Assembly (NCBI RefSeq): GCF_030409055.1
Contig: NZ_CP116619.1
Coordinates: 1,273,628 to 1,337,627, forward strand
Source: Trichocoleus desertorum NBK24
Lineage (GTDB): Bacteria > Cyanobacteriota > Cyanobacteriia > FACHB-46
DNA: 64,000 bases
Reading direction: 5' to 3'
Notes under the pieces: generated by a model
Seen by the model: only the letters and a program-made list of their open reading frames with translations
Database searches by the model: none
Told to the model about the DNA's origin: nothing
Made by a program: the position numbers and the translations under genes
Part shown: positions 1 through 64,000 of the stretch, in pieces
Layout: each line of letters begins with the position of its first letter
Numbering within the stretch: position 1 is the stretch's first letter

Positions 1-1133
1 GGATACCCCTGCTTGAGGTTGCGGTAGAACAGTCTGGTCAGAGTCAGCGCTACATCGTCGGGAATCCGCTCCGCCATCGCCAGTACACCAGGAATGCCCC
101 GCCCTACCAGAGCTTCGGCTAAATTCTGTTCACCAATTTCATGCTCTAAATCGGAAGTAGCGGTATAGGCACTACGGCAAGAGTTAAACACCACCATGCG
201 GATGCCGTTGTTGACCAACAGCCCAGCTAGATCATCTCCGCTCAGGACCTCGGTTAGCCCAGTTTTACCGTTTACTAAGTAGAGGTTGCCTCCTGCGGCT
301 CCCAAGTTGCTGTGGCCAGCATAATGCAATACCTGGAACTGGCCTTGCTCTAAAGCTTGGGTTAATTGCTCGCGATCGGGTTGGTCGAGAATAGTGAGCT
401 GAATTTCCGCCGTACCGCTGCCTGCTTCTGAGGTGCTTCCGTTACGGCTACGCAATTCTTCTTGGAGGTGTAGAGCTTCACGTTTCAGCTCCAATTGTTC
501 CTGGTCAGTAGGAGCCGCGATCGCCATCAAAATTTTGAGGGGCTGTTGAGACTCAAAAACTAGTTCTCGGAGGGCTGTGGTTGTGCCAACCAAACCAGGA
601 CTCGGTTGATAGCGAGAAAATAAAACATCTGTCCCAGTTGCGACGGGCCGAGAAGCTCCAGCCGCTCGATGCCGCTCCCCCGTGTGCAGTACTTCCCAAG
701 GCAAACGGACTAGACGTGGACCCTTGAGACCAATTCTGAGCCGTAATACCTCTCGTCGATGCTGGGCAATGCCTTGCGCGGTCATCCAGCTATCACGAAT
801 CGTCCCTTGGAACAGAGCATTGTAAAGCTGTTGTCCTAGAGCCACTAAATGCCGCGCTGGTTGACCTTGGCTGGGGTCATTATTACCCAAAACCAAGTCC
901 AACTCGCGATCGCTAGGGTCACGCAGTTTATCTGCGGCAGGATGGGTTGCATCTCCCTGCAACAACCCCAACAGGGGATCGTTCATCAACTGGCGTGCCT
1001 GATTGAGCCAATCCTCAACATGCCAAATAACTTGTTCCTCTGCTAGGGGCACCCCTGGGGCCACCCGCTCCGTCCGAATCAAATACTCATCTTCCCCAAC
1101 TGGGGTAACAGAAAGATGAAATTCCTGCGTCAC
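1..1133 (-). CDS. CHAT domain protein (caspase-like), 3' end beyond the window
   Basis: The reading frame runs off the left edge, so the C-terminus is missing; about 377 residues are visible. The N-terminus (VTQEFHLSVTPVGEDEYLIR) matches a cyanobacterial CHAT protein type I recognise, which is why the GTG at 1133 is preferred although the frame stays open for another ~100 bases. The C-terminal half carries the two caspase-like catalytic signatures: a histidine in LHYAGHSNLG and a cysteine in VVFNSCRSA. CHAT domains are cysteine peptidases related to caspases and separases. The N-terminal half has no domain I recognise. Substrate and partners cannot be inferred, because upstream genes on this strand are unrelated and the downstream neighbour is not visible. 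Confidence 0.88.
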   Translation of the reverse strand, partial: MTQEFHLSVTPVGEDEYLIRTERVAPGVPLAEEQVIWHVEDWLNQARQLMNDPLLGLLQGDATHPAADKLRDPSDRELDLVLGNNDPSQGQPARHLVALGQQLYNALFQGTIRDSWMTAQGIAQHRREVLRLRIGLKGPRLVRLPWEVLHTGERHRAAGASRPVATGTDVLFSRYQPSPGLVGTTTALRELVFESQQPLKILMAIAAPTDQEQLELKREALHLQEELRSRNGSTSEAGSGTAEIQLTILDQPDREQLTQALEQGQFQVLHYAGHSNLGAAGGNLYLVNGKTGLTEVLSGDDLAGLLVNNGIRMVVFNSCRSAYTATSDLEHEIGEQNLAEALVGRGIPGVLAMAERIPDDVALTLTRLFYRNLKQGY

Positions 1134-1623
1134 AGCTACACTCCGCAAGACCTCTAACCTACAAATGCACTCCTGCTCCCAGGGTCTAAAATGAGAGCTT
1201 TCATCTACCACCGATGCCAAAACGGCCCTCACTCTACTCTAATAACAATCCCAGGCAAAAGCTGGAAGTGCGGTAGATAGAACTCGGTTTTCTCAGCCCA
1301 AATACTATTTGTCTATGGTTTTATGACGACGGGCTGAGGCAAAAAGTTACCCGTTATTTGCCAATTTACCGCCCAATCTGGATTAAGTTTCCGGATCTAG
1401 GCGTAGGGTCTAGAAAAGTAGTTTGGTAGATGCACCCTGATTTTAATCCCCTGGCTCCTTTTGGTAGTTGGGGGATTTTCTTTTGCAGCTCTATCAGCTT
1501 AATCCCAGCTTGATTCAGGATATTAATCTTCACTGGAGCTTGACGCGATCGCTCCACTGCCTTGATTGCGGCTTTATAAGCTCAATGCTATGGTCGGAAA
1601 GCAGCTAGCTCCTGGTTTTGCAG
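1134..1623. other. intergenic region between divergent genes
   Basis: About 490 bases separate the CHAT gene and the plus-strand membrane protein gene, so promoters for both must lie here. One HIP1-like GCGATCGC is present near 1545. The short ORFs in this stretch have no recognisable sequence. I see no RNA gene or clear operator. Confidence 0.5.
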
Positions 1624-2328
1624 ATGCCATCCGCTTTATTAACGATTACAAAAAATGTTCGTCAGCAGCTTTTGGGCGATCGTTCGGTGCTGTGGATCAA
1701 TGGCTTAACCTTGGTACTTTTCCTAGTTTTGCTCACTCATGCCAAAGTCTGGGGGAGTCCGCAAGAAATTGAGTTTTTATTTCATAAAGCAGACCCTACC
1801 AGACGGCCTCACCTTGGCTTTCTTACCCTCATCTCCAATGTGCTGTGGGGCTTACCAGTGGCCTATTGTGCCTTTAGCTTAGGATTGATCAAGCGGATTC
1901 ATCCTCAGGGCCAGTCAGACCCTTTTCTCTTGATCTCTGCCACCGGAATTTCGGTCATTTTGATCGATGAAGTTTACCGCATTACTATTAGCTTAGTCAC
2001 TTGGTTCGGTGTTTCCAAGGTGTTAATTGCTAGCCTTTATGGTCTAGCTGCTTTGGGCTATATTTTTAGCTTTCGGCGACGCATTTACTCAACCCCCTAC
2101 GCTTTATTGTTGGCAGCGATCGGCTTAGTAGTGCTTTCTAGAGTTGTAGATTTGCTGGGTATTGCGGCTCCGGGAGCACCCGCTAGAATGCTGCTAGAAG
2201 ACGGCAGCAAGCTTTTAGGGCTAGTAAACTTGGCCTTGTACTGGTGGCTAGTCTGTCAGCAAGAAGTTTTGCGATCGCTCCAGCGATATCCTCAAACCAC
2301 CCCTGCAAATGCTCATCAGAGCCTATGA
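1624..2328 (+). CDS. conserved-type multi-pass membrane protein of unknown function
   Basis: This 234-residue protein has about six hydrophobic segments: roughly residues 25-40, 70-90, 100-120, 130-150, 160-180 and 205-220. It is therefore likely an integral membrane protein. I recognise no catalytic motif. The ATG at 1624 is preferred over a TTG two codons upstream. It is followed after 83 bases by a thioredoxin-like gene on the same strand, so the two could be cotranscribed, but nothing shows a functional link. Function is unknown. Confidence 0.8.
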   Translation: MPSALLTITKNVRQQLLGDRSVLWINGLTLVLFLVLLTHAKVWGSPQEIEFLFHKADPTRRPHLGFLTLISNVLWGLPVAYCAFSLGLIKRIHPQGQSDPFLLISATGISVILIDEVYRITISLVTWFGVSKVLIASLYGLAALGYIFSFRRRIYSTPYALLLAAIGLVVLSRVVDLLGIAAPGAPARMLLEDGSKLLGLVNLALYWWLVCQQEVLRSLQRYPQTTPANAHQSL

Positions 2329-2411
2329 TCGAAATTAAACCCTAGCGTCAGCTTGTGAGCCGCGATCGCAGGGTTGCTTTCAGTTTCGCTCAGCAAAGGC
2401 AAGGGAATTCT

Positions 2412-2738
2412 ATGGATCGAGCTGTTATCAAGTTTTCTTCAGAAGACTGTGGAACTTGCCACAAAATGTCTTTCTATGACCAAAAAGTGGCTGAAGAACT
2501 CGGTCTCCGCTTCATCAACTGCATGATGCAAGATACGGCCACTTATCGTCAATACCGCAAGATTTTGTTGGCCCAATATCCGGACAAAGAAGGAATGGGG
2601 TGGCCCACTTATATTGTTTGCGACTCTCCTGATGCGGAATTTCAGATTCTCGGAGAAGTCAAAGGTGGCCACCCCAAGGGTGAGTTTAGAACTCGGTTGC
2701 AGGCAGTTTTAGAAACAGCGCCTGCTGGTGAAGGTTAG
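2412..2738 (+). CDS. thioredoxin-like protein with CGTC motif
   Basis: The 108-residue product begins MDRAVIKFSSEDCGTCHKM, where the CxxC pair (C-G-T-C) sits after a first beta strand as in thioredoxin-fold redox proteins. A cis-proline-like segment (GMGWPTYIV) follows at about residue 70 and a terminal helix closes the fold. It probably exchanges dithiols with a protein partner in the cytoplasm, as there is no signal peptide. The ATG at 2412 has AAGG shortly upstream and gives the fold-sized protein; an upstream in-frame start would add 19 residues of poor quality. The gene ends tail to tail with the next, overlapping by about four bases. Confidence 0.82.
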   Translation: MDRAVIKFSSEDCGTCHKMSFYDQKVAEELGLRFINCMMQDTATYRQYRKILLAQYPDKEGMGWPTYIVCDSPDAEFQILGEVKGGHPKGEFRTRLQAVLETAPAGEG

Positions 2739-2959
2739 TCTTTCACCTCAAAATGGGTGACTTCTAGAACGGGGCCAATCATGGCGAATGTCATCACATC
2801 CTCTCGGATTTTTCCTTCCACTGTCACCTGAATGCCAGACTTTTTCAGGTCGCCGGGAGCGTTGTGTAATTCGTAGGATTGGCCATCCTCGCCTACTAGT
2901 GCCCAAGTACCAGGCCCCATGCCTTTACGTTCGATCTTGCCCGTGACTTTAATACTCAT
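2735..2959 (-). CDS. small beta-rich protein cotranslated with the subtilase
   Basis: This 74-residue protein (starting MSIKVTGKIERKGMGPGTWA) alternates short hydrophobic strands and turns, suggesting a small beta-barrel such as an OB-type fold, but that is inference. The start codon overlaps the stop of the upstream subtilase gene as ATGA, indicating translational coupling. No signal peptide is visible. A longer frame upstream exists but is the shadow of the protease gene. Function is not known; the tight coupling suggests it acts with, or is made in proportion to, the protease. Confidence 0.75.
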   Translation of the reverse strand: MSIKVTGKIERKGMGPGTWALVGEDGQSYELHNAPGDLKKSGIQVTVEGKIREDVMTFAMIGPVLEVTHFEVKD

Positions 2960-4737
2960 GCGGCTTCTCCTTCTCCTCTGGTTACCAGATAGGCTAACCC
3001 GAAACACAGTAAGGCGTTTACAGCTAGGTAAGCTTGAGCGATCGCGCCTGTACCAAGCCACAGCAGTTGCGGCGACATAAACGCACTCACGGCTAGGCAG
3101 GAGGCGACTCCCAAAGTTGTGCCAATGGCAAACCACTTCCATTCCGCGTGGCCGAGGAATAAGGCGAGCAAGACGAAAGGAATCAAAACGCTGGCAAAGA
3201 TGGGATTCAACGCACTGGTTCCCTGAAGCGCTGTACCTAGTTCGGGAATGGAGCTACCCATCACTCGGAAAGGCCATTGAGGCAAATCCATGATGTAGAA
3301 GCCGCGAAAAACGAATAAACCCGCACTGCCAGCGACTAACCCACTGGTGAGCGACCAACTCCAGAAAGGCAAGTAGTTGCGGAGGAACCAAGCCAGCAAG
3401 TAAGACCCCAACACCATTGCCACTTTGGGTAGCAGAGCGACTGCACCGCCATCAATCCAGAAGCGAGGGTTGAGATAACCGTTATCCCGTAGCCAGCGGA
3501 AGAAATCACGAAAGTTGATCTGACCGCGCATCGCCAGTTTCACCGCATTGGCAGCATCCAAGTGACCCGCCCCATAGTGGTTGAGGCCGTCGTCTGTGAT
3601 CACACGAGCTGACTCCAAAAGCACATGCCGAATGGCATCCGATTCCTGTACTCCAGATGCTTTGATTAGGGCTGCCACACCTGCTACGTGAGGGGCCGCC
3701 ATACTAGTGCCTTGAAAAGCGGCAAAGATAGATTCGCCAGTTTCCACATCAATGGTGTTTTGCAGAATTCCACCCGTGGTGTTGCCACTTTCAGTTTGGC
3801 CGCCTGGAGCCGAGATATCTACGCCTGCTCCATAGTTGGAGTAGATGGCTTTTTCACCCGTGGGGCCTAAGGCGGAAACGCCAATTACATGCGGGTAACG
3901 AGCGGGGTAAGAAGCTGAGTTTTGGTTAGCATTACCTGCCGCAGCAATAATCACTACGCCTTTACTGTGGGCATAGGCGATCGCTTCTTGCATGAGTTCA
4001 CTTTCGCCGCCACCCCCCAAGCTCATGTTAATAACATCAGCATCATGGTCTGCCGCAAACTTGATGGCTTCGGCAATGTCGGCCACTTCACCGCCGCCCT
4101 CTGCACTCAAAACTTTTAAGGGCATTAAACTCGCTTCGTAGGCGACTCCTGCCACGCCATAGTCATTGTTGGTGGATTGAGCGATCGTCCCTGCTACATG
4201 AGTGCCATGTCCGTTATCATCGCTGGCATCGGTGCGATCGCTGACGAAGTCATAACCCTCGACAAACTGGGTGTCTTTGAGGTCAGGGACGCGGCTGACT
4301 CCGGTATCAATTACGGCGACGGTGACACCACTGCCCTTAGTTTCATCCCAAGCAGCTTCCACATTGATACTTCTGAGGTTCCATTGCTTGCTGTATTCAG
4401 GATCGTTAGGGGCAAAAAAGGCTCGATAAATATAGTTCGGCTCGATCGACTCAGTAGCTTTGGCCAGTTGAGATTTTTTGAGTGACCGTAGAAGTCGAGA
4501 ATTTCCTTCCACAATGTAAATATGATCGGCTTGGGAAAACTCGCTATTTAAACGAGGCTTCACCTGATATTGCTGCGCGATCGCATCTAGCTGTTGTTGA
4601 ATTTGCACCGCTGGAATATCTTCGCGAAAATCCAGCACAATCGACTCGTAGATTCCGTTTGCTGCCAATCCTTTAAAGCTGGCGATCGCTACCATTAGCC
4701 CCGCCAAAAACAAGCCCACCAGCCCCAGCCTTCTCAT
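2956..4737 (-). CDS. S8 family (subtilisin-like) serine protease with C-terminal membrane domain
   Basis: The 593-residue protein begins with a hydrophobic segment (residues 5-25) acting as a signal or anchor, then an inhibitor-like prodomain (30-105). The catalytic triad is complete: Asp144 in AVIDTGV, His177 in NGHGTHVAG, and Ser345 in GTSMAAPHVAG; the oxyanion region AAAGNANQ is near 265-272. After about residue 430 come several hydrophobic stretches (about 430-455, 460-480, 510-530, 535-555, 560-585), so the enzyme is probably tethered to a membrane with the protease domain outside the cytoplasm. The C-terminal membrane region is unusual for plain subtilases. It forms a two-gene unit with the small downstream gene, which it overlaps by four bases. 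Confidence 0.93.
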   Translation of the reverse strand: MRRLGLVGLFLAGLMVAIASFKGLAANGIYESIVLDFREDIPAVQIQQQLDAIAQQYQVKPRLNSEFSQADHIYIVEGNSRLLRSLKKSQLAKATESIEPNYIYRAFFAPNDPEYSKQWNLRSINVEAAWDETKGSGVTVAVIDTGVSRVPDLKDTQFVEGYDFVSDRTDASDDNGHGTHVAGTIAQSTNNDYGVAGVAYEASLMPLKVLSAEGGGEVADIAEAIKFAADHDADVINMSLGGGGESELMQEAIAYAHSKGVVIIAAAGNANQNSASYPARYPHVIGVSALGPTGEKAIYSNYGAGVDISAPGGQTESGNTTGGILQNTIDVETGESIFAAFQGTSMAAPHVAGVAALIKASGVQESDAIRHVLLESARVITDDGLNHYGAGHLDAANAVKLAMRGQINFRDFFRWLRDNGYLNPRFWIDGGAVALLPKVAMVLGSYLLAWFLRNYLPFWSWSLTSGLVAGSAGLFVFRGFYIMDLPQWPFRVMGSSIPELGTALQGTSALNPIFASVLIPFVLLALFLGHAEWKWFAIGTTLGVASCLAVSAFMSPQLLWLGTGAIAQAYLAVNALLCFGLAYLVTRGEGEAA

Positions 4738-4852
4738 AGAAACTCATCACTACAGCTCGTTGCCTTCAACCATAACTCACGCACTAGGAGGTAGCGATAA
4801 TATTGCAGGATAGTTACGGACTAACAATTTCTCTGGATTATTCCTATCAGTT

Positions 4853-5284
4853 ATGGAAAGAGGTCTTTTGTGGCTCCCCCTGCTAGGTGTTTTTATTTGG
4901 CTAGCTTGGGCAGGTTGGGACGAATATCAAAAAGTAGAAGCTTACCGTCGCTGGGCAGAGCAATTTGAGCGAGCTAAGTACGATATTTACGCAGTCCTAG
5001 GGCAGCAGGGCAGTGACCTCACCTGGGGACAACCCACCCGTCGCGGCCCGATCAATTTAGCCGCTTTTTCCCTCAAGGAAGTTCAAGCCATTCGCTTCCT
5101 AGTGGACGACCAGCCAGTAGACTTAAACGCATTACCGCAAACACTACCGCAAAAAGGCCGTAGCGTTCTTCTAGAATTTGCCTTGCCCCATTCAGCATCG
5201 CCCATTCGCATTCCATTTACGGATGTCACATTGGCAGCGGATTGGGGGCGCTATCTACAACAAGAACTTGCCAGCTACTCCTAG
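4853..5284 (+). CDS. single-pass membrane protein of unknown function
   Basis: The 143-residue product has one N-terminal hydrophobic helix (about residues 4-20) followed by a soluble domain with the segments YDIYAVLGQQGSDLTWG and VLLEFALPHS. It is probably anchored in the plasma or thylakoid membrane. I recognise no named domain. It is transcribed divergently from the subtilase gene, with 115 bases between the two start codons, so both promoters are in that spacer. Confidence 0.75.
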   Translation: MERGLLWLPLLGVFIWLAWAGWDEYQKVEAYRRWAEQFERAKYDIYAVLGQQGSDLTWGQPTRRGPINLAAFSLKEVQAIRFLVDDQPVDLNALPQTLPQKGRSVLLEFALPHSASPIRIPFTDVTLAADWGRYLQQELASYS

Positions 5285-5686
5285 CACCACCTACTCATAG
5301 AAACAGAGGGCCTCGCACCTCCGGCGATCGCAAACTCATATTTTATGAAAGCTAGTAAGTATGAGAGCTAGTAAGATTCTAGGAACTTACCCCGACGAAG
5401 GCTAAATCTGGCAAACTTATGACGACGATCGCCCCACGAGTTCCCCGACTTAAAGAGATCCTTACTTTAGGTTTGGCTATAGCGATCGCAAATTGAGCCA
5501 GTAGCGATTAAACTTCTACAGGGTTGGTTGCAGCCATAGGCAATTTCTAGTCAATTTCTAAAAAATTTAGTCGATGGTTTGTCACTCAATTCTCTTTACC
5601 GCCCAACTGCCCCTTCTCGTTGCTCCCACAGACTTATGCATCTTCCCCAATTCCTCCATACTCTTCATGCGAACTGAGAGGTGCTG
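5285..5686. other. intergenic region upstream of ftsQ with a short direct repeat
   Basis: No gene is supported here. Two near-identical 15-base units (ATGARAGCTAGTAAG) lie at 5345-5359 and 5361-5375, one base apart. Further downstream is an ATG-led frame of about 25 codons (5420-5500) with no recognisable product. HIP1 octamers occur near 5323 and 5482. Confidence 0.5.
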
Positions 5687-6556
5687 ATGACTAGCCTTTC
5701 ATCCGTCTCTCAAACAGAACTCGCGCAAAGACGCCAAAAGCTCCGCCAAGAACGACGCTTAAAAGCACTGCAAACCAGTTGGCGCACCCTCGCAGTCAGC
5801 GGTTTGGCGGGAGGACTCGCTTGGGTCATTACCCTGCCCGGTTGGATCATTCAGCAACCCGAACAAGTGGCGATCGCAGGCAATCGGTTCCTCTCAACTC
5901 AAGCCATTCAGTCTTTGTTACCGATGTCTTACCCCCAATCGCTGTTGCAACTCGAACCCCAAGCGATCGCAGCCCAACTAGAATCTAAAGCCCCGATCGC
6001 GGAAGCAACCGTAGCACGTCAGCTATTTCCCCCTAGACTGATCGTGGAGGTCAAAGAGCGGTATCCCGTCGCCATGATCTCTGACTTACCTACTGCTCAG
6101 GTCGCTAAAGACAAAGACATAAAACCTACAGCCGATCTCTCAAACGTAGGGTTTCTGGATGCAAAGGGTGTCTGGATTCCGATTGAGAGCTATACTTCCT
6201 TTGATCAATCCTTCAAGTTGCCAACCCTCAAAATTGTTGGCTACCAAGAACAGAAGCGATCGCAGTGGGCTGAGCTTTATCAAGCAGTTAGCCAAAGCCC
6301 TGTAAAAGTGACAGAAATTGATTGGCGTGACCCAAGCAATCTAATTCTTAAAACTGAATTAGGAATCTTTCATCTTGGGTCTTATAGCTCTAGATTTACA
6401 GAGCAAATCCAGGCAATGGATCAGCTACGAAAACTCTCAGAGAAGCTGAATCCTAAGCAAGTTGCTTATATCAATCTGCAAAATCCAGATGCACCCTCAA
6501 TCCAAATGCTGAAGCCCAATAACTCGGTAAAATCTAATACGGCCAGTGCCAATTGA
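5687..6556 (+). CDS. ftsQ: cell division protein FtsQ/DivIB
   Basis: The 289-residue protein has a basic cytoplasmic N-terminus (about 1-35), one transmembrane helix (about 40-60, VSGLAGGLAWVITLPGWII) and a periplasmic POTRA domain starting near the segment VAIAGNRFLSTQAIQSLLP. This layout is that of FtsQ, which links the divisome subcomplexes. The gene lies just upstream of ftsZ, as in many bacteria. ATG at 5687 is chosen because GAGAGG precedes it at suitable distance; an in-frame GTG lies two codons earlier. Sequence conservation in this family is low, so the call rests on architecture and position. Confidence 0.9.
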   Translation: MTSLSSVSQTELAQRRQKLRQERRLKALQTSWRTLAVSGLAGGLAWVITLPGWIIQQPEQVAIAGNRFLSTQAIQSLLPMSYPQSLLQLEPQAIAAQLESKAPIAEATVARQLFPPRLIVEVKERYPVAMISDLPTAQVAKDKDIKPTADLSNVGFLDAKGVWIPIESYTSFDQSFKLPTLKIVGYQEQKRSQWAELYQAVSQSPVKVTEIDWRDPSNLILKTELGIFHLGSYSSRFTEQIQAMDQLRKLSEKLNPKQVAYINLQNPDAPSIQMLKPNNSVKSNTASAN

Positions 6557-6750
6557 ATTTGCCACCTGTTGGCAATAAGTGAGCGATAAATGTCTTTGTA
6601 ATACTGTTGATCAGTCAGATCAAATCAGAGCAAAGATGAGTAGGAGCCTAATGCTATCATTGGTTTTTCAATCGACTTACCCTATAGTTAATTAGAGTTG
6701 CCAACCCTGTCCAGAATTAAAAAGTTGTTTATATACCATCCCCGATTCCA

Positions 6751-8040
6751 ATGACATCTAATAGTACATCTAATAGTAAATTGGGCTCTATCACCGAAGG
6801 CTCCCACGCGGAAGAGCAGTCCTCCTTCTCAGTGGCAGATACTGCCAAAAACCCGTTTGGCAACTCTACAGTTCGGTTTGGTCAATCTCGCGACGCAAAA
6901 GTTGTGCTAGAAGAATCTCGAATGGATGGGATTGTTCCCAGTAGTGTTGCCAAAATTAAAGTGATTGGCGTTGGGGGAGGGGGTGGCAACGCAGTCAATC
7001 GCATGATTGCCAGCGACGTATCGGGAGTTGAGTTTTGGTCTGTTAATACTGATGCTCAAGCCTTGGCTCAAGCAATGGCTCCGAAGCACCTACAGGTAGG
7101 TCAAAAACTAACTCGCGGTCTGGGGGCGGGTGGTAATCCTGCGATCGGGCAAAAAGCAGCAGAAGAGTCTCGCGATGAGATTGCAGCGGCTCTAGAAAAT
7201 TCTGACTTAGTATTCATCACCGCTGGTATGGGCGGTGGCACCGGAACTGGCGCAGCTCCGATTGTGGCTGAGATTGCCAAGGAAGTAGGGGCTTTAACGG
7301 TAGGAGTTGTGACTCGTCCGTTTACCTTTGAGGGCCGACGACGCACCAGCCAAGCCGATGAAGGCATCGCAGCACTACAGAGCCGAGTCGATACCCTGAT
7401 TGTTATTCCTAACGACAAATTATTGTCAGTTATCTCCGAGCAGACTCCAGTTCAAGAAGCATTCCGCGTCGCTGATGATATTCTGCGCCAAGGCGTACAG
7501 GGCATTTCCGACATCATTACTATTCCTGGTTTAGTCAACGTTGACTTTGCTGACGTACGAGCCGTCATGGCCGATGCAGGCTCTGCCTTGATGGGCATTG
7601 GCATTGGTTCTGGCAAGTCGCGGGCCAGAGAAGCAGCGATGGCAGCCATTTCATCACCCCTTTTAGAATCCTCCATCGATGGAGCCAAAGGGGTTGTCTT
7701 CAATATCACGGGCGGTACCGATTTAACGCTCCATGAAGTTAATGCGGCTGCCGAAATTATCTATGAAGTGGTTGATCCCAATGCCAACATTATCTTTGGA
7801 GCAGTCATTGACGAGCGCATGCAGGGAGAAATTCGGATCACAGTCATTGCCACAGGCTTTACGGGCGAGGCTCAACCCGCAGCTCAACCCGCTAAAGTTG
7901 CGCCACTGCGTCGAGGTCTCACACCACCCATGACCCCTCAGGCTCCTCAAACCCCTGTTAACGAGCCGAGAAACAGACCGGGCGAACCCGACATCCCTGA
8001 GTTCCTCCAAAGAAGACGAGATAGACCCCCAACCCGCTAA
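6751..8040 (+). CDS. ftsZ: cell division protein FtsZ
   Basis: This 429-residue tubulin homologue forms the cytokinetic ring. The GTP-binding glycine loop [10 protein letters not shown] is at about residues 162-171, with an earlier glycine stretch [13 protein letters not shown] near 73-85 and NTDAQAL near 99. The C-terminus ends with a conserved peptide, [13 protein letters not shown], which in this family binds membrane tethers. An N-terminal extension of about 60 residues precedes the GTPase domain, as in other cyanobacterial FtsZ proteins. The first codons contain a perfect 12-base tandem duplication (6754-6777) encoding TSNS twice. It follows ftsQ after 194 bases, with room for its own promoter. 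Confidence 0.98.
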
Positions 8041-8109
8041 AGACTCGCTAAAGACTTGAGTCCCTTTGGGTAGTGATACCTTCAGTTCGTCACTTTGGAC
8101 TAATTTGAT

Positions 8110-8928
8110 ATGACAGTTACAGGGGATTCGCGGATTCCTGTGGCACTGACGATCGCAGGTTCTGACAGCGGTGGTGGAGCAGGAATTCAGGCTGACTTAC
8201 GCACTTTTGCCTTTCATCAGGTGCATGGCACTAGTGCCCTTACTTGCGTCACGGCTCAAAATACCCTGGGAGTCAATCGGGTCGATGCGTTGACTGCTGC
8301 GGCTGTCGTGGCTCAGATGGAAGCAGTGGTGCAAGACATTGGGGTGCAAGCAACCAAGACAGGAATGCTGCTGAACCAAGAAATTATTGTAGCGGTAGCA
8401 GAGCAAGTGCGACTTTTGCAGTTGCAGAATTTGGTGGTCGATCCGGTCATGGTGTCTCGTACGGGAGCACAATTGATTGATGACCAAGCGATCGCCACCT
8501 TACGAGATGATTTAATTTCCCAAGCTGCGATCGTGACACCCAACCGCTACGAAGCACAGCTTTTAAGCGGTCTGACGATTGCGACACTCGATGACATGCA
8601 AGCGGCGGCTCAACGCATTTATCAGCTAGGGGCTAAAGCAGTCTTAGTCAAAGGGGGTGGTATGGATGGCGATCTGCGAGGGGTGGATGTCTGGTTTGAT
8701 GGTCAGCATCTAGAAACCTTAACCACCTTTAGCGTTGAGACAAAAAATACCCACGGTACTGGCTGTACCCTCTCAGCCGCGATCGCCGCCAACCTGGCAA
8801 ATGGCAAAGATTTACTATCTGCCACCAGAATGGCCAAAGACTACGTTACGACAGCATTAAGCCACGCCCTAAATATTGGGCAGGGGCAAGGGCCTGTAGG
8901 CCATTTTTTCCCTCTATTGTCCCATTAG
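8110..8928 (+). CDS. thiD: hydroxymethylpyrimidine/phosphomethylpyrimidine kinase ThiD
   Basis: The 272-residue ribokinase-fold enzyme phosphorylates HMP and then HMP-phosphate for thiamine synthesis. The N-terminal substrate motif TIAGSDSGGGAGIQAD, the central VVDPVMVSRTGAQL segment and the C-terminal anion-hole motif KNTHGTGCTLSAAIAA are all present. Length is normal for ThiD. It sits 69 bases after ftsZ on the same strand; I saw no TPP riboswitch in that gap, so it may be read through from ftsZ or from a weak promoter. Confidence 0.96.
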   Translation: MTVTGDSRIPVALTIAGSDSGGGAGIQADLRTFAFHQVHGTSALTCVTAQNTLGVNRVDALTAAAVVAQMEAVVQDIGVQATKTGMLLNQEIIVAVAEQVRLLQLQNLVVDPVMVSRTGAQLIDDQAIATLRDDLISQAAIVTPNRYEAQLLSGLTIATLDDMQAAAQRIYQLGAKAVLVKGGGMDGDLRGVDVWFDGQHLETLTTFSVETKNTHGTGCTLSAAIAANLANGKDLLSATRMAKDYVTTALSHALNIGQGQGPVGHFFPLLSH

Positions 8929-8956
8929 GGTCTTTAGCTGTAGGGATCGCGAACCT

Positions 8957-9364
8957 TTAGAACAATTCCCAATCAGAGCATTTCTCAGTTTCTACTCCGT
9001 AGGGGTGCATGCCACAGACTAGGGGATTACCGCCATAGACTTGTCCGTGGTAGTGGCTACATCCTATACAGGCACGATGTTTAGTAGCGATCGGCTCTAC
9101 GTTGTAGAACAAAGGCTCAATGGCTTCTGCGTCAGAACTCTCCAAGCCAAAGTACAGCTCTAGTAGTGAGCTTGTCAGCTCATCAAGGCGCTGATCAACC
9201 TCAACAAAAACTGTGCTTTGTACCTGTTCTACAATTTCTTCAGAAAGCTTGGCAAAGATATCAATTGCATCATCAATATCGCGCTTTACTTCTAAAAAGA
9301 ATAGCTCTACTTCATCAGCTATTAAGTCGAAGCTAGTAAAGAAATCTTTTGACCAATCTTCCAT
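8957..9364 (-). CDS. conserved-type cyanobacterial protein with C-terminal cysteine cluster
   Basis: The 135-residue protein starts MEDWSKDFFTSFDLIADEVE and is strongly acidic and helical for about 90 residues, probably with coiled-coil character. The C-terminus holds four cysteines in the arrangement CIGC...CGMHPYG...C-x-DWE together with histidines, which looks like a metal or Fe-S site. The ATG at 9364 is preferred over a TTG seven codons upstream. I do not recognise a named family with certainty; the protein could be a small metal-binding regulator or carrier. It ends tail to tail with thiD. Confidence 0.75.
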   Translation of the reverse strand: MEDWSKDFFTSFDLIADEVELFFLEVKRDIDDAIDIFAKLSEEIVEQVQSTVFVEVDQRLDELTSSLLELYFGLESSDAEAIEPLFYNVEPIATKHRACIGCSHYHGQVYGGNPLVCGMHPYGVETEKCSDWELF

Positions 9365-9545
9365 AGGTTTGTGGCTTGCCTGCAAGCGAGAGCGGGGACT
9401 GCGCCGAGTTTGTCTCTAGTCAGCGCCAACACATTGGATGGAACCCCCACCTACCAACTCCAGCCTTAGCAATTGGTCGAGGGAGACTGATCAAAAATCA
9501 TAACTTAGATAGATGACTTCGTCGCATTCTGTTTACAGACGGCAA

Positions 9546-9914
9546 CTACTCTCGCTCTAGCCGCCGGAGTTCCTCCTGCAAATCCAGCACTTGCTGGCGC
9601 AAATTGTCTACACCTTGAGTTTCAGCCTTGGTCGGCTCCTCATCATCCGAGAGAATTTCGATCCGTCGCGGTTCGGAGTTGGTCGGTTCTGGAGTAGGGG
9701 TAGCTCCTGGTTGCTGGGCTCGATTCACCATGTCTTCGACAAATCGACGAGCCTCTTCTGTGCTCATCTCTCCCTTAGCAACCAGTTCATCCGCTAGTTT
9801 TTGAGCTTGTATCCGCAGTTCCCCTATCTTGCCACCTGCTTTCTCACCTGCGTAGGAGGCTAGACCCACACCAAGGTAAAACGCTTTTTGCACAAGATCA
9901 CCAAATCCAGCCAT
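9546..9914 (-). CDS. phasin-like / helical regulator-type small protein
   Basis: The 122-residue protein starts MAGFGDLVQKAFYLGVGLAS, then forms amphipathic helices rich in Ala, Glu and Lys, has a Pro/Thr-rich linker (about 68-82) and ends with a heptad-like helix (LRQQVLDLQEELRRLERE) that should form a coiled coil. Cyanobacterial proteins of this type are often labelled phasin family, the coat proteins of polyhydroxyalkanoate granules, but the PHA link is not shown here and no pha genes are nearby. A perfect 19-bp hairpin lies 43 bases upstream of the start and could lie in its leader. Confidence 0.7.
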   Translation of the reverse strand: MAGFGDLVQKAFYLGVGLASYAGEKAGGKIGELRIQAQKLADELVAKGEMSTEEARRFVEDMVNRAQQPGATPTPEPTNSEPRRIEILSDDEEPTKAETQGVDNLRQQVLDLQEELRRLERE

Positions 9915-9956
9915 AGCAATAACCGCTCCTTAGCATCTTAAAAGTTTAATCACAGT

Positions 9957-10008
9957 CAGTCGCGCTGTTAGAAGTAGGGCAGTTGTCCGACTTCTAACAG
10001 CGCGACTG
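9957..10008. repeat. perfect 19-bp inverted repeat with 14-base loop
   Basis: Arms at 9957-9975 and 9990-10008 are exact reverse complements, and the loop can add a further four-pair stem. Neither side is followed by a T-tract, so it does not look like a standard terminator. On the minus strand it lies between ffs and the phasin-like gene, in what would be the latter's leader. Confidence 0.85.
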
Positions 10009-10189
10009 GTCAGGCAGATAATTCTAGGATAGGCAGAAATCCAGGCCAGTGCCCACTGAGAGTTTTCTTCGACTAGCCAAAGCCCTAGTGAAGGCCCACA
10101 GGCTTCATATTGGAACAAATTCTATCAGCACAAGTAGGCGGAAGATGTAGCGATCGCCTCTGGCATTTTTCCAACACCCTTTAAAACAA

Positions 10190-10288
10190 AGGAGACCCGG
10201 AGACCACGCCTGCTATAAGCATCCCGTATTGCTGCTACCTTCCGGTCCTGACAAGATTTGGGCGTTATGGCCGCGTGGGTCCGAGTCG
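10190..10288 (-). ncRNA. ffs: signal recognition particle RNA, small bacterial type (4.5S)
   Basis: Read on the minus strand, the segment contains the invariant SRP domain IV signature GTCAGGACCGGAAGGTAGCAGC-type loop (around 10226-10250), with the GGAA tetraloop flanked by the asymmetric internal loop that binds Ffh. The two ends pair (GGACCCACGCGG with the 3' CGTGGTCTCCGGGTC side), giving a hairpin of about 99 bases, the usual size of the small form. A TATAAT box at 10295-10300 places the 5' end near 10288. Exact ends are estimated. Confidence 0.93.
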
Positions 10289-10294
10289 ATCCTT

Positions 10295-10300
10295 ATTATA
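10295..10300 (-). promoter_or_regulatory. -10 box of the ffs promoter
   Basis: On the minus strand the sequence TATAAT lies about seven bases before the predicted 5' end of the SRP RNA. A TTGACG occurs upstream but too close (10 bases) to be a standard -35 partner. Confidence 0.6.
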
Positions 10301-10338
10301 ACCTGAGTTACGTCAATTCTTCTATCTAGCAACTCAAA

Positions 10339-11670
10339 TTAGTAGCTCGTAACTTTACCATTCGGGCGTTGAATGACTGTTTCCATCATGCGACGCTTGG
10401 CTTTGGGGTCAATACCCACTACACGGACGTAATCGTTACTATGCTCTGCGAGGCAAGCTTCCACTGCCGCGATCGCCTCTGACTCGTGCCCTTGAGCCAC
10501 AGGATAGGATTGCCAAGAGTTAGTACGGAAACGACGCTCATCGACAAATTCAATGCCTAAGCGATAGCCTTGAGCCAAAATTTGCTGCACCTTATCTGCC
10601 ACCGCACCCTGCAAATGTTTTCCAGTCGATTGCTGCTGTTGAGGAGTGGACTCCTGGCGGTAGTTGGCAGGTTCGCTCACTTTATTAGAACCATTACCAT
10701 TGCTAGGTTGAGGCGAAGCAGTCGGTGGTTCGGGACGAGGCTGAGGCGCAGGGCGGGATTCCTCTTCGTTAGTCCGATGAAATCCTAGCCGCAAGTTGCG
10801 ATTGTATTCCTCTGACAAGCGCATTTGCTGCACCCGTTGCTGCTCTTGTACCATGAATTCGCCGACTTCAATCAGATGCGGCAAGCTAAAGTCAGGTCTG
10901 TGGAATTCGGGGGGGCGATCGCCGCTGTTGACCACTCTGAGAGAGACGCGATCGTACCCGACACCTTTAATGAAACTCAGCACCTGTTCATCATAAAGAC
11001 GTGCCCGGAGCGCCCCAAAGAAATCCACCGATTGATTAATAAAGTGATCGACAAGTTGTTCAATCGCTTGGCGCTGAATCGCATCTGCTTCAAAAATGCC
11101 GCCAACAATGCCAATTTTGTCGTCTCGATTCGGTTCCCAATAGAACTTATCCATTCGCCCATCCCGAATCAGAGGGGCGTATAAGGTTGACAAGTCATTA
11201 CCCGTGATGATGATTGGCACCCGATGCAATGGGGTCGAGTCGTAGCTGCCAGGGAGTTGAACGTTGGTCGGATTGTCCGCGATGTTCATCAAGGTGCCGT
11301 TCACCAATTGGGTGTTGACGGTGTACTGCGTCCCTTGATCGAGTCGGCCAGCACCTGCATCTAAGTCGTTGATCATCAGCACGGTCATTCTGCCTCGCGT
11401 CCGAATCAATTCGGCAGCTTCTCGGTAACGCAAGCGAATCAGGCGAGCAGGATCTCCAGCATCAGGGCTTTCGAGCTCTCCCGCCGACATATGAACAACT
11501 TCCACCCCAAGACGCTCGAAGACTAATTCGCACTGAAAGGATTTTCCTTCCCCTTTGCGACCGTGGATGCCCAAAAGCAAGGGAACCCGGACGTTGGGCA
11601 AATCGAGAAAGTTTTTCGTGATGTGAACAGCTAGCTTATCGAGGAAGCGAGGTGAGATGTAGTAGCTCAT
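10339..11670 (-). CDS. rca: Rubisco activase with C-terminal small-subunit-like domain
   Basis: The 443-residue AAA+ protein removes inhibitory sugar phosphates from Rubisco. The N-terminal AAA+ module has Walker A GIHGRKGEGKSF (about 34-45), Walker B VLMINDLDAGAGR (about 96-108) and an arginine-rich sensor region (IRDGRMDKFYW). A Pro/Gln/Ser-rich linker (about 300-350) leads to a Rubisco small-subunit-like (SSUL) domain of about 85 residues (VADKVQQILAQGYRLGIEFV onward), which resembles the true RbcS encoded nearby. In such cyanobacterial activases the SSUL domain docks on Rubisco or helps place the activase in carboxysomes. The gene follows the rbc operon on the same strand but after a terminator, so it is likely expressed separately. 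Confidence 0.96.
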   Translation of the reverse strand: MSYYISPRFLDKLAVHITKNFLDLPNVRVPLLLGIHGRKGEGKSFQCELVFERLGVEVVHMSAGELESPDAGDPARLIRLRYREAAELIRTRGRMTVLMINDLDAGAGRLDQGTQYTVNTQLVNGTLMNIADNPTNVQLPGSYDSTPLHRVPIIITGNDLSTLYAPLIRDGRMDKFYWEPNRDDKIGIVGGIFEADAIQRQAIEQLVDHFINQSVDFFGALRARLYDEQVLSFIKGVGYDRVSLRVVNSGDRPPEFHRPDFSLPHLIEVGEFMVQEQQRVQQMRLSEEYNRNLRLGFHRTNEEESRPAPQPRPEPPTASPQPSNGNGSNKVSEPANYRQESTPQQQQSTGKHLQGAVADKVQQILAQGYRLGIEFVDERRFRTNSWQSYPVAQGHESEAIAAVEACLAEHSNDYVRVVGIDPKAKRRMMETVIQRPNGKVTSY

Positions 11671-11765
11671 GACGTTGGGGGAAGTAAACTGCTGGGCCTA
11701 AAACTAATGTTAAGTTTTTCTGACAAATGCGATCGCTAAATTGAGCGACAAAAGCTTACTAATCC

Positions 11766-11800
11766 AAAAAATAAGGAGAGGTAGAGTTTTCTACCCCTCC
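11766..11800 (-). terminator. Rho-independent terminator of the rbcLXS operon
   Basis: On the minus strand a 10-bp stem (GGAGGGGTAG with CTACCTCTCC, one G-T pair) and an AAAACT-type loop are followed by TTATTTTTT. It lies about 86 bases after the rbcS stop codon and before rca, which separates the activase gene from the Rubisco transcript. Confidence 0.85.
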
Positions 11801-11885
11801 AGACTTTCACCTAGGAGAGTGATTGCACTAGGTTGATATTAAGCACAGGCAAACGGTTGCCCTAGCTTACTTGGTAGATACAAGC

Positions 11886-12221
11886 TTAGAAGCGGTTGGT
11901 GTTTGGCTTGTGAACAATGAAGCTCAGCACTTGGCACTGCTTGATGTTGTCAAAACCAACCACACGGATGTAGGAGCTGGAGTACTCAGAGCGGCAAGCC
12001 CGCACTTCACTGAGAACTTCTTGGGTGCTGGATGCGCCAAACAGAGGCAACTTCCACAGGGTCCAGTAGTGCTGCTTAGGATCGGAATCTTCGCTGAACT
12101 CTACAGCGGGGATGTAGCCTTGGTCAAGAATGTACTGGAGTTGTCTGCTGATTTGAGCGTCAGACAGAGGGGGAAGGTAGGATAGAGTTTCGTAACGACG
12201 CTCTTTAGGTAGAGTTCTCAT
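11886..12221 (-). CDS. rbcS: Rubisco small subunit
   Basis: The 111-residue protein starts [20 protein letters not shown] and includes the family segments [19 protein letters not shown] and [20 protein letters not shown]. Eight copies cap the large-subunit octamer in form IB Rubisco. It is the third gene of the rbcL-rbcX-rbcS order typical of beta-cyanobacteria, 46 bases after rbcX. The activase encoded downstream has a domain homologous to it. Confidence 0.98.
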
Positions 12222-12267
12222 GAGTCTTGTTGCTATTTCTTACGTTTACGGGAACTAAATCTCACTG

Positions 12268-12678
12268 CTAACCAGGAAGGTTATCCAGACTAGATTCAGA
12301 ATCTTGTGCTGGTTCTGGCTGGGGGGAAGCATCAGTCGTGGTGAGCTGGGTGATTCGCTCCAGCTGCTGACGCCGATGCCCAACGTTGGCTTGCTTAATG
12401 TCAGTGCATGCCATTTCGGGCAAGAATTCGGTCACTGACTCTGCTAGATGCTCTCTCACAGTCATGATGCGAAATGCCAATTCCTGATTTTCCTTCAGGA
12501 GCGCTTGGAGATATAGTTCTCCATCTTGGATGGTGCCTTGACCAGAGAAGTGATGCAACCAAAGCGCTAGTGGTGGATTCGTTTCACTCAGTTGAGCTAG
12601 GACTGTCCGCATTGCCTGATAAGTCAGGTAGCTAACCAGCACCTTCGTTGTATCTTTGGCAATTCTCTTGATATCCAT
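12268..12678 (-). CDS. rbcX: Rubisco assembly chaperone RbcX
   Basis: The 136-residue helical protein begins MDIKRIAKDTTKVLVSYLTY and has the conserved QGTIQDGELYLQALL core. RbcX dimers clamp the C-terminal peptide of newly folded RbcL and drive assembly of the RbcL8 core. The RbcL encoded next door ends with [12 protein letters not shown], which contains the EIKFEF motif that RbcX binds. The location between rbcL and rbcS supports the call. The last ~25 residues are a Pro/Ser/Glu tail not needed for the fold. Confidence 0.96.
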   Translation of the reverse strand: MDIKRIAKDTTKVLVSYLTYQAMRTVLAQLSETNPPLALWLHHFSGQGTIQDGELYLQALLKENQELAFRIMTVREHLAESVTEFLPEMACTDIKQANVGHRRQQLERITQLTTTDASPQPEPAQDSESSLDNLPG

Positions 12679-12723
12679 TCAACAACCCCAGCCAATGGAA
12701 AAGAGTGAAGGACCAGAGATGAA

Positions 12724-12743
12724 GGATGAAAGTAAATTCATCC
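12724..12743 (-). repeat. hairpin built from a short GGATGAA-type repeat between rbcL and rbcX
   Basis: GGATGAA at 12724-12730 pairs with TTCATCC at 12737-12743 across a six-base loop. It lies 18 bases past the rbcL stop, where processing or partial termination between rbcL and rbcX could occur. The same short repeat occurs elsewhere in the window (21613-21626 and inside cobK). Confidence 0.6.
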
Positions 12744-12761
12744 CTCTTATTTCCTTCAACC

Positions 12762-14192
12762 TTACAGGGTATCCATTGCCTCGAATTCGAACTTGATTTC
12801 TTTCCACAGTTCGCAGGCAGTAGCCAATTCAGGGCTCCACTTGCAAGCTTCACGGATGACGTCGCCGCCTTCACGCATCAGGTTACGACCTTCGTTACGA
12901 GCTTGGATACAAGCTTCCAAAGCCACACGGTTAGCGGTTGCACCAGGCGCGTTACCCCAGGGGTGACCGAGGGTACCACCACCAAACTGCAAGCAGGAGT
13001 CATCCCCAAAGATTTCTACCAGCGCAGGCATGTGCCAAATGTGGATACCACCGGAAGCCACAGGCATTACACCAGGCATGGAAGCCCAATCTTGGGTGAA
13101 GAAGATACCGCGAGAGCGATCTTGCTCAACGTAGTTCTCACGCATCAAGTCTACGAAGCCCATGGTGATACCTTTTTCACCTTCGAGCTTACCTACAACG
13201 GTACCGGAGTGAAGGTGGTCACCACCAGACATCCGCAAGCACTTCGCCAAAACGCGGAAGTGGATACCGTGGTTCTTCTGACGGTCAATTACAGCGTGCA
13301 TCGCACGGTGAATGTGGAGCAGAATTCCATTATCACGGCACCATCTAGCCAAGGTGGTGTTTGCAGTAAAACCACCTGTGAGGTAGTCATGCATGATGAT
13401 GGGGGTGCCGATTTCTTTCGCGAATTCAGCCCGCTGCATCATCTGCTCACAGGTAGGAGCGGTGACGTTGAGGTAGTGACCCTTGATTTCGCCAGTTTCA
13501 GCTTGAGACTTTTCGATAGCTTCTTGAACGAACAGGAAGCGATCGCGCCAGCGCATGAAAGGCTGAGAGTTGATGTTTTCGTCGTCTTTGGTGAAGTCGA
13601 GACCACCACGCAGACACTCGTAAACTGCACGACCGTAGTTCTTAGCAGATAGACCGAGCTTAGGCTTGATGGTGCAACCTAGCAGAGGACGACCGTACTT
13701 GTTCAGTTTGTCGCGCTCAACTTGAATCCCGTGAGGAGGACCTTGGAAGGTCTTCAGGTAAGCCACAGGAATCCGCAGGTCTTCTAGACGTAAAGCCCGA
13801 AGCGCTTTGAAACCAAACACGTTACCTACAATCGAGGTCAACATGTTGGTAACGGAACCTTCTTCGAACAAGTCGAGAGGATAAGCTACATAGCAGAAAA
13901 ACTGGTTGTCTTCACCAGGAACGGGTTCGATGTCATAGCAACGACCCTTGTAGCGATCGAGGTCGGTCAACAGGTCAGTCCAAACAGTGGTCCAAGTACC
14001 TGTGGAAGACTCAGCAGCTACAGCCGCGCCAGCTTCTTCGGGAGGAACACCGGGCTGAGGAGTTACCCGGAAAGCAGCCAACAGATCTGTATCTTTAGGT
14101 GTGTAGTCTGGGGTGTAATAGGTCAGACGGTAATCCTTAACACCAGCCTGATACCCAGTTTTTGTCTGAGTCTTAGTTTGCGAATATGACAT
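12762..14192 (-). CDS. rbcL: Rubisco large subunit, form IB
   Basis: The 476-residue subunit fixes CO2 on ribulose bisphosphate. Visible landmarks are the carbamylated lysine in [17 protein letters not shown] (about residue 202), the catalytic lysine in [16 protein letters not shown] (about 176), loop 6 ([12 protein letters not shown], about 334) and the C-terminal RbcX-binding motif EIKFEF. Length is normal. A strong AGGAAGGG ribosome site is five bases before the ATG. A region of more than 1 kb with no gene lies upstream and probably holds the promoter and a long leader. Confidence 0.99.
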
Positions 14193-15241
14193 ACTTTCCC
14201 TTCCTAGGAATCACTCAACTTACATCGATTAACTGAGTGCATCCAGACCAAATTGAGACATTCAGAGATACTTCTCTAACTGAGTCTGAATACTGTGCGT
14301 AGGCACCTCTGCCTGTGGACTTGAGCCATTGCTAAAGCTTTATCAAGCTGGTGCAACCCCACCTTTTACCGGGTCCACTCTGCGCCCATCAGTAAGCTCT
14401 AACAAAATATATCAGGAATTCAATAAGCTAAACCTTAAACATTCTTTACTCGCTTATATTCTTTTCTTATAGATGAATTCCGAAAGTAAATTCTCAATAT
14501 TTTTCTTCACTTTTCTCAAAAATGACTCAGGTGAAGGCTCAATGAATTCGCAGTTTACCTAAACTAAATTTATTTGTTTTTTTGCCATTTTATGCTCTCA
14601 AGTCTTAACTGCAAGTTAATCGAATCAGTCAGGGATCAAGAAGCTTAGAAGTATATTTGACAAGATTTGTTAAGTTGACTCCATCTAGGAAAACAACTCA
14701 GAATTTTTTGAAAGCGGATCAGTGATTAGCCATAATGATGCGCTGTAAAAAGCGCAGGGTATTTGGGACTCTACAGAACTCAGCCGCAGGCTAGTAGGTT
14801 AGCGCAGCGGTAATGAATTAGCCCAAAAGTAGCGATCGCGATCTTAAGCAGTTCAGCTAATTTTTCCTGATCAAGTAATTTTTAGTCGTTTGCTGAACCA
14901 GGGGTAGGTAGCAGATTAAATAGCAGCACATTTTTCTCTAATCCCTGACTGATTCAGAGACTGGCGGGGTATGCTGATGCACAAGATGCTCTATTCAGCC
15001 TCGACTGTTCTAGCGCTAGAGGCTCAACTCAGCTGCCTCTAAGGCTTATAGTAGGGTGAGCTGAAATTCTTTACTTCTAGGTAATTAAGGCGCGTTCCCC
15101 ATAAGTGCGATACAAGTGCGATCGCTCTCTAGAGCTAGCAATTGTCTTGGGCAGTTGAATTAAGCTGAGAGCATTACCTAGATAAGTTGATTAATTTATT
15201 GCTTACTTCCCCAAGGTAGGAGCCCAGGTAGGAGCTTTGTC
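14193..15241. other. 1-kb region between divergent rbcL and propeller genes
   Basis: No coding frame of quality was found on either strand. The part next to rbcL (14200-14650) is AT-rich and likely contains the promoter and leader of the Rubisco operon; cyanobacterial rbc leaders are commonly several hundred bases long. HIP1-type octamers occur near 14830 and 15118. No regulator site could be identified with confidence. Confidence 0.5.
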
Positions 15242-16363
15242 ATGGCAATTTCGCGAACTCAAATTGGTGTAATTTTTGGTGCTACGTTGCTATGGCTAAG
15301 CTTGCCGGGGATCGTTAGTCAGTTTAATGGGTCATCTAGCCGCACCCTAGCTCAACCAGCGGCAAGCGGCGAGGCCGCACCTGTTTACCCTAAAGAAGCA
15401 CCGCCTCTGCGGGTTAGGCCGTTACCAGGCGATCGCCAATTGCAAGAAACCCAAAACCTGGGTGCAGACTTCCGAGTTAGTGCTCTGCAACCGGATTATA
15501 CGGGCAGCTTGTGGGTAGGGTCTTGGCAAGGCTTAGCACGTGTCAACCCGAACACGGGCAAGATTTTGGCACGAATCAAATTACCGAACTACACGATAGG
15601 GGCCTTGGCTCAAGACAAAGTGGGTCGGGTTTGGGTAGGAACTTATACAGGATTACTGCGAGTTGATCCTCGGAGCAATGAGACGACCGCCCAAAATTTT
15701 TCCTTGCCCTCTAACCGGGTTCTGTCTCTCTTAACCGATCGCCGAGGTTATTTGTGGGTCGGCACCGATCGCGGCTTGGCACTGATTAGCCCCGACCAAG
15801 GGCTGCTGATGACCACCGTCAAGGATTTGCCCGGAGTCAGCGCCAACGCTTTGGCGTTGGACCCGCAAGGACAACTTTGGGTTGGTACTTTAGAAGGCCT
15901 AGTGCAGATCGACACTGCCAGTGGTTTAATCGTCAGACAACAGCCGGAAGTACCTGGAACTAGTGTTCAGGCTTTGACCCTCGGCCCCAGAGGGACTTTG
16001 TGGGCTGGCACTCCTAATGCGCTGCTGGAAGTTGACCCTCGAACTGGGCAAGTGCTGCGATCGGTCACTCAGTTGCGGGGTCGCAATGTTTTATCAGTGC
16101 AGTTCGATAAGGTGGGAAGTCTTTGGGTTGGTACTAGCAAGGGATTGGTTCGAGTCAACCCCTACAACGGGGCGATCGCAGGTCAGATTCCCAACTTGCC
16201 TTCCGACGAAATCTTGGCTATCTCCCCCGACACAGGCAACAAAGTGTGGGTTGGCACCAGCGAAGGGCTAGGTTGGGTGAGCTTGACTACAGGAGAAGCC
16301 AAGCCACATCTCGCGTTCACCCGTGAAAGAACCGACTTCGAAAGTCAGGCTCAAACGCCTTAG
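15242..16363 (+). CDS. seven-bladed propeller protein (two-component regulator propeller type), exported
   Basis: The 373-residue product starts with a hydrophobic signal or anchor segment (about 8-26). From residue 75 on it contains seven repeats built around (L/V)W(V/A)G(T/S)xxxL followed by (R/L)(V/I)xPxTG, for example LWVGSWQGLARVNPNTG, VWVGTYTGLLRVDP, and LWVGTSKGLVRVNPYNG. Seven such units fit a closed beta propeller, as in the ligand-binding sensor halves of hybrid kinases, but no kinase or membrane-distal output domain is attached. It is probably a periplasmic binding or scaffold protein. GGTAGGAGCTTTGTC precedes the ATG. An insertion sequence begins within ten bases of its stop codon. 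Confidence 0.85.
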   Translation: MAISRTQIGVIFGATLLWLSLPGIVSQFNGSSSRTLAQPAASGEAAPVYPKEAPPLRVRPLPGDRQLQETQNLGADFRVSALQPDYTGSLWVGSWQGLARVNPNTGKILARIKLPNYTIGALAQDKVGRVWVGTYTGLLRVDPRSNETTAQNFSLPSNRVLSLLTDRRGYLWVGTDRGLALISPDQGLLMTTVKDLPGVSANALALDPQGQLWVGTLEGLVQIDTASGLIVRQQPEVPGTSVQALTLGPRGTLWAGTPNALLEVDPRTGQVLRSVTQLRGRNVLSVQFDKVGSLWVGTSKGLVRVNPYNGAIAGQIPNLPSDEILAISPDTGNKVWVGTSEGLGWVSLTTGEAKPHLAFTRERTDFESQAQTP

Positions 16364-16369
16364 GCAGCT

Positions 16370-17697
16370 TGTAAAAATAAGTTGAGCTTTTTCCTGACTT
16401 CATGACCTACCTCAACAGAGCAACTAAGCTTGAACTGTAGGGTTATTATGAGCAGCATGATCGCAGCGGATGTTGTTGAACAAATTCGCTTCAAGTACGA
16501 GGCATTTGCTCCTTATTTGAATGAGCAAACACGACGCATCTGGGCAGCAATTGAAGCACGAAGTTTGGGGCATGGTGGTGTGAGTGCACTATCAAAGGCA
16601 ACAGGACTGAGCCGCAATACGATTACATCGGGACAAAGAACTCTAGAAGCGACTGAGGAAACGATTGTCACAGGTTCGATTCGTAAACCAGGAGGAGGAC
16701 GTAAGCGAGTCGAAGAGCGCGATGAGACATTAATCAAGCGTCTCGATGACCTGGTTGAACCGACGACTCGAGGAGACCCGACTTCGGCACTGCGATGGAC
16801 CTGTAAAAGTGTGAACAAATTAGCACAGGAACTTCAAAGACAGGGACATCAAGTCAGCGCTAAGACCGTTTATACCCTGCTCAAGTCAATGGACTACAGC
16901 TTGCAAAGCAATCGCAAAACTCGCGAAGGCAAAGATCATCCCGACCGTGATGCCCAGTTTGAGCACATCGCAACCACGGTTGAGCAGTTTCAACAGTTGC
17001 ATCGCCCTGTGATTTCAATCGATACCAAGAACAAGGAACTGGTGGGCAATTTCCATCATCCTGGGCGAGAGTGGGAACCAAAGGGAGAGCCTGTGGAGGT
17101 CAATGTCCATGACTTTGCTGACAAGACATTGGGCAAAGCAATTCCCTATGGCATCTATGACTTGGCTTTGAACCAGGGTTGGGTGAGCGTCGGCATTGAC
17201 CATGACACGGCTGAATTTGCCGTTGAGTCCATTCGTCACTGGTGGTTAGACATGGGGCAACTGCTTTATCCGCGTAGTAAGCATTTATTAATCACGGCAG
17301 ACTGTGGGGGCAGCAATGGCTACCGCAATCGCTTGTGGAAGTTGAAACTCCAAGAGTTCGCTGATGAGATGGGTTTAACGGTTCACCTGTGCCATTTCCC
17401 ACCAGGTACGAGCAAATGGAACAAGATTGAGCATCGACTGTTCTGCCATATCACGCAAAACTGGCGAGGTAGACCTTTAACGAGTTTGCAAGTCATCATC
17501 AACCTGATTGGAAGCACTACGACAGAGCAAGGCTTAGAAGTTCATGCTCAACTCGATGAAAAGCGATACAAAACGGGCATTAAAGTAACGGATGAAGAGT
17601 TTAACGCGATTGCGATTCGGCGCAAACGGTTTCATGGAGATTGGAACTATCAAATCAGCCCCAGAAAAGCTGCTTAATTGCTCAACTTATTTTTACA
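16370..17697 (+). mobile_element. ISAzo13-type insertion sequence, apparently intact
   Basis: The element is bounded by an 18-bp perfect inverted repeat, TGTAAAAATAAGTTGAGC, at 16370-16387 and in reverse complement at 17680-17697. Three further bases (AGC) also match after one mismatch on each side, so the true ends may be 16366 and 17701. It carries one full transposase gene. CCTTAG occurs on both flanks (16358-16363, 17703-17708), a possible but unproven target duplication. It sits directly behind the propeller gene, whose stop codon overlaps the left CCTTAG. Confidence 0.88.
16448..17677 (+). CDS. ISAzo13 family transposase
   Basis: The 409-residue protein has an N-terminal helix-turn-helix region (SALSKATGLSRNTITSGQRTL, about 40-60) and a DDE-type catalytic core. 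Candidate catalytic residues are Asp in PVISIDTKNKEL, Asp in LLITADCGGSNGYRN and Glu in SKWNKIEHRLFCHI. The stretch PPGTSKWNKIEHRLF is characteristic of ISAzo13 transposases. The frame is open from end to end, so the enzyme may be functional. ATG at 16448 is chosen over a TTG six codons upstream because the latter lies in the element's terminal region. Confidence 0.94.
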   Translation: MSSMIAADVVEQIRFKYEAFAPYLNEQTRRIWAAIEARSLGHGGVSALSKATGLSRNTITSGQRTLEATEETIVTGSIRKPGGGRKRVEERDETLIKRLDDLVEPTTRGDPTSALRWTCKSVNKLAQELQRQGHQVSAKTVYTLLKSMDYSLQSNRKTREGKDHPDRDAQFEHIATTVEQFQQLHRPVISIDTKNKELVGNFHHPGREWEPKGEPVEVNVHDFADKTLGKAIPYGIYDLALNQGWVSVGIDHDTAEFAVESIRHWWLDMGQLLYPRSKHLLITADCGGSNGYRNRLWKLKLQEFADEMGLTVHLCHFPPGTSKWNKIEHRLFCHITQNWRGRPLTSLQVIINLIGSTTTEQGLEVHAQLDEKRYKTGIKVTDEEFNAIAIRRKRFHGDWNYQISPRKAA

Positions 17698-17836
17698 CGC
17701 TTCCTTAGCTAAGTTCAGCAACTGTAAAGGATTAGTTAGTTCTAGGGTCAAGAGAAACATCAAGGCTTAGAATTTTGCCAATTCGCCTGTGTCTACCTGG
17801 CCTGGGCCTGTTTACTAATCCTTTCTGAGATAGCTT

Positions 17837-19822
17837 ATGGCAACTCGGCGCTTTTTCGACAGTCTACCGTTCTCGTGGGAAGGAAAATCTGCCGAAACGA
17901 TTCAGAACGATCGCCGTTGGCTAGAATCCATTACGCGCAATGCTGCCCCGTTTTCGGACTGGTGGACTAAAGCGCGGATTATCCAGCTAGCTTACCCAGC
18001 GCCTCCCAACCCACCTGTCACAGCGCTAGGGCATTTACCAATCTATGCGGGGCTAGGTTCAGAAGCTGCGATCGCTGAAGTTTTGCAGAATTTGTGCAGT
18101 CCAGAGGAGTATCCTGACTTTCACCGCAAAGTGACTGTTGAGTTTGTGACGGAAACGCTCAACTGCTGGAAGTTGCGCCAATTTTCTCAAGCAATTAGCC
18201 GTAACTTTGAGGTTTACGCCGACCGGGAACATGCCAACACCTTTTTGGTAACGAGTACTGCTCCAGTATCGCTAGAGGTCGATCGCCAATTGCCTCCGCT
18301 CCATCGATTTCGGCCTCTATTCAACGTCGATGAGTTTGCTCGCATCATTGAGGAGCGTCAGGCCAAGCGGCTCAGCCTTAGAACTCACGGCTACTCCAGT
18401 CCTGCTACCAGCTTTTACGAATCGTTTATTAATGAAGCTAATGAGCTGAATCAGACCGATCCAAACACCCAAGCCCGCACGCTACAAAACGACCACTTCT
18501 ACGTTGGCTATCAGTGGCCGAGCGAACAACCTGTGACCAGTCCAGGACTCTGGGCCGACTACCGAAGCCATTTGGGAATTGTCTTCAAGTTTTTATTCGT
18601 GCTGAGCGGCGTTGCAGGGATTTTTGGCACGATTCTCTATGTTTTTTTGAAACTGTTTGGCGTTCCAGTGCTGAAGTTGTTGGGGCTGCTTCCTGGCGTT
18701 GCTCAGGTATGGGAGCGGAGCGATTTTGTAGCTACTGTCGATTTGGCAGTGCAGTGGTATTGGATTGTGCCCACGGTGTTTTTGCTGTGGACGACTGTGT
18801 TCCTGCTCTTGCGAATTGTGGTTTATCTGCGCGATCGCTACCGAGCGATTCACTATGGTGCGCCAGATTTAGCTGAGTTTTTCTGGCGGCTGGACAAAGC
18901 CCTCAACAAGCTCGGCAACAGTAAGGCATCCAGTTCCTCAGAGGTCGAAGCAGAGGAGGCGAAATTTCAGGGCGATTGCCAGCTTAGCCTGAATCTCATC
19001 GGTCACAGCATGGGTGGACTGTTGGTTGTGAGCGTGCTACGAATCTTGTCCGATCGTTTTGGTAAAGATGACCAAGGTAGCTTACTCCCTGACCCCAGCA
19101 GTCCGGTGAATGAGGAAGCTGACAACATTGGCAAGCATCTCCGCTTAGATACGCTGATTTTGGCATCACCGGATATCCCTCTAGAATTTATGCGGGAGGG
19201 GCGCAATAACTATGTGCGCTCGGCAATGCGGCGCTGTCGGCGGATTTACTTGATGTCGAGCGATCGCGATATTGTGCTGCGCTACCTTTCTACAGTGAGT
19301 AATTGGTTTAGTGAACCGAGTATTCAGATGGCTGGAATGCGGCTGGGCAATATTTATCTCAAGCCGATTCAGGTTGACAGCCATACGCAATACCGCCCTT
19401 ATATTCGCATCATGATCCATTCAGAGCGAGCGGTACAACCTACTTCGTCCTATGAGCTGTTCCGCAAATTCAATTATCTAGATTGCTCAGAAATGCGGGG
19501 TGATCAAGGAACGGGTGGCATTAATGCGGTGGCTTTTGCGCTCAATCGTTTTAATGGTTTGCTGATTGACTTAATCAACACGACGCTATTTTTGTTTGGC
19601 ATCAAAAAGCTAGATGTGCATGGCGGTTATTTTCAAACCAACACGCGATCGTTTCAAATTCTCAAGTTCTTACTCACGGCCAACTTTTTGGCGGATGAGG
19701 TGATTAAGGATGAGATCGAAGCGATGATTGCAGGCACTCCGATTAAGTTCTTGCCTAGCCAGCCTTGGATTATGCCTACTTCTACTACTGACTCTACTAA
19801 CTCAACCGTAAACAACTCCTAG
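17837..19822 (+). CDS. membrane-embedded alpha/beta hydrolase, DUF900-like
   Basis: The 661-residue protein has hydrolase features split by membrane segments. An oxyanion-type strand LRTHGYSS lies at 181-188 and a strand with QWPSEQP at 226-232; two transmembrane stretches follow at about 246-275 and 305-331; then the nucleophile elbow LIGHSMGGLL (Ser391). An acid is plausible in SSDRDIVL (Asp476 or 478) and the histidine in DVHGGYF (His595). The HGY...WPS...GHSMGG layout resembles DUF900-type hydrolases. The first 150 residues have no domain I recognise. Substrate is unknown; lipids or membrane-near esters are plausible only by inference. No operon partner is evident. Confidence 0.8.
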   Translation: MATRRFFDSLPFSWEGKSAETIQNDRRWLESITRNAAPFSDWWTKARIIQLAYPAPPNPPVTALGHLPIYAGLGSEAAIAEVLQNLCSPEEYPDFHRKVTVEFVTETLNCWKLRQFSQAISRNFEVYADREHANTFLVTSTAPVSLEVDRQLPPLHRFRPLFNVDEFARIIEERQAKRLSLRTHGYSSPATSFYESFINEANELNQTDPNTQARTLQNDHFYVGYQWPSEQPVTSPGLWADYRSHLGIVFKFLFVLSGVAGIFGTILYVFLKLFGVPVLKLLGLLPGVAQVWERSDFVATVDLAVQWYWIVPTVFLLWTTVFLLLRIVVYLRDRYRAIHYGAPDLAEFFWRLDKALNKLGNSKASSSSEVEAEEAKFQGDCQLSLNLIGHSMGGLLVVSVLRILSDRFGKDDQGSLLPDPSSPVNEEADNIGKHLRLDTLILASPDIPLEFMREGRNNYVRSAMRRCRRIYLMSSDRDIVLRYLSTVSNWFSEPSIQMAGMRLGNIYLKPIQVDSHTQYRPYIRIMIHSERAVQPTSSYELFRKFNYLDCSEMRGDQGTGGINAVAFALNRFNGLLIDLINTTLFLFGIKKLDVHGGYFQTNTRSFQILKFLLTANFLADEVIKDEIEAMIAGTPIKFLPSQPWIMPTSTTDSTNSTVNNS

Positions 19823-19836
19823 AGAGTTAGCGATCG

Positions 19837-20172
19837 CTAAATTCGGCCTGTGGTAATTAATTTAGAACCCCCACCTAAGCAGAGCAAGCATAAAAATAGT
19901 GTCCACAGGCTGGTAGGGCGCAACACTACTCCGCCGCTCATGAATACCAGAAGAATTCCCAAACCCACAAACAACCATCCTGTCTGGCGAATACTGCGAC
20001 TTCTCAAAACTAATATGCCGATGCCGCTGGCGATAGAAATCACGGAGCCTGCTGCTGGAATGTCTCGCCACCAATAAGGTGATATTCGGGTGGTGAAAAT
20101 GATGTTTTGGCCGAGGAAATAAACCCCTACCAAAACCAAGGCTAAACCGATTAATTTATTTAGAAGTCGCAT
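19837..20172 (-). CDS. small membrane protein of unknown function
   Basis: The 111-residue protein has three or four hydrophobic helices (about 5-22, 40-58, 67-83, 88-102) separated by short polar turns. It begins MRLLNKLIGLALVLVGVYFL. No family is recognised. It is convergent with the hydrolase gene, ending 15 bases after it, and lies just ahead of the IS630-type insertion. Confidence 0.65.
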   Translation of the reverse strand: MRLLNKLIGLALVLVGVYFLGQNIIFTTRISPYWWRDIPAAGSVISIASGIGILVLRSRSIRQTGWLFVGLGILLVFMSGGVVLRPTSLWTLFLCLLCLGGGSKLITTGRI

Positions 20173-20236
20173 GAGTTCAGAAAAGGTTAGATCACCGAGT
20201 CAGTTCTAACATGCCCAGTCCTGAGGGATTCTCATA

Positions 20237-21382
20237 CCAATTTAAATCAGGTGCAGGGCAGATAAGCTAGGCTGAGAGGAGTTGTTTCGTCTGCTCTGCT
20301 GATGGCTGGTGTCACCTCGATTGAAGTCAACGAAAGTTTAGATGAGCTCGTAGAACAGTTGCGCCAAGCAGCTACGCCAACTGCCAAAGAACGACTGCAA
20401 GTGCTCTACTGGCTCAAGCAAGAGCAGGCACCGAGTATCAGCACGATCGCTCAAGCGGTGGGGAAACATCGCAACACGGTGCAAACCTGGTTATCGATGT
20501 ACCGAGAAGGGGGAGTCGCAGCGATGCTGGAAGTGAAGAAATCATCTGGAAGGGTACGGGTGATTCCACGATGGGCGGAAGAAGCCCTAGCCAAGCGCCT
20601 ACAAGACCCTAATCATGGATTTCAAAGCTACGGAGCGGTGCAGCAGTGGTTGGCTCAGACGCTAGGGGTCGAGGCGCAGTATCACGCGGTCTATCAGATG
20701 ACGCGTTACCGACTCCAAGCCAAACTGAAAGTGGCCCGTCCTCAACATTGCCGACAAGACCCTCAGCAGCGAGAGGCGTTTAAGCAAACCTTGCAGACGA
20801 CCTCAGCCTGCTGAGTCAGCACGCTGGTCAAGGGCACGAAGACAAACGCCCGATTCGCTACTTTGCGTCCGATGAGAGCGGCTTTGGACTACACACGCTC
20901 ATCGGGCGCTTGATTACCGCTTGTGGCGTCAAGCCCATTGGAGCGTGGGAGTACTTCTTCAAAGCCTTCTGGCTCTATGGAGCGGCCGAACCTGCAACGG
21001 GGGCATCCTTTTTCCTGCAATTTTCCCATGTCGATACGGAATGCTATCAGCGCTTCTTGGATGAGTTCTCTCAGGCTTATCCCGATAGCCTCAATATTGT
21101 TCAAGTCGATAACGGACGGTTCCACAAGGGCCAGGGTCTCGTGGTGCCAGAGAACATCATCCTGTTGTTTCAACCGCCTTACTGCCCAGAGTTAAATCCA
21201 GTGGAGCGATTGTGGGAACATCTCAAGGCAGATCTCAAATGGGCCTCGTTCAAGACGTTGGCTCAACTCCAAACCAAAGTCGATCAACTCTTGGCTGAGT
21301 TAACGCCTGAAGAGGTTGCTTCCATCACAGGTTATCCCTTCATCTTGGATGCTCTATCTGCCTTGAACGCTGTTTAAATTGG
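20237..21382 (+). mobile_element. IS630-type insertion sequence, 1146 bases, flanked by TA
   Basis: Terminal inverted repeats CCAATTTAAA (20237-20246) and TTTAAATTGG (21373-21382) bound the element. A TA lies immediately outside each end (20235-20236 and 21383-21384), the target duplication expected of IS630/Tc1-type elements. The transposase is split into two frames. The flanking TA and tidy ends indicate a fairly recent insertion between two unrelated genes. Confidence 0.9.
20302..21377 (+). pseudogene. IS630 family transposase, split by a frameshift
   Basis: The first frame (20302-20814) encodes a helix-turn-helix half with KHRNTVQTWLSMYREGGV. The second (about 20796-21377) encodes the DDE half: Asp in YFASDESGFGLHT, Asp in VQVDNGRFHKG and Glu in PELNPVERLWEHL. 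Joining them by a -1 shift near 20796 gives a smooth protein (TLQDDLSLLSQHAGQGHEDK). No slippery A-tract occurs at the junction, so a one-base deletion is more likely than programmed frameshifting, though some IS630 elements do use the latter. Confidence 0.85.
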
Positions 21383-21439
21383 TATCAACTGGTTGGTATC
21401 TGATTCTGGGTTCTCGCGATCGCTGGGGAATATGGAGCC

Positions 21440-21510
21440 GAGCCATTGGGGGCGCTTGCCCCCAAACCCCCGCTGAGGGACGGTTGCGTCCCCAGACCCC
21501 CTCCAAACGA
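21440..21510. repeat. interspersed double-hairpin repeat, copy 1
   Basis: Two adjacent hairpins are visible: TTGGGGGC with GCCCCCAA around a four-base loop, then GGGACG with CGTCCC around GTTG, separated by an ACCCCC-rich linker. The same plan recurs at 46780-46850 with paired changes in the stems. It lies between the IS630 element and the SDR gene. Confidence 0.75.
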
Positions 21511-21638
21511 AGCTGACGATAAGTGTTTCGAGTCTTTGATTTGCTAATTTCTGTTGTTAGCTCTTAGCTTCTGTCTTCTGACTCCTGTCTCCTCACTCCT
21601 CTCTCTTCACCTTTCATCCCTCATCCTTCAGCTTTCCT

Positions 21639-22385
21639 CTACAACCGCACCAAACCGCCGTCAACAGCCAGTGTTTGTCCGGTGATGAAGGCAGAGTCTT
21701 CGGAGGCGAGGAATGAGACAGCGCCAACAATCTCGTCTGGGACAGGAGTTCGTTTGATGGCTTGCATTTGGGCGAGCGGGTCAAACATATGCACTTGTGG
21801 CCCTGCTTCTGTGGTGCCTGTGCGAACTAAGCCGGGGGCAACTGCATTCACGGTAATGCCGAATTCTCCCATTTCGGTGGCTAAGGCTCTGGTTAGGCCG
21901 ATTACACCCATTTTGGCAGCGCTGTAGTGTGCCAGGTTAGGAATCACGAGCCAATTAGCGGTGGAGGAAATGTTAATAATTCGGCCAAACCGTTGCTCCT
22001 TCATACCCGGAATAAAGGCTTTGCACATGAGAAATGTGCCGTCCAAGCTCACGGCTAGGACTTTGCGCCAATCCTCAAAGCTCATGTCCTCAAAGGCATG
22101 AAAGGGATAAATGCCCGCGTTGTTGACCAGGATGTCGCATTGTCCCAGTTGCGTTTGCACGACTGCCGCAAACTCAGCCACAGATTCGGGAGAGGTAACA
22201 TCACAAATTTGTACGATCGCTTTCTGTCCTGTTGCTTTGACTATTTCTTCGGTTTCGGTTGCCAGCGTAGTTGCAGCGATCGCGACATCTGCGCCGTCTT
22301 CTGCCAGCCGCTTAGCGAAGGCTTGCCCCAAACCTTTGGAGCCACCCGTGACTACGGCGACTTTGCCTGCCAATCTTTTACCCAT
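21639..22385 (-). CDS. short-chain dehydrogenase/reductase (SDR), FabG-like
   Basis: The 248-residue enzyme has the classical SDR signatures: the NAD(P) glycine motif VVTGGSKGLGQAF (about 11-23), NNAGIYPF (about 87-94), the catalytic serine in INISSTANW and YSAAKMG (Tyr and Lys of the active site, about 155-161). The C-terminal ITGQTLAVDGGLVRL is typical of this subfamily. It could be a 3-oxoacyl-ACP reductase or a sugar/alcohol dehydrogenase; the substrate cannot be told from sequence. It lies 69 bases downstream of ispD on the same strand. Confidence 0.93.
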   Translation of the reverse strand: MGKRLAGKVAVVTGGSKGLGQAFAKRLAEDGADVAIAATTLATETEEIVKATGQKAIVQICDVTSPESVAEFAAVVQTQLGQCDILVNNAGIYPFHAFEDMSFEDWRKVLAVSLDGTFLMCKAFIPGMKEQRFGRIINISSTANWLVIPNLAHYSAAKMGVIGLTRALATEMGEFGITVNAVAPGLVRTGTTEAGPQVHMFDPLAQMQAIKRTPVPDEIVGAVSFLASEDSAFITGQTLAVDGGLVRL

Positions 22386-22454
22386 TACAGCGTCCCCACG
22401 TTTTCAACTGCGTTATTGTAGGGACTCAACTTTCTGAAAGTAAAGCTGCACTCA

Positions 22455-23156
22455 TTAAGTGGACATGGGAGAGCCTAAGCGTTGGCGCAGGATGAACTCT
22501 GCGATCGCTAGATCCACTGGGGTTGTGACCTTCAGATTGGTTTCTTCTCCGGGCACAATCCGGACGGGCAGGTTGCATTTTTCAAATAGCGCCGCGTCAT
22601 CGGTCACTTCCCAACCTTGCGATCGCCCGGTTTCGTGACATTGCTTGAGCTGAGCAACATCAAAGCCTTGGGGAGTTTGAGCGGCCCACAGAAATTGGCG
22701 ATCGGGTGTGCTCTTGATCCAGTGGGTTCCTGCCTCTACGACCTTAATCGTGTCTTTGACGGGGACAGCGGCAATCAGTCCAGAGCATTCCTGCAATGCC
22801 TCCGCACAGCGATCGAGCAGTTCTGGTGTGGCTAGACACCGCGCTCCATCATGAATCAACACGCGATCGGCTTCTGGAGGGAGTGCTTGGAGGCCGTTGT
22901 AAACCGATTCTTGGCGAGTCGAGCCACCTTGAATCAGTTTTATAGGCTTGGTTAGGGAGACGCTAGCAATAATTTCTTTGAAGTCAGGCCAATCTTCTGG
23001 CTGACCGACAATGCCAATCCATTGGATGGGGCGAGACGCTTCAGCCGCCAGCAAGGTCCAAGCGAGCAAAGGTTTTTCTAGGAGGGTCAACAACAATTTA
23101 TTGCGATCGCTACCCATGCGACGACCCATTCCGGCGGCTGGAATTAATAAGTACAC
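22455..23156 (-). CDS. ispD: 2-C-methyl-D-erythritol 4-phosphate cytidylyltransferase
   Basis: The 233-residue enzyme transfers CMP to MEP in the plastid-type isoprenoid pathway. It opens with the nucleotidyltransferase loop LLIPAAGMGRRMGSDRNKLL and has the IspD segments VLIHDGARCLATPELL and AAVPVKDTIKVV, as well as WAAQTPQGFDVAQL and VTDDAALFEK near the C-terminus. Length fits the family. The spacer upstream (23157-23380) holds two small tandem repeats before a divergent GT9 gene. Confidence 0.97.
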   Translation of the reverse strand: MYLLIPAAGMGRRMGSDRNKLLLTLLEKPLLAWTLLAAEASRPIQWIGIVGQPEDWPDFKEIIASVSLTKPIKLIQGGSTRQESVYNGLQALPPEADRVLIHDGARCLATPELLDRCAEALQECSGLIAAVPVKDTIKVVEAGTHWIKSTPDRQFLWAAQTPQGFDVAQLKQCHETGRSQGWEVTDDAALFEKCNLPVRIVPGEETNLKVTTPVDLAIAEFILRQRLGSPMST

Positions 23157-23185
23157 GCTATTCCCCTAACTTGCTCATGACTAAA

Positions 23186-23240
23186 TGACCCCTGCTAAGT
23201 GACCCCTGCACTGACAATGCTTGGAATAAGCTTGGAATAA
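23186..23240. repeat. two short tandem direct repeats between ispD and a GT9 gene
   Basis: TGACCCCTGC occurs at 23186-23195 and 23200-23209, and the 11-base unit GCTTGGAATAA is repeated exactly back to back at 23219-23229 and 23230-23240. They lie in the 224-base divergent promoter region. Function is not known. Confidence 0.6.
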
Positions 23241-23380
23241 TTGCAGTGTTTTTTAACAACTAGCTCAAAATCATCAGTCCCGTTAGCGTTTTAGAGACTG
23301 ACTCCTTTAGAAGGATTGTTTCGCTAGGTATATCTTCACCTAAAATAGGGAGCGTCAGTCAACTTAAACTCTTCTAAATA

Positions 23381-24355
23381 ATGCGAGTACTGGCCCTTGT
23401 CCCTGGTGGGATCGGCGATCAACTTCTGTTCTTCCCGACCCTTGATGACCTAAAACGGGCATACCCCGATGCCCAAATTGATATTGTCGTGGAACCGCGA
23501 GCCAAAGATGCTTACAGAGTCTGTAAGTCTGTTCACGACATCATCCCCTTCGACTTCAAACAAAACAATAGCTTGGCAGATTGGGGCAATCTCCTAGGTA
23601 TTATTCGCGATCGCGAGTACGATACTGTCTTGTCCTTAGGGCAGCGTTGGGCGATCGGACTCGTCCTTTGGCTCACAGGCATTCCGACGCGAGTTGGTTA
23701 TGCGGCAGGTGGTGAACGCTTCCTGACTCAACCAGTCCCCCTGAAGCAAGAACAGTACGCGGCGCAAATGTACCACGACCTCCTGCAAGGTCTTAACATC
23801 TCTACCCCCTGTCCAGAAATCACAATTAACGTTCCTAAAAAAGATATCGAATGGGCCGAAGCAGAACAAAAACGCTTAGGCATTCAAGAAAGTGGTTATG
23901 TCCTGATCCACGGTGGATCGAGCAACCTGTCTAAAGCCAAAGGTATTGATAAAATTTACCCGGTGCAAAACTGGCAAAAAATTATTCAAGATTTCCGGCA
24001 GCGTCAACCAAATCTCCCTATTGTGGTGGTGCAAGGGCCAGATGATGCGGAGTTTGTCACTCAGTTACAGGAAGCGGCCCCAGATGTCAAAGTGACCAAA
24101 CCCAGTGACATTGGTAAGCTCGCAGCTATGATTGCAGCAGCCAACTTGATGCTCTGCACCGACAGTGCCCCCATGCATCTCGCGGTTGCTGTCAAAACCT
24201 TTACCCTGGCCTTGTTTGGGCCTACCGATCCTAATAAACTTCTCCCCCAAGCTAACGGTGCGGGCGAAACTCGCTTTGTAGGGATAAAATCTCCTACTGA
24301 CAAGATGGCGGACATTACGCCAGAAACGGTGCTCAAGAAAGTTTGGGGCAATTAG
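23381..24355 (+). CDS. glycosyltransferase family 9 (heptosyltransferase-like)
   Basis: The 324-residue protein starts with the GT9 loop MRVLALVPGGIGDQLLFFPTL and has the C-terminal donor-binding region LCTDSAPMHLAVAVKTFTLALFGPTDP (about 255-281). GT9 enzymes of the GT-B fold add heptose or other sugars to lipid-linked or lipopolysaccharide cores. It is followed after seven bases by a HAD phosphatase resembling heptose bisphosphate phosphatase, which suggests the pair works in surface polysaccharide synthesis. Confidence 0.92.
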   Translation: MRVLALVPGGIGDQLLFFPTLDDLKRAYPDAQIDIVVEPRAKDAYRVCKSVHDIIPFDFKQNNSLADWGNLLGIIRDREYDTVLSLGQRWAIGLVLWLTGIPTRVGYAAGGERFLTQPVPLKQEQYAAQMYHDLLQGLNISTPCPEITINVPKKDIEWAEAEQKRLGIQESGYVLIHGGSSNLSKAKGIDKIYPVQNWQKIIQDFRQRQPNLPIVVVQGPDDAEFVTQLQEAAPDVKVTKPSDIGKLAAMIAAANLMLCTDSAPMHLAVAVKTFTLALFGPTDPNKLLPQANGAGETRFVGIKSPTDKMADITPETVLKKVWGN

Positions 24356-24362
24356 AAACGGG

Positions 24363-24971
24363 ATGCAGGGGGCAGGAAGTAAAGTTGCGGTCTTTTTGGA
24401 TCGTGATGGTGTGCTCAATGTTGAGGCTGGCTACATTCGCAACGTCGCAGATTTGCATTTGGTTCCCGGTGCAGCTCAGGCAGTACGGCGGTTGAATGAG
24501 CAAAGCTTGTTTTGCTGCTTGGTGTCTAACCAATCGGGGCCAGCTCGCAACTACTATCCCATCAGTCACGTTGAAGCTTTGCACCAGCGACTCTGCTTGC
24601 TCTTGAACCAAGAAGCAGGAGCTCATTTAGATGCCTTGTACTTCTGTCCCACCCTCAGCCCCCCAGAAGGTGGAATAAATCCCGATTTGACCCGCTGGAG
24701 CACTTGGCGCAAACCCAACACAGGCATGCTGATTGCGGCAGCCTGGGAGCATGACCTCGATATCAGCCAAAGTTTTATGGTTGGAGATAAGGCGACCGAT
24801 ATCGACATGGCTCACAATGCAGGCTGCACCGGGATATTAGTTCAGACTGGTTTTGGCGATCGCGTCTTAGGTGGCGAATACCAACATCACACCCGCCCCG
24901 ACTACATTGCCGCAGATCTCCCTGCTGCCGTTAACTGGATTCTGCAAAAAGCCAGTGTAATTTCTACTTGA
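24363..24971 (+). CDS. HAD-IIIA phosphatase, GmhB-like
   Basis: The 202-residue protein carries the HAD nucleophile motif FLDRDGVLN (about 12-20), motif II threonine/serine in LVSNQSGPAR and the motif IV acid pair in VGDKATDIDMAHNAG. Overall it resembles D-glycero-manno-heptose 1,7-bisphosphate phosphatase. The loop that in GmhB binds zinc through one histidine and three cysteines is largely lost: here it reads CPTLSPPEGGINPD...STWRKPNTG. Substrate preference may therefore differ. Tight linkage to the GT9 gene supports a sugar-phosphate role. Confidence 0.85.
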   Translation: MQGAGSKVAVFLDRDGVLNVEAGYIRNVADLHLVPGAAQAVRRLNEQSLFCCLVSNQSGPARNYYPISHVEALHQRLCLLLNQEAGAHLDALYFCPTLSPPEGGINPDLTRWSTWRKPNTGMLIAAAWEHDLDISQSFMVGDKATDIDMAHNAGCTGILVQTGFGDRVLGGEYQHHTRPDYIAADLPAAVNWILQKASVIST

Positions 24972-25016
24972 CCCAAAAATCGACCACAGACTTTTTGCCT
25001 AAACTATCAATCCAAC

Positions 25017-25496
25017 TTACAAAATCACCAAGCTAAAAAATTCATCATCCAGTTCATAGCCAAACATCTGAGCCATTGACTTGAGGCGAGCTTTGCTGGG
25101 GATACCATATTGCTTCAGCCAATCTGCCAAGATAAACACTTTTTTCATCACAAACAACTCTAGAGCCTCTGGGTTGTACTGAATCCCTTCAACTCGATTA
25201 AATTGATGTGGCACTAGCATGGCCGTGTAGCGGACCAGTTCTCCCGCTTTCCAGTCGAGCAAAAAAGGCAACCAAGGATAAGCCGCATCCAGTCGCACAA
25301 ACCACAGGCGAATCTCCGGGATTTCAGGCAACTCTCTGGGGTCTTCAGGCTCACGCGGATATTCAATTTCAAAGGTGATTTGCTGTTCTGAAGCCGCGAT
25401 CGCCCCGTCTCGAATTAACTTCTCAATCACAGTTTGCACGGGCGATACATCTAGGTTGTTGAAATGTTCGGGCTTGAGCGAAATTGTGATTGTCAT
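25017..25496 (-). CDS. CRR6 family NdhI maturation factor (DUF1817)
   Basis: The 159-residue protein starts MTITISLKPEHFNNLDVSPV and contains segments I associate with the CRR6/DUF1817 family: FEIEYPREPEDPRELPEIPE, WFVRLDAAYPWLPFLLDWKAG and MLVPHQFNRVEGIQ. CRR6 assists maturation of the NdhI subunit in assembling the photosynthetic NDH-1 complex of chloroplasts and cyanobacteria. Length fits. The recognition is from memory of the family pattern, so the name is less secure than the family membership. Confidence 0.82.
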   Translation of the reverse strand: MTITISLKPEHFNNLDVSPVQTVIEKLIRDGAIAASEQQITFEIEYPREPEDPRELPEIPEIRLWFVRLDAAYPWLPFLLDWKAGELVRYTAMLVPHQFNRVEGIQYNPEALELFVMKKVFILADWLKQYGIPSKARLKSMAQMFGYELDDEFFSLVIL

Positions 25497-25672
25497 TGAC
25501 CTTCCAAGCTGAAGAAATTGTTGCGGCAGCCAGTCTGCCAGGAATGATTCAATTTTCGCTGAATTCAGCCGCGATATTGCATTCTTGACAACTTCTTGGC
25601 GAAATCAGAGGGCGATCAGGAAGTCAGAAAAGAAGTATGATCAGTTCCCGTGATTTTTAGAGATGGGCGGAC

Positions 25673-27547
25673 ATGCAGAGATTCCAGGTTGAAGTCCTAA
25701 GGGCAACCACAAATCCCCAACAGGCGATTTATTTAGCCATGCACCAGGACTACAGCGAAGCCTGGGTCTACGGGGAGCGCGATCGCTGGCCCGATGAAAC
25801 TAAATGTGGCGAGTTAATCACCAAGAACCTACTGGCGGGAAATCGGGGTCACTACGGCCCTCTAGAACATCCACAAATTATCCTCAACTGCGGCTGGTTC
25901 CCCCACTCCACCATGCAGCAAATCCGCACGCATCGGGTGGGCGTGAGCTTTGATGTTCAATGTCTCGCTGGAGATACAGAAGTTACCTTCGTTAAAGCAT
26001 CGGGTAGCCTCCGCAAAATTAGAATTGCTGAACTCTATGACCTGTGGACCAATGGTGAAAAAGCCGTTAGGAATAGAAACATTCGCGGACGTAACGGTGA
26101 AGCACCTGGAGAGTACCGTCGTGATTGCAAAAGTCGCCTGAAGAAAATGTCGCTGCGGGTCTTGAATGAAGAAACTGGCATTTTCGAGACCAGCCATATT
26201 CAGGACATTTTCAATCAAGGCGTCCAGCCAGTCTATCGCCTCACCTTGGAAGATGGTCGCACTCTAGACTGCACCGAAAACCACCAACTATTCACGGCTC
26301 GGGGCTGGAGTCGCATGGGAGAAGCGCTGCAACTCCTGACCAATGCTGATGGTAAAGTCTTATCCTTCAAAGAAGATTGCCTTTTGATGACGAATGGAGT
26401 TGTCGTCGGCGAGGGACTATACCGCGATCGCCTTTGGCTCCAAGAACAGCTTGCTGCTGGGCTGACTGCTCGGCAAATGGCACAACAAGCAGGTTGCTCT
26501 GTTGAAGCAATCAAGAAATGGGTTTACCTACATGGTCTTAGCTTGAACAAAGCTAAATCAGGCACTCCCAACCCTTGGAACCGAGGACTGCGGGGCGCTT
26601 ATCGTCTACAACTTACTCCAGAGCAACGCCAACAACGCCGCTTGCGATCGCAGCAATTGACTCGTCGGGGTGCCAAGAGTAATTTCTGGAAAGGGGGCGT
26701 CACTCAAGAACGAGTGGCGATTGGGGCTTGGACTCGAACCACTGCTCCTCAAGTTCACGAAAAGTTCAACTACATCTGCCAGCGCTGTGGTGAATGGGGA
26801 GGTCAGCTCCATGCTCATCATTTACTGCCTGTTTACTCCCATCCCGAACAAGCTTACAACTTTGACAATCTAGTGACAGTTTGCACTCCTTGTCACCAAA
26901 CCATTCATAGTCAAGGGTTAGAGCTAGAGTTCGCTCAGAACTTCTTGCCTATTACCGAGCTACCTCCTAAGCCAAAACCCCAAGGTCGCAAGTTAAAAGC
27001 TCATCCGATGAAAGTCGTGCAGGTGAAGTATCTGGGACGACAGCAGACTTATGACATAGAAGTAGCGGGCCGCTGGCATAACTTTGTGGCGAATGGGGTG
27101 GTCGTACATAACTCATTTCGGTACACAGGACAACGCATTATTGATGTGGTGGAAGGCAAGCGAGATGTGGAAGATGTCTTCTATCTACGCCCCGTTGGTT
27201 TTTACACCGATCGCCAAGGCAAGCGCTACGAATACACCGAAGAACTGAGAAAGCAAGATTTGGAATGGTGCTTTGCAGGTTGCGAACGCTACAAACTCCG
27301 GATTGACCAGGGCTTCTCGGAGGAACATGCCCGCAGCTTGATTCCCTTTGATGTGCGGCAGCATTGGGTCATGTCGGCCAATGTGCGATCGCTGATGCAT
27401 TTGATCGACCTCAGATGGAAAGCAGATGCTCAACTGGAAGCCCAAAAACTCTGTGAGCTAATCTGGCCGCACTTCCAAGCTTGGGTTCCGGCGATCGCCG
27501 AGTGGTATGAAACCAACCGATTAAAGAAGGCTCGTTTAGCGCCCTAG
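25673..27547 (+). CDS. thyX: flavin-dependent thymidylate synthase ThyX, interrupted by an intein
   Basis: The 624-codon frame encodes a 240-residue ThyX extein (residues 1-96 and 481-624) that makes dTMP from dUMP with FAD and methylene-tetrahydrofolate. The ThyX signature RTHRVGVSFDVQ/SFRYTGQR is cut between Gln96 and Ser481 by a 384-residue intein; splicing should restore it. The C-extein ends with PFDVRQHWVMSANVRSLMHL, also typical. Without splicing the enzyme should be inactive, because the substrate-binding motif is broken. The neighbouring genes are unrelated to nucleotide metabolism. Cyanobacterial ThyX inteins have been described, so the site itself is not new. Confidence 0.96.
   Translation: MQRFQVEVLRATTNPQQAIYLAMHQDYSEAWVYGERDRWPDETKCGELITKNLLAGNRGHYGPLEHPQIILNCGWFPHSTMQQIRTHRVGVSFDVQCLAGDTEVTFVKASGSLRKIRIAELYDLWTNGEKAVRNRNIRGRNGEAPGEYRRDCKSRLKKMSLRVLNEETGIFETSHIQDIFNQGVQPVYRLTLEDGRTLDCTENHQLFTARGWSRMGEALQLLTNADGKVLSFKEDCLLMTNGVVVGEGLYRDRLWLQEQLAAGLTARQMAQQAGCSVEAIKKWVYLHGLSLNKAKSGTPNPWNRGLRGAYRLQLTPEQRQQRRLRSQQLTRRGAKSNFWKGGVTQERVAIGAWTRTTAPQVHEKFNYICQRCGEWGGQLHAHHLLPVYSHPEQAYNFDNLVTVCTPCHQTIHSQGLELEFAQNFLPITELPPKPKPQGRKLKAHPMKVVQVKYLGRQQTYDIEVAGRWHNFVANGVVVHNSFRYTGQRIIDVVEGKRDVEDVFYLRPVGFYTDRQGKRYEYTEELRKQDLEWCFAGCERYKLRIDQGFSEEHARSLIPFDVRQHWVMSANVRSLMHLIDLRWKADAQLEAQKLCELIWPHFQAWVPAIAEWYETNRLKKARLAP
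25961..27112 (+). mobile_element. ThyX intein with HNH homing endonuclease domain
   Basis: The intein begins at Cys97 (CLAGDTEVTF, block A) and ends GVVVHN with Asn480, followed by nucleophile Ser481. Block B is TLDCTENHQLF (His204). The splicing F block is QTYDIEVAGRWHNFVANG. Between them lie an HTH-like segment (about 263-286, AGLTARQMAQQAGCSVEAIKKW) and an HNH endonuclease: CQRCGEW...HAHHLLPVYSHPEQAYNFDNLVTVCTPCHQTIH (about 369-412), with two CxxC zinc pairs. The HNH motif is complete, so homing activity is plausible. All residues needed for standard class 1 splicing are present. Confidence 0.95.
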
Positions 27548-27551
27548 CTAG

Positions 27552-28097
27552 CTATTGTGGCTCGGCCTTGGTGACAGATCGCTCATCTACCCCCAAGGTC
27601 AGCTCCAGAGGTATGTTGTTTGGCAATGCCTTCACGAGAGTTCGGTACACGTCATAGTTGGTAGAGGCAGTGGTTGCGCGATCGCCACTCTGATAAGTAA
27701 TTTGATACTCCACAGTTTTGAGAATTTGGGGAGTACTAATTTTTTCGTAGGTGCGTTGCCGCTGCTCCATTTCATCTACGGTCGGTCGAGGTGGTAAAGC
27801 AGGCCACCATAATCCTCGATCGTCTGGCCCTGTGACCGCACTTTCAGGCCGATTGCCGTTGCGATTGAGCAGAGAAGTCGTCGCAAAGGCTTCGGTACGA
27901 GTGGCTTGATCACGGCCTGGATTGGTGGAGTATTCCACTTGCCAGGTATAGGTGGTGCGAGCGGTCGCTTCATATTGGCTAGTGGTTAGAGTTTCGCACC
28001 CTGCCAGTGCGATCGCCAGTCCAAGCCCCATAAAGATGCGGCTGATTTTTTGCCAGTCATGCGAGCGTCTGTGCTTAAATCGATCAGTTACATCCAT
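27552..28097 (-). CDS. predicted lipoprotein of unknown function
   Basis: The 181-residue product has a signal peptide with lipobox (GLGLAIALAGCETL), cysteine at about residue 34, so it should be attached to a membrane by a lipid. After the anchor the sequence is rich in Thr, Arg and Tyr, with segments TYTWQVEYSTNPG and VEYQITYQSGD that suggest beta strands. ATG at 28097 is chosen; an in-frame start 21 codons upstream would add residues with no support. No named family was recognised. It converges with thyX. Confidence 0.7.
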   Translation of the reverse strand: MDVTDRFKHRRSHDWQKISRIFMGLGLAIALAGCETLTTSQYEATARTTYTWQVEYSTNPGRDQATRTEAFATTSLLNRNGNRPESAVTGPDDRGLWWPALPPRPTVDEMEQRQRTYEKISTPQILKTVEYQITYQSGDRATTASTNYDVYRTLVKALPNNIPLELTLGVDERSVTKAEPQ

Positions 28098-28794
28098 ACA
28101 ATTGGAATTTTTTAGGCTTAGCGACAAAAGTCTCATAGAAGTTTCTAGGGAATGCGGCACAACTTTTTATTTGATTTCGCTGTTTAGTAAAACAAAAAAT
28201 AAATTATCAGATTCTATTCAGCTTTCAAGCTTCCTACTAACAGGATTTATCATCTTTCATCAAGAAAGGAGTTCATAATCTATATGGAGGAGCTGGCCTC
28301 AAAATTATTTCTCAATTATTTAATATCATCAGCGTCACCAAATCTTTGCAAATACTCAGCTAAAACAAAAGTTGTCTCAAGGATTGGCTTCCTTTAACTT
28401 AATTTAAACTTTTCCATTTTCATCCAAAAAACTCTTTATGCAAACCTTGAAAGCATTGGCCTCAGCAGCTTTAATAGTTAGAAACAAAAATAAAAACTCT
28501 TTCTGAGGGCACTAAATACATCAGAGCCAGACCAAGACAAACCTTAGGATTCTGAATACAAGGCTGTTCCTAGCTATTAAGCTTGCTGAAAACAAACTAA
28601 TTTATTTAAGCAGACCTTAATTTTTAGCAATATTGTCAGTGTTAGCTTGACGACTCAAAGCTGAAGAAAGTAAAAAGCCACATTTGCCTCGCAAACAACC
28701 AGAAGATAATTAGGCAAAAGATTCTAGCAGTTCAAAGGCCATGAAATAAGGATTTCTCTATAGCTATAGTGGCAGATAGCGTGCTGGGTTATTT
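28098..28794. other. AT-rich intergenic region
   Basis: Nearly 700 bases contain no credible gene. A 22-codon ATG-led frame near 28438 has no recognisable product. The region is notably AT-rich compared with its neighbours. I see no repeat, RNA gene or clear terminator. Confidence 0.5.
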
Positions 28795-29190
28795 ATGCAG
28801 TCACTTTCGAGTTATGTGTTGGTTCTGAGCCAACAATCAGATGATTTAGAGATATTAAAGTCTCTACTAAGCCGACTCTGCTGTGCTGTCAGTGTAGCTG
28901 GCTCAGAAGCACAAGCAATGGCTCAAGCGAATCAAGAACTACCTTATCTAGTAATTTTGTCAGGCGATCGCCATGCTTGGTCACGGGGCTTGGTTCATCA
29001 TTTACGCAGCATGACCCGGACTAGCAACACGACTATTGTGGCCCTAACCGATTGTCATGCCCCTAGTTGGTTGCCCCAGGAAGAAAACCCTGGATTCGAT
29101 GGTTTTCTAGTCAAACCGATCAGTGGCGACATCCTTTCTTCGTTAGTGCAATCGGCTAGAGTGCGGCGCAGTTGCTTAGTCGGAAGTTAA
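28795..29190 (+). CDS. pseudo-receiver domain protein
   Basis: The 131-residue protein folds like a response-regulator receiver: YVLVLSQQSDDLEILKSLL, then LPYLVILSGDRHAW, TTIVALTDCHA and a conserved lysine-proline pair in GFLVKPISGD. The acid pair after strand 1 (usually DDD) is replaced by SQQ and the phosphorylation aspartate at the end of strand 3 is Ser. It therefore probably cannot be phosphorylated, and may act by protein-protein contacts. It stands alone, with no output domain and no kinase nearby. Confidence 0.8.
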   Translation: MQSLSSYVLVLSQQSDDLEILKSLLSRLCCAVSVAGSEAQAMAQANQELPYLVILSGDRHAWSRGLVHHLRSMTRTSNTTIVALTDCHAPSWLPQEENPGFDGFLVKPISGDILSSLVQSARVRRSCLVGS

Positions 29191-29304
29191 AGTTCGGTAG
29201 GATCGAGCAGTTGACGCTCACTTGGGCAACTAATAGACAACTAAACTTAGGCAACTGAGCTTCAGCAACTGAGTTAGATCCATCTAAGGCGAATCCCATT
29301 AGTC

Positions 29305-30003
29305 ATGCAACTCGCTCCCCTCTATCCAGTCTTATACCAGCTTCTCAAGCCTGCTTTTCCGGGCTGTCTCTGGAGCGGTCATTGCAGCTCACCCGCGATC
29401 GCCCTCACATTTGATGATGGGCCTCACCCAGAGTACACCCCTAGACTTTTGGAAGTTCTAAATACTTACAGTATTCCGGCTAGCTTTTTTTGGCTGGGTG
29501 CTTGTGTGAATCAAGCTCCCACTGTAGCTCAAAGCGTTTATGAGCAAGGCTACTGGATTGGCTTGCATGGCTACGATCATCGAGCGTTTCCTAAACTCAC
29601 TCCTAGCGCACTCAAACAAAGCCTAGAGCGAACTCAAAGCGCGATCGCCCAGGCATGTCACCTAGAGTTGGCTTACGTACAACAGCACATGATCGATGTT
29701 CGGCCACCCAACGGCTTATTTACCCCTCAAACCTTAAGCCTGCTGAAAAACTGGGGTTATCGCCCTGTGATGTGGAGCGTTGTGCCTGAAGACTGGGAAC
29801 GACCTGGCATTTCCGTTGTGACGCAGCGGGTGCTCAAGCAAGTGCAGCAGGGTTCGCTGATTGTTTTACATGATGGTTATTTTGGAGGAGTTGATGTGGC
29901 AGCCACCGTCGCTGAGTTAATTCCTCGCCTTCTACAACTCGGTTACCACTTTGTTACAGTCGATCAACTTTGGCAAATGCAAAGCCAACACTACAATAAA
30001 TAA
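29305..30003 (+). CDS. polysaccharide deacetylase (NodB / CE4 family)
   Basis: The 232-residue protein has the CE4 motif 1 IALTFDDGPHPEYTPRLLEVL (metal-binding aspartates, about 33-43), motif 2 GLHGYDHRAF (HxxxH type, about 90-99), and C-terminal motif VLHDGYFGGVDV (about 190-201). These enzymes remove N-acetyl groups from chitin-like oligomers or peptidoglycan. No signal peptide is obvious at the N-terminus; the first 20 residues are mildly hydrophobic. It lies alone on the plus strand. Confidence 0.92.
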   Translation: MQLAPLYPVLYQLLKPAFPGCLWSGHCSSPAIALTFDDGPHPEYTPRLLEVLNTYSIPASFFWLGACVNQAPTVAQSVYEQGYWIGLHGYDHRAFPKLTPSALKQSLERTQSAIAQACHLELAYVQQHMIDVRPPNGLFTPQTLSLLKNWGYRPVMWSVVPEDWERPGISVVTQRVLKQVQQGSLIVLHDGYFGGVDVAATVAELIPRLLQLGYHFVTVDQLWQMQSQHYNK

Positions 30004-30270
30004 TCATCAGGGTTGCACGATTTGATTCTCTTTACCGACTTGTGGATTTGATTTTCATTCCTAAGCTAGGTTTAGGGTGCTATAGCAGGCTGCACAATCT
30101 CAGCTCAACTCAAAATTAAATAACTCCACAATCTTCTAGTCTTCTAGATTTTTGCACCCTCTCGCTTAAGAGATCAGGAAGCAAGGCTCTGCGGAGCCTC
30201 AGCAATCCCCTCATTTATGACTGAAAGTTACTGAATCTAAAATCAAGCAACTCTCTGGCAGGTACATCAA

Positions 30271-30618
30271 GTGTTACCTTTCGTTATAGATGAGAGAAAA
30301 ATTCTTATTTTCAAGTTTTGGTTTGATAACAAGGTGCAAGATGGCTTGTCCTATCAAGGAGAGTTGTTTTGCCGCCTGCAAACCTTAGAGTTACGCTATC
30401 GTCCTCAGCTCTACCACTTTGGCTGCAAACTCTCCCAGCAAGGCACTTCAATTGTGATCAGTTCTGGCATCAATACTTGTAGCCTCTGGATTAGCTTGCG
30501 TGATCCTGCCATCAAAACCATGTTGGCAAACTCAGAAATTTCAGATTTACCCAACGTGTCTCCGTTCTCATTAGTAGAACCTTTTGAGCCTCCGCAAGCT
30601 GAGGAAACTAGCTACTAG
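30271..30618 (+). CDS. hypothetical protein
   Basis: The 115-residue frame begins with GTG and encodes VLPFVIDERKILIFKFWFD followed by a beta-rich region (YQGELFCRLQTLELRYRPQL, GTSIVISSGINTCSLWISL). Amino-acid use looks protein-like and the frame is longer than the shadows around it. No family or motif was recognised. The start codon is uncertain. It follows the deacetylase gene after 267 bases that contain a small AGGCTC/GAGCCT hairpin. Confidence 0.5.
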   Translation: MLPFVIDERKILIFKFWFDNKVQDGLSYQGELFCRLQTLELRYRPQLYHFGCKLSQQGTSIVISSGINTCSLWISLRDPAIKTMLANSEISDLPNVSPFSLVEPFEPPQAEETSY

Positions 30619-30651
30619 ATCCCTAAGTTTTAATGGGAAAAATTTAATTAT

Positions 30652-30861
30652 CTAAGTAAAGCAATTTAGATCTTTTAATCTCCCCTCAAAATAATTCTGA
30701 TTTGGCTGTAAGTTCGCTGAGCTAGGGTGGGTAAGTTGAATCAGCCGCTGTTGAGTTATCAGCCAATGCCGCACAGTTGGAGACTTTTGAGCTAACCTAC
30801 GGCAAGGGCGATCGCCTTTGCGACTAATCTGAATCATCTCAATGCTGCTGTTGGCGCTCAT
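30652..30861 (-). CDS. small basic hypothetical protein
   Basis: The 69-residue frame starts MSANSSIEMIQISRKGDRPC and continues with a basic helix-like region (RRLAQKSPTVRHWLITQQRL). The composition looks plausible for a small nucleic-acid or protein binding factor, but no family is recognised. ATG at 30861 is preferred to a GTG four codons upstream. Support is limited to frame quality. Confidence 0.35.
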   Translation of the reverse strand: MSANSSIEMIQISRKGDRPCRRLAQKSPTVRHWLITQQRLIQLTHPSSANLQPNQNYFEGRLKDLNCFT

Positions 30862-31011
30862 TAAGCTGCACACTAAAGGCTCTCCGAAACATTTCTCGGT
30901 TTTGGACTTCTCTTGATGAAAAACTCATCATTCTCAAACCAGGGAGCTGAACGACCCTGTCAAAATTACTGACTTTCCCAGCTTCCCTGGCCTAGAAGCC
31001 ACATTCTGAGC

Positions 31012-31383
31012 TTGCTAGCATTGTTGTCAACCTGCCATTGCATGAAATGTTTGCCTGAGTTCTGCTTCTTCGTGATGTTTACGCTATCATCAAAAGCTCG
31101 TGGATTCTTCACGAGTGTAGCCGATGAAAATCAAACTCCGTCATGGCTGCATTATGCTGACTGTGCATATCCTGCTAGCTTTCACCTCGTAAGTTACAGC
31201 AAGGAAAAGGATGCAACTTTTGTGAGAAAAGCTACAATCGGAGAGGCATTCAAAATTTCAGTACTCACCGATACCTTGGCAAAGCCTCAACTAAGCATTG
31301 TATGTTTGGGAGTGGGGTCAGTTTTTGCGCTGCTAACAATTAGCAATTGGAGTATTTCGCAAATTTATGATCAAATTCTCTAA
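31012..31383 (+). CDS. uncertain small ORF upstream of a terminator
   Basis: The frame of up to 123 codons encodes a mixed hydrophobic protein with a late segment PQLSIVCLGVGSVFALLTISNW that could be a membrane helix. The real start may be internal. It is reported mainly because a good plus-strand terminator occurs at 31534-31566, which implies that something in this stretch is transcribed. No homology was recognised. Confidence 0.3.
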   Translation: MLALLSTCHCMKCLPEFCFFVMFTLSSKARGFFTSVADENQTPSWLHYADCAYPASFHLVSYSKEKDATFVRKATIGEAFKISVLTDTLAKPQLSIVCLGVGSVFALLTISNWSISQIYDQIL

Positions 31384-31533
31384 CTTCAGAGGGTTATCTT
31401 CTGAAAAAGCATGTTACCAATGATGGATAGAGATCTTTAATCTCTGTTAGCTTGTTGAGGTGAATGCTGTTGTAGGGAAGGCGATACCAAAGCTAGATGA
31501 GCGTCGCGTGCTCGACGGCATGATCACCTAAGC

Positions 31534-31566
31534 AACTTGTTTGAGATTTGTTCAAGCAAGTTTTTC
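31534..31566 (+). terminator. Rho-independent terminator upstream of rpoD
   Basis: AACTTGTTTGA (31534-31544) pairs with TCAAGCAAGTT (31552-31562, one G-T pair) across a seven-base loop and is followed by a T-run. It ends whatever transcript comes from the 30.6-31.5 kb stretch, ahead of the sigma factor gene. Confidence 0.7.
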
Positions 31567-31635
31567 AATCCTTTAGACCTTTAATGGTCTCAACTTTTTT
31601 GATTCTCTACATATAAGGAGCATGAGGAACGCGGC

Positions 31636-32778
31636 ATGACCCAGGCCCATAACGTACTCGAAACCATCGAATCGCTTCGCGACGCTTCTGACGAACAGCC
31701 TGATGGTGAGCTGGATGACTTCTTACCTGAAGAAGAAGATGATGACTCTCTAGATGTGCAACCGGATGAAGGAGATGGTAAGTCCGCCAAGGGTCGGGCT
31801 ACCCGACGACGCGCTCAAGCTAAAAAGAAGCATTACACCGAAGACTCAATCCGTCTCTATCTTCAAGAGATTGGCCGCATTCGACTTCTGCGGGCAGATG
31901 AAGAAATTGAGCTAGCGCGGAAAATTGCGGATTTATTAGAACTAGAACGCATTCGCGAAAGACTCTCCGATAAGCTTGAGCGGGAACCTCACGACGGTGA
32001 GTGGGCAAGCGAAGTCAATATGGGGCTGCAAGCTTTTCGCTCTCGTCTCCATTTGGGTCGGCGGGCTAAAGAGAAAATGGTGCAGTCTAACCTGCGCTTG
32101 GTAGTCTCCATCGCCAAGAAGTATATGAATCGGGGTCTTTCGTTTCAAGACTTGATTCAGGAAGGTAGCCTAGGTTTGATCCGAGCTGCCGAGAAATTTG
32201 ACCACGAAAAGGGTTACAAGTTCTCGACCTACGCCACTTGGTGGATTCGTCAGGCAATTACACGGGCGATCGCGGACCAATCTCGGACGATTCGCCTACC
32301 AGTCCACCTGTACGAAACCATTTCTCGGATTAAGAAAACCACAAAGCTGCTCTCTCAAGAAATGGGTCGTAAGCCCACCGAGGAAGAGATTGCGACTCGC
32401 ATGGAAATGACCATCGAGAAGCTACGGTTTATTGCCAAGTCTGCCCAATTACCAATTTCCCTAGAAACTCCCATTGGTAAGGAAGAAGATTCTCGCTTGG
32501 GTGACTTTATTGAATCCGATGGCGAAACACCTGAAGATCAAGTCTCTAAGAATCTGCTGCGGGAAGATTTAGAAAGCGTTTTGGGTACTCTCAGCCCTCG
32601 CGAACGAGATGTGCTGCGACTACGCTACGGCTTAGACGATGGACGGATGAAGACTCTAGAAGAAATCGGCCAAATCTTCAACGTCACACGGGAACGGATT
32701 CGTCAGATTGAGGCGAAAGCGTTGCGTAAACTGCGCCACCCCAACCGCAACAGCGTGCTCAAAGAGTACATCCGCTAA
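31636..32778 (+). CDS. rpoD: RNA polymerase group 1 sigma factor (SigA)
   Basis: The 380-residue principal sigma factor has an acidic N-terminal stretch (about 15-50), region 1.2 ([16 protein letters not shown]), region 2 with [25 protein letters not shown] and the promoter-melting/-10 part [20 protein letters not shown], region 3, and region 4 with the helix-turn-helix [29 protein letters not shown] that reads the -35 box. The close match to the consensus sigma-70 pattern and the long acidic N-terminus support group 1 rather than a group 2 paralog. A terminator follows at 32823-32861. Confidence 0.96.
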
Positions 32779-32822
32779 GCGGTTTACAGCATAAGCAGGG
32801 CACTACTTGTAGGTGCCCCAAC

Positions 32823-32861
32823 AAAAAAAGCTCGTAGCACAATCGCTATTGAGCTTTTTTT
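32823..32861. terminator. bidirectional Rho-independent terminator after rpoD
   Basis: AAAAAAAGCTC at 32823-32833 pairs with GAGCTTTTTTT at 32851-32861, giving a stem with A-run and T-run on opposite sides. It can stop rpoD transcription from the left and the minus-strand hli transcript from the right. Confidence 0.88.
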
Positions 32862-32957
32862 GTGGTTCAAAAAGCAGACATGAAAAAACTGGAAGCTCAA
32901 TTTGCAACTTCCAGCGTATTGGTATTTGAGGTTGACAAAACGACGTGACTAGAGCGT

Positions 32958-33137
32958 TTACATTAGTCCCCAAAAATGCAAAAAGCCTTCGTTGGAGAAA
33001 AGCTCAATTAAAGTAGCGGCTAGAAAGCCCAGCATCGCAAGGCGGCCATTCCAAATTTCTGCTTGAGGTGTAAAACCAAAACGCCAAGCGTTGCGATCGT
33101 CCATGACAGGTGTAGTAGTCTTGGTGATGTCTTGCAT
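32958..33137 (-). CDS. hli: high-light-inducible protein (Hlip), copy 1
   Basis: This 59-residue protein is too short for a 60-residue ORF cutoff. It starts MQDITKTTTPVMDDRNAWRF and contains the chlorophyll-binding helix of the CAB/ELIP/HLIP family, AEIWNGRLAMLGFLAATLIE, with the E-x-x-N-x-R motif. Hlips are single-helix thylakoid proteins that bind chlorophyll and carotenoid and protect photosystem II assembly intermediates under excess light. A second, similar gene lies 195 bases upstream on the same strand. Start and stop are unambiguous. Confidence 0.95.
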   Translation of the reverse strand: MQDITKTTTPVMDDRNAWRFGFTPQAEIWNGRLAMLGFLAATLIELFSNEGFLHFWGLM

Positions 33138-33332
33138 CGTTTTCTCTCCAAAGGTGTGAGATTAACAGAGATCACTCAGCGAACAGTGAGGTTTAGCTAA
33201 GCAAGAGGGTTAACACAAAGTTCTATAAACTTATGTAAACCAATGTAGCCAAAATTCTTGCTGTATGCAACATGGATTTATTGCGATCGCTTCCCCTATC
33301 AAGCAGAGGACAACAGCCCAATTGCCTTTAAC

Positions 33333-33512
33333 TTACATCAAGCCCCAGAAGTGCAGGAAGCCTTGACCAGAGGTCAACTCGATTAAAGCGGCTGCCAAAA
33401 ACCCAATCATGGCGAGGCGACCGTTCCAAACTTCGGCTTGAGGTGTAAAGCCGACCCGCCAAGCATTGCGATCGTCTAGGGTTGGAGGAGTTACTTTCGT
33501 AGTGTTTTGCAT
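33333..33512 (-). CDS. hli: high-light-inducible protein (Hlip), copy 2
   Basis: The 59-residue product starts [20 protein letters not shown] and shares the helix [20 protein letters not shown] and the C-terminal GFLHFWGLM with the downstream copy. The two are clearly a tandem duplication with most differences at the N-terminus and after the helix. AGGAAGAG-type sequence precedes the ATG on the minus strand. It probably has the same photoprotective role; expression is likely light-stress induced by analogy with the family. Confidence 0.95.
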
Positions 33513-33651
33513 CAGTTTCTCTTCCTATGGCCGTAAGTTGTTAAGCAGGTTGTAACACCATGTAAATAAATGTAAACCAGTTTGATATCAAAAAGCCTCT
33601 TTCATAAGGAATAGACGCATAAGAAACAGACGGCAACAGCAACACGACCGA

Positions 33652-35028
33652 TTAAAATTTCCACTCATTGGCGAAAATCGCTTGGCCTGTTTCAGGTTCA
33701 AAGAGGTGAATTTTGTCAGTAGCGATCGCGAGCCACATTTCCTCGCCTAAGCGCACCGCTTGGTCAGGACTAATTCGCGCTTGCAAGGTTGATTCTGGAG
33801 CTTCAGACCCCACTAAACGCACAAGCACTTGGGTTTCATTGCCTAGCGCTTCGACCCGTTCTACTTGTACGGGTAAGTTCTTGGGTGCGGGCACACTGAC
33901 ACTCACATGCTCTGGCCGAATTCCTAGCAAGAGCGATCGCCCATCATATTTTTGCAAGGTTGCAGCCCAAACTTCAGGCAAGGTGAGGCGGAACTGGGGA
34001 TGGGTAATTAGCAGCGGCGCTTTGACCTGAACGGGTAGGAAGTTCATGGTAGGAGAGCCGATAAACTCTGCTACAAAGCGATTCACGGGTCGGTTATACA
34101 GCTCTAGTGGCGAAGCAATTTGTTGAATCTGCCCCGCATTCATCACAGCAATGCGATCGCCCATTGTCATCGCTTCCACTTGGTCGTGCGTGACGTAAAT
34201 GGTGGTAGTACCGAGTTGCCGCTGTAGTTTCACAATTTGGGCACGGGTCTCGGTGCGGAGTTTAGCATCCAAGTTAGATAGCGGCTCATCCATCAAGAAA
34301 ACTTGGGGATTGCGAGCCATAGCTCGTCCCAAAGCCACTCGCTGCTTTTGTCCGCCAGAGAGTTGTTTGGGCAAGCGGCGCAAAAGTGCCTCAATCTGCA
34401 ACATTTGGGCCACCGTTCGCACTCGCTCATCAACCGTGCGCTCGCGAGCAGACCAGTAACGTAGGCCTTTAGGGAGCGATCGCGTGGAGCTGACCAGCAA
34501 ATTCTCAGCCCAAACGGGTAATCCTTGCTGTCTGCTATTTCTCCGGGTTCTGATTAATTCGGAATTAGCGAGTTCTGGATTAGCTAATTCTGGGTTGCCT
34601 AGTTTGGTGCGTCTGAGGCCAAAAGCAAGATTGTCATAGACGCTCATGTGCGGGTAGAGCGCATAACTCTGAAACACCATCGCAATATCCCGCGCTTTGG
34701 GAGGCAAATCGTTGACTAAGCGATCGCCTACCCAAATGTTGCCGCCAGTTAGCTCTTCTAACCCAGCAATTAAGCGGAGCAGGGTGCTTTTGCCACAACC
34801 TGATGGCCCTACCAACACCATAAACTCGCCATCGTTCACGGTTAGGTTGATGCGTCGCAGGACCCTGACACTCGGCGTTGGCGGTGCAGCAGGCTCGGCT
34901 GAAACAGCTTCACTCACAGACGCAATGCCCTTAGCCAATAATGGCTCCGCTGGAGCAGGAACGTTTGTCCCTTCTCCCCGCCGACTGGCAAAACTTTTAT
35001 AGATATTCTCTAGAACAACCTGCGCCAC
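33652..35028 (-). CDS. ABC transporter ATP-binding protein, MalK/UgpC type, with two insertions
   Basis: The 458-residue ATPase has Walker A GPSGCGKST, Q-loop VFQSYALYPHMSV, signature LSGGQKQRVALGRA, Walker B VFLMDEP and the H-loop YVTHDQVEA, followed by a C-terminal TOBE region (about 350-450). This layout is that of carbohydrate-importer ATPases. It is about 90 residues longer than usual: roughly 45 extra residues rich in Ala and Pro lie between KSF and VLRRINL near the N-terminus, and about 60 lie between the Q-loop and signature, the latter starting with NPELA-NPELA-NSELI. No permease or binding-protein gene is nearby, as is common for shared ATPases. Confidence 0.92.
   Translation of the reverse strand: MAQVVLENIYKSFASRRGEGTNVPAPAEPLLAKGIASVSEAVSAEPAAPPTPSVRVLRRINLTVNDGEFMVLVGPSGCGKSTLLRLIAGLEELTGGNIWVGDRLVNDLPPKARDIAMVFQSYALYPHMSVYDNLAFGLRRTKLGNPELANPELANSELIRTRRNSRQQGLPVWAENLLVSSTRSLPKGLRYWSARERTVDERVRTVAQMLQIEALLRRLPKQLSGGQKQRVALGRAMARNPQVFLMDEPLSNLDAKLRTETRAQIVKLQRQLGTTTIYVTHDQVEAMTMGDRIAVMNAGQIQQIASPLELYNRPVNRFVAEFIGSPTMNFLPVQVKAPLLITHPQFRLTLPEVWAATLQKYDGRSLLLGIRPEHVSVSVPAPKNLPVQVERVEALGNETQVLVRLVGSEAPESTLQARISPDQAVRLGEEMWLAIATDKIHLFEPETGQAIFANEWKF
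34552..34596 (-). repeat. three 15-base tandem units inside the ABC ATPase gene
   Basis: Three imperfect 15-base units encode NPELA, NPELA and NSELI. Being multiples of three they keep the frame. They mark the start of the insertion between the Q-loop and the signature motif. Confidence 0.7.
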
Positions 35029-35123
35029 GATAGCTCCGATCCATAGCGTTGAAATTTAGCTTACTGAACTTTCTCTCCAGATTGCACAGTCTCTAGCCTT
35101 GGGCTAGCTGTATGAATCTGTCG

Positions 35124-37652
35124 CTAATCTATCTCCAAGGAACTGGTTGCAGTTTCTAGCTCTGTAATCATGGAAATTTTCTCCCCGGAGTTGAGAGGGA
35201 AGAGGCGATCGCCTAAACTATCCTTGCCTCGAATTGCCACTGTTTCTACTGCCAAGCGAGCCAAACGATTTTGATTCGTCCACAACAATACCTCAGTGTC
35301 AGGCAAAGCTGCTGTGATGCCTGCTAAGTTATCGGTCTTGGCGGTAAACTGAATTGCTTGAATGCCAATTTCACCCCGATTGGTCAACCGTAAAGCAGTG
35401 ACAGGCATCCGTTTAGCATAGCCCCGCTCCGAGACGAGCAAGAGGTTACTTTCGGCTTCTAGAATGACGCAGCCTACTAGTTTCTCTTGCTTGCGAAGAC
35501 GTAAAGCCTGATTACCTTGGGCGGTTCGTCCCATCAACGGTAATTGGTCTTCATCCACCTCAAATCGCAGCAATCGCCCTCCTGAAGTTGCGAGGACAAT
35601 TTGCTGGCCGATAAAAGCTAGACAAGCATAGACCAATTCATCGTCGTCTTTCAGCTTGAGGGCAGTTAACCCCCGACTGGTCAAGTTGGTAAATTCTGAA
35701 AGCGGTACCCGTTTGGTTCGCCCCTGTCGAGTGAGCATTACCAAGCTCAGTTCTTCCACATTTTCTGGAATCAGGAGTTGAGAACTGATTGTTTCTGGAT
35801 CACCTTGAGCGGCGTTAGGCAACAAGGTAACGAGAGGCGTTCCCTTGGCATTACGACCCGTACTAATTGGAATATCTCCTACCCTAATGGTGTAGGCTTT
35901 GCCACTTCGAGTAAACACGAGCAGTTCTTGTGCGGTATTAGTCCAGAGGGTCTGATTGACGACATCACTATTTTCTTCTGGGGCTGTCGGTGTCGGAGTC
36001 GAGTGGCCGTTTTTGCCGCGATTTTGCCGCTGGAAAGCTTTTACAGACAACCGCCGCACATAACCGCGTTGAGTCAGCTCCAGAACTGTCTCCTCTTCAG
36101 CGCTAGGTGCCTCAGCTAGGAGTTCTTCTTCCGGGACTGTGGTGACTGAAACGCTACCAGCGATCCGAGTCCGGCGAATATCTCCATGCTTTTTTTTCAA
36201 TGCCCGGAGGTCTTTTTTCAGAGCTTTCAGAAGTTCATGGCGATCGCCTAACAACCGCTGCAAACTTTGCATCCGGTGGGTGAGTTCGTCATATTCAGTT
36301 TGCAAGTTCTGTCGCTCCAGTCCGGTCAAGCGCCGCATGGGCATAGACAAGATGGCATCGGCTTGGCGATCGCTGAGATTTAGCTCGTTTTGCAAGCTGA
36401 TTTTGGCAGTGGTGCCATCCGGAGCATGGCGCAGAATCTCGATCACAGGGTCAAGGTGGGATAAGGCAGTCAATAGCCCTTCTACTAAGTGAGCGCGGCT
36501 CTGGGCTTGATTCAGCTCATTGGTATACTGCCGCGTCAAGGTGACTTCGCGGAAGTCGAGGAAATGCTGGAGTAGTTGCTTGAGGGTGAGCTGACGGGGT
36601 TGACCATCGACGAGGGCTAGCAAAATGGCCCCAAAGTTACTCTGCAACGGAGTTTGCTTGTAGAGGTGATGTAACACCAGTTGCGGACTCACATCCCGCT
36701 TCAGTTCAATTACAATCCGCATGCCATCGCGATCGCTTTCATCCCGAATGTCAGCAATTCCTTCAATGCGGCCCTGGTTCACCAAGTCAGCCATCTTCTC
36801 AATCAAGCCCGCTTTGTTGACTTGATAGGGCAACTCCGTGATCACAATGGCTGTGCGGCGCTGTCGTCCCTTACCCACAGGAATTTCTTCAACTTGGGCA
36901 ATTCCCCGCATCGGAATGCTGCCCCGTCCGGTACTGTAGGCATCGCGAATTCCTTCTTTGCCGACAATCTCTCCTCCGGTTGGAAAATCGGGACCAGGAA
37001 TAATTTCTAGCAGTTGCTCATCAGATAACTGGGGGCGATCGATTAAAGCAATCAAGCCATCGACCACTTCACCTAGATTGTGAGGCGGAATATTGGTCGC
37101 CATCCCCACAGCAATGCCAGAACTGCCGTTGAGGATCAGGAATGGCAGTTGGGCGGGTAGAACGGTAGGCTCTTGCTGCGAGTTGTCAAAGTTGCCAATA
37201 AAATCAACTGTGGCTTCGCCAATTTCACTCAACAAGCCTTCATTGCCAATCTGCGCCAACCGAGTCTCGGTGTAACGCATGGCGGCAGGAGGGTCGTCAT
37301 CCACCGAGCCAAAGTTGCCATGCCCCGCCAAGAGCGGATAGCGACTGGAAAATTCTTGCACCAGCCTGACTAAAGCGTCATAAACCGCTTGGTCGCCGTG
37401 GGGGTGATATTTACCCAACACGTCCCCCACCACACGAGCACATTTCCGGTAGGGGCGATCGGGGGTGAGCCCCAGTTCGTGCATGGCATACAAAATCCGC
37501 CGATGCACTGGCTTCATGCCATCCCGCACATCTGGCAACGCCCGCCCGACAATCACACTCATGGCGTATTCCAGGTAGGACTGTTGCATTTCTATATGCA
37601 GGGCAGTAGGGATGACCTGTCCGTTTTGGATCAGGTTCAACTGTTTCGCCAT
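35124..37652 (-). CDS. gyrA: type IIA topoisomerase subunit A (gyrase A / ParC type)
   Basis: The 842-residue protein starts [20 protein letters not shown] and has the breakage-reunion domain with [32 protein letters not shown]-type sequence, the quinolone region [17 protein letters not shown], and the catalytic tyrosine in [10 protein letters not shown] (about residue 126). The C-terminal half contains beta-pinwheel repeats (for example [15 protein letters not shown]). The position equivalent to E. coli GyrA Ser83 is Gln. The GyrA box is degenerate (QRQNRGKNG instead of QRRGGKG), so the wrapping activity and the GyrA/ParC assignment are uncertain. No gyrB is adjacent. Confidence 0.88.
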
Positions 37653-37838
37653 GAGCTTTGTTCCTTAGTTCCTGACTTCAAACCAATATCTTGATAACTT
37701 GAGAATAGTGAGGCACAGCATACCTCAAACAACCCTACTTACAGCATCCCTCAGAGTAGGATCAAATCGGAGGGATGTGGCATCGGCATACCGAAGGGTA
37801 AACTACTGCATTGTGGGGCCATGATTAAGGAAATCAAG

Positions 37839-38237
37839 ATGAAAACCGTTTTAATTGTGGAGGATGATTTGGTAAACGCTCGCGTTTTTGGCAAAATTTT
37901 GACCAAACGTGGGGGTTTAGCCGTGAAGCACACGGAAAATGTCGAAGAGGTAATGCAAATTGCCCGCTCTGGTGAAGCCGATATTATTCTGATGGATGTT
38001 TCTTTGGCTCGAAGTGTTTATCAAGGCAAATCGGTTGATGGCATCAAAATTACGCAAATGCTGAAAGCAGATCCGCAAACAGCTCAACTCCCCATCATCC
38101 TGGTTACGGCTCATGCCATGCAGGGCGATCGCGAGACTTTTCTGAAGCAGAGTGGAGCTGACGGCTATATTTCTAAGCCTGTCGTTGATCATCAACAGTT
38201 TGTTGATCAAATTACCGCTCTATTACCTCAAGATTAA
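37839..38237 (+). CDS. single-domain response regulator
   Basis: The 132-residue protein is a receiver domain only. All key residues are seen: the acid pair in VLIVEDDLVNA, the phospho-accepting aspartate in IILMDVSLA, Thr in ILVTAHAM and Lys in GYISKPV. It has no output domain, so it likely acts through protein contacts, as CheY- or PilG/DivK-like proteins do. AAGGA is placed well ahead of the ATG at 37839; the ATG six codons upstream overlaps that site poorly. It is divergent from gyrA. Confidence 0.9.
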   Translation: MKTVLIVEDDLVNARVFGKILTKRGGLAVKHTENVEEVMQIARSGEADIILMDVSLARSVYQGKSVDGIKITQMLKADPQTAQLPIILVTAHAMQGDRETFLKQSGADGYISKPVVDHQQFVDQITALLPQD

Positions 38238-38616
38238 GCACCTCAAGCTTAAAGTGCCTCAAAACAGAGTGCTTCAGGACTAGGTTCAATTCCAGCATTC
38301 CCCTGATTTCCGAACAGGTGGCAGCTGCTTAGATTGAACCATACAACAGTTTTTGTCAATTTTATACAAATGTACTACTAAGGAAATTGTAGCAAGTCTT
38401 ACTGAATAATGGTTTCAGACTGGCTGAGAGCCTCTACTCAGCTTCTTGGTTCCTATTGCCAGGTTTGCAGCTTTACTAGATTTGCAGCCAGCCGACCTAG
38501 CTCAGGTAAACAATGAGTTCATGGGAGCCGTCTCAAAGTGAGTTCACCTAGCAACTACGAATATTACCTGGAGCTTTGATCCTAGCTTTTGTAGCTTTGC
38601 TTTTTCCTGCTTGTAG
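38238..38616. other. intergenic region between convergent genes
   Basis: About 380 bases separate the response regulator and TPR genes, which converge here. No gene or clear terminator hairpin was found; the sequence around 38350-38410 is AT-rich. Confidence 0.45.
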
Positions 38617-39498
38617 CTACTGGGGAGATTGCTGAGGGGCGGGCTGGGTCTGGTTCCGAGCTAGTGATGCTTGGATTCTCGGCGTATCGAGTAGCTTCTT
38701 GGCATCTGTGAGCAGGCGATCGCCCCAGAGGTTTTCCTTGAGAAACTTCATGTCAGCATAGCGACTGTCTAGGTCAATCGCTTTTTCGCCCAACACCAAT
38801 CCTTGTTCGCGATCGCCTTTGTTATAGAGCGCGACTGCTAGTGCTAGCTGAGGTTCAGCGGCCTTGGCATCAATCGCCACCGCAGAGCGCCATTGCTTAA
38901 TGGCTGCATCCACCGAGCCTTGCTCATACCGAATCAAGCCAATGTTATTGACGGCAGGCCAAAACTTGGGATCTTGTTTCACCGCAGCTTCGTACTGGGC
39001 GATCGCTTCTTGATAACGCTTCAGCATGTAGTAGGCATTGCCTAAATCAAATAACGCTCCAGATGTATCTGGCTTCAACTTCAGTCCTGCTTGCAAATAC
39101 TCAGCCGCTTTGGCGTACTGGGCTTTTTGAAAATGCGCTGAACCTAGGGCAAATAAAATGGCAGTATTTTTGGAGTCTAGCGATCGCGCCCGCTCTAGTG
39201 ACTTAATGCCTTTATCTAGCTCAGTTTCTTGTAGATACAAGCTGCCGAGCAACGACCAGACTTGCGAGTTATTGGGAGCCAGTTGAGACGCCAACTGCGC
39301 TCTAGACAGCGCTAATTCGTATTGCTGAAACTGAGCAAGCTGAGCTGCTTCCTGTGCTAGACTGAGGCCCTGCTGCTCTAACTGACTAGAGTTCAATTGC
39401 AGTGTGTGGGGAATCATTGCTTGCGCCGAGGCAGGTTGAGCAACACTCCACAAACCAAGGGCGATTAGGAGAGGAAGCAGAGGAAAGCGATTAGGCAC
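38617..39498 (-). CDS. exported TPR repeat protein
   Basis: The 293-residue protein has a signal peptide ending near ASAQA (about residue 27), then about six tetratricopeptide repeats (from around residue 45 to 245), with typical spacing such as AILFALGSAHFQKAQYAKAAEYLQAG and ALFDLGNAYYMLKRYQEAIAQYEAA. TPR arrays are protein-binding scaffolds. The C-terminal tail is Gln/Pro-rich. The export signal suggests a periplasmic or membrane-associated role. The start is a GTG. It lies divergent from tgt. Confidence 0.88.
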   Translation of the reverse strand: MPNRFPLLPLLIALGLWSVAQPASAQAMIPHTLQLNSSQLEQQGLSLAQEAAQLAQFQQYELALSRAQLASQLAPNNSQVWSLLGSLYLQETELDKGIKSLERARSLDSKNTAILFALGSAHFQKAQYAKAAEYLQAGLKLKPDTSGALFDLGNAYYMLKRYQEAIAQYEAAVKQDPKFWPAVNNIGLIRYEQGSVDAAIKQWRSAVAIDAKAAEPQLALAVALYNKGDREQGLVLGEKAIDLDSRYADMKFLKENLWGDRLLTDAKKLLDTPRIQASLARNQTQPAPQQSPQ

Positions 39499-39732
39499 AG
39501 TACAGTCCTAAGATAAAGAACACGAGTTTTCAGTTAGCTTAGACCATCTCACCCCAATCATGGCAACACCCTGAAGCAAAAGTCAGCCAAGAAAAGATAG
39601 CTGATTTGGGAGGGAGATTGGCATTGGTAGCACTTCCAGTGTAATTCATCGTCTATGCTGTAAGGTTGATCTCCTTGTATTCCGATCTTCGCCTCCACCC
39701 TCCTTGCCAGAGAGCATTTATTCACGTTCTAG

Positions 39733-40875
<1,143 letters not shown>

Positions 40876-40974
40876 GAGCGCCAGTCGAAATCGTTGTAAC
40901 CTCAGCGCCGCCCAGCAAAGCGTGTTAAGATACGTACCAATTCTGAAATCTGTGTTGGAGAGGTAGAGTTATTC

Positions 40975-41112
40975 ATGGAAGCGGCACTGCTGTTGGCAAA
41001 ACTGCCTGAAGCTTACTCAATCTTCGATCCCCTAGTGGACGTTTTACCCATCATCCCAGTCTTTTTCTTATTGCTCGCTTTTGTTTGGCAAGCGGCTGTA
41101 GGTTTTAGATAA
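40975..41112 (+). CDS. psbK: photosystem II reaction centre protein K
   Basis: A 45-residue protein begins [20 protein letters not shown] and ends with the single membrane helix [20 protein letters not shown]. The mature region from KLPEAY on, with [11 protein letters not shown], is the conserved PsbK sequence; the preceding residues are the short cleaved presequence. PsbK is a low-mass subunit at the edge of PSII near CP43. It was found by reading the spacer after tgt, as it is below the usual size cutoff. GGAGAGG precedes the ATG and a strong terminator follows. Confidence 0.97.
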
Positions 41113-41154
41113 GCTGATAAATCTGGCTCAATCACCGATAAGATACTTGATTGC

Positions 41155-41195
41155 AAAAGGATGGCCCCTCTGTTTACGAGCAGCCATCCTTTTTT
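41155..41195 (+). terminator. Rho-independent terminator of psbK
   Basis: AAAGGATGGC pairs with GCCATCCTTT across an 17-base loop and is followed by a run of Ts. It lies 43 bases after the psbK stop; the left-hand A-run allows weak function for the opposite strand too. Confidence 0.85.
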
Positions 41196-41254
41196 AATTG
41201 CTTTTCTTGAATTTTAATGAGAAACCCTTGAGGCGTACGCGATTTCACCCAAGC

Positions 41255-41815
41255 TTAGCCAGCGCGACCAGACATCACCTTTTGGTAGGCAGATCGTTCT
41301 GTAACTCGCTTCAAATAGTCTTGGATGCCGGGATAAGCATTGAAATCTAGCTTCAGCATCAAGGGCATATAAGCCAGCATTGCCCCCACTGCCACATCGG
41401 CCACACTAAAGTCATTGCCAACCAGGAAGGAGCGTTGCTCAAAAATTTGATTGAGTGCTGGAAATAGACGGGCAGATTCCCGTTCTCGGCTGGACTCGAC
41501 AAAAATTCCTGGCCCTAGTGTCGCATTAGCAAACAAAATCCATTGAGCAATCTCACCTCGCTGTTCCGGTGAGGTAGGGGTCTGGCTATATTTCTCAGCC
41601 AAGTACAGCAAGATCGCACCAGATTCCCAAAGTTTATAGTCTCCATCCGCGATCGCTGGCACTTTCCCCATCGGATTGATCGCCAAAAAATCGGGCTGCA
41701 AATGAGCCCCCGCTTGCATATCTAGCAAGACAAATTCGTAGGGAATGCCAATTTCTTCTAAGTACCATTGCACAATGGATGCCCGACTGCGGGCTCCACC
41801 ATAAAGCTTTAGCAT
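41255..41815 (-). CDS. glutathione S-transferase family protein
   Basis: The 186-residue protein begins MLKLYGGARSRASIVQWYLE, the N-terminal thioredoxin-like GST domain with an active-site Ser/Arg region, continues with NPMGKVPAIADGDYKLWESGAIL (the conserved glutathione-binding NPxGKVPxL and ES motifs), and then has an all-helical C-terminal domain with FLVGNDFSVADVAVGAML. It may detoxify electrophiles or peroxides; substrate is unknown. The ATG at 41815 follows GAGGAG; the in-frame ATG five codons earlier overlaps this site. Confidence 0.93.
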   Translation of the reverse strand: MLKLYGGARSRASIVQWYLEEIGIPYEFVLLDMQAGAHLQPDFLAINPMGKVPAIADGDYKLWESGAILLYLAEKYSQTPTSPEQRGEIAQWILFANATLGPGIFVESSRERESARLFPALNQIFEQRSFLVGNDFSVADVAVGAMLAYMPLMLKLDFNAYPGIQDYLKRVTERSAYQKVMSGRAG

Positions 41816-41903
41816 GAACTGACTCCTCATCTGGTCAAAGGGCGATCGCGGCCCATCTCAAATACAGCCGGATCTACCCCAAATCAGACTTTACCTCAGT
41901 TTG

Positions 41904-43511
41904 TTACCAAAGACCTTTTCGGCCCCCTGGCCGTATCGTTGCCCAGTTCGTCCGAGCCGCCGACAGTTGCTCCTCTGTCACTTTCGCGCCCGTCAAGTTA
42001 GCGCCACAGAGATTAGCACCTCGCAAGTTGGCATTAGCGAGATAGGCGTGGCTCAAATCGGCTCCCCGCAAGTCAGCTCCTTCTAGGTCAGCATGGCTCA
42101 AATAAGCTCTGGAAAGGTTAGCATCCCGAAGATTCACACCGTTTAAGCTCGCTCGTCCAAAATCAGCGTTGAACAAGTTGGCACCTTGAAAGTTGGAGCT
42201 ATCTAGCTTGGACTGATGAAAAATTGCTCCGACTAAGTTGGCACGCTGTAAATTGATGAGGCTCAAATCATAGGCTGCAAAATCACGTCGGCCCTTGGAA
42301 TAAGCCAGTTGTAGAGCTTGGGCATCTAATTTAGGGGGTGCTTTCGCCCGCTCACCCGTCGATCCTTTAGTGCGTAAGACGGTCATGGATGCGGGTTTGG
42401 CAACTAACACTCGGTTCCGAGCGGTTCCTGATTGCAGACTGGTGGAATCTGATTTTGCTTGCCGCGCTCGAATGGCCATTGCGACCCGTGCCGCTGGAGA
42501 GGCCGTGACAGAGCTGCCCGTTTCATCTGTGCGATCGCCAGATTGGGGCCGAGTCGGATTTTGCGAATTCCCCTGATTCTGGCTCGACATCCCCTTAGCG
42601 AGACTATCTAGGTAAGGTTCTAGATCTAGCGCTCTCAAAATTTCAGCCGCAGATTGAAAACGATGGCGCACCGAGACTTCTAGAATTTTTTTGAGTACAC
42701 CTGCAAAGTGCTCACTCACATGCACATGCTTCTCCCAGAGCAGTTCGCCTGTAGCAGGGTCATAGTCAAGATCTTTGGGCGACTTTCCAGTCAGCAGATA
42801 AATGCAAGTTACTCCGATCGCGTAAATATCACTGGCATAGACCGGACGCATTGCCATTTGTTCGGGTGGGGCATAGCCCGGAGTCCCAATCGCGTAGGCA
42901 GTCAGTGCCGTTTGTTCGGACACACTCATTGAGCTTTGGCTGACTTGATCTTTTACAGCACCAAAGTCAATCAGCACCAGTTTGGCATCCTGGCTGCGCC
43001 GAATTAGGTTGGCAGGCTTGATATCCCGGTGAATCACCTGCTGGCTGTGGATATATTGCAAAACAGGCAACAGTTCACTCAGAAACTGCTTAACCCCTGC
43101 TTCACTCAAGGGGCCTGCTTTTTTGACTTCCTGTTGTAGGGTTGAACCGCTAATGTATTCCTGAACTAAGTAAAATTCTTGATTCGCCTCAAAGTAATCG
43201 AGTAAACGGGGCACTTGTGGGTGGCTACCGATTTTACCGAGGGTTTTTGCTTCCCGGCGAAACAACTCCCGTGCCATTTGCAAGACATGAGGGGCAGTTG
43301 ACGTGGGACGTAACTGCTTCAACACGCAACTGGGTTCGCCTGGTAGGGATTCGTCAATGGCTAAAAAGGTAGCTCCAAAACCACCTTGTCCCAGCGCATG
43401 ACTGATTCGATAGCGATCGCGAAGCAATAGCTTAGAGCCACAAGCCTGACATGATTCAGTGTGGGTTATATTCTCAGGATTAGGACAGGCTGGATTTATG
43501 CAGTAGCTCAT
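41904..43511 (-). CDS. Ser/Thr protein kinase with N-terminal Cys motif and pentapeptide repeats (SpkB-like)
   Basis: The 535-residue protein opens with a zinc-ribbon-like cysteine cluster (CINPACPNP...CQACG, Cys at about 4, 9, 20 and 23). The kinase domain (about 30-295) has GQGGFGATF, the lysine in CVLKQL, catalytic HRDIKPANLI, DFGA and APPEQM. A Ser/Thr-rich linker follows, and from about residue 415 there are pentapeptide repeats (A[N/D]LxG) such as LINLQRANLVGAIF and ANLRGANLCGANLTGA, forming a right-handed beta helix. This order is that of cyanobacterial SpkB, whose Cys motif is required for activity. Targets are unknown. Confidence 0.93.
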   Translation of the reverse strand: MSYCINPACPNPENITHTESCQACGSKLLLRDRYRISHALGQGGFGATFLAIDESLPGEPSCVLKQLRPTSTAPHVLQMARELFRREAKTLGKIGSHPQVPRLLDYFEANQEFYLVQEYISGSTLQQEVKKAGPLSEAGVKQFLSELLPVLQYIHSQQVIHRDIKPANLIRRSQDAKLVLIDFGAVKDQVSQSSMSVSEQTALTAYAIGTPGYAPPEQMAMRPVYASDIYAIGVTCIYLLTGKSPKDLDYDPATGELLWEKHVHVSEHFAGVLKKILEVSVRHRFQSAAEILRALDLEPYLDSLAKGMSSQNQGNSQNPTRPQSGDRTDETGSSVTASPAARVAMAIRARQAKSDSTSLQSGTARNRVLVAKPASMTVLRTKGSTGERAKAPPKLDAQALQLAYSKGRRDFAAYDLSLINLQRANLVGAIFHQSKLDSSNFQGANLFNADFGRASLNGVNLRDANLSRAYLSHADLEGADLRGADLSHAYLANANLRGANLCGANLTGAKVTEEQLSAARTNWATIRPGGRKGLW

Positions 43512-44018
43512 TCAGCATCACCCACTACAACTTCGCTCACTTAGGAATATTGCTACTCCACTTCAATTATCTGGTTAGAAACGACGAAGCGTAGTGTAGG
43601 TCATGCGGGAAAACCCTTGAAGACTTGCTAAAGATACTTGGTTCTTTTTTAAAGCATCTGTAAATCCCCAAGTATCCACGGTCATCGTCGTTACTTCAAC
43701 CATACATTCTGACTAAAGAATGCCCTGAATTGGCTGGCAAGCAACTCACAATTCACGTAAATTAGCCGTTCCTACCTTGATGTGGCATTTTATTTTTCAG
43801 TTACTTAGCTCAGGCTTGTCTGAGAAGCGCGATCGCTCCTAACCGTGCCAGCTAATCATTAACTTGCATTCCAGCAAAACTTATTCACGCTTGAGTCAGT
43901 TCTAACAGATTTTGTCACGATTTCTTCTAAACTGACAATCGCAACGACAGGCATTGTCATCCTTGAGCGCTACAATAATCTGGCTGACATCGGTTGACAT
44001 AAGTATTTAAGCAGGGCA
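43512..44018. other. intergenic region upstream of pheT
   Basis: Just over 500 bases between divergent kinase and pheT genes contain no gene that I can support. A HIP1 octamer is near 43831. No T-box-like or attenuator structure was recognised ahead of pheT. Confidence 0.45.
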
Positions 44019-46451
44019 ATGCGTATTTCTCTGAACTGGCTGCGGGAACTGGTGGACATTACAATGACCCCAGAGGAACTGGCTGAAGCCCTGACAATGG
44101 CTGGGTTTGAGGTTGAAGACATTGAAGACCGCCGTACATGGGCAGACGGGGTGGTCGTGGGCAAAGTTTTGGAGTGCCAACCTCACCCCAATGCTGACAA
44201 ATTGAGGGTTTGCCAAGTCGATATTGGTGCAGATGAGCCTTCTAATATTGTCTGTGGGGCAGCGAATGTCCGAGCTGACGCTTATGTACCAGTCGCAACC
44301 TTAGGCACTTACCTCCCTAATATTGACCTAAAAATCCGTCCAGCCAAATTGCGGGGTGTGCCTTCTGTCGGCATGATTTGTTCGCTGACGGAGCTGGGGC
44401 TCGCTAAAGAATCGGAAGGGATTTACATCTTTACCCAAGCAGACTTGAAGCCTGGTAGCGACGTACGACCGTTGTTGGGCTTGGAAGATGTCATTTTAGA
44501 CGTTACTTCGACTGCGAACAGAGCGGATGCCTTGAGTCTGGTGGGAATTGCACGGGAGATTGCGGCTATTACTGGAGCGACGCTGCGCTTGCCAGAGCCT
44601 GCTGAGATTTCAGCTCCAACGAGTCATGCCCAATTAACGTTAAAAATTTCTGAGCCTCAAGCTTGCCCAACTTACATCGGTACGGTGATTGAGCAAGTTA
44701 AAATTACACCGTCTCCAGCTTGGTTGCAGCAAAGGCTTCAGGCATCGGGGGTACGCCCAATTAACAACGTGGTAGATGTGACTAACTACGTCTTGTTGGA
44801 ATGGGGCCAACCTTTACATGCCTTCGATCGCGATCGCTTACAGGCGGTGGCAAATAGTGAAACTCTCACTATTGGAGTGCGCTTTGCTAACCCCGGAGCA
44901 ACTCTTAAGACGCTAGATGGTCAAGAGCGAACGCTGCAAGAGCAAACCCTCCTGATTACAGCCAACGATCGCCCTATTGCTTTAGCAGGGGTGATGGGTG
45001 GAGAAGAAACCGAGGTTCACGAAGGTACCCAGAACTTAGTGCTGGAAGCAGCGCTATTTGATCCAGGCGCAATTAGGCGATCGGCTCGGAGCCAGGGTTT
45101 ACGTACCGAAGCTTCAGCTCGTTATGAACGAGGAGTCAACCAAGCCGAGCTTACGGTTGCTTGCCGTCGCGCTTTGCAGTTACTCACAGAGTTAGCTCAA
45201 GGTACAGTCGTTGCTCAAGAAACCGAAACTCGCGCGGATCAGTCTTGGACCCGTTCGATTGAGCTGCGCTTAGATCGCGTCAATCAAATTTTAGGCCCGA
45301 TTGATGCTGGAGATGATGTCGCGGATCTGCCTGCATCTGAGGTAGAACGGACTTTAACTAGTCTGGGATGCAGCTTAACTCCAGCTACTGAACCCGGTGT
45401 GTGGACAGTGACCGTCCCCCCCTATCGCTACCGCGACTTAGAGCGAGAAATTGACCTCATTGAGGAAGTGGCTCGACTTTACGGCTACAACAAGTTCTGT
45501 GACACGCTACCCAACAAGACAGAACCCGGATATCTCTCAGCGGATCAAGTTCTGACTCGCAGAATCCGCGAAAGCCTACGAGGAGCTGGCCTAACTGAAC
45601 TGATCCAGTACTCTCTGGTTAAGCCTGGTGACGATCGGCAGGTTGCGATCGCCAATCCTCTGTTCACGGAGTATTCAGCCCTTCGCACGGATTTGATGGC
45701 GGGCTTAATTGATGCGTTTCAGTACAACCTGGAGCAGGGCAACGGTCCCCTAAATGGCTTTGAAATTGGTCGCATCTTCTGGAAAGAAGAGGACGGATTA
45801 GCGGAGGCCGATGCGCTGGGCGGCATTCTGGGCGGTGACCCCAAGGAGGGCAAATGGCTCCAAAGTGGGCGGGATTTACCCCTCTCTTGGTTCGAAGCTA
45901 AGGGGATTCTAGACAGCATTTTCCAGCGCCTAGATGTTGCGGTGGAATATCAACCAGATCGGCGTGATTCTCGCCTCCATCCTGGGCGGACTGCCTCCCT
46001 ATGGATCAAGGGCAACCGTTTAGGCACGTTTGGTCAACTACACCCTCAGTTACGGCAAGAACGGGGCTTACCTGAGTCTGTCTACGCCTTTGAGTTGACG
46101 CTGGATGTGCTTTTAAACGAACTAGACCAAGACGAGAATATTACTCCTGTCTTCCGACCTTTCTCGACTTATCCGCCTTCGGATCGTGATATCGCTTTCT
46201 TTGCTCCAGTGCAAGTCTCTGTAGCCGAGTTGCAACGCACGATTACCAAGGCAGGCGGAGCGCTCCTCGATCGCATTGAACTGTTTGATGAGTACCGAGG
46301 TGAGAGTGTACCGACTGGGCAACGCAGTCTGGCATTCCGTTTGGTGTATCGGGCTAGCGATCGCACTTTGACGGATGCGGATATTGAGCCTGTACATCAG
46401 AAAGTCCGGGAAGATTTGGTAGAAAAGTTCCGTGTTGAGCTGAGGAGTTAA
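44019..46451 (+). CDS. pheT: phenylalanyl-tRNA synthetase beta subunit
   Basis: The 810-residue subunit of the alpha2beta2 enzyme starts [14 protein letters not shown] and has the tRNA-binding EMAP/OB domain ([24 protein letters not shown], about 45-70), the B3/4 editing domain ([25 protein letters not shown]), the B5 domain, a catalytic-like core ([18 protein letters not shown]) and a C-terminal anticodon-type FDX-ACB domain ([17 protein letters not shown]). All domains are in order and of normal length. The pheS gene is not adjacent. A YciI-like gene follows six bases later. Confidence 0.98.
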
Positions 46452-46457
46452 TCGTTT

Positions 46458-46727
46458 ATGCCTAAATACGTGATGCAGGGACGTTACTGTGAGAATGTCC
46501 TAGAGAAACGTGCTCCGTTTCGCCAAGCTCATTTAGAGGGTCTTGCGGCTCAAAAAGAGTCTGGGACTTTGATTACAATTGGGCCAACGAAGAATTTGAC
46601 TCAGTGCTTCGGCATTTACGAAGCGGAGGATGAGCAAACGGTTCGTCGGTTGGTTGAGGCTGATCCTTATTGGCAAAATGGGGTTTGGACGGAGTACAAC
46701 GTTTATGAGTGGATTCAGGCGATTTAA
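46458..46727 (+). CDS. YciI family protein
   Basis: The 89-residue protein (MPKYVMQGRYCENVLEKRAP) has the YciI fold pattern: a starting strand, HLEGLAAQKESGTLITIGPT with the conserved histidine, and the final EADPYWQNGVWTEYNVYEW strand. YciI proteins are ferredoxin-like dimers of uncertain enzymatic role. The six-base gap to pheT suggests cotranslation with it, although no functional link is known. Confidence 0.88.
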   Translation: MPKYVMQGRYCENVLEKRAPFRQAHLEGLAAQKESGTLITIGPTKNLTQCFGIYEAEDEQTVRRLVEADPYWQNGVWTEYNVYEWIQAI

Positions 46728-46779
46728 GGTTTAGCGCTGACTGTTTGGATCGTTGCTCATAGTGTTGCTCTTAAAATCC

Positions 46780-46850
46780 GAGCCTTGGGGGATATCCCCC
46801 AAACCCCCTTGTTGGAGGACGGTTGCGTCCTCCAAACCTCCTCCAAAAGG
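46780..46850. repeat. interspersed double-hairpin repeat, copy 2
   Basis: This copy has a perfect palindrome TTGGGGGATATCCCCCAA followed by GGAGGACG with CGTCCTCC around GTTG. It is aligned with copy 1 at 21440-21510 and shows paired stem changes. It lies between convergent yciI-like and cobK genes. Confidence 0.75.
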
Positions 46851-46879
46851 GCGCTGGGGTCTGAAATTAAATTTGTGGT

Positions 46880-47713
46880 TCATTTATTTGCTGGGCTTAG
46901 GTGCTGTTGGCAGAATGTTAGGGCTGTGGTCAGGTCGCTTGTTTGTTGCGGGTAGATGATTGGGGGACGAGCGATCGCGATTAAGGGTATCCCTAATTCA
47001 GCAGCAACTTGTCGCTTGACGTCTTCTCCACCAGCAATGCCGGAGGATTTGGTCACGACTAAGGAGATTTGCCAATGTTGCCACAACGCTTTCTCTAGGT
47101 CAGGGGAGATGGGGGGACGCATAGCGAACAGGCGATCGGGGGTAAAGCCTGAGGCGATCGCGGCTTCAATAGCGGTGACAGAAGGTAGAAGCCGAGCAAA
47201 TAAGGCGGCGCGGTCTTGCCAAGGCTCAAACAGAGCTAGAGTCCTATAACCCACAATCAACAACACTCGCTGCCCCTGAAGGATATCTGTCGCCACAAGC
47301 TCTGAAAAGCTCTGAAAAACCAATCCTTTCTCTTTCTTTTCTGCTTCATCCCTCATCCCTCCTTCCTCCTTCCAAACCTCCCGCTCAAACCGAAGATAGG
47401 GAATACCGAGTTGGGTGGTAACGGCGATCGCGAGTTGTGAAATTTCTACGGCATAGGGATGGGAGGCATCCAATACTGCCACAATTTGTTGCTGTTGCAG
47501 GAAGGATGCGGCTGTCTCTGGGGTTAATCGTCCGACCCAAATTTGCAAGGGCGCATGATTCACTGCCTTCTCTACCGAGGAAACATAGAGTTGTTTGGCG
47601 GTTTCTGTGGTGACTGAGACGGTGCAAGCAAGTTGAGCTTCAGCGATCGCAGCGGCTAATTGAGCACTTTCTTGGGTGCCGCCGATTAACCAAATGCGTC
47701 TGTTCGCCTTCAC
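46880..47713 (-). CDS. cobK: precorrin-6A reductase
   Basis: The 277-residue enzyme reduces the macrocycle in cobalamin synthesis. It starts VKANRRIWLIGGTQESAQLA, a nucleotide-binding loop, and contains VAVLDASHPYAVEISQLA, GYRTLALFEPW, FAMRPPISPDLEKALW and VVTKSSGIAGG, all typical of CobK/CbiJ. A charged, low-complexity segment (VWKEEGGMRDEAEKKEKGLV, about residues 113-132) is encoded by a GGATGAG-type repeat also found in spacers elsewhere in the window, and probably extends a surface loop. The start codon is GTG. No other cob genes are in the window. Confidence 0.93.
   Translation of the reverse strand: MKANRRIWLIGGTQESAQLAAAIAEAQLACTVSVTTETAKQLYVSSVEKAVNHAPLQIWVGRLTPETAASFLQQQQIVAVLDASHPYAVEISQLAIAVTTQLGIPYLRFEREVWKEEGGMRDEAEKKEKGLVFQSFSELVATDILQGQRVLLIVGYRTLALFEPWQDRAALFARLLPSVTAIEAAIASGFTPDRLFAMRPPISPDLEKALWQHWQISLVVTKSSGIAGGEDVKRQVAAELGIPLIAIARPPIIYPQQTSDLTTALTFCQQHLSPANK
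47345..47358 (-). repeat. GGATGAGGGATGAA repeat inside cobK
   Basis: The 14-base string TTCATCCCTCATCC here is identical to 21613-21626 in the spacer after the SDR gene, and partly matches 12737-12746. Here it is translated as part of the inserted loop of CobK. Confidence 0.6.
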
Positions 47714-47749
47714 TCAACCTACTTATCTGTTTGGAGGTCACTGAAGAAT

Positions 47750-48499
47750 TTAAAACTGTACTTTATAAAGTTGAAATAATTCGCCAGCCTGGGTTTTCAC
47801 AATTTTTCCTCCAGCCGCTTGGATGATCTTTTTCCACTCTTCCAAGGGTTCTAAAAACACTTCTGCACCTAGGTAGGTTTCTAGAATGGCCCAGTTTTCT
47901 GCTAGAGGTGTGTCTGGATTCAATACGTCGAAGACAAAGAAGGCTCCTGGTTTGAGGACTCGCTTGACTGCGGTCATGACGGCTTGCCAGTAATCTAGCG
48001 GGTAGTAACAACTAAAGCCAGTGGCGATCGCTAGGTCAAAGAAGGCAGGCTCGTACTTGAGCTGATGAGCGGGAGCCAGTTCTACCCCTTTGAACAGCTT
48101 AGAGTTGAGTTGCGGCCCACGAGCAATGAGCGTATCACGGGCAAAGCTGCTCATCTCCTGCCCATAAAATAAAGCGCCCCAGTCACGCCAGGGATAAATC
48201 AAAAAGCTCACACCACAGCCTAAATCTAAACAGCGCTGATTTTTTTGGGGTTGAGCAATCTTCCAAAACGGAGAAGCAGTTTTCGTTTGCAGCGTTCCTG
48301 CGGTCCATTCTTGAAAGATGGGCATTGCTTCTACAGCTTCTGGCAGCTCAAAGGCTTCTCGGCGATACTCACGATCGAAGCGCTGGACAACCCCAGCAAT
48401 CTGAGCTTGCCAGTTGCCGCTAGATGGACTCAACACATTAGAGAGCAGGTCGCCTGATGAAAACGCTTTGGATGAATGGCTACTACGTTTTTCAGACAT
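47750..48499 (-). CDS. class I SAM-dependent methyltransferase
   Basis: The 249-residue protein has the SAM-binding loop CLDLGCGVSFLIYPW (about 90-104), an acidic residue after strand 2 and the post-III region RVLKPGAFFVFDVLNPDT. The first 40 residues are Ser-rich and low in structure. The substrate cannot be predicted. It is followed 36 bases downstream by cobK on the same strand, but methylation of corrin rings is done by other families, so a link to cobalamin is not supported. Confidence 0.85.
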   Translation of the reverse strand: MSEKRSSHSSKAFSSGDLLSNVLSPSSGNWQAQIAGVVQRFDREYRREAFELPEAVEAMPIFQEWTAGTLQTKTASPFWKIAQPQKNQRCLDLGCGVSFLIYPWRDWGALFYGQEMSSFARDTLIARGPQLNSKLFKGVELAPAHQLKYEPAFFDLAIATGFSCYYPLDYWQAVMTAVKRVLKPGAFFVFDVLNPDTPLAENWAILETYLGAEVFLEPLEEWKKIIQAAGGKIVKTQAGELFQLYKVQF

Positions 48500-48551
48500 T
48501 ACCTGGTTCCTCTAATAGGGCTGAACTTCTGTAAAACACTACGCTTAGTTT

Positions 48552-48731
48552 TCAACCCTTTAAGGCTTTGGTAAAGTTTTGGCGATAAGACTTGTTGACG
48601 ATCAGCACTGGCCAGAGTAGCCCTAAGTAGATTCGTCCTTGGCTAAAGTTCGTCCGCCGAAAACCGCTCCAGAACTTCCAAAGCCCACCTGCGTAAGTAC
48701 CCAATAACAACAAGCTAAGCAGTGTAGTCAT
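48552..48731 (-). CDS. small single- or double-pass membrane protein
   Basis: The 59-residue protein starts MTTLLSLLLLGTYAGGLWKF and ends with a short hydrophobic stretch and basic tail (YLGLLWPVLIVNKSYRQNF). The internal FWSGFRRTNF turn and the conserved look suggest a genuine cyanobacterial small membrane protein, possibly thylakoid-associated. No named family was recognised. ATG at 48731 is chosen over one seven codons upstream. Confidence 0.65.
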   Translation of the reverse strand: MTTLLSLLLLGTYAGGLWKFWSGFRRTNFSQGRIYLGLLWPVLIVNKSYRQNFTKALKG

Positions 48732-49210
48732 GTATCCATTTCTCCGATTCACACATCAACTTTAGCTGAGCGCCTACTCTACACTCAATGTAGCTTCGAT
48801 TTACGGGAAACGTATGCTTGGTTCTGACGTGACCTAGCGATCGCCAGAAAACTTAATGAATTAAGAAGTTTATGCGGCAGCAAATCGGAGATTTCAGTAT
48901 TCTGTAAGAGCATGGATACGGTCTAAAAATTTCACTCCGATCGCAAGCAGAATCTAGATTACTTTCCTCTCTGCTACTCGTTAGTTTCTAGCGCTTGAGA
49001 TAGTCGACCGTTGCAATCCACAAAATGGTTAATCAGAAGGAGTGACTAAACGATTCTGTTGGTTTGCTTTGTCTAGGAAGATGGCGCTAACCCCCATGAA
49101 GCTTACCTTCTGGAGGATACCCGCAGTCTTACTACCATAGGAGACTAGAAAGCACGAGTCGTTGAACGACTGAGTACAGCGCGCAAGTAGAAAACTAGGA
49201 AGGAGGATTT
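48732..49210. other. intergenic region upstream of the sugar nucleotidyltransferase gene
   Basis: About 480 bases hold the divergent promoters. A good Shine-Dalgarno (GGAAGGAGG) is placed before the downstream ATG. No small RNA could be identified with confidence. Confidence 0.45.
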
Positions 49211-51763
49211 ATGCGAGCAGTGCTGATGGCCGGAGGCTCAGGGACGCGGCTCAGACCGCTAACCTGTGACCTTCCTAAACCCATGGTGCCGATCCTAAAT
49301 CGACCGATCGCTGAGCACATTGTTAATTTGTTAAAGTGGCATCGGATTACTGAGATTATTGCGACGCTGCATTATTTACCCGATGTCATGCGAGATTACT
49401 TCCAAGACGGCAGTGATTTTGGCGTACAGATGACTTATGCCGTGGAAGAAGATCAGCCTCTAGGAACCGCAGGCTGCGTTAAAAATATTTCTGAATTACT
49501 TGATCAAACATTCTTAGTAATTAGTGGTGATAGTGTCACCGATTTTGATTTAACTGCTGCCATTGAATTTCATAAACAAAAGCGATCGAAAGCCACTTTA
49601 GTATTAACTCGTGTGCCCAACCCGATTGAGTTTGGAGTTGTCATTACTGATGAACAAGCTCGCATTCGGCGCTTTTTAGAAAAGCCTTCAACCAGCGAAA
49701 TTTTCTCGGACACTGTTAATACCGGCATCTACATTTTGGAGCCAGAAGTTTTAGATTATCTGCCTGATAATCAAGAGTCTGATTTCTCTAAAGAGCTGTT
49801 TCCCCTCTTACTCGAAAAAGACGAGCCGATGTATGGCTATATCGCTGAGGGATATTGGTGCGATGTTGGTCACTTGGAAGCTTATCGAGACGCTCAATAT
49901 GATGGGTTGCAGCAACGGGTCAAGCTCGACTATGCCTATGAGGAGCGATCGCCTGGGATCTGGATTGGTCAAAATACCCACATCGACTCCACTGCCAAAA
50001 TTGAAGCGCCGGTGCTAATTGGGCATAACTGCCGGATCGGGTTTAGAGTTCAGATCAGCGCTGGCACGGTGATTGGCGACAATGTCACTGTGGGGGCCGA
50101 CGCTGACCTAAAACGGCCCATTATCTGGAACGGGGCGATCGTTGGAGAAGAAGCGCACCTGCGGGCTTGCTGTATTGGCCGTGGCACTAGGGTGGATCGT
50201 CGCGCCCATGTGCTGGAAGGAGCGGTAATTGGTTCGCTTTCCGTCATTGGCGAAGAAGCTCAGGTCAGCCCTAACGTCCGCATTTGGCCCAGCAAGAAAG
50301 TTGAATCTGGAGCGACGCTCAACATCAACTTAATTTGGGGGCAGGCGGCTCAGCGCAATTTGTTTGGGCAACGGGGTGTTTCTGGTTTAGCCAATGTCGA
50401 TATTACGCCAGAGTTCGCGGTGAAGCTGGGTGCAGCCTATGGTTCTACCTTGAAATCAGGCGCACAAGTTACGGTTTCTCGTGACCAGCGCAGCATTTCT
50501 CGGATGGTGTCGCGATCGCTCATTGCTGGCTTGATGTCTGTCGGTGTCAATGTCCAGAACTTAGAAGCAACGGCAATTCCAGTGGCTCGAACCGCAGTGC
50601 CTACCTTATCGGTGCGGGGTGGCATTCATGTGCGAGTGCATCCAGAGCGAGCAGACCACATCCTGATTGAGTTCTTTGATCAAAAAGGCATCAACATTTC
50701 TAAGGCTCAAGAGAAAAAAATTGAAGGGGCTTATTTCAAAGAAGATTTTCGGCGTGCCTTAATTCACGAAATTGGCAATGTCGTCTACCCCAGCCAAATT
50801 ATCGACATCTACAGCACTGCCTTTGAGAAGCACATCAACATTGAGGCAGTGCGTCACAGCAGTTCCAAGGTTGTGATCGACTACGTGTATGCGGTTTCTG
50901 GCGCAGTTTTGCCACAGTTGTTGGGCAAGTTTGGCTGCGATGCGGTGGTGTTGAATGCCAGCCTCAGTCAGAATTCACCAACTACAGCCGATCGCGAGGG
51001 CTTGCTAAACCAGTTAGGTCATGTGGTAGAAGCATTACGGGCTACCTTTGGCGTGCAAGTTTCTGCCAATGGCGAGCAGATGATTTTGGTGGATGAAGCA
51101 GGCATTCCGATTCGAGGAGAAATGCTGACGGCGCTAATGGTAGACATGATGCTGACCAGCAATCCACGCGGAACCGTGGTGGTGCCAGTCCATGCCTCCA
51201 GTGCCGTTGAGCAAATTGCCCGTCGTCATGATGGCAAGGTCATCCGCACCAAGGCTAACCCAACTGCTCTCATGGAAGCCTGCCATACCAACTCTCATGT
51301 CATCCTGGGTGGCAGTGGCGAAATGGGCTTTATTTTCCCGCAACTGCATCCTGGTTTTGATGCCATGTTCTGCATTGCTAAAATGATTGAACTATTGACT
51401 TTACAGGAGCGATCGATCAGTCAAATTCGGGCCGACTTGCCACGGGTCTGCCACCGCACTTATACCGTTCGTTGCCCCTGGACGGCGAAGGGGGCGCTGA
51501 TGCGGCACTTGGTAGAAACCCATTCAGCAGAAAACTTAGAGCTGGTGGATGGTGTCAAAATCTTTAATCATCAGCACGAAAGCTGGGTTCTGATTTTGCC
51601 GGACGCTGGGGAACCATTAGTCCACATTTTTGCCAATAGCGATGATCGGGGTTGGGTAGACGAAATCCTACGGGAATATCGTGGACGAGTCCAAGAATTT
51701 GTCGATCACGAGGAAGGCATGGAAGATTCTAAAGCCGAATCTTACAGCCTCTTGCAAATGTAG
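49211..51763 (+). CDS. mannose-1-phosphate guanylyltransferase-like protein with inactive-looking phosphomannomutase domain
   Basis: The 850-residue protein has three parts. Residues 1-235 form a nucleotidyltransferase with MRAVLMAGGSGTRLRPLT and LPKPMVPILNRP. Residues 245-370 are a left-handed beta-helix of hexapeptide repeats (IGHNCRIGFRVQISAGTVIG). Residues 380-850 align with alpha-D-phosphohexomutases. The phosphoserine loop of active mutases (TASHNP type) is replaced by SVRGGIHVR near residue 467, and the metal loop DGDGDR by LVDEAGIPIRGE near 626, so mutase catalysis seems lost. It could make GDP-mannose or another NDP-sugar with the third domain as a regulator. GGAAGGAGG precedes the ATG. 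Confidence 0.9.
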   Translation: MRAVLMAGGSGTRLRPLTCDLPKPMVPILNRPIAEHIVNLLKWHRITEIIATLHYLPDVMRDYFQDGSDFGVQMTYAVEEDQPLGTAGCVKNISELLDQTFLVISGDSVTDFDLTAAIEFHKQKRSKATLVLTRVPNPIEFGVVITDEQARIRRFLEKPSTSEIFSDTVNTGIYILEPEVLDYLPDNQESDFSKELFPLLLEKDEPMYGYIAEGYWCDVGHLEAYRDAQYDGLQQRVKLDYAYEERSPGIWIGQNTHIDSTAKIEAPVLIGHNCRIGFRVQISAGTVIGDNVTVGADADLKRPIIWNGAIVGEEAHLRACCIGRGTRVDRRAHVLEGAVIGSLSVIGEEAQVSPNVRIWPSKKVESGATLNINLIWGQAAQRNLFGQRGVSGLANVDITPEFAVKLGAAYGSTLKSGAQVTVSRDQRSISRMVSRSLIAGLMSVGVNVQNLEATAIPVARTAVPTLSVRGGIHVRVHPERADHILIEFFDQKGINISKAQEKKIEGAYFKEDFRRALIHEIGNVVYPSQIIDIYSTAFEKHINIEAVRHSSSKVVIDYVYAVSGAVLPQLLGKFGCDAVVLNASLSQNSPTTADREGLLNQLGHVVEALRATFGVQVSANGEQMILVDEAGIPIRGEMLTALMVDMMLTSNPRGTVVVPVHASSAVEQIARRHDGKVIRTKANPTALMEACHTNSHVILGGSGEMGFIFPQLHPGFDAMFCIAKMIELLTLQERSISQIRADLPRVCHRTYTVRCPWTAKGALMRHLVETHSAENLELVDGVKIFNHQHESWVLILPDAGEPLVHIFANSDDRGWVDEILREYRGRVQEFVDHEEGMEDSKAESYSLLQM

Positions 51764-52004
51764 TGGGTAAACGTTAATTAGATGGCAAAGGCTTTATCTA
51801 GCCATTCAAACCCCAACACAAGTACGAATGTACTAAAATCAAGATCAGAGAACTGGGCGGAGATTGCGGAAAAGCTGTTTTCAAGCCCCAAACCATCACT
51901 TAACTCTTAGGATGTGATCTATTAGGGAAAGCATGAGTCACGATTGATATAACAGTTCCTCTCGCCCTAAACTTAACCCCTTGGGATTAGGAGAATTTTG
52001 ATTT

Positions 52005-52529
52005 ATGAATAGCTGTATCTTGATGGCAGAAATTATCCAAGACCCTCAGCTGCGCTACACATCTGATACCCAAACTCCGATCACGGAAATGATAGTGCAG
52101 TTTTCCGGGTTGCGGCCAGATGACCCCCCAGCCACCCTTAAAGTTGTGGGGTGGGGTAATCTCGCTCAGGAAATTCAAGAGCGTTATCATCAAGGCGATC
52201 GCGTGGTGATTGAAGGTCGTTTGAATATGAATACCATTGAGCGGCCCGAAGGCTTCAAGGAAAAACGGGCTGAATTAACGGTACAGCGCATCCACAGCCT
52301 AGATGGCAGTTCTAGTAGCGCTGCTGTCCCTGCGACAACCACAGCCACTAGAGCAACCTCTGCTCCCGCTGCTGCCCGTACGCCTGCGACTCCCGCCGCG
52401 ACCCGAACTGCTGCGCCTGCTATGAGCACAACTGACGCTGCCCGTACGCCTGCGACTCCCGCCGCGACGCGCTCTAAGCCTCCAGCTCCTCCAGCGGTAG
52501 AACCAGACTACGATGACATTCCGTTCTAG
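52005..52529 (+). CDS. single-stranded DNA-binding protein (SSB paralog)
   Basis: The 174-residue protein has an OB-fold domain (about 1-100; LMAEIIQDPQLRYTSDTQTP, VVGWGNLAQEIQERYHQGDR) and a long Ala/Thr/Pro linker ending in the acidic SSB tail DYDDIPF that recruits partners. The OB domain differs from canonical SSB; it resembles the second cyanobacterial SSB-like protein. The linker holds a perfect 32-base direct repeat. It stands alone on the plus strand and its role may be in repair, recombination or a thylakoid/chromosome function; sequence alone does not decide. Confidence 0.88.
   Translation: MNSCILMAEIIQDPQLRYTSDTQTPITEMIVQFSGLRPDDPPATLKVVGWGNLAQEIQERYHQGDRVVIEGRLNMNTIERPEGFKEKRAELTVQRIHSLDGSSSSAAVPATTTATRATSAPAAARTPATPAATRTAAPAMSTTDAARTPATPAATRSKPPAPPAVEPDYDDIPF
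52371..52468 (+). repeat. 32-base direct repeat in the SSB linker
   Basis: The sequence at 52371-52402 is repeated exactly at 52437-52468, 66 bases (22 codons) apart. Both copies encode AARTPATPAAT in the same frame. It points to recent in-frame duplication in a low-complexity linker. Confidence 0.85.
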
Positions 52530-52630
52530 CCGCAACCCCTAGAACCATCAAGCATTTCTGTTCAGAGCATCAGTTGTCCTTCTGGTGCTTATTTTGCTTT
52601 GCCTAATTCGTTTCCGCCTAATTCGTTTCC

Positions 52631-53065
52631 TCAGAGGAACTCTTGCAAGAACTCAAAGGGGTCATCATCCCAGCAGGGTTCGGGCCAACGGGTGAGTAGA
52701 TTGCGGATGATATCTGTCTCAACGTCGTGAATATCTTCTCGCTCAAATAGCCCCCCTAGAGCCGTTAAATCTCGGTCTCGCATGGGCGCTAAAGGAGCCG
52801 CGTAGCTATCGAGCAGGCTAGAAAAACCGTATCCTGCCTCGGACTCAGGCGATCGCCGATTTCTTGCTTCTGAGGTTTGGGTAGGTACAAGCCCTAACGG
52901 CCCCAATCGTTCTGAGGCAACGGATGAGGAGGACTGGCTATCTCCAAATCTTGATTTAACAGCGTTCAGTCGTCGAGCGGGGATAGAGCGAGCCGCTTGA
53001 GCACGTAAGAGATTCAACTCTGCCGGAAACGAAGTCACATCGTCCGTGGGTGAAGGATTAAACAT
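52631..53065 (-). CDS. hypothetical protein with acidic C-terminus
   Basis: The 144-residue frame starts MFNPSPTDDVTSFPAELNLL, is Ser/Arg-rich and probably disordered in the middle, and ends with DIIRNLLTRWPEPCWDDDPFEFLQEFL, which looks like a conserved interaction peptide. ATG at 53065 is preferred to an upstream in-frame start. No family was recognised. It converges with the SSB gene. Confidence 0.65.
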   Translation of the reverse strand: MFNPSPTDDVTSFPAELNLLRAQAARSIPARRLNAVKSRFGDSQSSSSVASERLGPLGLVPTQTSEARNRRSPESEAGYGFSSLLDSYAAPLAPMRDRDLTALGGLFEREDIHDVETDIIRNLLTRWPEPCWDDDPFEFLQEFL

Positions 53066-53499
53066 GGAGTGCACCAAATAGCCGCCTGAATGCAGTCGCA
53101 CCGTTGAGCGGAGGAAAAATTCACGGAATCATGGCTTACAGGTCTAGGCACTAGGGGTTAACCCGGTGCAGCCATGTTGCGTTTTTTCAGTAGATGCACA
53201 ACCCTAATTACTGTTACAGCGTCTTGACTAAGCTCACACCCAAATTTTGTTTAAGTCAGTTGTGCAGGTTTAGCGCTGTGATGGCTTGATTGATTTCGTA
53301 CTTACCCTGTTCTCAACCTTACATCCCCTTACTAGGGTGTAATCAACCAAAATTTACGTTTTTTCACGCATTTTGGTTGACAAGGCTGTTACCAGGCGTT
53401 GTAGTAGTCCTACTAGGTAAGCTGGCTAGGGCTGCGGCAAAAGCATTAGATTCAAGCTTAATTGAGAACCTAGAGCAGTGAACTCTGTCTAAAGTAGAG
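53066..53499. other. intergenic region
   Basis: More than 400 bases lie between two minus-strand genes. A plus-strand 63-codon frame at 53290-53481 contains a hydrophobic stretch but no recognisable protein, and I do not call it. No repeat or RNA gene was found. Confidence 0.45.
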
Positions 53500-54405
53500 C
53501 TACTTCTGGGGCGATCGCTTAGCTGCTGCGACTTCTGCCACCAAGCGGTCTAGCTCTGCTTGCATTTGAGTGCAAACTTGCTGATAACAAATTTCTACAT
53601 AAGCGCGATCGATAGCAGCGGCTCGACCAGAGCGTTCAAACACAATGGGCGCACAAACACGAGTATGAATTTGTACGGGGAGTGGAATATGGGGCAAAGG
53701 CCCGATTCCTAATCCCCAAGGCAATCCCAAGTACAGGGGAAACACCACCGGATCAATCCCCAGTAGCCAGGGCATCCCCCACTCGTGTAATTGCTGAGCC
53801 TGCTCGTAAAAATCTCCTAGGACTAAAAAAGTATCGTGTGCCCCTTCCGAAATCACCGGAATGATGGGTACACCTTCCCGGAGGGCTAATTTTATAAAGC
53901 CTCGTCGTCCAGCAAACTGGATTTGGTGGCGTTGGCTATGAGGCCGAAAGACATCTTGCGGTCCACCCGGGTAAACCAGCACCGCGGCGTCCTGACGTAA
54001 AGCAGCAATCGCCATTTGCGGGTGGGCAATCACGGCCCCAATTTGAGCCCCCGCTTGAGCCACTAAGGGAAGAGGTGCCTGCCAAACACTAGGATGCATT
54101 AGGCCATAGGCTAAGCGCTCTGGGCCAAAGCGTTGCACCCAGTCATACAAAAGCATAAACATATCTGGGGCAACCAACCCGCCATTGTGAGAGCCAACAA
54201 TCAGCATTGGGCCTTGCTGAGGCACGTGCTGCCAACCGTCTGTTTGAACATGGAAATAGTGGTGGTATAGCCAACCCCAAATCGGCATCCAAGCTTGAAG
54301 AACTTGCGGATCACGTGCTGCCAAAGACCAACCATCGAAGCGATGGGCAGCATCTGGGCGATCGCCTGAGGGACGATAAAGAAAAGGGTTTAAATCGGGA
54401 AACAA
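53500..54405 (-). CDS. lysophospholipid / diacylglycerol acyltransferase-like protein
   Basis: The 301-residue protein has the PlsC/LPLAT landmarks: block 1 IVGSHNGGLVAPDMFML with the catalytic histidine, AVLVYPGGPQDVFRPHSQR, and VPIIPVISEGAHDTF. It probably transfers fatty acyl groups to a glycerol or sugar acceptor at the cytoplasmic membrane face. The start is a TTG because an in-frame TAG lies just upstream and no ATG precedes the domain. It follows lipB on the same strand after a short gap; the two share acyl chemistry but not an evident pathway. Confidence 0.86.
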   Translation of the reverse strand: MFPDLNPFLYRPSGDRPDAAHRFDGWSLAARDPQVLQAWMPIWGWLYHHYFHVQTDGWQHVPQQGPMLIVGSHNGGLVAPDMFMLLYDWVQRFGPERLAYGLMHPSVWQAPLPLVAQAGAQIGAVIAHPQMAIAALRQDAAVLVYPGGPQDVFRPHSQRHQIQFAGRRGFIKLALREGVPIIPVISEGAHDTFLVLGDFYEQAQQLHEWGMPWLLGIDPVVFPLYLGLPWGLGIGPLPHIPLPVQIHTRVCAPIVFERSGRAAAIDRAYVEICYQQVCTQMQAELDRLVAEVAAAKRSPQK

Positions 54406-54447
54406 TGGCTTCTAACTGCTCTATGGAATCAAATTGCGTTCTTTAAC

Positions 54448-55188
54448 CTAGTCTAGGGCCGCACCCGTTGCCAAATCCAAATGAGTGAGGTCATCGGCAG
54501 CAGATTGGACTAGCGTCACCCCAAACACCTGAGCAAAGGCGATCGCGACTTGTTCTTGCACTTGCTCCAGGTTCACATCAGGCACAAACTCAGCCAAACT
54601 GCCTACAGGTTTGTCAACGATGCCACAGGGCACAATATGTTGAAAACCACATAAGTCAGGGCAAACGTTAAAGGCGAAGCCATGCATCGTAATCCAACGG
54701 CTGACTTTAATCCCAATGGCTGCTACTTTGCGGCCTTCTACCCAAACTCCAGTTAAACCTGGGTAGCGATCGCCCTGCAATCCATACGCTGCCAACACTT
54801 GCACCAACACTTCTTCTAGCTGCCGTAGATACCAGTGCAAGTCTCTGCGATAGCGGTTCAGGTTCAAAATCGGATAGCCTACCACCTGTCCTGGGCAGTG
54901 ATAAGTGACTTCTCCACCCCGCTCCACTCGACACAACTGGAAGTCGCTTTGGGCAGGATTAAACTTGAGAAAATCTAAACTAGCGCCTTGGCCGAGGGTA
55001 TAAACGGGGGGATGTTCTAACAGTAGCAACACGTCCCTGAGTTCTGGCTTTTCGCGCCGTTGAGCTACGAGCGATCGCTGCCAAGCCCACGCCACTTCAT
55101 ACGGCACCAACCCCGGTGTGTAGAGCCAACAGTCGGGAGGGGGCAGATCTGGTACGGAGACGTTAAACGGGGGTCTACTCAATTCCAT
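54448..55188 (-). CDS. lipB: octanoyl-[ACP]:protein octanoyltransferase
   Basis: The 246-residue enzyme moves octanoate from acyl carrier protein to lipoyl domains. It carries [19 protein letters not shown] (substrate-binding RGGxxTxHxPGQ), the catalytic lysine in [20 protein letters not shown], and the catalytic cysteine in HIVPCGI. Length is normal. ATG at 55188 is preferred to a TTG four codons upstream. Cyanobacteria use LipB with LipA for lipoylation of dehydrogenase complexes and the glycine cleavage system. Confidence 0.97.
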
Positions 55189-55347
55189 TAACAAAAGCAA
55201 GCGAAATTTAACGCAATTTCAGGGTTTATGTGACGTAGCGAAATCAAGAATTATCAATAGATGCAAAAGATTTTAAAGGCCCCTGTTCTCCAGAATACAA
55301 AGTGCTAGGGTGAGACTAACACCCAAATTCCAAGGGGAGGAAGCTTT

Positions 55348-56007
55348 ATGAAGCTTGTTATCCAGGGCAAAAACATTGAAATCACCGATGCGATTCATGA
55401 GTATGTGCATCAGAAGATTGAAAAGGCGGTTAACCACTTTCAGAATTTAACGACCGAAGTTGACGTGCATCTGTCTGTGGCCCGCAACCCTCGGATAAAC
55501 CCTACAAAACAAACCGCAGAAGTCACAATTTACGCCAACGGGACTGTGATTCGGGCTGAGGAAAGCAGCGAAACCCTCTACGCAAGCATTGACCTGGTTG
55601 CTGACAAAATCGCCCGCCAACTCCGCAAATTCAAAGAGAAGCGGCAAGACAAGAATCAAGTCCAAATCCGTACAGGCGTTGTCGTAGATCAGCGACCTGT
55701 AGAGGCTTTGATTGGCGATCGCACTCCAGAACTTCCTGAAGACGTAGTGCGAACCAAGTATTTCGCCATGCCACCGATGACCATTCACGAAGCACGGGAG
55801 CAGCTAGAGTTAGTCGATCATGACTTCTATATGTTCCGGAATGCTGAGACGGGTGAAATCAACGTGGTTTACGAACGAAATCACGGTGGCTATGGGGTGA
55901 TTCAGCCTCGAAACCCTAACGGCCAAACCGCTACGAATGGCAAAAATGGTAAGACTGCGCATAGCGATCATGGTGCAGGAGAGAAGCTAAATTCTGTGAA
56001 GCTATAA
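55348..56007 (+). CDS. hpf: long-form ribosome hibernation promoting factor
   Basis: The 219-residue protein begins [20 protein letters not shown], the N-terminal HPF/YfiA domain that binds the 30S decoding region, and has a C-terminal domain ([32 protein letters not shown]) that dimerises ribosomes into 100S particles. In cyanobacteria it is the light-repressed LrtA. AGGGGAGGAAG lies shortly before the ATG. A strong terminator follows at 56043-56086. Confidence 0.97.
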
Positions 56008-56042
56008 CCTGCTACTAGCTAACGAGTTCCCATACCAGAGCC

Positions 56043-56086
56043 AGGAGGAAGGATGCAGTCACCATCTTTCCTCCTTTTTCTTTTTG
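56043..56086 (+). terminator. Rho-independent terminator of hpf
   Basis: AGGAGGAAGGATG pairs with CATCTTTCCTCCT (one wobble pair) around a seven-base loop and is followed by TTTTCTTTTT. It lies 36 bases after the hpf stop codon. Confidence 0.88.
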
Positions 56087-56143
56087 CTATTCCTCCACAT
56101 TGGTGGTTCTGGTTAAGGTTTTGTACCCCATAAATACTGCTGC

Positions 56144-56629
56144 TTAAGCTTTTTGGCTGTCTGTGGGCAATTGTCGCAAGGCTTTTAGAGACTCCTCAAC
56201 ATGAGCCTGGAAGTTGAGTTGAGACTTGAAAATATGGCGCACTATGCCTTGGCGATCGATCACATAAGTTACACGACCAGGCAGTAAGCCCAACGTAGCA
56301 GGCACACCGTAGAGCTTTCTGACCTGAGAGCCAGTGTCACTCAGCAAGGTAAAAGGTAGTTGATACTTAGCCGCAAATTGTTGATGAGATTCGGGAGAAT
56401 CAGCGCTAATGCCGATCACCTCTGCGCCTGCGTCTTGAAACACGGTGTAGCTATCCCGAAACCCACAGGATTCTTTGGTACAACCTGGCGTGTCGTCTTT
56501 GGGGTAGAAGTACAGCACGATGTTCTTCTGGCCGATCAAGTCTTTGAGGTTGACGGGTGCTCCCGTTTGGTCAGGTAGCGTAAAATCGGGAGCGACACTA
56601 CCTACTTCAACTTTGCCTTTGGTTTGCAT
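56144..56629 (-). CDS. peroxiredoxin, BCP/PrxQ type
   Basis: The 161-residue peroxidase has the active-site DTPGCTKESCGFRD, with peroxidatic cysteine and the second cysteine five residues later as in PrxQ/BCP. The Thr in YFYPKDDTPG and arginine in VRHIFK complete the pattern. It reduces hydrogen and organic peroxides with thioredoxin. ATG at 56629 is preferred over the adjacent GTG. No signal peptide is present, so it is likely cytoplasmic. Confidence 0.95.
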   Translation of the reverse strand: MQTKGKVEVGSVAPDFTLPDQTGAPVNLKDLIGQKNIVLYFYPKDDTPGCTKESCGFRDSYTVFQDAGAEVIGISADSPESHQQFAAKYQLPFTLLSDTGSQVRKLYGVPATLGLLPGRVTYVIDRQGIVRHIFKSQLNFQAHVEESLKALRQLPTDSQKA

Positions 56630-56728
56630 CACTTTAAGGGGCGATCGCGATAACTTTGTTCACATGTCTTCACAATTTGCAAGACACTTTTGTTATCCTA
56701 TCGCGACTCAGGTCATCGACAGCTGACA

Positions 56729-57619
56729 CTACCCGCGCAATAAGCCCTTCAACTCCCGCCACAACAGCGGCTCGCCTTGTTTAGCAGCGGGATAGGTGAA
56801 CACGCCTTGCGTGGGGCTAAACAGCAGCGCTAGTAAAAACAGCCCCGACACCACCAAAACAATCGCAGGCCCAGAAGGCACGTTGTAGAAATAGCTGAGA
56901 TACATACCACTGACGCTGGCCGTAATGCCAATGCCCGCTCCCAATAACATGACGTTGTGTAGCCGCTGTACTAGCAGATAAGCCGTTGCACCTGGGGTAA
57001 TCAAGAGCGCTAGGACTAGAATGACACCGACGGTTTTCATGCTGGCGACAATGGTGAGGGCAATTAGCACCATCAGCCCAAAGTTGAGAAGATTTACGGG
57101 TAAGCCTGCCGCCTGCGCCCCCAAGGGGTCAAAGGTGTAGAACAGTAACTCCTTGTAAAGTAGGACGACCACCAGCAAGACAAAAGCTGAGATTAAAGCG
57201 GTGTCTAATACTTCCTGTCGGGTCACGCCCAGAATATTGCCAAACAGAAAGTGATTCAGGTCAATCTTGTTGTCTTTCTGGATCAGGGTAATCAGCGTCA
57301 CTCCCAGGGCAAAAAAGGCCGAGAACACAATTCCCATCGCCGCATCTTCTTTAATCGGCGATCGCGCTCGAATCCAGGCGATCGCCATTGTACTTAAGAC
57401 CCCCGCAATAAACGCCCCGACAAAAATGTTGGCTCCCACCATAAACGCGATCGCCAAACCAGGCAGTACCGAATGACTAATCGCGTCCCCTAGCAGAGCC
57501 AAGCGCTGCACCATTAAGTAGCTGCCTACGACCGCACAGAGCAGCCCCACCAAAACCGCAATCACCAGCGATCGCTGCATGAATTCGTACTGCAAAGGCT
57601 CCAGCAAAGCTTGCCACAT
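56729..57619 (-). CDS. metal ABC transporter permease (ZnuB/MntB type)
   Basis: The 296-residue protein has about eight or nine transmembrane segments and the ABC-3 family core (VGSYLMVQRLALLGDAISHS, ISVSGMYLSY-like region). It forms the channel of a manganese- or zinc-type importer with the ATPase encoded immediately upstream; the permease start codon overlaps the ATPase stop by one base, so they are cotranslated. The binding protein is encoded divergently. Confidence 0.94.
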   Translation of the reverse strand: MWQALLEPLQYEFMQRSLVIAVLVGLLCAVVGSYLMVQRLALLGDAISHSVLPGLAIAFMVGANIFVGAFIAGVLSTMAIAWIRARSPIKEDAAMGIVFSAFFALGVTLITLIQKDNKIDLNHFLFGNILGVTRQEVLDTALISAFVLLVVVLLYKELLFYTFDPLGAQAAGLPVNLLNFGLMVLIALTIVASMKTVGVILVLALLITPGATAYLLVQRLHNVMLLGAGIGITASVSGMYLSYFYNVPSGPAIVLVVSGLFLLALLFSPTQGVFTYPAAKQGEPLLWRELKGLLRG

Positions 57620-58428
57620 TAGGCGGCTTCTCCCTGATGAAACACGACTTTGCCGCCATAGGCGCGATAGAGGTTTTCGGGACTTAAGACTTGCTCGCGC
57701 GGCCCACTGGCAATCAACTCGGTATTGAGCAAAATTAAATCATCAAAGTGGGTAATTGACTCGCCCAAGTCATGGTTAATCACCATCACGACTTTGTCCG
57801 CTTGGGCCAGCTCGTGGAAAACCTGAAAAATTACATCCTGGGTTTTTTGGTCAATTCCCACAAAAGGTTCGTCGAAGCAATACACATCTGCTTCTTGGGC
57901 TAGCGATCGCGCCAAAAAGACTCGCTGTTGCTGCCCACCGGAAAGCTGCCCAATCGGACGATGCCGATAAGCGCTCATCCCCACTCGATCTAGGGCTGTA
58001 GCAGCTAAGTGACGGCTGGGGGCGGAGAAGCGACGAAACCAACCTGTCTTCCGCACCCGCCCCATCATCACTACATCCCAAACGGTGGCAGGGTAAGTCC
58101 AGTCAATTTGCGATCGCTGCGGTACGTAAGCCACTCGCGCTAATTGCTCGGCTAGCGGTGCATTGCCAAATAAAACTGTGCCGTGATTGGCTGGCACCAG
58201 GCCCAACATCGCTTGCAACAGCGTACTTTTACCTGCACCATTGGGGCCAATAATGCCCACAACCCGCCCAGGATAAATCACGCAGTTAATATCCCTTAGA
58301 GCTTGTACCGCTCGATACTGCACTGCTAACTGACGCACCAAAATTTTGTCATTGCCATTCATATAGACTATTTGCCCATCTGACCCCTGGGTTGAACCTG
58401 TATCAAAAGGTGGGGGTTGCGTCTTCAT
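57619..58428 (-). CDS. metal ABC transporter ATP-binding protein (MntA/ZnuC type)
   Basis: The 269-residue ATPase has Walker A GIIGPNGAGKSTL, signature LSGGQQQRVFLARSL, Walker B VYCFDEPF and H-loop VMVINHDLGE. The ATG at 58428 is preceded by GGAGAT; longer in-frame starts would extend into the divergent promoter region and encode a spurious hydrophobic stretch. The ABC genes are arranged divergently from the binding protein gene, with a direct repeat in the spacer. The lack of a His-rich loop in the binding protein favours manganese, as inference. Confidence 0.94.
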   Translation of the reverse strand: MKTQPPPFDTGSTQGSDGQIVYMNGNDKILVRQLAVQYRAVQALRDINCVIYPGRVVGIIGPNGAGKSTLLQAMLGLVPANHGTVLFGNAPLAEQLARVAYVPQRSQIDWTYPATVWDVVMMGRVRKTGWFRRFSAPSRHLAATALDRVGMSAYRHRPIGQLSGGQQQRVFLARSLAQEADVYCFDEPFVGIDQKTQDVIFQVFHELAQADKVVMVINHDLGESITHFDDLILLNTELIASGPREQVLSPENLYRAYGGKVVFHQGEAA

Positions 58429-58458
58429 GGCAGGATCTCCAATGGTCTGAGCAAAAAA

Positions 58459-58508
58459 TGAAAGGAATATGAAATTAGGGTAACTTAAAAAGTGAAAGGA
58501 ATATGAAA
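58459..58508. promoter_or_regulatory. 16-base direct repeat in the divergent promoter of the metal transporter
   Basis: TGAAAGGAATATGAAA occurs at 58459-58474 and 58493-58508, each preceded by an A-run, 34 bases apart. The second copy lies only four bases before the plus-strand ATG and its AAAGGA may also act as ribosome site. The position fits a regulator of metal uptake, but the factor is unknown. Confidence 0.55.
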
Positions 58509-58512
58509 ACAC

Positions 58513-59556
58513 ATGTCAATTCTTGCTATAGCCACCACTTCATCCCCCGCCCTAGGCCTTCATAAACAGGGTTATCGATATCGGCAGGCAATCGCGAGCT
58601 GCTTGCTTAGTTTCCTTTTAGGTGGCTGTGCTCTAGAGTCCCCGTCTAGCCCGAATCGTTCTATGGCCAATGGCACGGCTAAGCCTAGCGTAGTTTCTAC
58701 CAGCACCATCCTCACAGACTTAACCGCCCAAATTGCTGAAGACGAAATCCAATTAATTGGCATTCTCCAGCCTGGAGCCGATCCTCACGTTTATGAGCCT
58801 GTGCCAGCCGACAGCCGAGAATTAGAAAAAGCCGACCTCATTCTCTACAACGGCTACAACCTAGAGCCTGGTCTGATTAAGCTGATGAAGGCCGCTGGAG
58901 GAGGTGCCCGGAAAGTGGCAGTAGGCGAAGTTGTGAAACCGCTACAGCTGCAAAAAGGAGAACGAGAAACAGTCCCCGATCCGCATGTTTGGGGCAGTGT
59001 CAAAAATGTGATTCAAATGGTTGCAGCTATTCGCGATGCCTTAATTGAACTATCCCCCGACGATCGCGATCGCTTTACCCAAAATGCCACTCAACTCACC
59101 ACAGAGCTAGAAGCGTTAGATCAATGGATTACTGCACAAATCCAAACCATTCCTCTAGAGAAGCGGCGCTTAGTTACCACTCACGATGCCTTCCAATACT
59201 ATGCCCGCACTTACAATCTCGACATTATTGGCACCCTAATCGGCATTAGCACCGAAGAACAGCCGAGTGCCCAAACTGTCCAGCGACTCGTGGAGGCGGT
59301 GAAATCAGCTCAGGTGCCCGCCATTTTTGCCGAAACCACAATTAATTCAGCTCTAATCAAAACCGTGGCTCAAGAGGCAGGCGTCCAGCTTGCGCCGCGA
59401 TCGCTCTACTCAGACTCGATTGGCGCTCCCGGTAGTGATGGCGACTCCTACATCAACATGATGGTGGCTAATACGAGCACCATTGTCGAAGCGTTAGGTG
59501 GCAAGGTAACACCGTTTCAGCCAAGTCGCCCATCTCCGACCACCCCGCAAGGGTAA
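58513..59556 (+). CDS. metal-binding lipoprotein of an ABC transporter (MntC/ZnuA type)
   Basis: The 347-residue cluster A-I binding protein has a signal peptide with lipobox (LLGGCALES; cysteine near residue 37) and the metal ligands: His in GADPHVYEP, His in VPDPHVWGS, Glu in FAETTINS and Asp in LYSDSIG. There is no long His-rich loop as in many ZnuA proteins, which favours manganese. The protein captures the metal outside the plasma membrane and feeds the permease encoded divergently. The C-terminus is a short Pro/Thr tail. Confidence 0.93.
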   Translation: MSILAIATTSSPALGLHKQGYRYRQAIASCLLSFLLGGCALESPSSPNRSMANGTAKPSVVSTSTILTDLTAQIAEDEIQLIGILQPGADPHVYEPVPADSRELEKADLILYNGYNLEPGLIKLMKAAGGGARKVAVGEVVKPLQLQKGERETVPDPHVWGSVKNVIQMVAAIRDALIELSPDDRDRFTQNATQLTTELEALDQWITAQIQTIPLEKRRLVTTHDAFQYYARTYNLDIIGTLIGISTEEQPSAQTVQRLVEAVKSAQVPAIFAETTINSALIKTVAQEAGVQLAPRSLYSDSIGAPGSDGDSYINMMVANTSTIVEALGGKVTPFQPSRPSPTTPQG

Positions 59557-59637
59557 AACGTAGAGTAGACAAGCCAGCCGCTAGCAAACATTTTGCCCTC
59601 TCTACAGTTCTAGATCATTAGCTTCATTGCGATCGCC

Positions 59638-60198
59638 CTAACGTGAAGTTGCAGGTTGGCAATCCGCAAGGCGTACTTGGTTGCCACTGATAGCCACAGT
59701 GACCAGAGGTAGAGCCGTCTTTGCAGGCCCTTTGAGTACCCGCCCCTTCGCGTCAAACTCGGAATCATGGCAAGGGCAGAAAAAACGATTTTGTTGAGGC
59801 TGCCAATCAACCACACAACCTTTATGGGGACAAATAGGCTTAATTGCATAGACCGCAATTTGAGCTTGCTCATTGATCACCAGATAGGCTGTGGCTTGCT
59901 TGGGCAATCCTTTAACCGGAACACGGCTACCTGGCTTGGCACTGCTTAGTAGCGATTTCACTTGTATGGGTTGCCCTTTACGATCTAATGCGACTTGACT
60001 ACGCGAGGTACTGGCACAAGCTGGAGTCATAGCAGTGGTTGAATCATGCTGATGCCCTTCATGGCCCTGCGCTACGGGAGGACGCAAGTAACCCAAAGTG
60101 ACCGAGGCGATCGCACTGCCAGCCAAGTACTTCAAAAAGTGCCGTCGATTGCCTAACTCAGTCCAATCTTGCGAGTTTTGGGATGCACGGCTTTTCAT
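59638..60198 (-). CDS. Rieske [2Fe-2S] protein with Tat-type signal
   Basis: The 186-residue protein has a twin-arginine signal (NRRHFLKYLAGSAIASV), a His-rich spacer (HEGHQHDST) and the Rieske cluster motifs CPHKGC and CPCHDSEFD (about 128-133 and 146-154). It is smaller than PetC and lacks its normal transmembrane helix features, so it is one of the extra cyanobacterial Rieske proteins, probably exported folded. Its redox partner is unknown; no cytochrome gene lies nearby. Confidence 0.88.
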   Translation of the reverse strand: MKSRASQNSQDWTELGNRRHFLKYLAGSAIASVTLGYLRPPVAQGHEGHQHDSTTAMTPACASTSRSQVALDRKGQPIQVKSLLSSAKPGSRVPVKGLPKQATAYLVINEQAQIAVYAIKPICPHKGCVVDWQPQQNRFFCPCHDSEFDAKGRVLKGPAKTALPLVTVAISGNQVRLADCQPATSR

Positions 60199-60409
60199 AG
60201 AAGTACCTAAAAATACGGTTTTATTTGCAAATCTTCACACTATTTCAACATAGCTAAGCTCAGAGGATCGGGCAACAATACTGAGACTCAATTAGAGCGA
60301 ATTCTGCACAAACTTTCACACTCAAGTTTTGCGATCAAGAACTAAACCTGAGCGAATGCCTTAACTTTCTGATACAAGTGGAGGATAAGCTGCTAGTGAA
60401 GAACCAATA

Positions 60410-61114
60410 ATGGCTGCATCTGATATAGATATTGACCTTGCGCCGTTTATTGACCACACCCTTCTCAGCCCCATCGCCAGCCCAGAAAAGGTTGAGCAGT
60501 GGTGTGATGAAGCCATACGTTTTAAGTTTGCGGCGGTTTGTGTCTCTCCCATTTTCGTGCGTCAAGCGACCCATCTTCTCCACAACCAACGACCCAAAGT
60601 TTGCACCGTCATTGGCTTTCCTACAGGCGCTACCACCTCTGCCGTCAAGCTCTACGAAGCCCAGGAAGCTACAGAAAATGGAGCCACGGAATTGGATGTG
60701 GTGCTAAATCTAAACTGGCTCAAAACTGGCAAAACCAATGAGCTGTTTCAAGAAATTGCCGCTATCCGAGAAGCAACTGATCAAACAATTAAAGTCATCT
60801 TAGAAACCACCCTCCTCACCCCTGCCGAAAAGCAGTTAGCAGCGGAGATTTGCATGGACGCTGGAGCCGCATTCCTCAAAACGAGCACCGGATGGCATGG
60901 AGGAGCAACGGTTGACGATGTTCGCCTATTAAAAGAAATAACGCGCGATCGCGTTGGCATTAAGGCATCAGGAGGCATTCGTACTGCTGATCAAGCTCTA
61001 GATTTAATTGTGGCAGGAGCAACTCGCTTGGGTACGTCCCACAGCGTCGATCTACTACGTCAACGCGATACCCTAGAAAGGGTGAGAGGTACTGGGCAAG
61101 AAGCTGATGGGTAG
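60410..61114 (+). CDS. deoC: deoxyribose-phosphate aldolase
   Basis: The 234-residue TIM-barrel enzyme cleaves deoxyribose 5-phosphate to glyceraldehyde 3-phosphate and acetaldehyde. The family motifs are [34 protein letters not shown], the ELDVVLNLN region, the proton-relay lysine in KVILET and the Schiff-base lysine in FLKTSTGW, then KASGGIRT. All catalytic residues are present. The downstream recO gene follows after 56 bases. Confidence 0.96.
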
Positions 61115-61170
61115 CGACCCCAACTTTTTGTTGCTGCTCTCTTGCCTGTAACTCCTGCCTTGACTGCTGT

Positions 61171-62214
61171 ATGAGTCGAACTTATAAAGCCACTGGAATT
61201 AATCTCAAGGGTGCTCCTCTCGGCGAGTCCGATCGCTTGCTCACCATCTTGACGCGCGAACATGGGTTGATTCGGGTTGTGGCACCAGGGGCACGCAAGC
61301 ACCACTCCAAACTGGGGGGGCGGAGCGGCTTGTTTGTCGTCAATGAATTACTGATTTCAAAGGGGCGATCGCTCGATAAAATTACACAAGCAGAAACCTT
61401 GGAATCTTACCCAGGGTTAAGCCAAGACTTAGCTAAGTTAACTGCCAGCCAGTACTTAGCAGAGCTGGTTCTCTGTCAGGCGCTGAGCGAGCAACCCCAA
61501 GAAGACTTATTTTGCCTATTTAATGAACATCTAGGTCGCTTGGAGAGCTTATCTAATAGCAGGGTGGGCAAGGGTTTAGCATCGTTTGGTGTTTTGGCCC
61601 GTTTAACTCAAGCGATCTTCCACTTGCTCGCTTTGGCAGGGGTTGCACCTCAGGTACAAATCTGCTGCATCACTCAACGTCCGCTCACTCCAGACCTGAA
61701 CGATGACAACTGGCGGATTGGCTTCAACATAGCAGCAGGGGGTGCGATCGATTTGGCCGAACTAGAGCGTTTAGGGGGAAGAACCGGATTACCGTCTCGC
61801 GATAGAAACGCTGGATCTTATTCTGCTAGCGGTACGCAGGACAGCCCTGCAAAACCAATCCTGCGCGATCGCCACTCCTCTACTATGACGGCTATTGCTC
61901 CATCCACGGGTCAGGCGATCGCTGCTGCCAACTATCAGGTAGTTAACCACCAGCAAAAACCTGCTATTGCTAGTCTCCAGCTCAACGCAGTTGAACTATC
62001 TCTTTTGCAGCAACTCGCTCAACCTGAACTCCTTCAGTTAGATGCATTTTCTGTAGAATTTGAGCAAAATGCGTTTAACACCTCGGCTTACCAGGCTGCA
62101 TGGCTCAGGGTTGAGCGGATTTTACGCCAGTGTGCCCAGTATCATTTCGATCGCCCGATTCGCTCCGCTGCCTTGATTGATACCTGTTTCCTGTCTGTGC
62201 CAACTGCTCCTTAA
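61171..62214 (+). CDS. recO: DNA repair protein RecO
   Basis: The 347-residue recombination mediator starts [20 protein letters not shown], the N-terminal OB fold with [16 protein letters not shown], followed by the helical domain ([17 protein letters not shown]). The typical zinc-binding cysteines of some RecO proteins are not obvious (one CC pair near 169-170). A Ser/Thr-rich stretch of about 70 residues (about 195-265) before the last helical block makes the protein longer than usual. RecO loads RecA at SSB-coated gaps. Confidence 0.9.
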
Positions 62215-62225
62215 CTGCTTCAACT

Positions 62226-63953
62226 ATGATGCGATTGTCGGATTCTGATTTGCAACTGCTGGCTTTGCCATCCCTCAACCATGCCAACTCTGGGATGGAA
62301 GTTGGTAACCGCTATCATTCCCAGTCCAACGGCGATCGCGACGCCTTTGCGGGAGAAGGCCAAGCTAGATTTAATCCAGCCACTAGTCGCCTCTCTCAAG
62401 AAGATTTAGCCGAAGTCGTTAAAGCAGAGCAGCATAAGGAAGTGGCAGACGAAACTTCTCAATTTTCGGCTACAGAAGATGAGCGATCGCCAACCGTCGA
62501 GCATCATAGTGATCATCACAGTGGCCCTAGCACCCTAGCAGGTTTAGCCCCTGCCCCTGGAGAGAGCCATTTAACGCCTAGCAATGGCACTAGCACTGGC
62601 GGCACTGCTCTCCCGAGTGAAACTCCTGATGTAGAGCCAGATTTTGAGCAGGGGTTTCTGCCAGTTCTCAAAAATCGTAATTTTCTAGCCTTGTGGAGTG
62701 GCCAAGTTTTTTCGCAATTGGCCGACAAAGTTTACCTAGTGCTAATGATCGCGCTGATCGCAACTCGCTTCCAAGCGGAAGACCAAACGATTAGCGGCTG
62801 GGTCTCTTCGATCATGATTGCCTTTACGATTCCAGCCGTTTTATTTGGCTCTGTCGCCGGAGCGCTAGTCGATCGCTGGCCGAAGAAGCCTGTGCTGGTC
62901 ATTACAAATTTGTTGCGGGGTGGTTTGGTCTTAACTCTACCCCCACTGCTCTGGATTTCTCAAGGTTGGGCACCCCTGGGAGGCTTCCCCATCGGCTTTG
63001 GTCTCTTGCTAGGCGTGACTTTTCTCGTCTCTACGCTGACTCAGTTTTTTGCTCCAGCAGAACAATCTGCCATTCCCTTGATGGTAGAGCGGCGGCATTT
63101 GTTGTCAGCCAATTCCCTCTATACAACCACCATGATGGCTTCTGTGATTATTGGCTTTGCTGTGGGGGAGCCGCTGCTGGCGATCGCGGATCACATCATG
63201 ACGCAAATCAGTGGCGGTCTCAGTATTGGCAAAGAACTCGTAGTTGGGGGTGGCTATGCGATCGCGGGTTTAATTTTGCTATTGCTGAAAACCAATGAAA
63301 AAATAACCGTCACTCAAGAAGAATCTCCTCACATCTGGCAAGACGTGCGAGAGGGACTGGATTATTTGAGGCAGCAAACCCGTGTCCGCAGCGCTCTGAT
63401 TCAACTGGTCATCCTATTCTCAATTTTTGCCGCTTTAGCAGTGTTGGCAGTTCGTTTGGCAGAGGTAATTCCAGGGATAAAATCTTCGCAGTTTGGCTTC
63501 CTACTGGCTGCGGGTGGTGTCGGCATGGCGGGCGGAGCGGCTGTTTTGGGGCAATTCGGTCAGCGCTTTTCTCACAATCAACTGAGCTTGATTGGCTCGA
63601 TTGGCATGACAGGTTCTCTACTCGGACTTGCGGTATTTACCCATCAGCTTTGGCCCGTATTGCTACTACTTACCGCCCTAGGTGGCTTTGCCGCCATTAT
63701 TGGGGTGCCCATGCAAACCACGATTCAAGAAGAAACCCCGGAAGAAATGCGAGGGAAGATCTTTGGTTTGCAAAATAATGCCATTAATATTGCTTTGAGT
63801 TTGCCCTTGGCTTTAGCAGGTGTGGCTGAAACATTCCTGGGTTTGCGGGCTGTATTTGTCAGCTTGGCCCTGTTGGCGATCGCAGGAGGGCTCCTGACCT
63901 GGTATATTTCCCGTACAGGATCAAATCCGTTAGCCAACACTGACAAATCATAA
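62226..63953 (+). CDS. major facilitator superfamily transporter with long cytoplasmic N-terminus
   Basis: The 575-residue protein has a hydrophilic N-terminal extension of about 140 residues (His, Ser, Glu-rich; low complexity), then a transporter of roughly 12 transmembrane helices beginning LPVLKNRNFLALWSGQVFSQ. The loop VDRWPKKPVLVITN between helices 2 and 3 is the MFS signature (G/D-x-x-x-D/R-x-x-R-like). It resembles EntS-type exporters. The substrate is unknown. It lies 11 bases after recO on the same strand, so the two may be cotranscribed. Confidence 0.9.
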   Translation: MMRLSDSDLQLLALPSLNHANSGMEVGNRYHSQSNGDRDAFAGEGQARFNPATSRLSQEDLAEVVKAEQHKEVADETSQFSATEDERSPTVEHHSDHHSGPSTLAGLAPAPGESHLTPSNGTSTGGTALPSETPDVEPDFEQGFLPVLKNRNFLALWSGQVFSQLADKVYLVLMIALIATRFQAEDQTISGWVSSIMIAFTIPAVLFGSVAGALVDRWPKKPVLVITNLLRGGLVLTLPPLLWISQGWAPLGGFPIGFGLLLGVTFLVSTLTQFFAPAEQSAIPLMVERRHLLSANSLYTTTMMASVIIGFAVGEPLLAIADHIMTQISGGLSIGKELVVGGGYAIAGLILLLLKTNEKITVTQEESPHIWQDVREGLDYLRQQTRVRSALIQLVILFSIFAALAVLAVRLAEVIPGIKSSQFGFLLAAGGVGMAGGAAVLGQFGQRFSHNQLSLIGSIGMTGSLLGLAVFTHQLWPVLLLLTALGGFAAIIGVPMQTTIQEETPEEMRGKIFGLQNNAINIALSLPLALAGVAETFLGLRAVFVSLALLAIAGGLLTWYISRTGSNPLANTDKS

Positions 63954-64000
63954 GTTGACACTCATCTGAATGCACATTGCTTGGCTTGGAAAAAAATCGC

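Follow-up and report, generated by a model that had tools for sequence, protein, structure and literature searches.

Inteins with an HNH endonuclease form a family to which the Ssp GyrB intein belongs and which was reportedly described by Dalgaard et al. in 1997 (cited in PMC5050341). An intein in the ThyX protein of Trichodesmium erythraeum (Ter ThyX) is said to have been described by Liu and Yang in 2004 (cited in PMC4649490). A mini form of the Ter ThyX intein spliced to about 100% in E. coli (PMC3620165), and ThyX (TdS) inteins with HNH have been published from mycobacteriophages (PMC5050341). ThyX inteins and HNH inteins are thus both published kinds, and the intein studied here is a well-preserved representative of a widespread, ordinary type. 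It was found in a stretch of 64,000 nucleotides from Trichocoleus desertorum NBK24, the whole of which is called the window. The features of the locus, numbered from the first letter of the window, are the following:

25673-27547, + strand: ThyX-intein ORF of 624 aa, a stop-free read-through of ThyX, intein and ThyX
25673-25960, + strand: N-extein, ThyX residues 1-96, last residues RTHRVGVSFDVQ (ORF reading, Pfam and NCBIfam)
25961-27112, + strand: intein of 384 aa (ORF codons 97-480), C1 to HN384 (residues and Pfam)
25961-26401, + strand: N-terminal splicing region with C1 and block B, T105-E-N-H108 (TIGR01445 over cut-off; invariant in 67/67 same-site inteins)
26417-26545, + strand: predicted helix-turn-helix (HTH) module, intein residues 153-195, one copy (family profile matches and structural model)
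26567-26698, + strand: basic linker PWNRG...SNFWKGG, residues 203-246 (NUMOD3-like by eye only; low model confidence)
26777-26914, + strand: HNH nuclease core, residues 273-318, CxxC/HH/N/CxxCH complete (PF01844, E 6e-8; residues kept in 41/41 full-length relatives)
26984-27112, + strand: C-terminal splicing region with D365, H373 and H383-N384 (TIGR01443 over cut-off)
27113-27547, + strand: C-extein, ThyX from the +1 Ser of SFRYTG, including the stop codon

The sequence-only reading had placed an intein at exactly these coordinates, between Gln96 and Ser481, and both Pfam and NCBIfam agreed with it. The insertion follows Gln96 of ThyX, so that the dUMP/FAD signature is divided as RTHRVGVSFDVQ/SFRYTG. 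With the ORF as query, Pfam gave Thy1 in two pieces (7.3e-32) and Intein_splicing (1.4e-11) over the cut-off, and also an HNH match over the cut-off (1e-7), whereas in NCBIfam thyX, intein_Nterm and intein_Cterm each scored over the cut-off. The joined exteins make a 240-aa protein that is a TIGR02170 equivalog with the RHRx7S-type motif of ThyX and shares 99% identity with the uninterrupted ThyX found in a same-genus species (G387), which excludes chance or a misreading of the split gene.

The splicing domain consists of residues 1-147 and 342-384, between which the HTH, the linker and the HNH are accommodated. All splicing residues are present, as had been read from the blocks and the terminal HN/S junction: C1, T105xxH108, D365, H373, H383-N384 and the +1 Ser, among them the Cys1, TxxH, penultimate His, terminal Asn and +1 Ser expected of a class 1 cis-splicing intein. 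The HNH core, which had been called apparently intact, is complete (C273xxC276, H286-H287, N303, C308xxC311-H312); its zinc-binding CxxC pairs and the separate HTH recognition module are those of an HNH homing endonuclease. The HTH itself was weak in the window sequence alone (HTH_31, E 0.34), but across the intein family HTH_23 was matched in 16 of 36 members (best 1.8e-9), and the earlier suggestion of an HTH-like segment before the HNH gained further support from the AlphaFold model. In this model (mean pLDDT 81, pTM 0.52, 36-sequence alignment) the splicing parts are beta-rich, helices lie at the HTH (153-195) and at the HNH, and the linker is ill-defined. The best Foldseek matches were solved inteins, namely Npu DnaB (4o1r, TMt 0.85), Ssp DnaB (6frg, TMt 0.80) and Mtu RecA, and the window intein is accordingly predicted to have the HINT/intein fold.

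We have little doubt that the element is a class 1, cis-splicing, bifunctional intein in thyX with a homing endonuclease. We infer its splicing, the DNA cutting by the HNH and the position of the cut as follows. The intein would excise itself after translation by an acyl shift at C1, transfer to the +1 Ser and cyclisation of N384, and excision would restore the signature RTHRx7SxR in the 240-aa flavin-dependent thymidylate synthase, the only one detected in the genome. The HTH-linker-HNH part would serve as the homing endonuclease, cutting or nicking intein-free thyX near codons 96/97, and repair would copy the intein into the empty thyX along with some flanking donor DNA. A search that was positive in nine reference genomes found no thyA-type synthase in this genome (99.99% complete), therefore splicing is probably needed for dTMP synthesis in T. 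desertorum NBK24. It is reasonable to assume that substrate binding is restricted to the spliced ThyX. In the class as a whole, ThyX was detected in 212 of 388 genomes.

The sequence-only reading was right that ThyX inteins are known in cyanobacteria: the window intein and the published Ter ThyX intein are alike in residing in a cyanobacterial ThyX, the working splicing domain being that of Ter ThyX. The two may occupy different sites, that of Ter ThyX lying five residues upstream, if loci L141-L148 include Trichodesmium; in these loci, which come from low-GC genomes of one cyanobacterial family, the intein precedes SFDVQ and has a different endonuclease region. The thyX genes of L141 and L146 have an apparent third intein, LAGLIDADG-like by eye, which ends ...VIVCGN before CIEHPQ (frames upstream of CIEHPQITFN). 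The intein of phage Gizmo (YP_008060891.1) resembles the window intein in its ThyX host, HNH and HN/S junction, but differs in its upstream site (RHRSGF/SYNEESGRY), in its sequence (about 31% identity) and in that no HTH module aligned. Gizmo shares this second site, which lies five residues upstream (before SFDVQ/SFNEF), with relatives of the window intein in Actinomycetota, Geothrix and Anaerolineae. Related upstream-site inteins in Actinomycetota, Geothrix, Anaerolineae and Chloroflexi MAGs were seen at L058, L065, L067, L069, L074 and L097; all have an HNH except L097, which looks like an HNH-less derivative. The Ssp GyrB intein also has an HNH in place of a LAGLIDADG nuclease, in another host protein.

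Scans of cyanobacterial genomes and GTDB contigs yielded 67 cleanly readable inteins at the exact window site, a survey biased to query-like inteins and including a few near-duplicate loci. Whether an HNH form at this site had been described was left open by the sequence-only reading, which proposed a search for same-site inteins in cyanobacterial ThyX: same-site HNH inteins proved common in public cyanobacterial genomes, but a full-text literature search, with most subscription papers outside its coverage, returned no publication describing one. An HNH is carried by 41 of the 67 (>340 aa), all of which keep every splicing and HNH residue, and a mutated catalytic residue was seen in none of the 41. 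The other 26 are deleted or remnant forms, three of them (259-311 aa) with HNH fragments or remnants and 23 (≤250 aa) with the HNH mostly or entirely gone; the splicing residues are retained in 67/67. Read from these sequences, the pattern of HNH decay is clear: the nuclease appears either intact or deleted, not point-mutated.

The nearest same-site inteins (75% identity) are those of Nostoc sp. TH1S01 and CHAB 5844, and these, together with Fortiea LEGE XX443, Picosynechococcus PCC 7117 and others, share the HTH-HNH layout at identities of 75% or less. Unlike the window intein with its single HTH, many public same-site inteins have two. In these 444-456-aa forms the tandem modules are homologous, with alignment scores of 84-121 as compared to at most 41 in 500 shuffles. 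We know of no description of such one-versus-two HTH variation. The duplication was seen in the long ThyX inteins of L008-L013 and L043-L062, and independent losses of one copy seem to have occurred in L042 and in L007. What is new is modest, and consists of the tandem-HTH variants, the full decay series and the use of the second ThyX site in other phyla and in mycobacteriophages. No match was found on plasmids, and a single-sequence query of IMG/VR viral contigs found no relative. A family-f6 cyanobacterium encodes a ThyX of a second, distinct type (L021:1032-2843), in which a related HTH-HNH intein is inserted at RHRSFCFQEF/SQRY, a position equivalent to the site in the window.

The signs of movement into empty alleles are all comparative: occupied and empty sister genomes, tree conflict and flank divergence. 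Eight 384-aa inteins (from the window, Leptolyngbyaceae, Oculatellaceae, a family-f12 host, Nostoc and Fortiea) make up a single clade in the intein tree (SH-aLRT 100), a grouping that their ThyX hosts do not share (AU p 2e-35). In Nostocales it is the other way round: the ThyX proteins group together, but the inteins do not make up a single clade (AU p 1.7e-4). In Planktothrix the intein dS was 0.06-0.13 versus 0.39 for the host, and in Nostoc L059/L062 0.11-0.21 versus 0.40, values so far below those of the hosts that they imply spread after host divergence. In Laspinema/Oscillatoria L042/L061 the intein dS was above the host dS. Since the intein value is lower than the host value in some pairs and higher in others, the site has been invaded repeatedly. 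The endonuclease dN/dS was 0.06-0.18 among the Nostoc/Fortiea relatives of 384 aa and 0.05-0.38 over all close pairs; by these ratios the endonuclease is under purifying selection in the relatives, the window's own branch being too diverged for a reliable dN/dS.

When the full and the empty allele of the window genus were compared, 18 of 32 codons differed within 16 codons of the site versus 47 of 208 elsewhere (p 1.7e-4). The 16-codon span was fixed before the pairs Leptolyngbya L050/L172 (p 4e-6) and Planktothrix L014/L119 (p 0.007) were inspected, which also had differences clustered in the flanks (combined 5e-7). Of 25 empty-empty control pairs none reached p<0.01; differences in the controls were slightly enriched around the site (mean +2 codons), hence a regional effect on the rate may account for some of the flank signal. 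The divergence of flanks between occupied and empty alleles is consistent with what co-conversion of donor flanks predicts, and a mildly raised regional rate may contribute to it. Among the hosts searched for a donor, none had flanks clearly matching those of the window. The codon class of Ser92, considered as a resistance or target marker, was unrelated to occupancy (Fisher p 0.52).

In the genus, sampled by three genomes from family and order searches, the site is found in three states: the full intein of the window, a 217-aa mini-intein in G386 and an empty site in G387. In the mini-intein, an in-frame RPK stands in place of residues 152-321, which span exactly the HTH-to-HNH part. Between the window and G386 the intein dS was 0.56 compared to a host dS of 0.24 away from the site (Fisher p 7e-4). 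It is possible, though somewhat doubtful, that the full intein and the mini-intein of the sister were separate homing arrivals, each with its own co-converted flanks, so that all three stages of the homing cycle would be present in one genus at an apparently essential gene. If so, the genus would offer a natural system in which to test whether homing cycles run asynchronously across cyanobacterial species, and the tandem-HTH variants would show how the recognition module of a homing nuclease changes.

On these comparisons, the window intein is very probably a homing element that is active or was so until recently. It could instead be an intein that splices but whose endonuclease is already dead or immobile, and which persists since precise loss is impossible. 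Loss of all or part of the HNH in 26 of the 67 same-site inteins, that of the sister species included, and the low model confidence of the linker speak for such a state; we regard it as unlikely, because every HNH and zinc residue is intact in the window intein, decay seems to proceed by deletion and not by the point mutation that is absent from the 41 full-length relatives, and nuclease dN/dS is low in close relatives. The position within the catalytic motif of the one thymidylate synthase that was detected, together with the use of a redox-sensitive Cys1, could also point to a domesticated switch, in which splicing regulated by redox, temperature or light controls dTMP synthesis. This is very improbable, as the close same-genus relative G387 manages without the intein, and a sporadic distribution with recent transfer fits a parasite better.

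Vertical inheritance with thyX followed by lineage losses, with no horizontal movement, is hardly credible. Many Nostoc and Leptolyngbyaceae carriers are near neighbours in both trees, as such inheritance predicts, but the intein and host trees are in strong conflict, and the intein dS, lower than that of the host in Planktothrix, exceeds it in L042/L061 and the window genus. By these tree and dS comparisons, the vertical reading is already contradicted.

As a case of intein homing this one is clean: the host gene is metabolic, single-copy and apparently essential, and sister species provide the intact, deleted and empty alleles, which makes the homing-cycle model directly testable. Its value lies in this comparative setting, three allele states in one genus together with signs of repeated recent homing; in addition, a robust splicing domain in a gene selectable by thymidine prototrophy is a convenient assay.

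Outside the window, the dnaX intein of the same genome (G000:C1:1577067-1578131, + strand; L004:582-1649, L179) contains an out-of-frame ORF for a 355-aa LAGLIDADG_2 endonuclease (PF03161, E 4e-20), which overlaps the middle of the intein, a part that is open and apparently meaningless. This arrangement recurs in ten other cyanobacterial genomes (L180-L189); the nearest published precedent found is a phage methylase insertion, not itself an intein, that contains a 'hidden' HNH out of frame (PMC11855218). The intein frame was free of stops across the whole endonuclease ORF in 9/9 tested, and synonymous-codon shuffles of four of these contained means of 4.6-6.7 stops (P at or below about 0.002). 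The dN/dS of the endonuclease frame was 0.14-0.24, as compared to about 1.0-1.4 in the overlapping intein frame.
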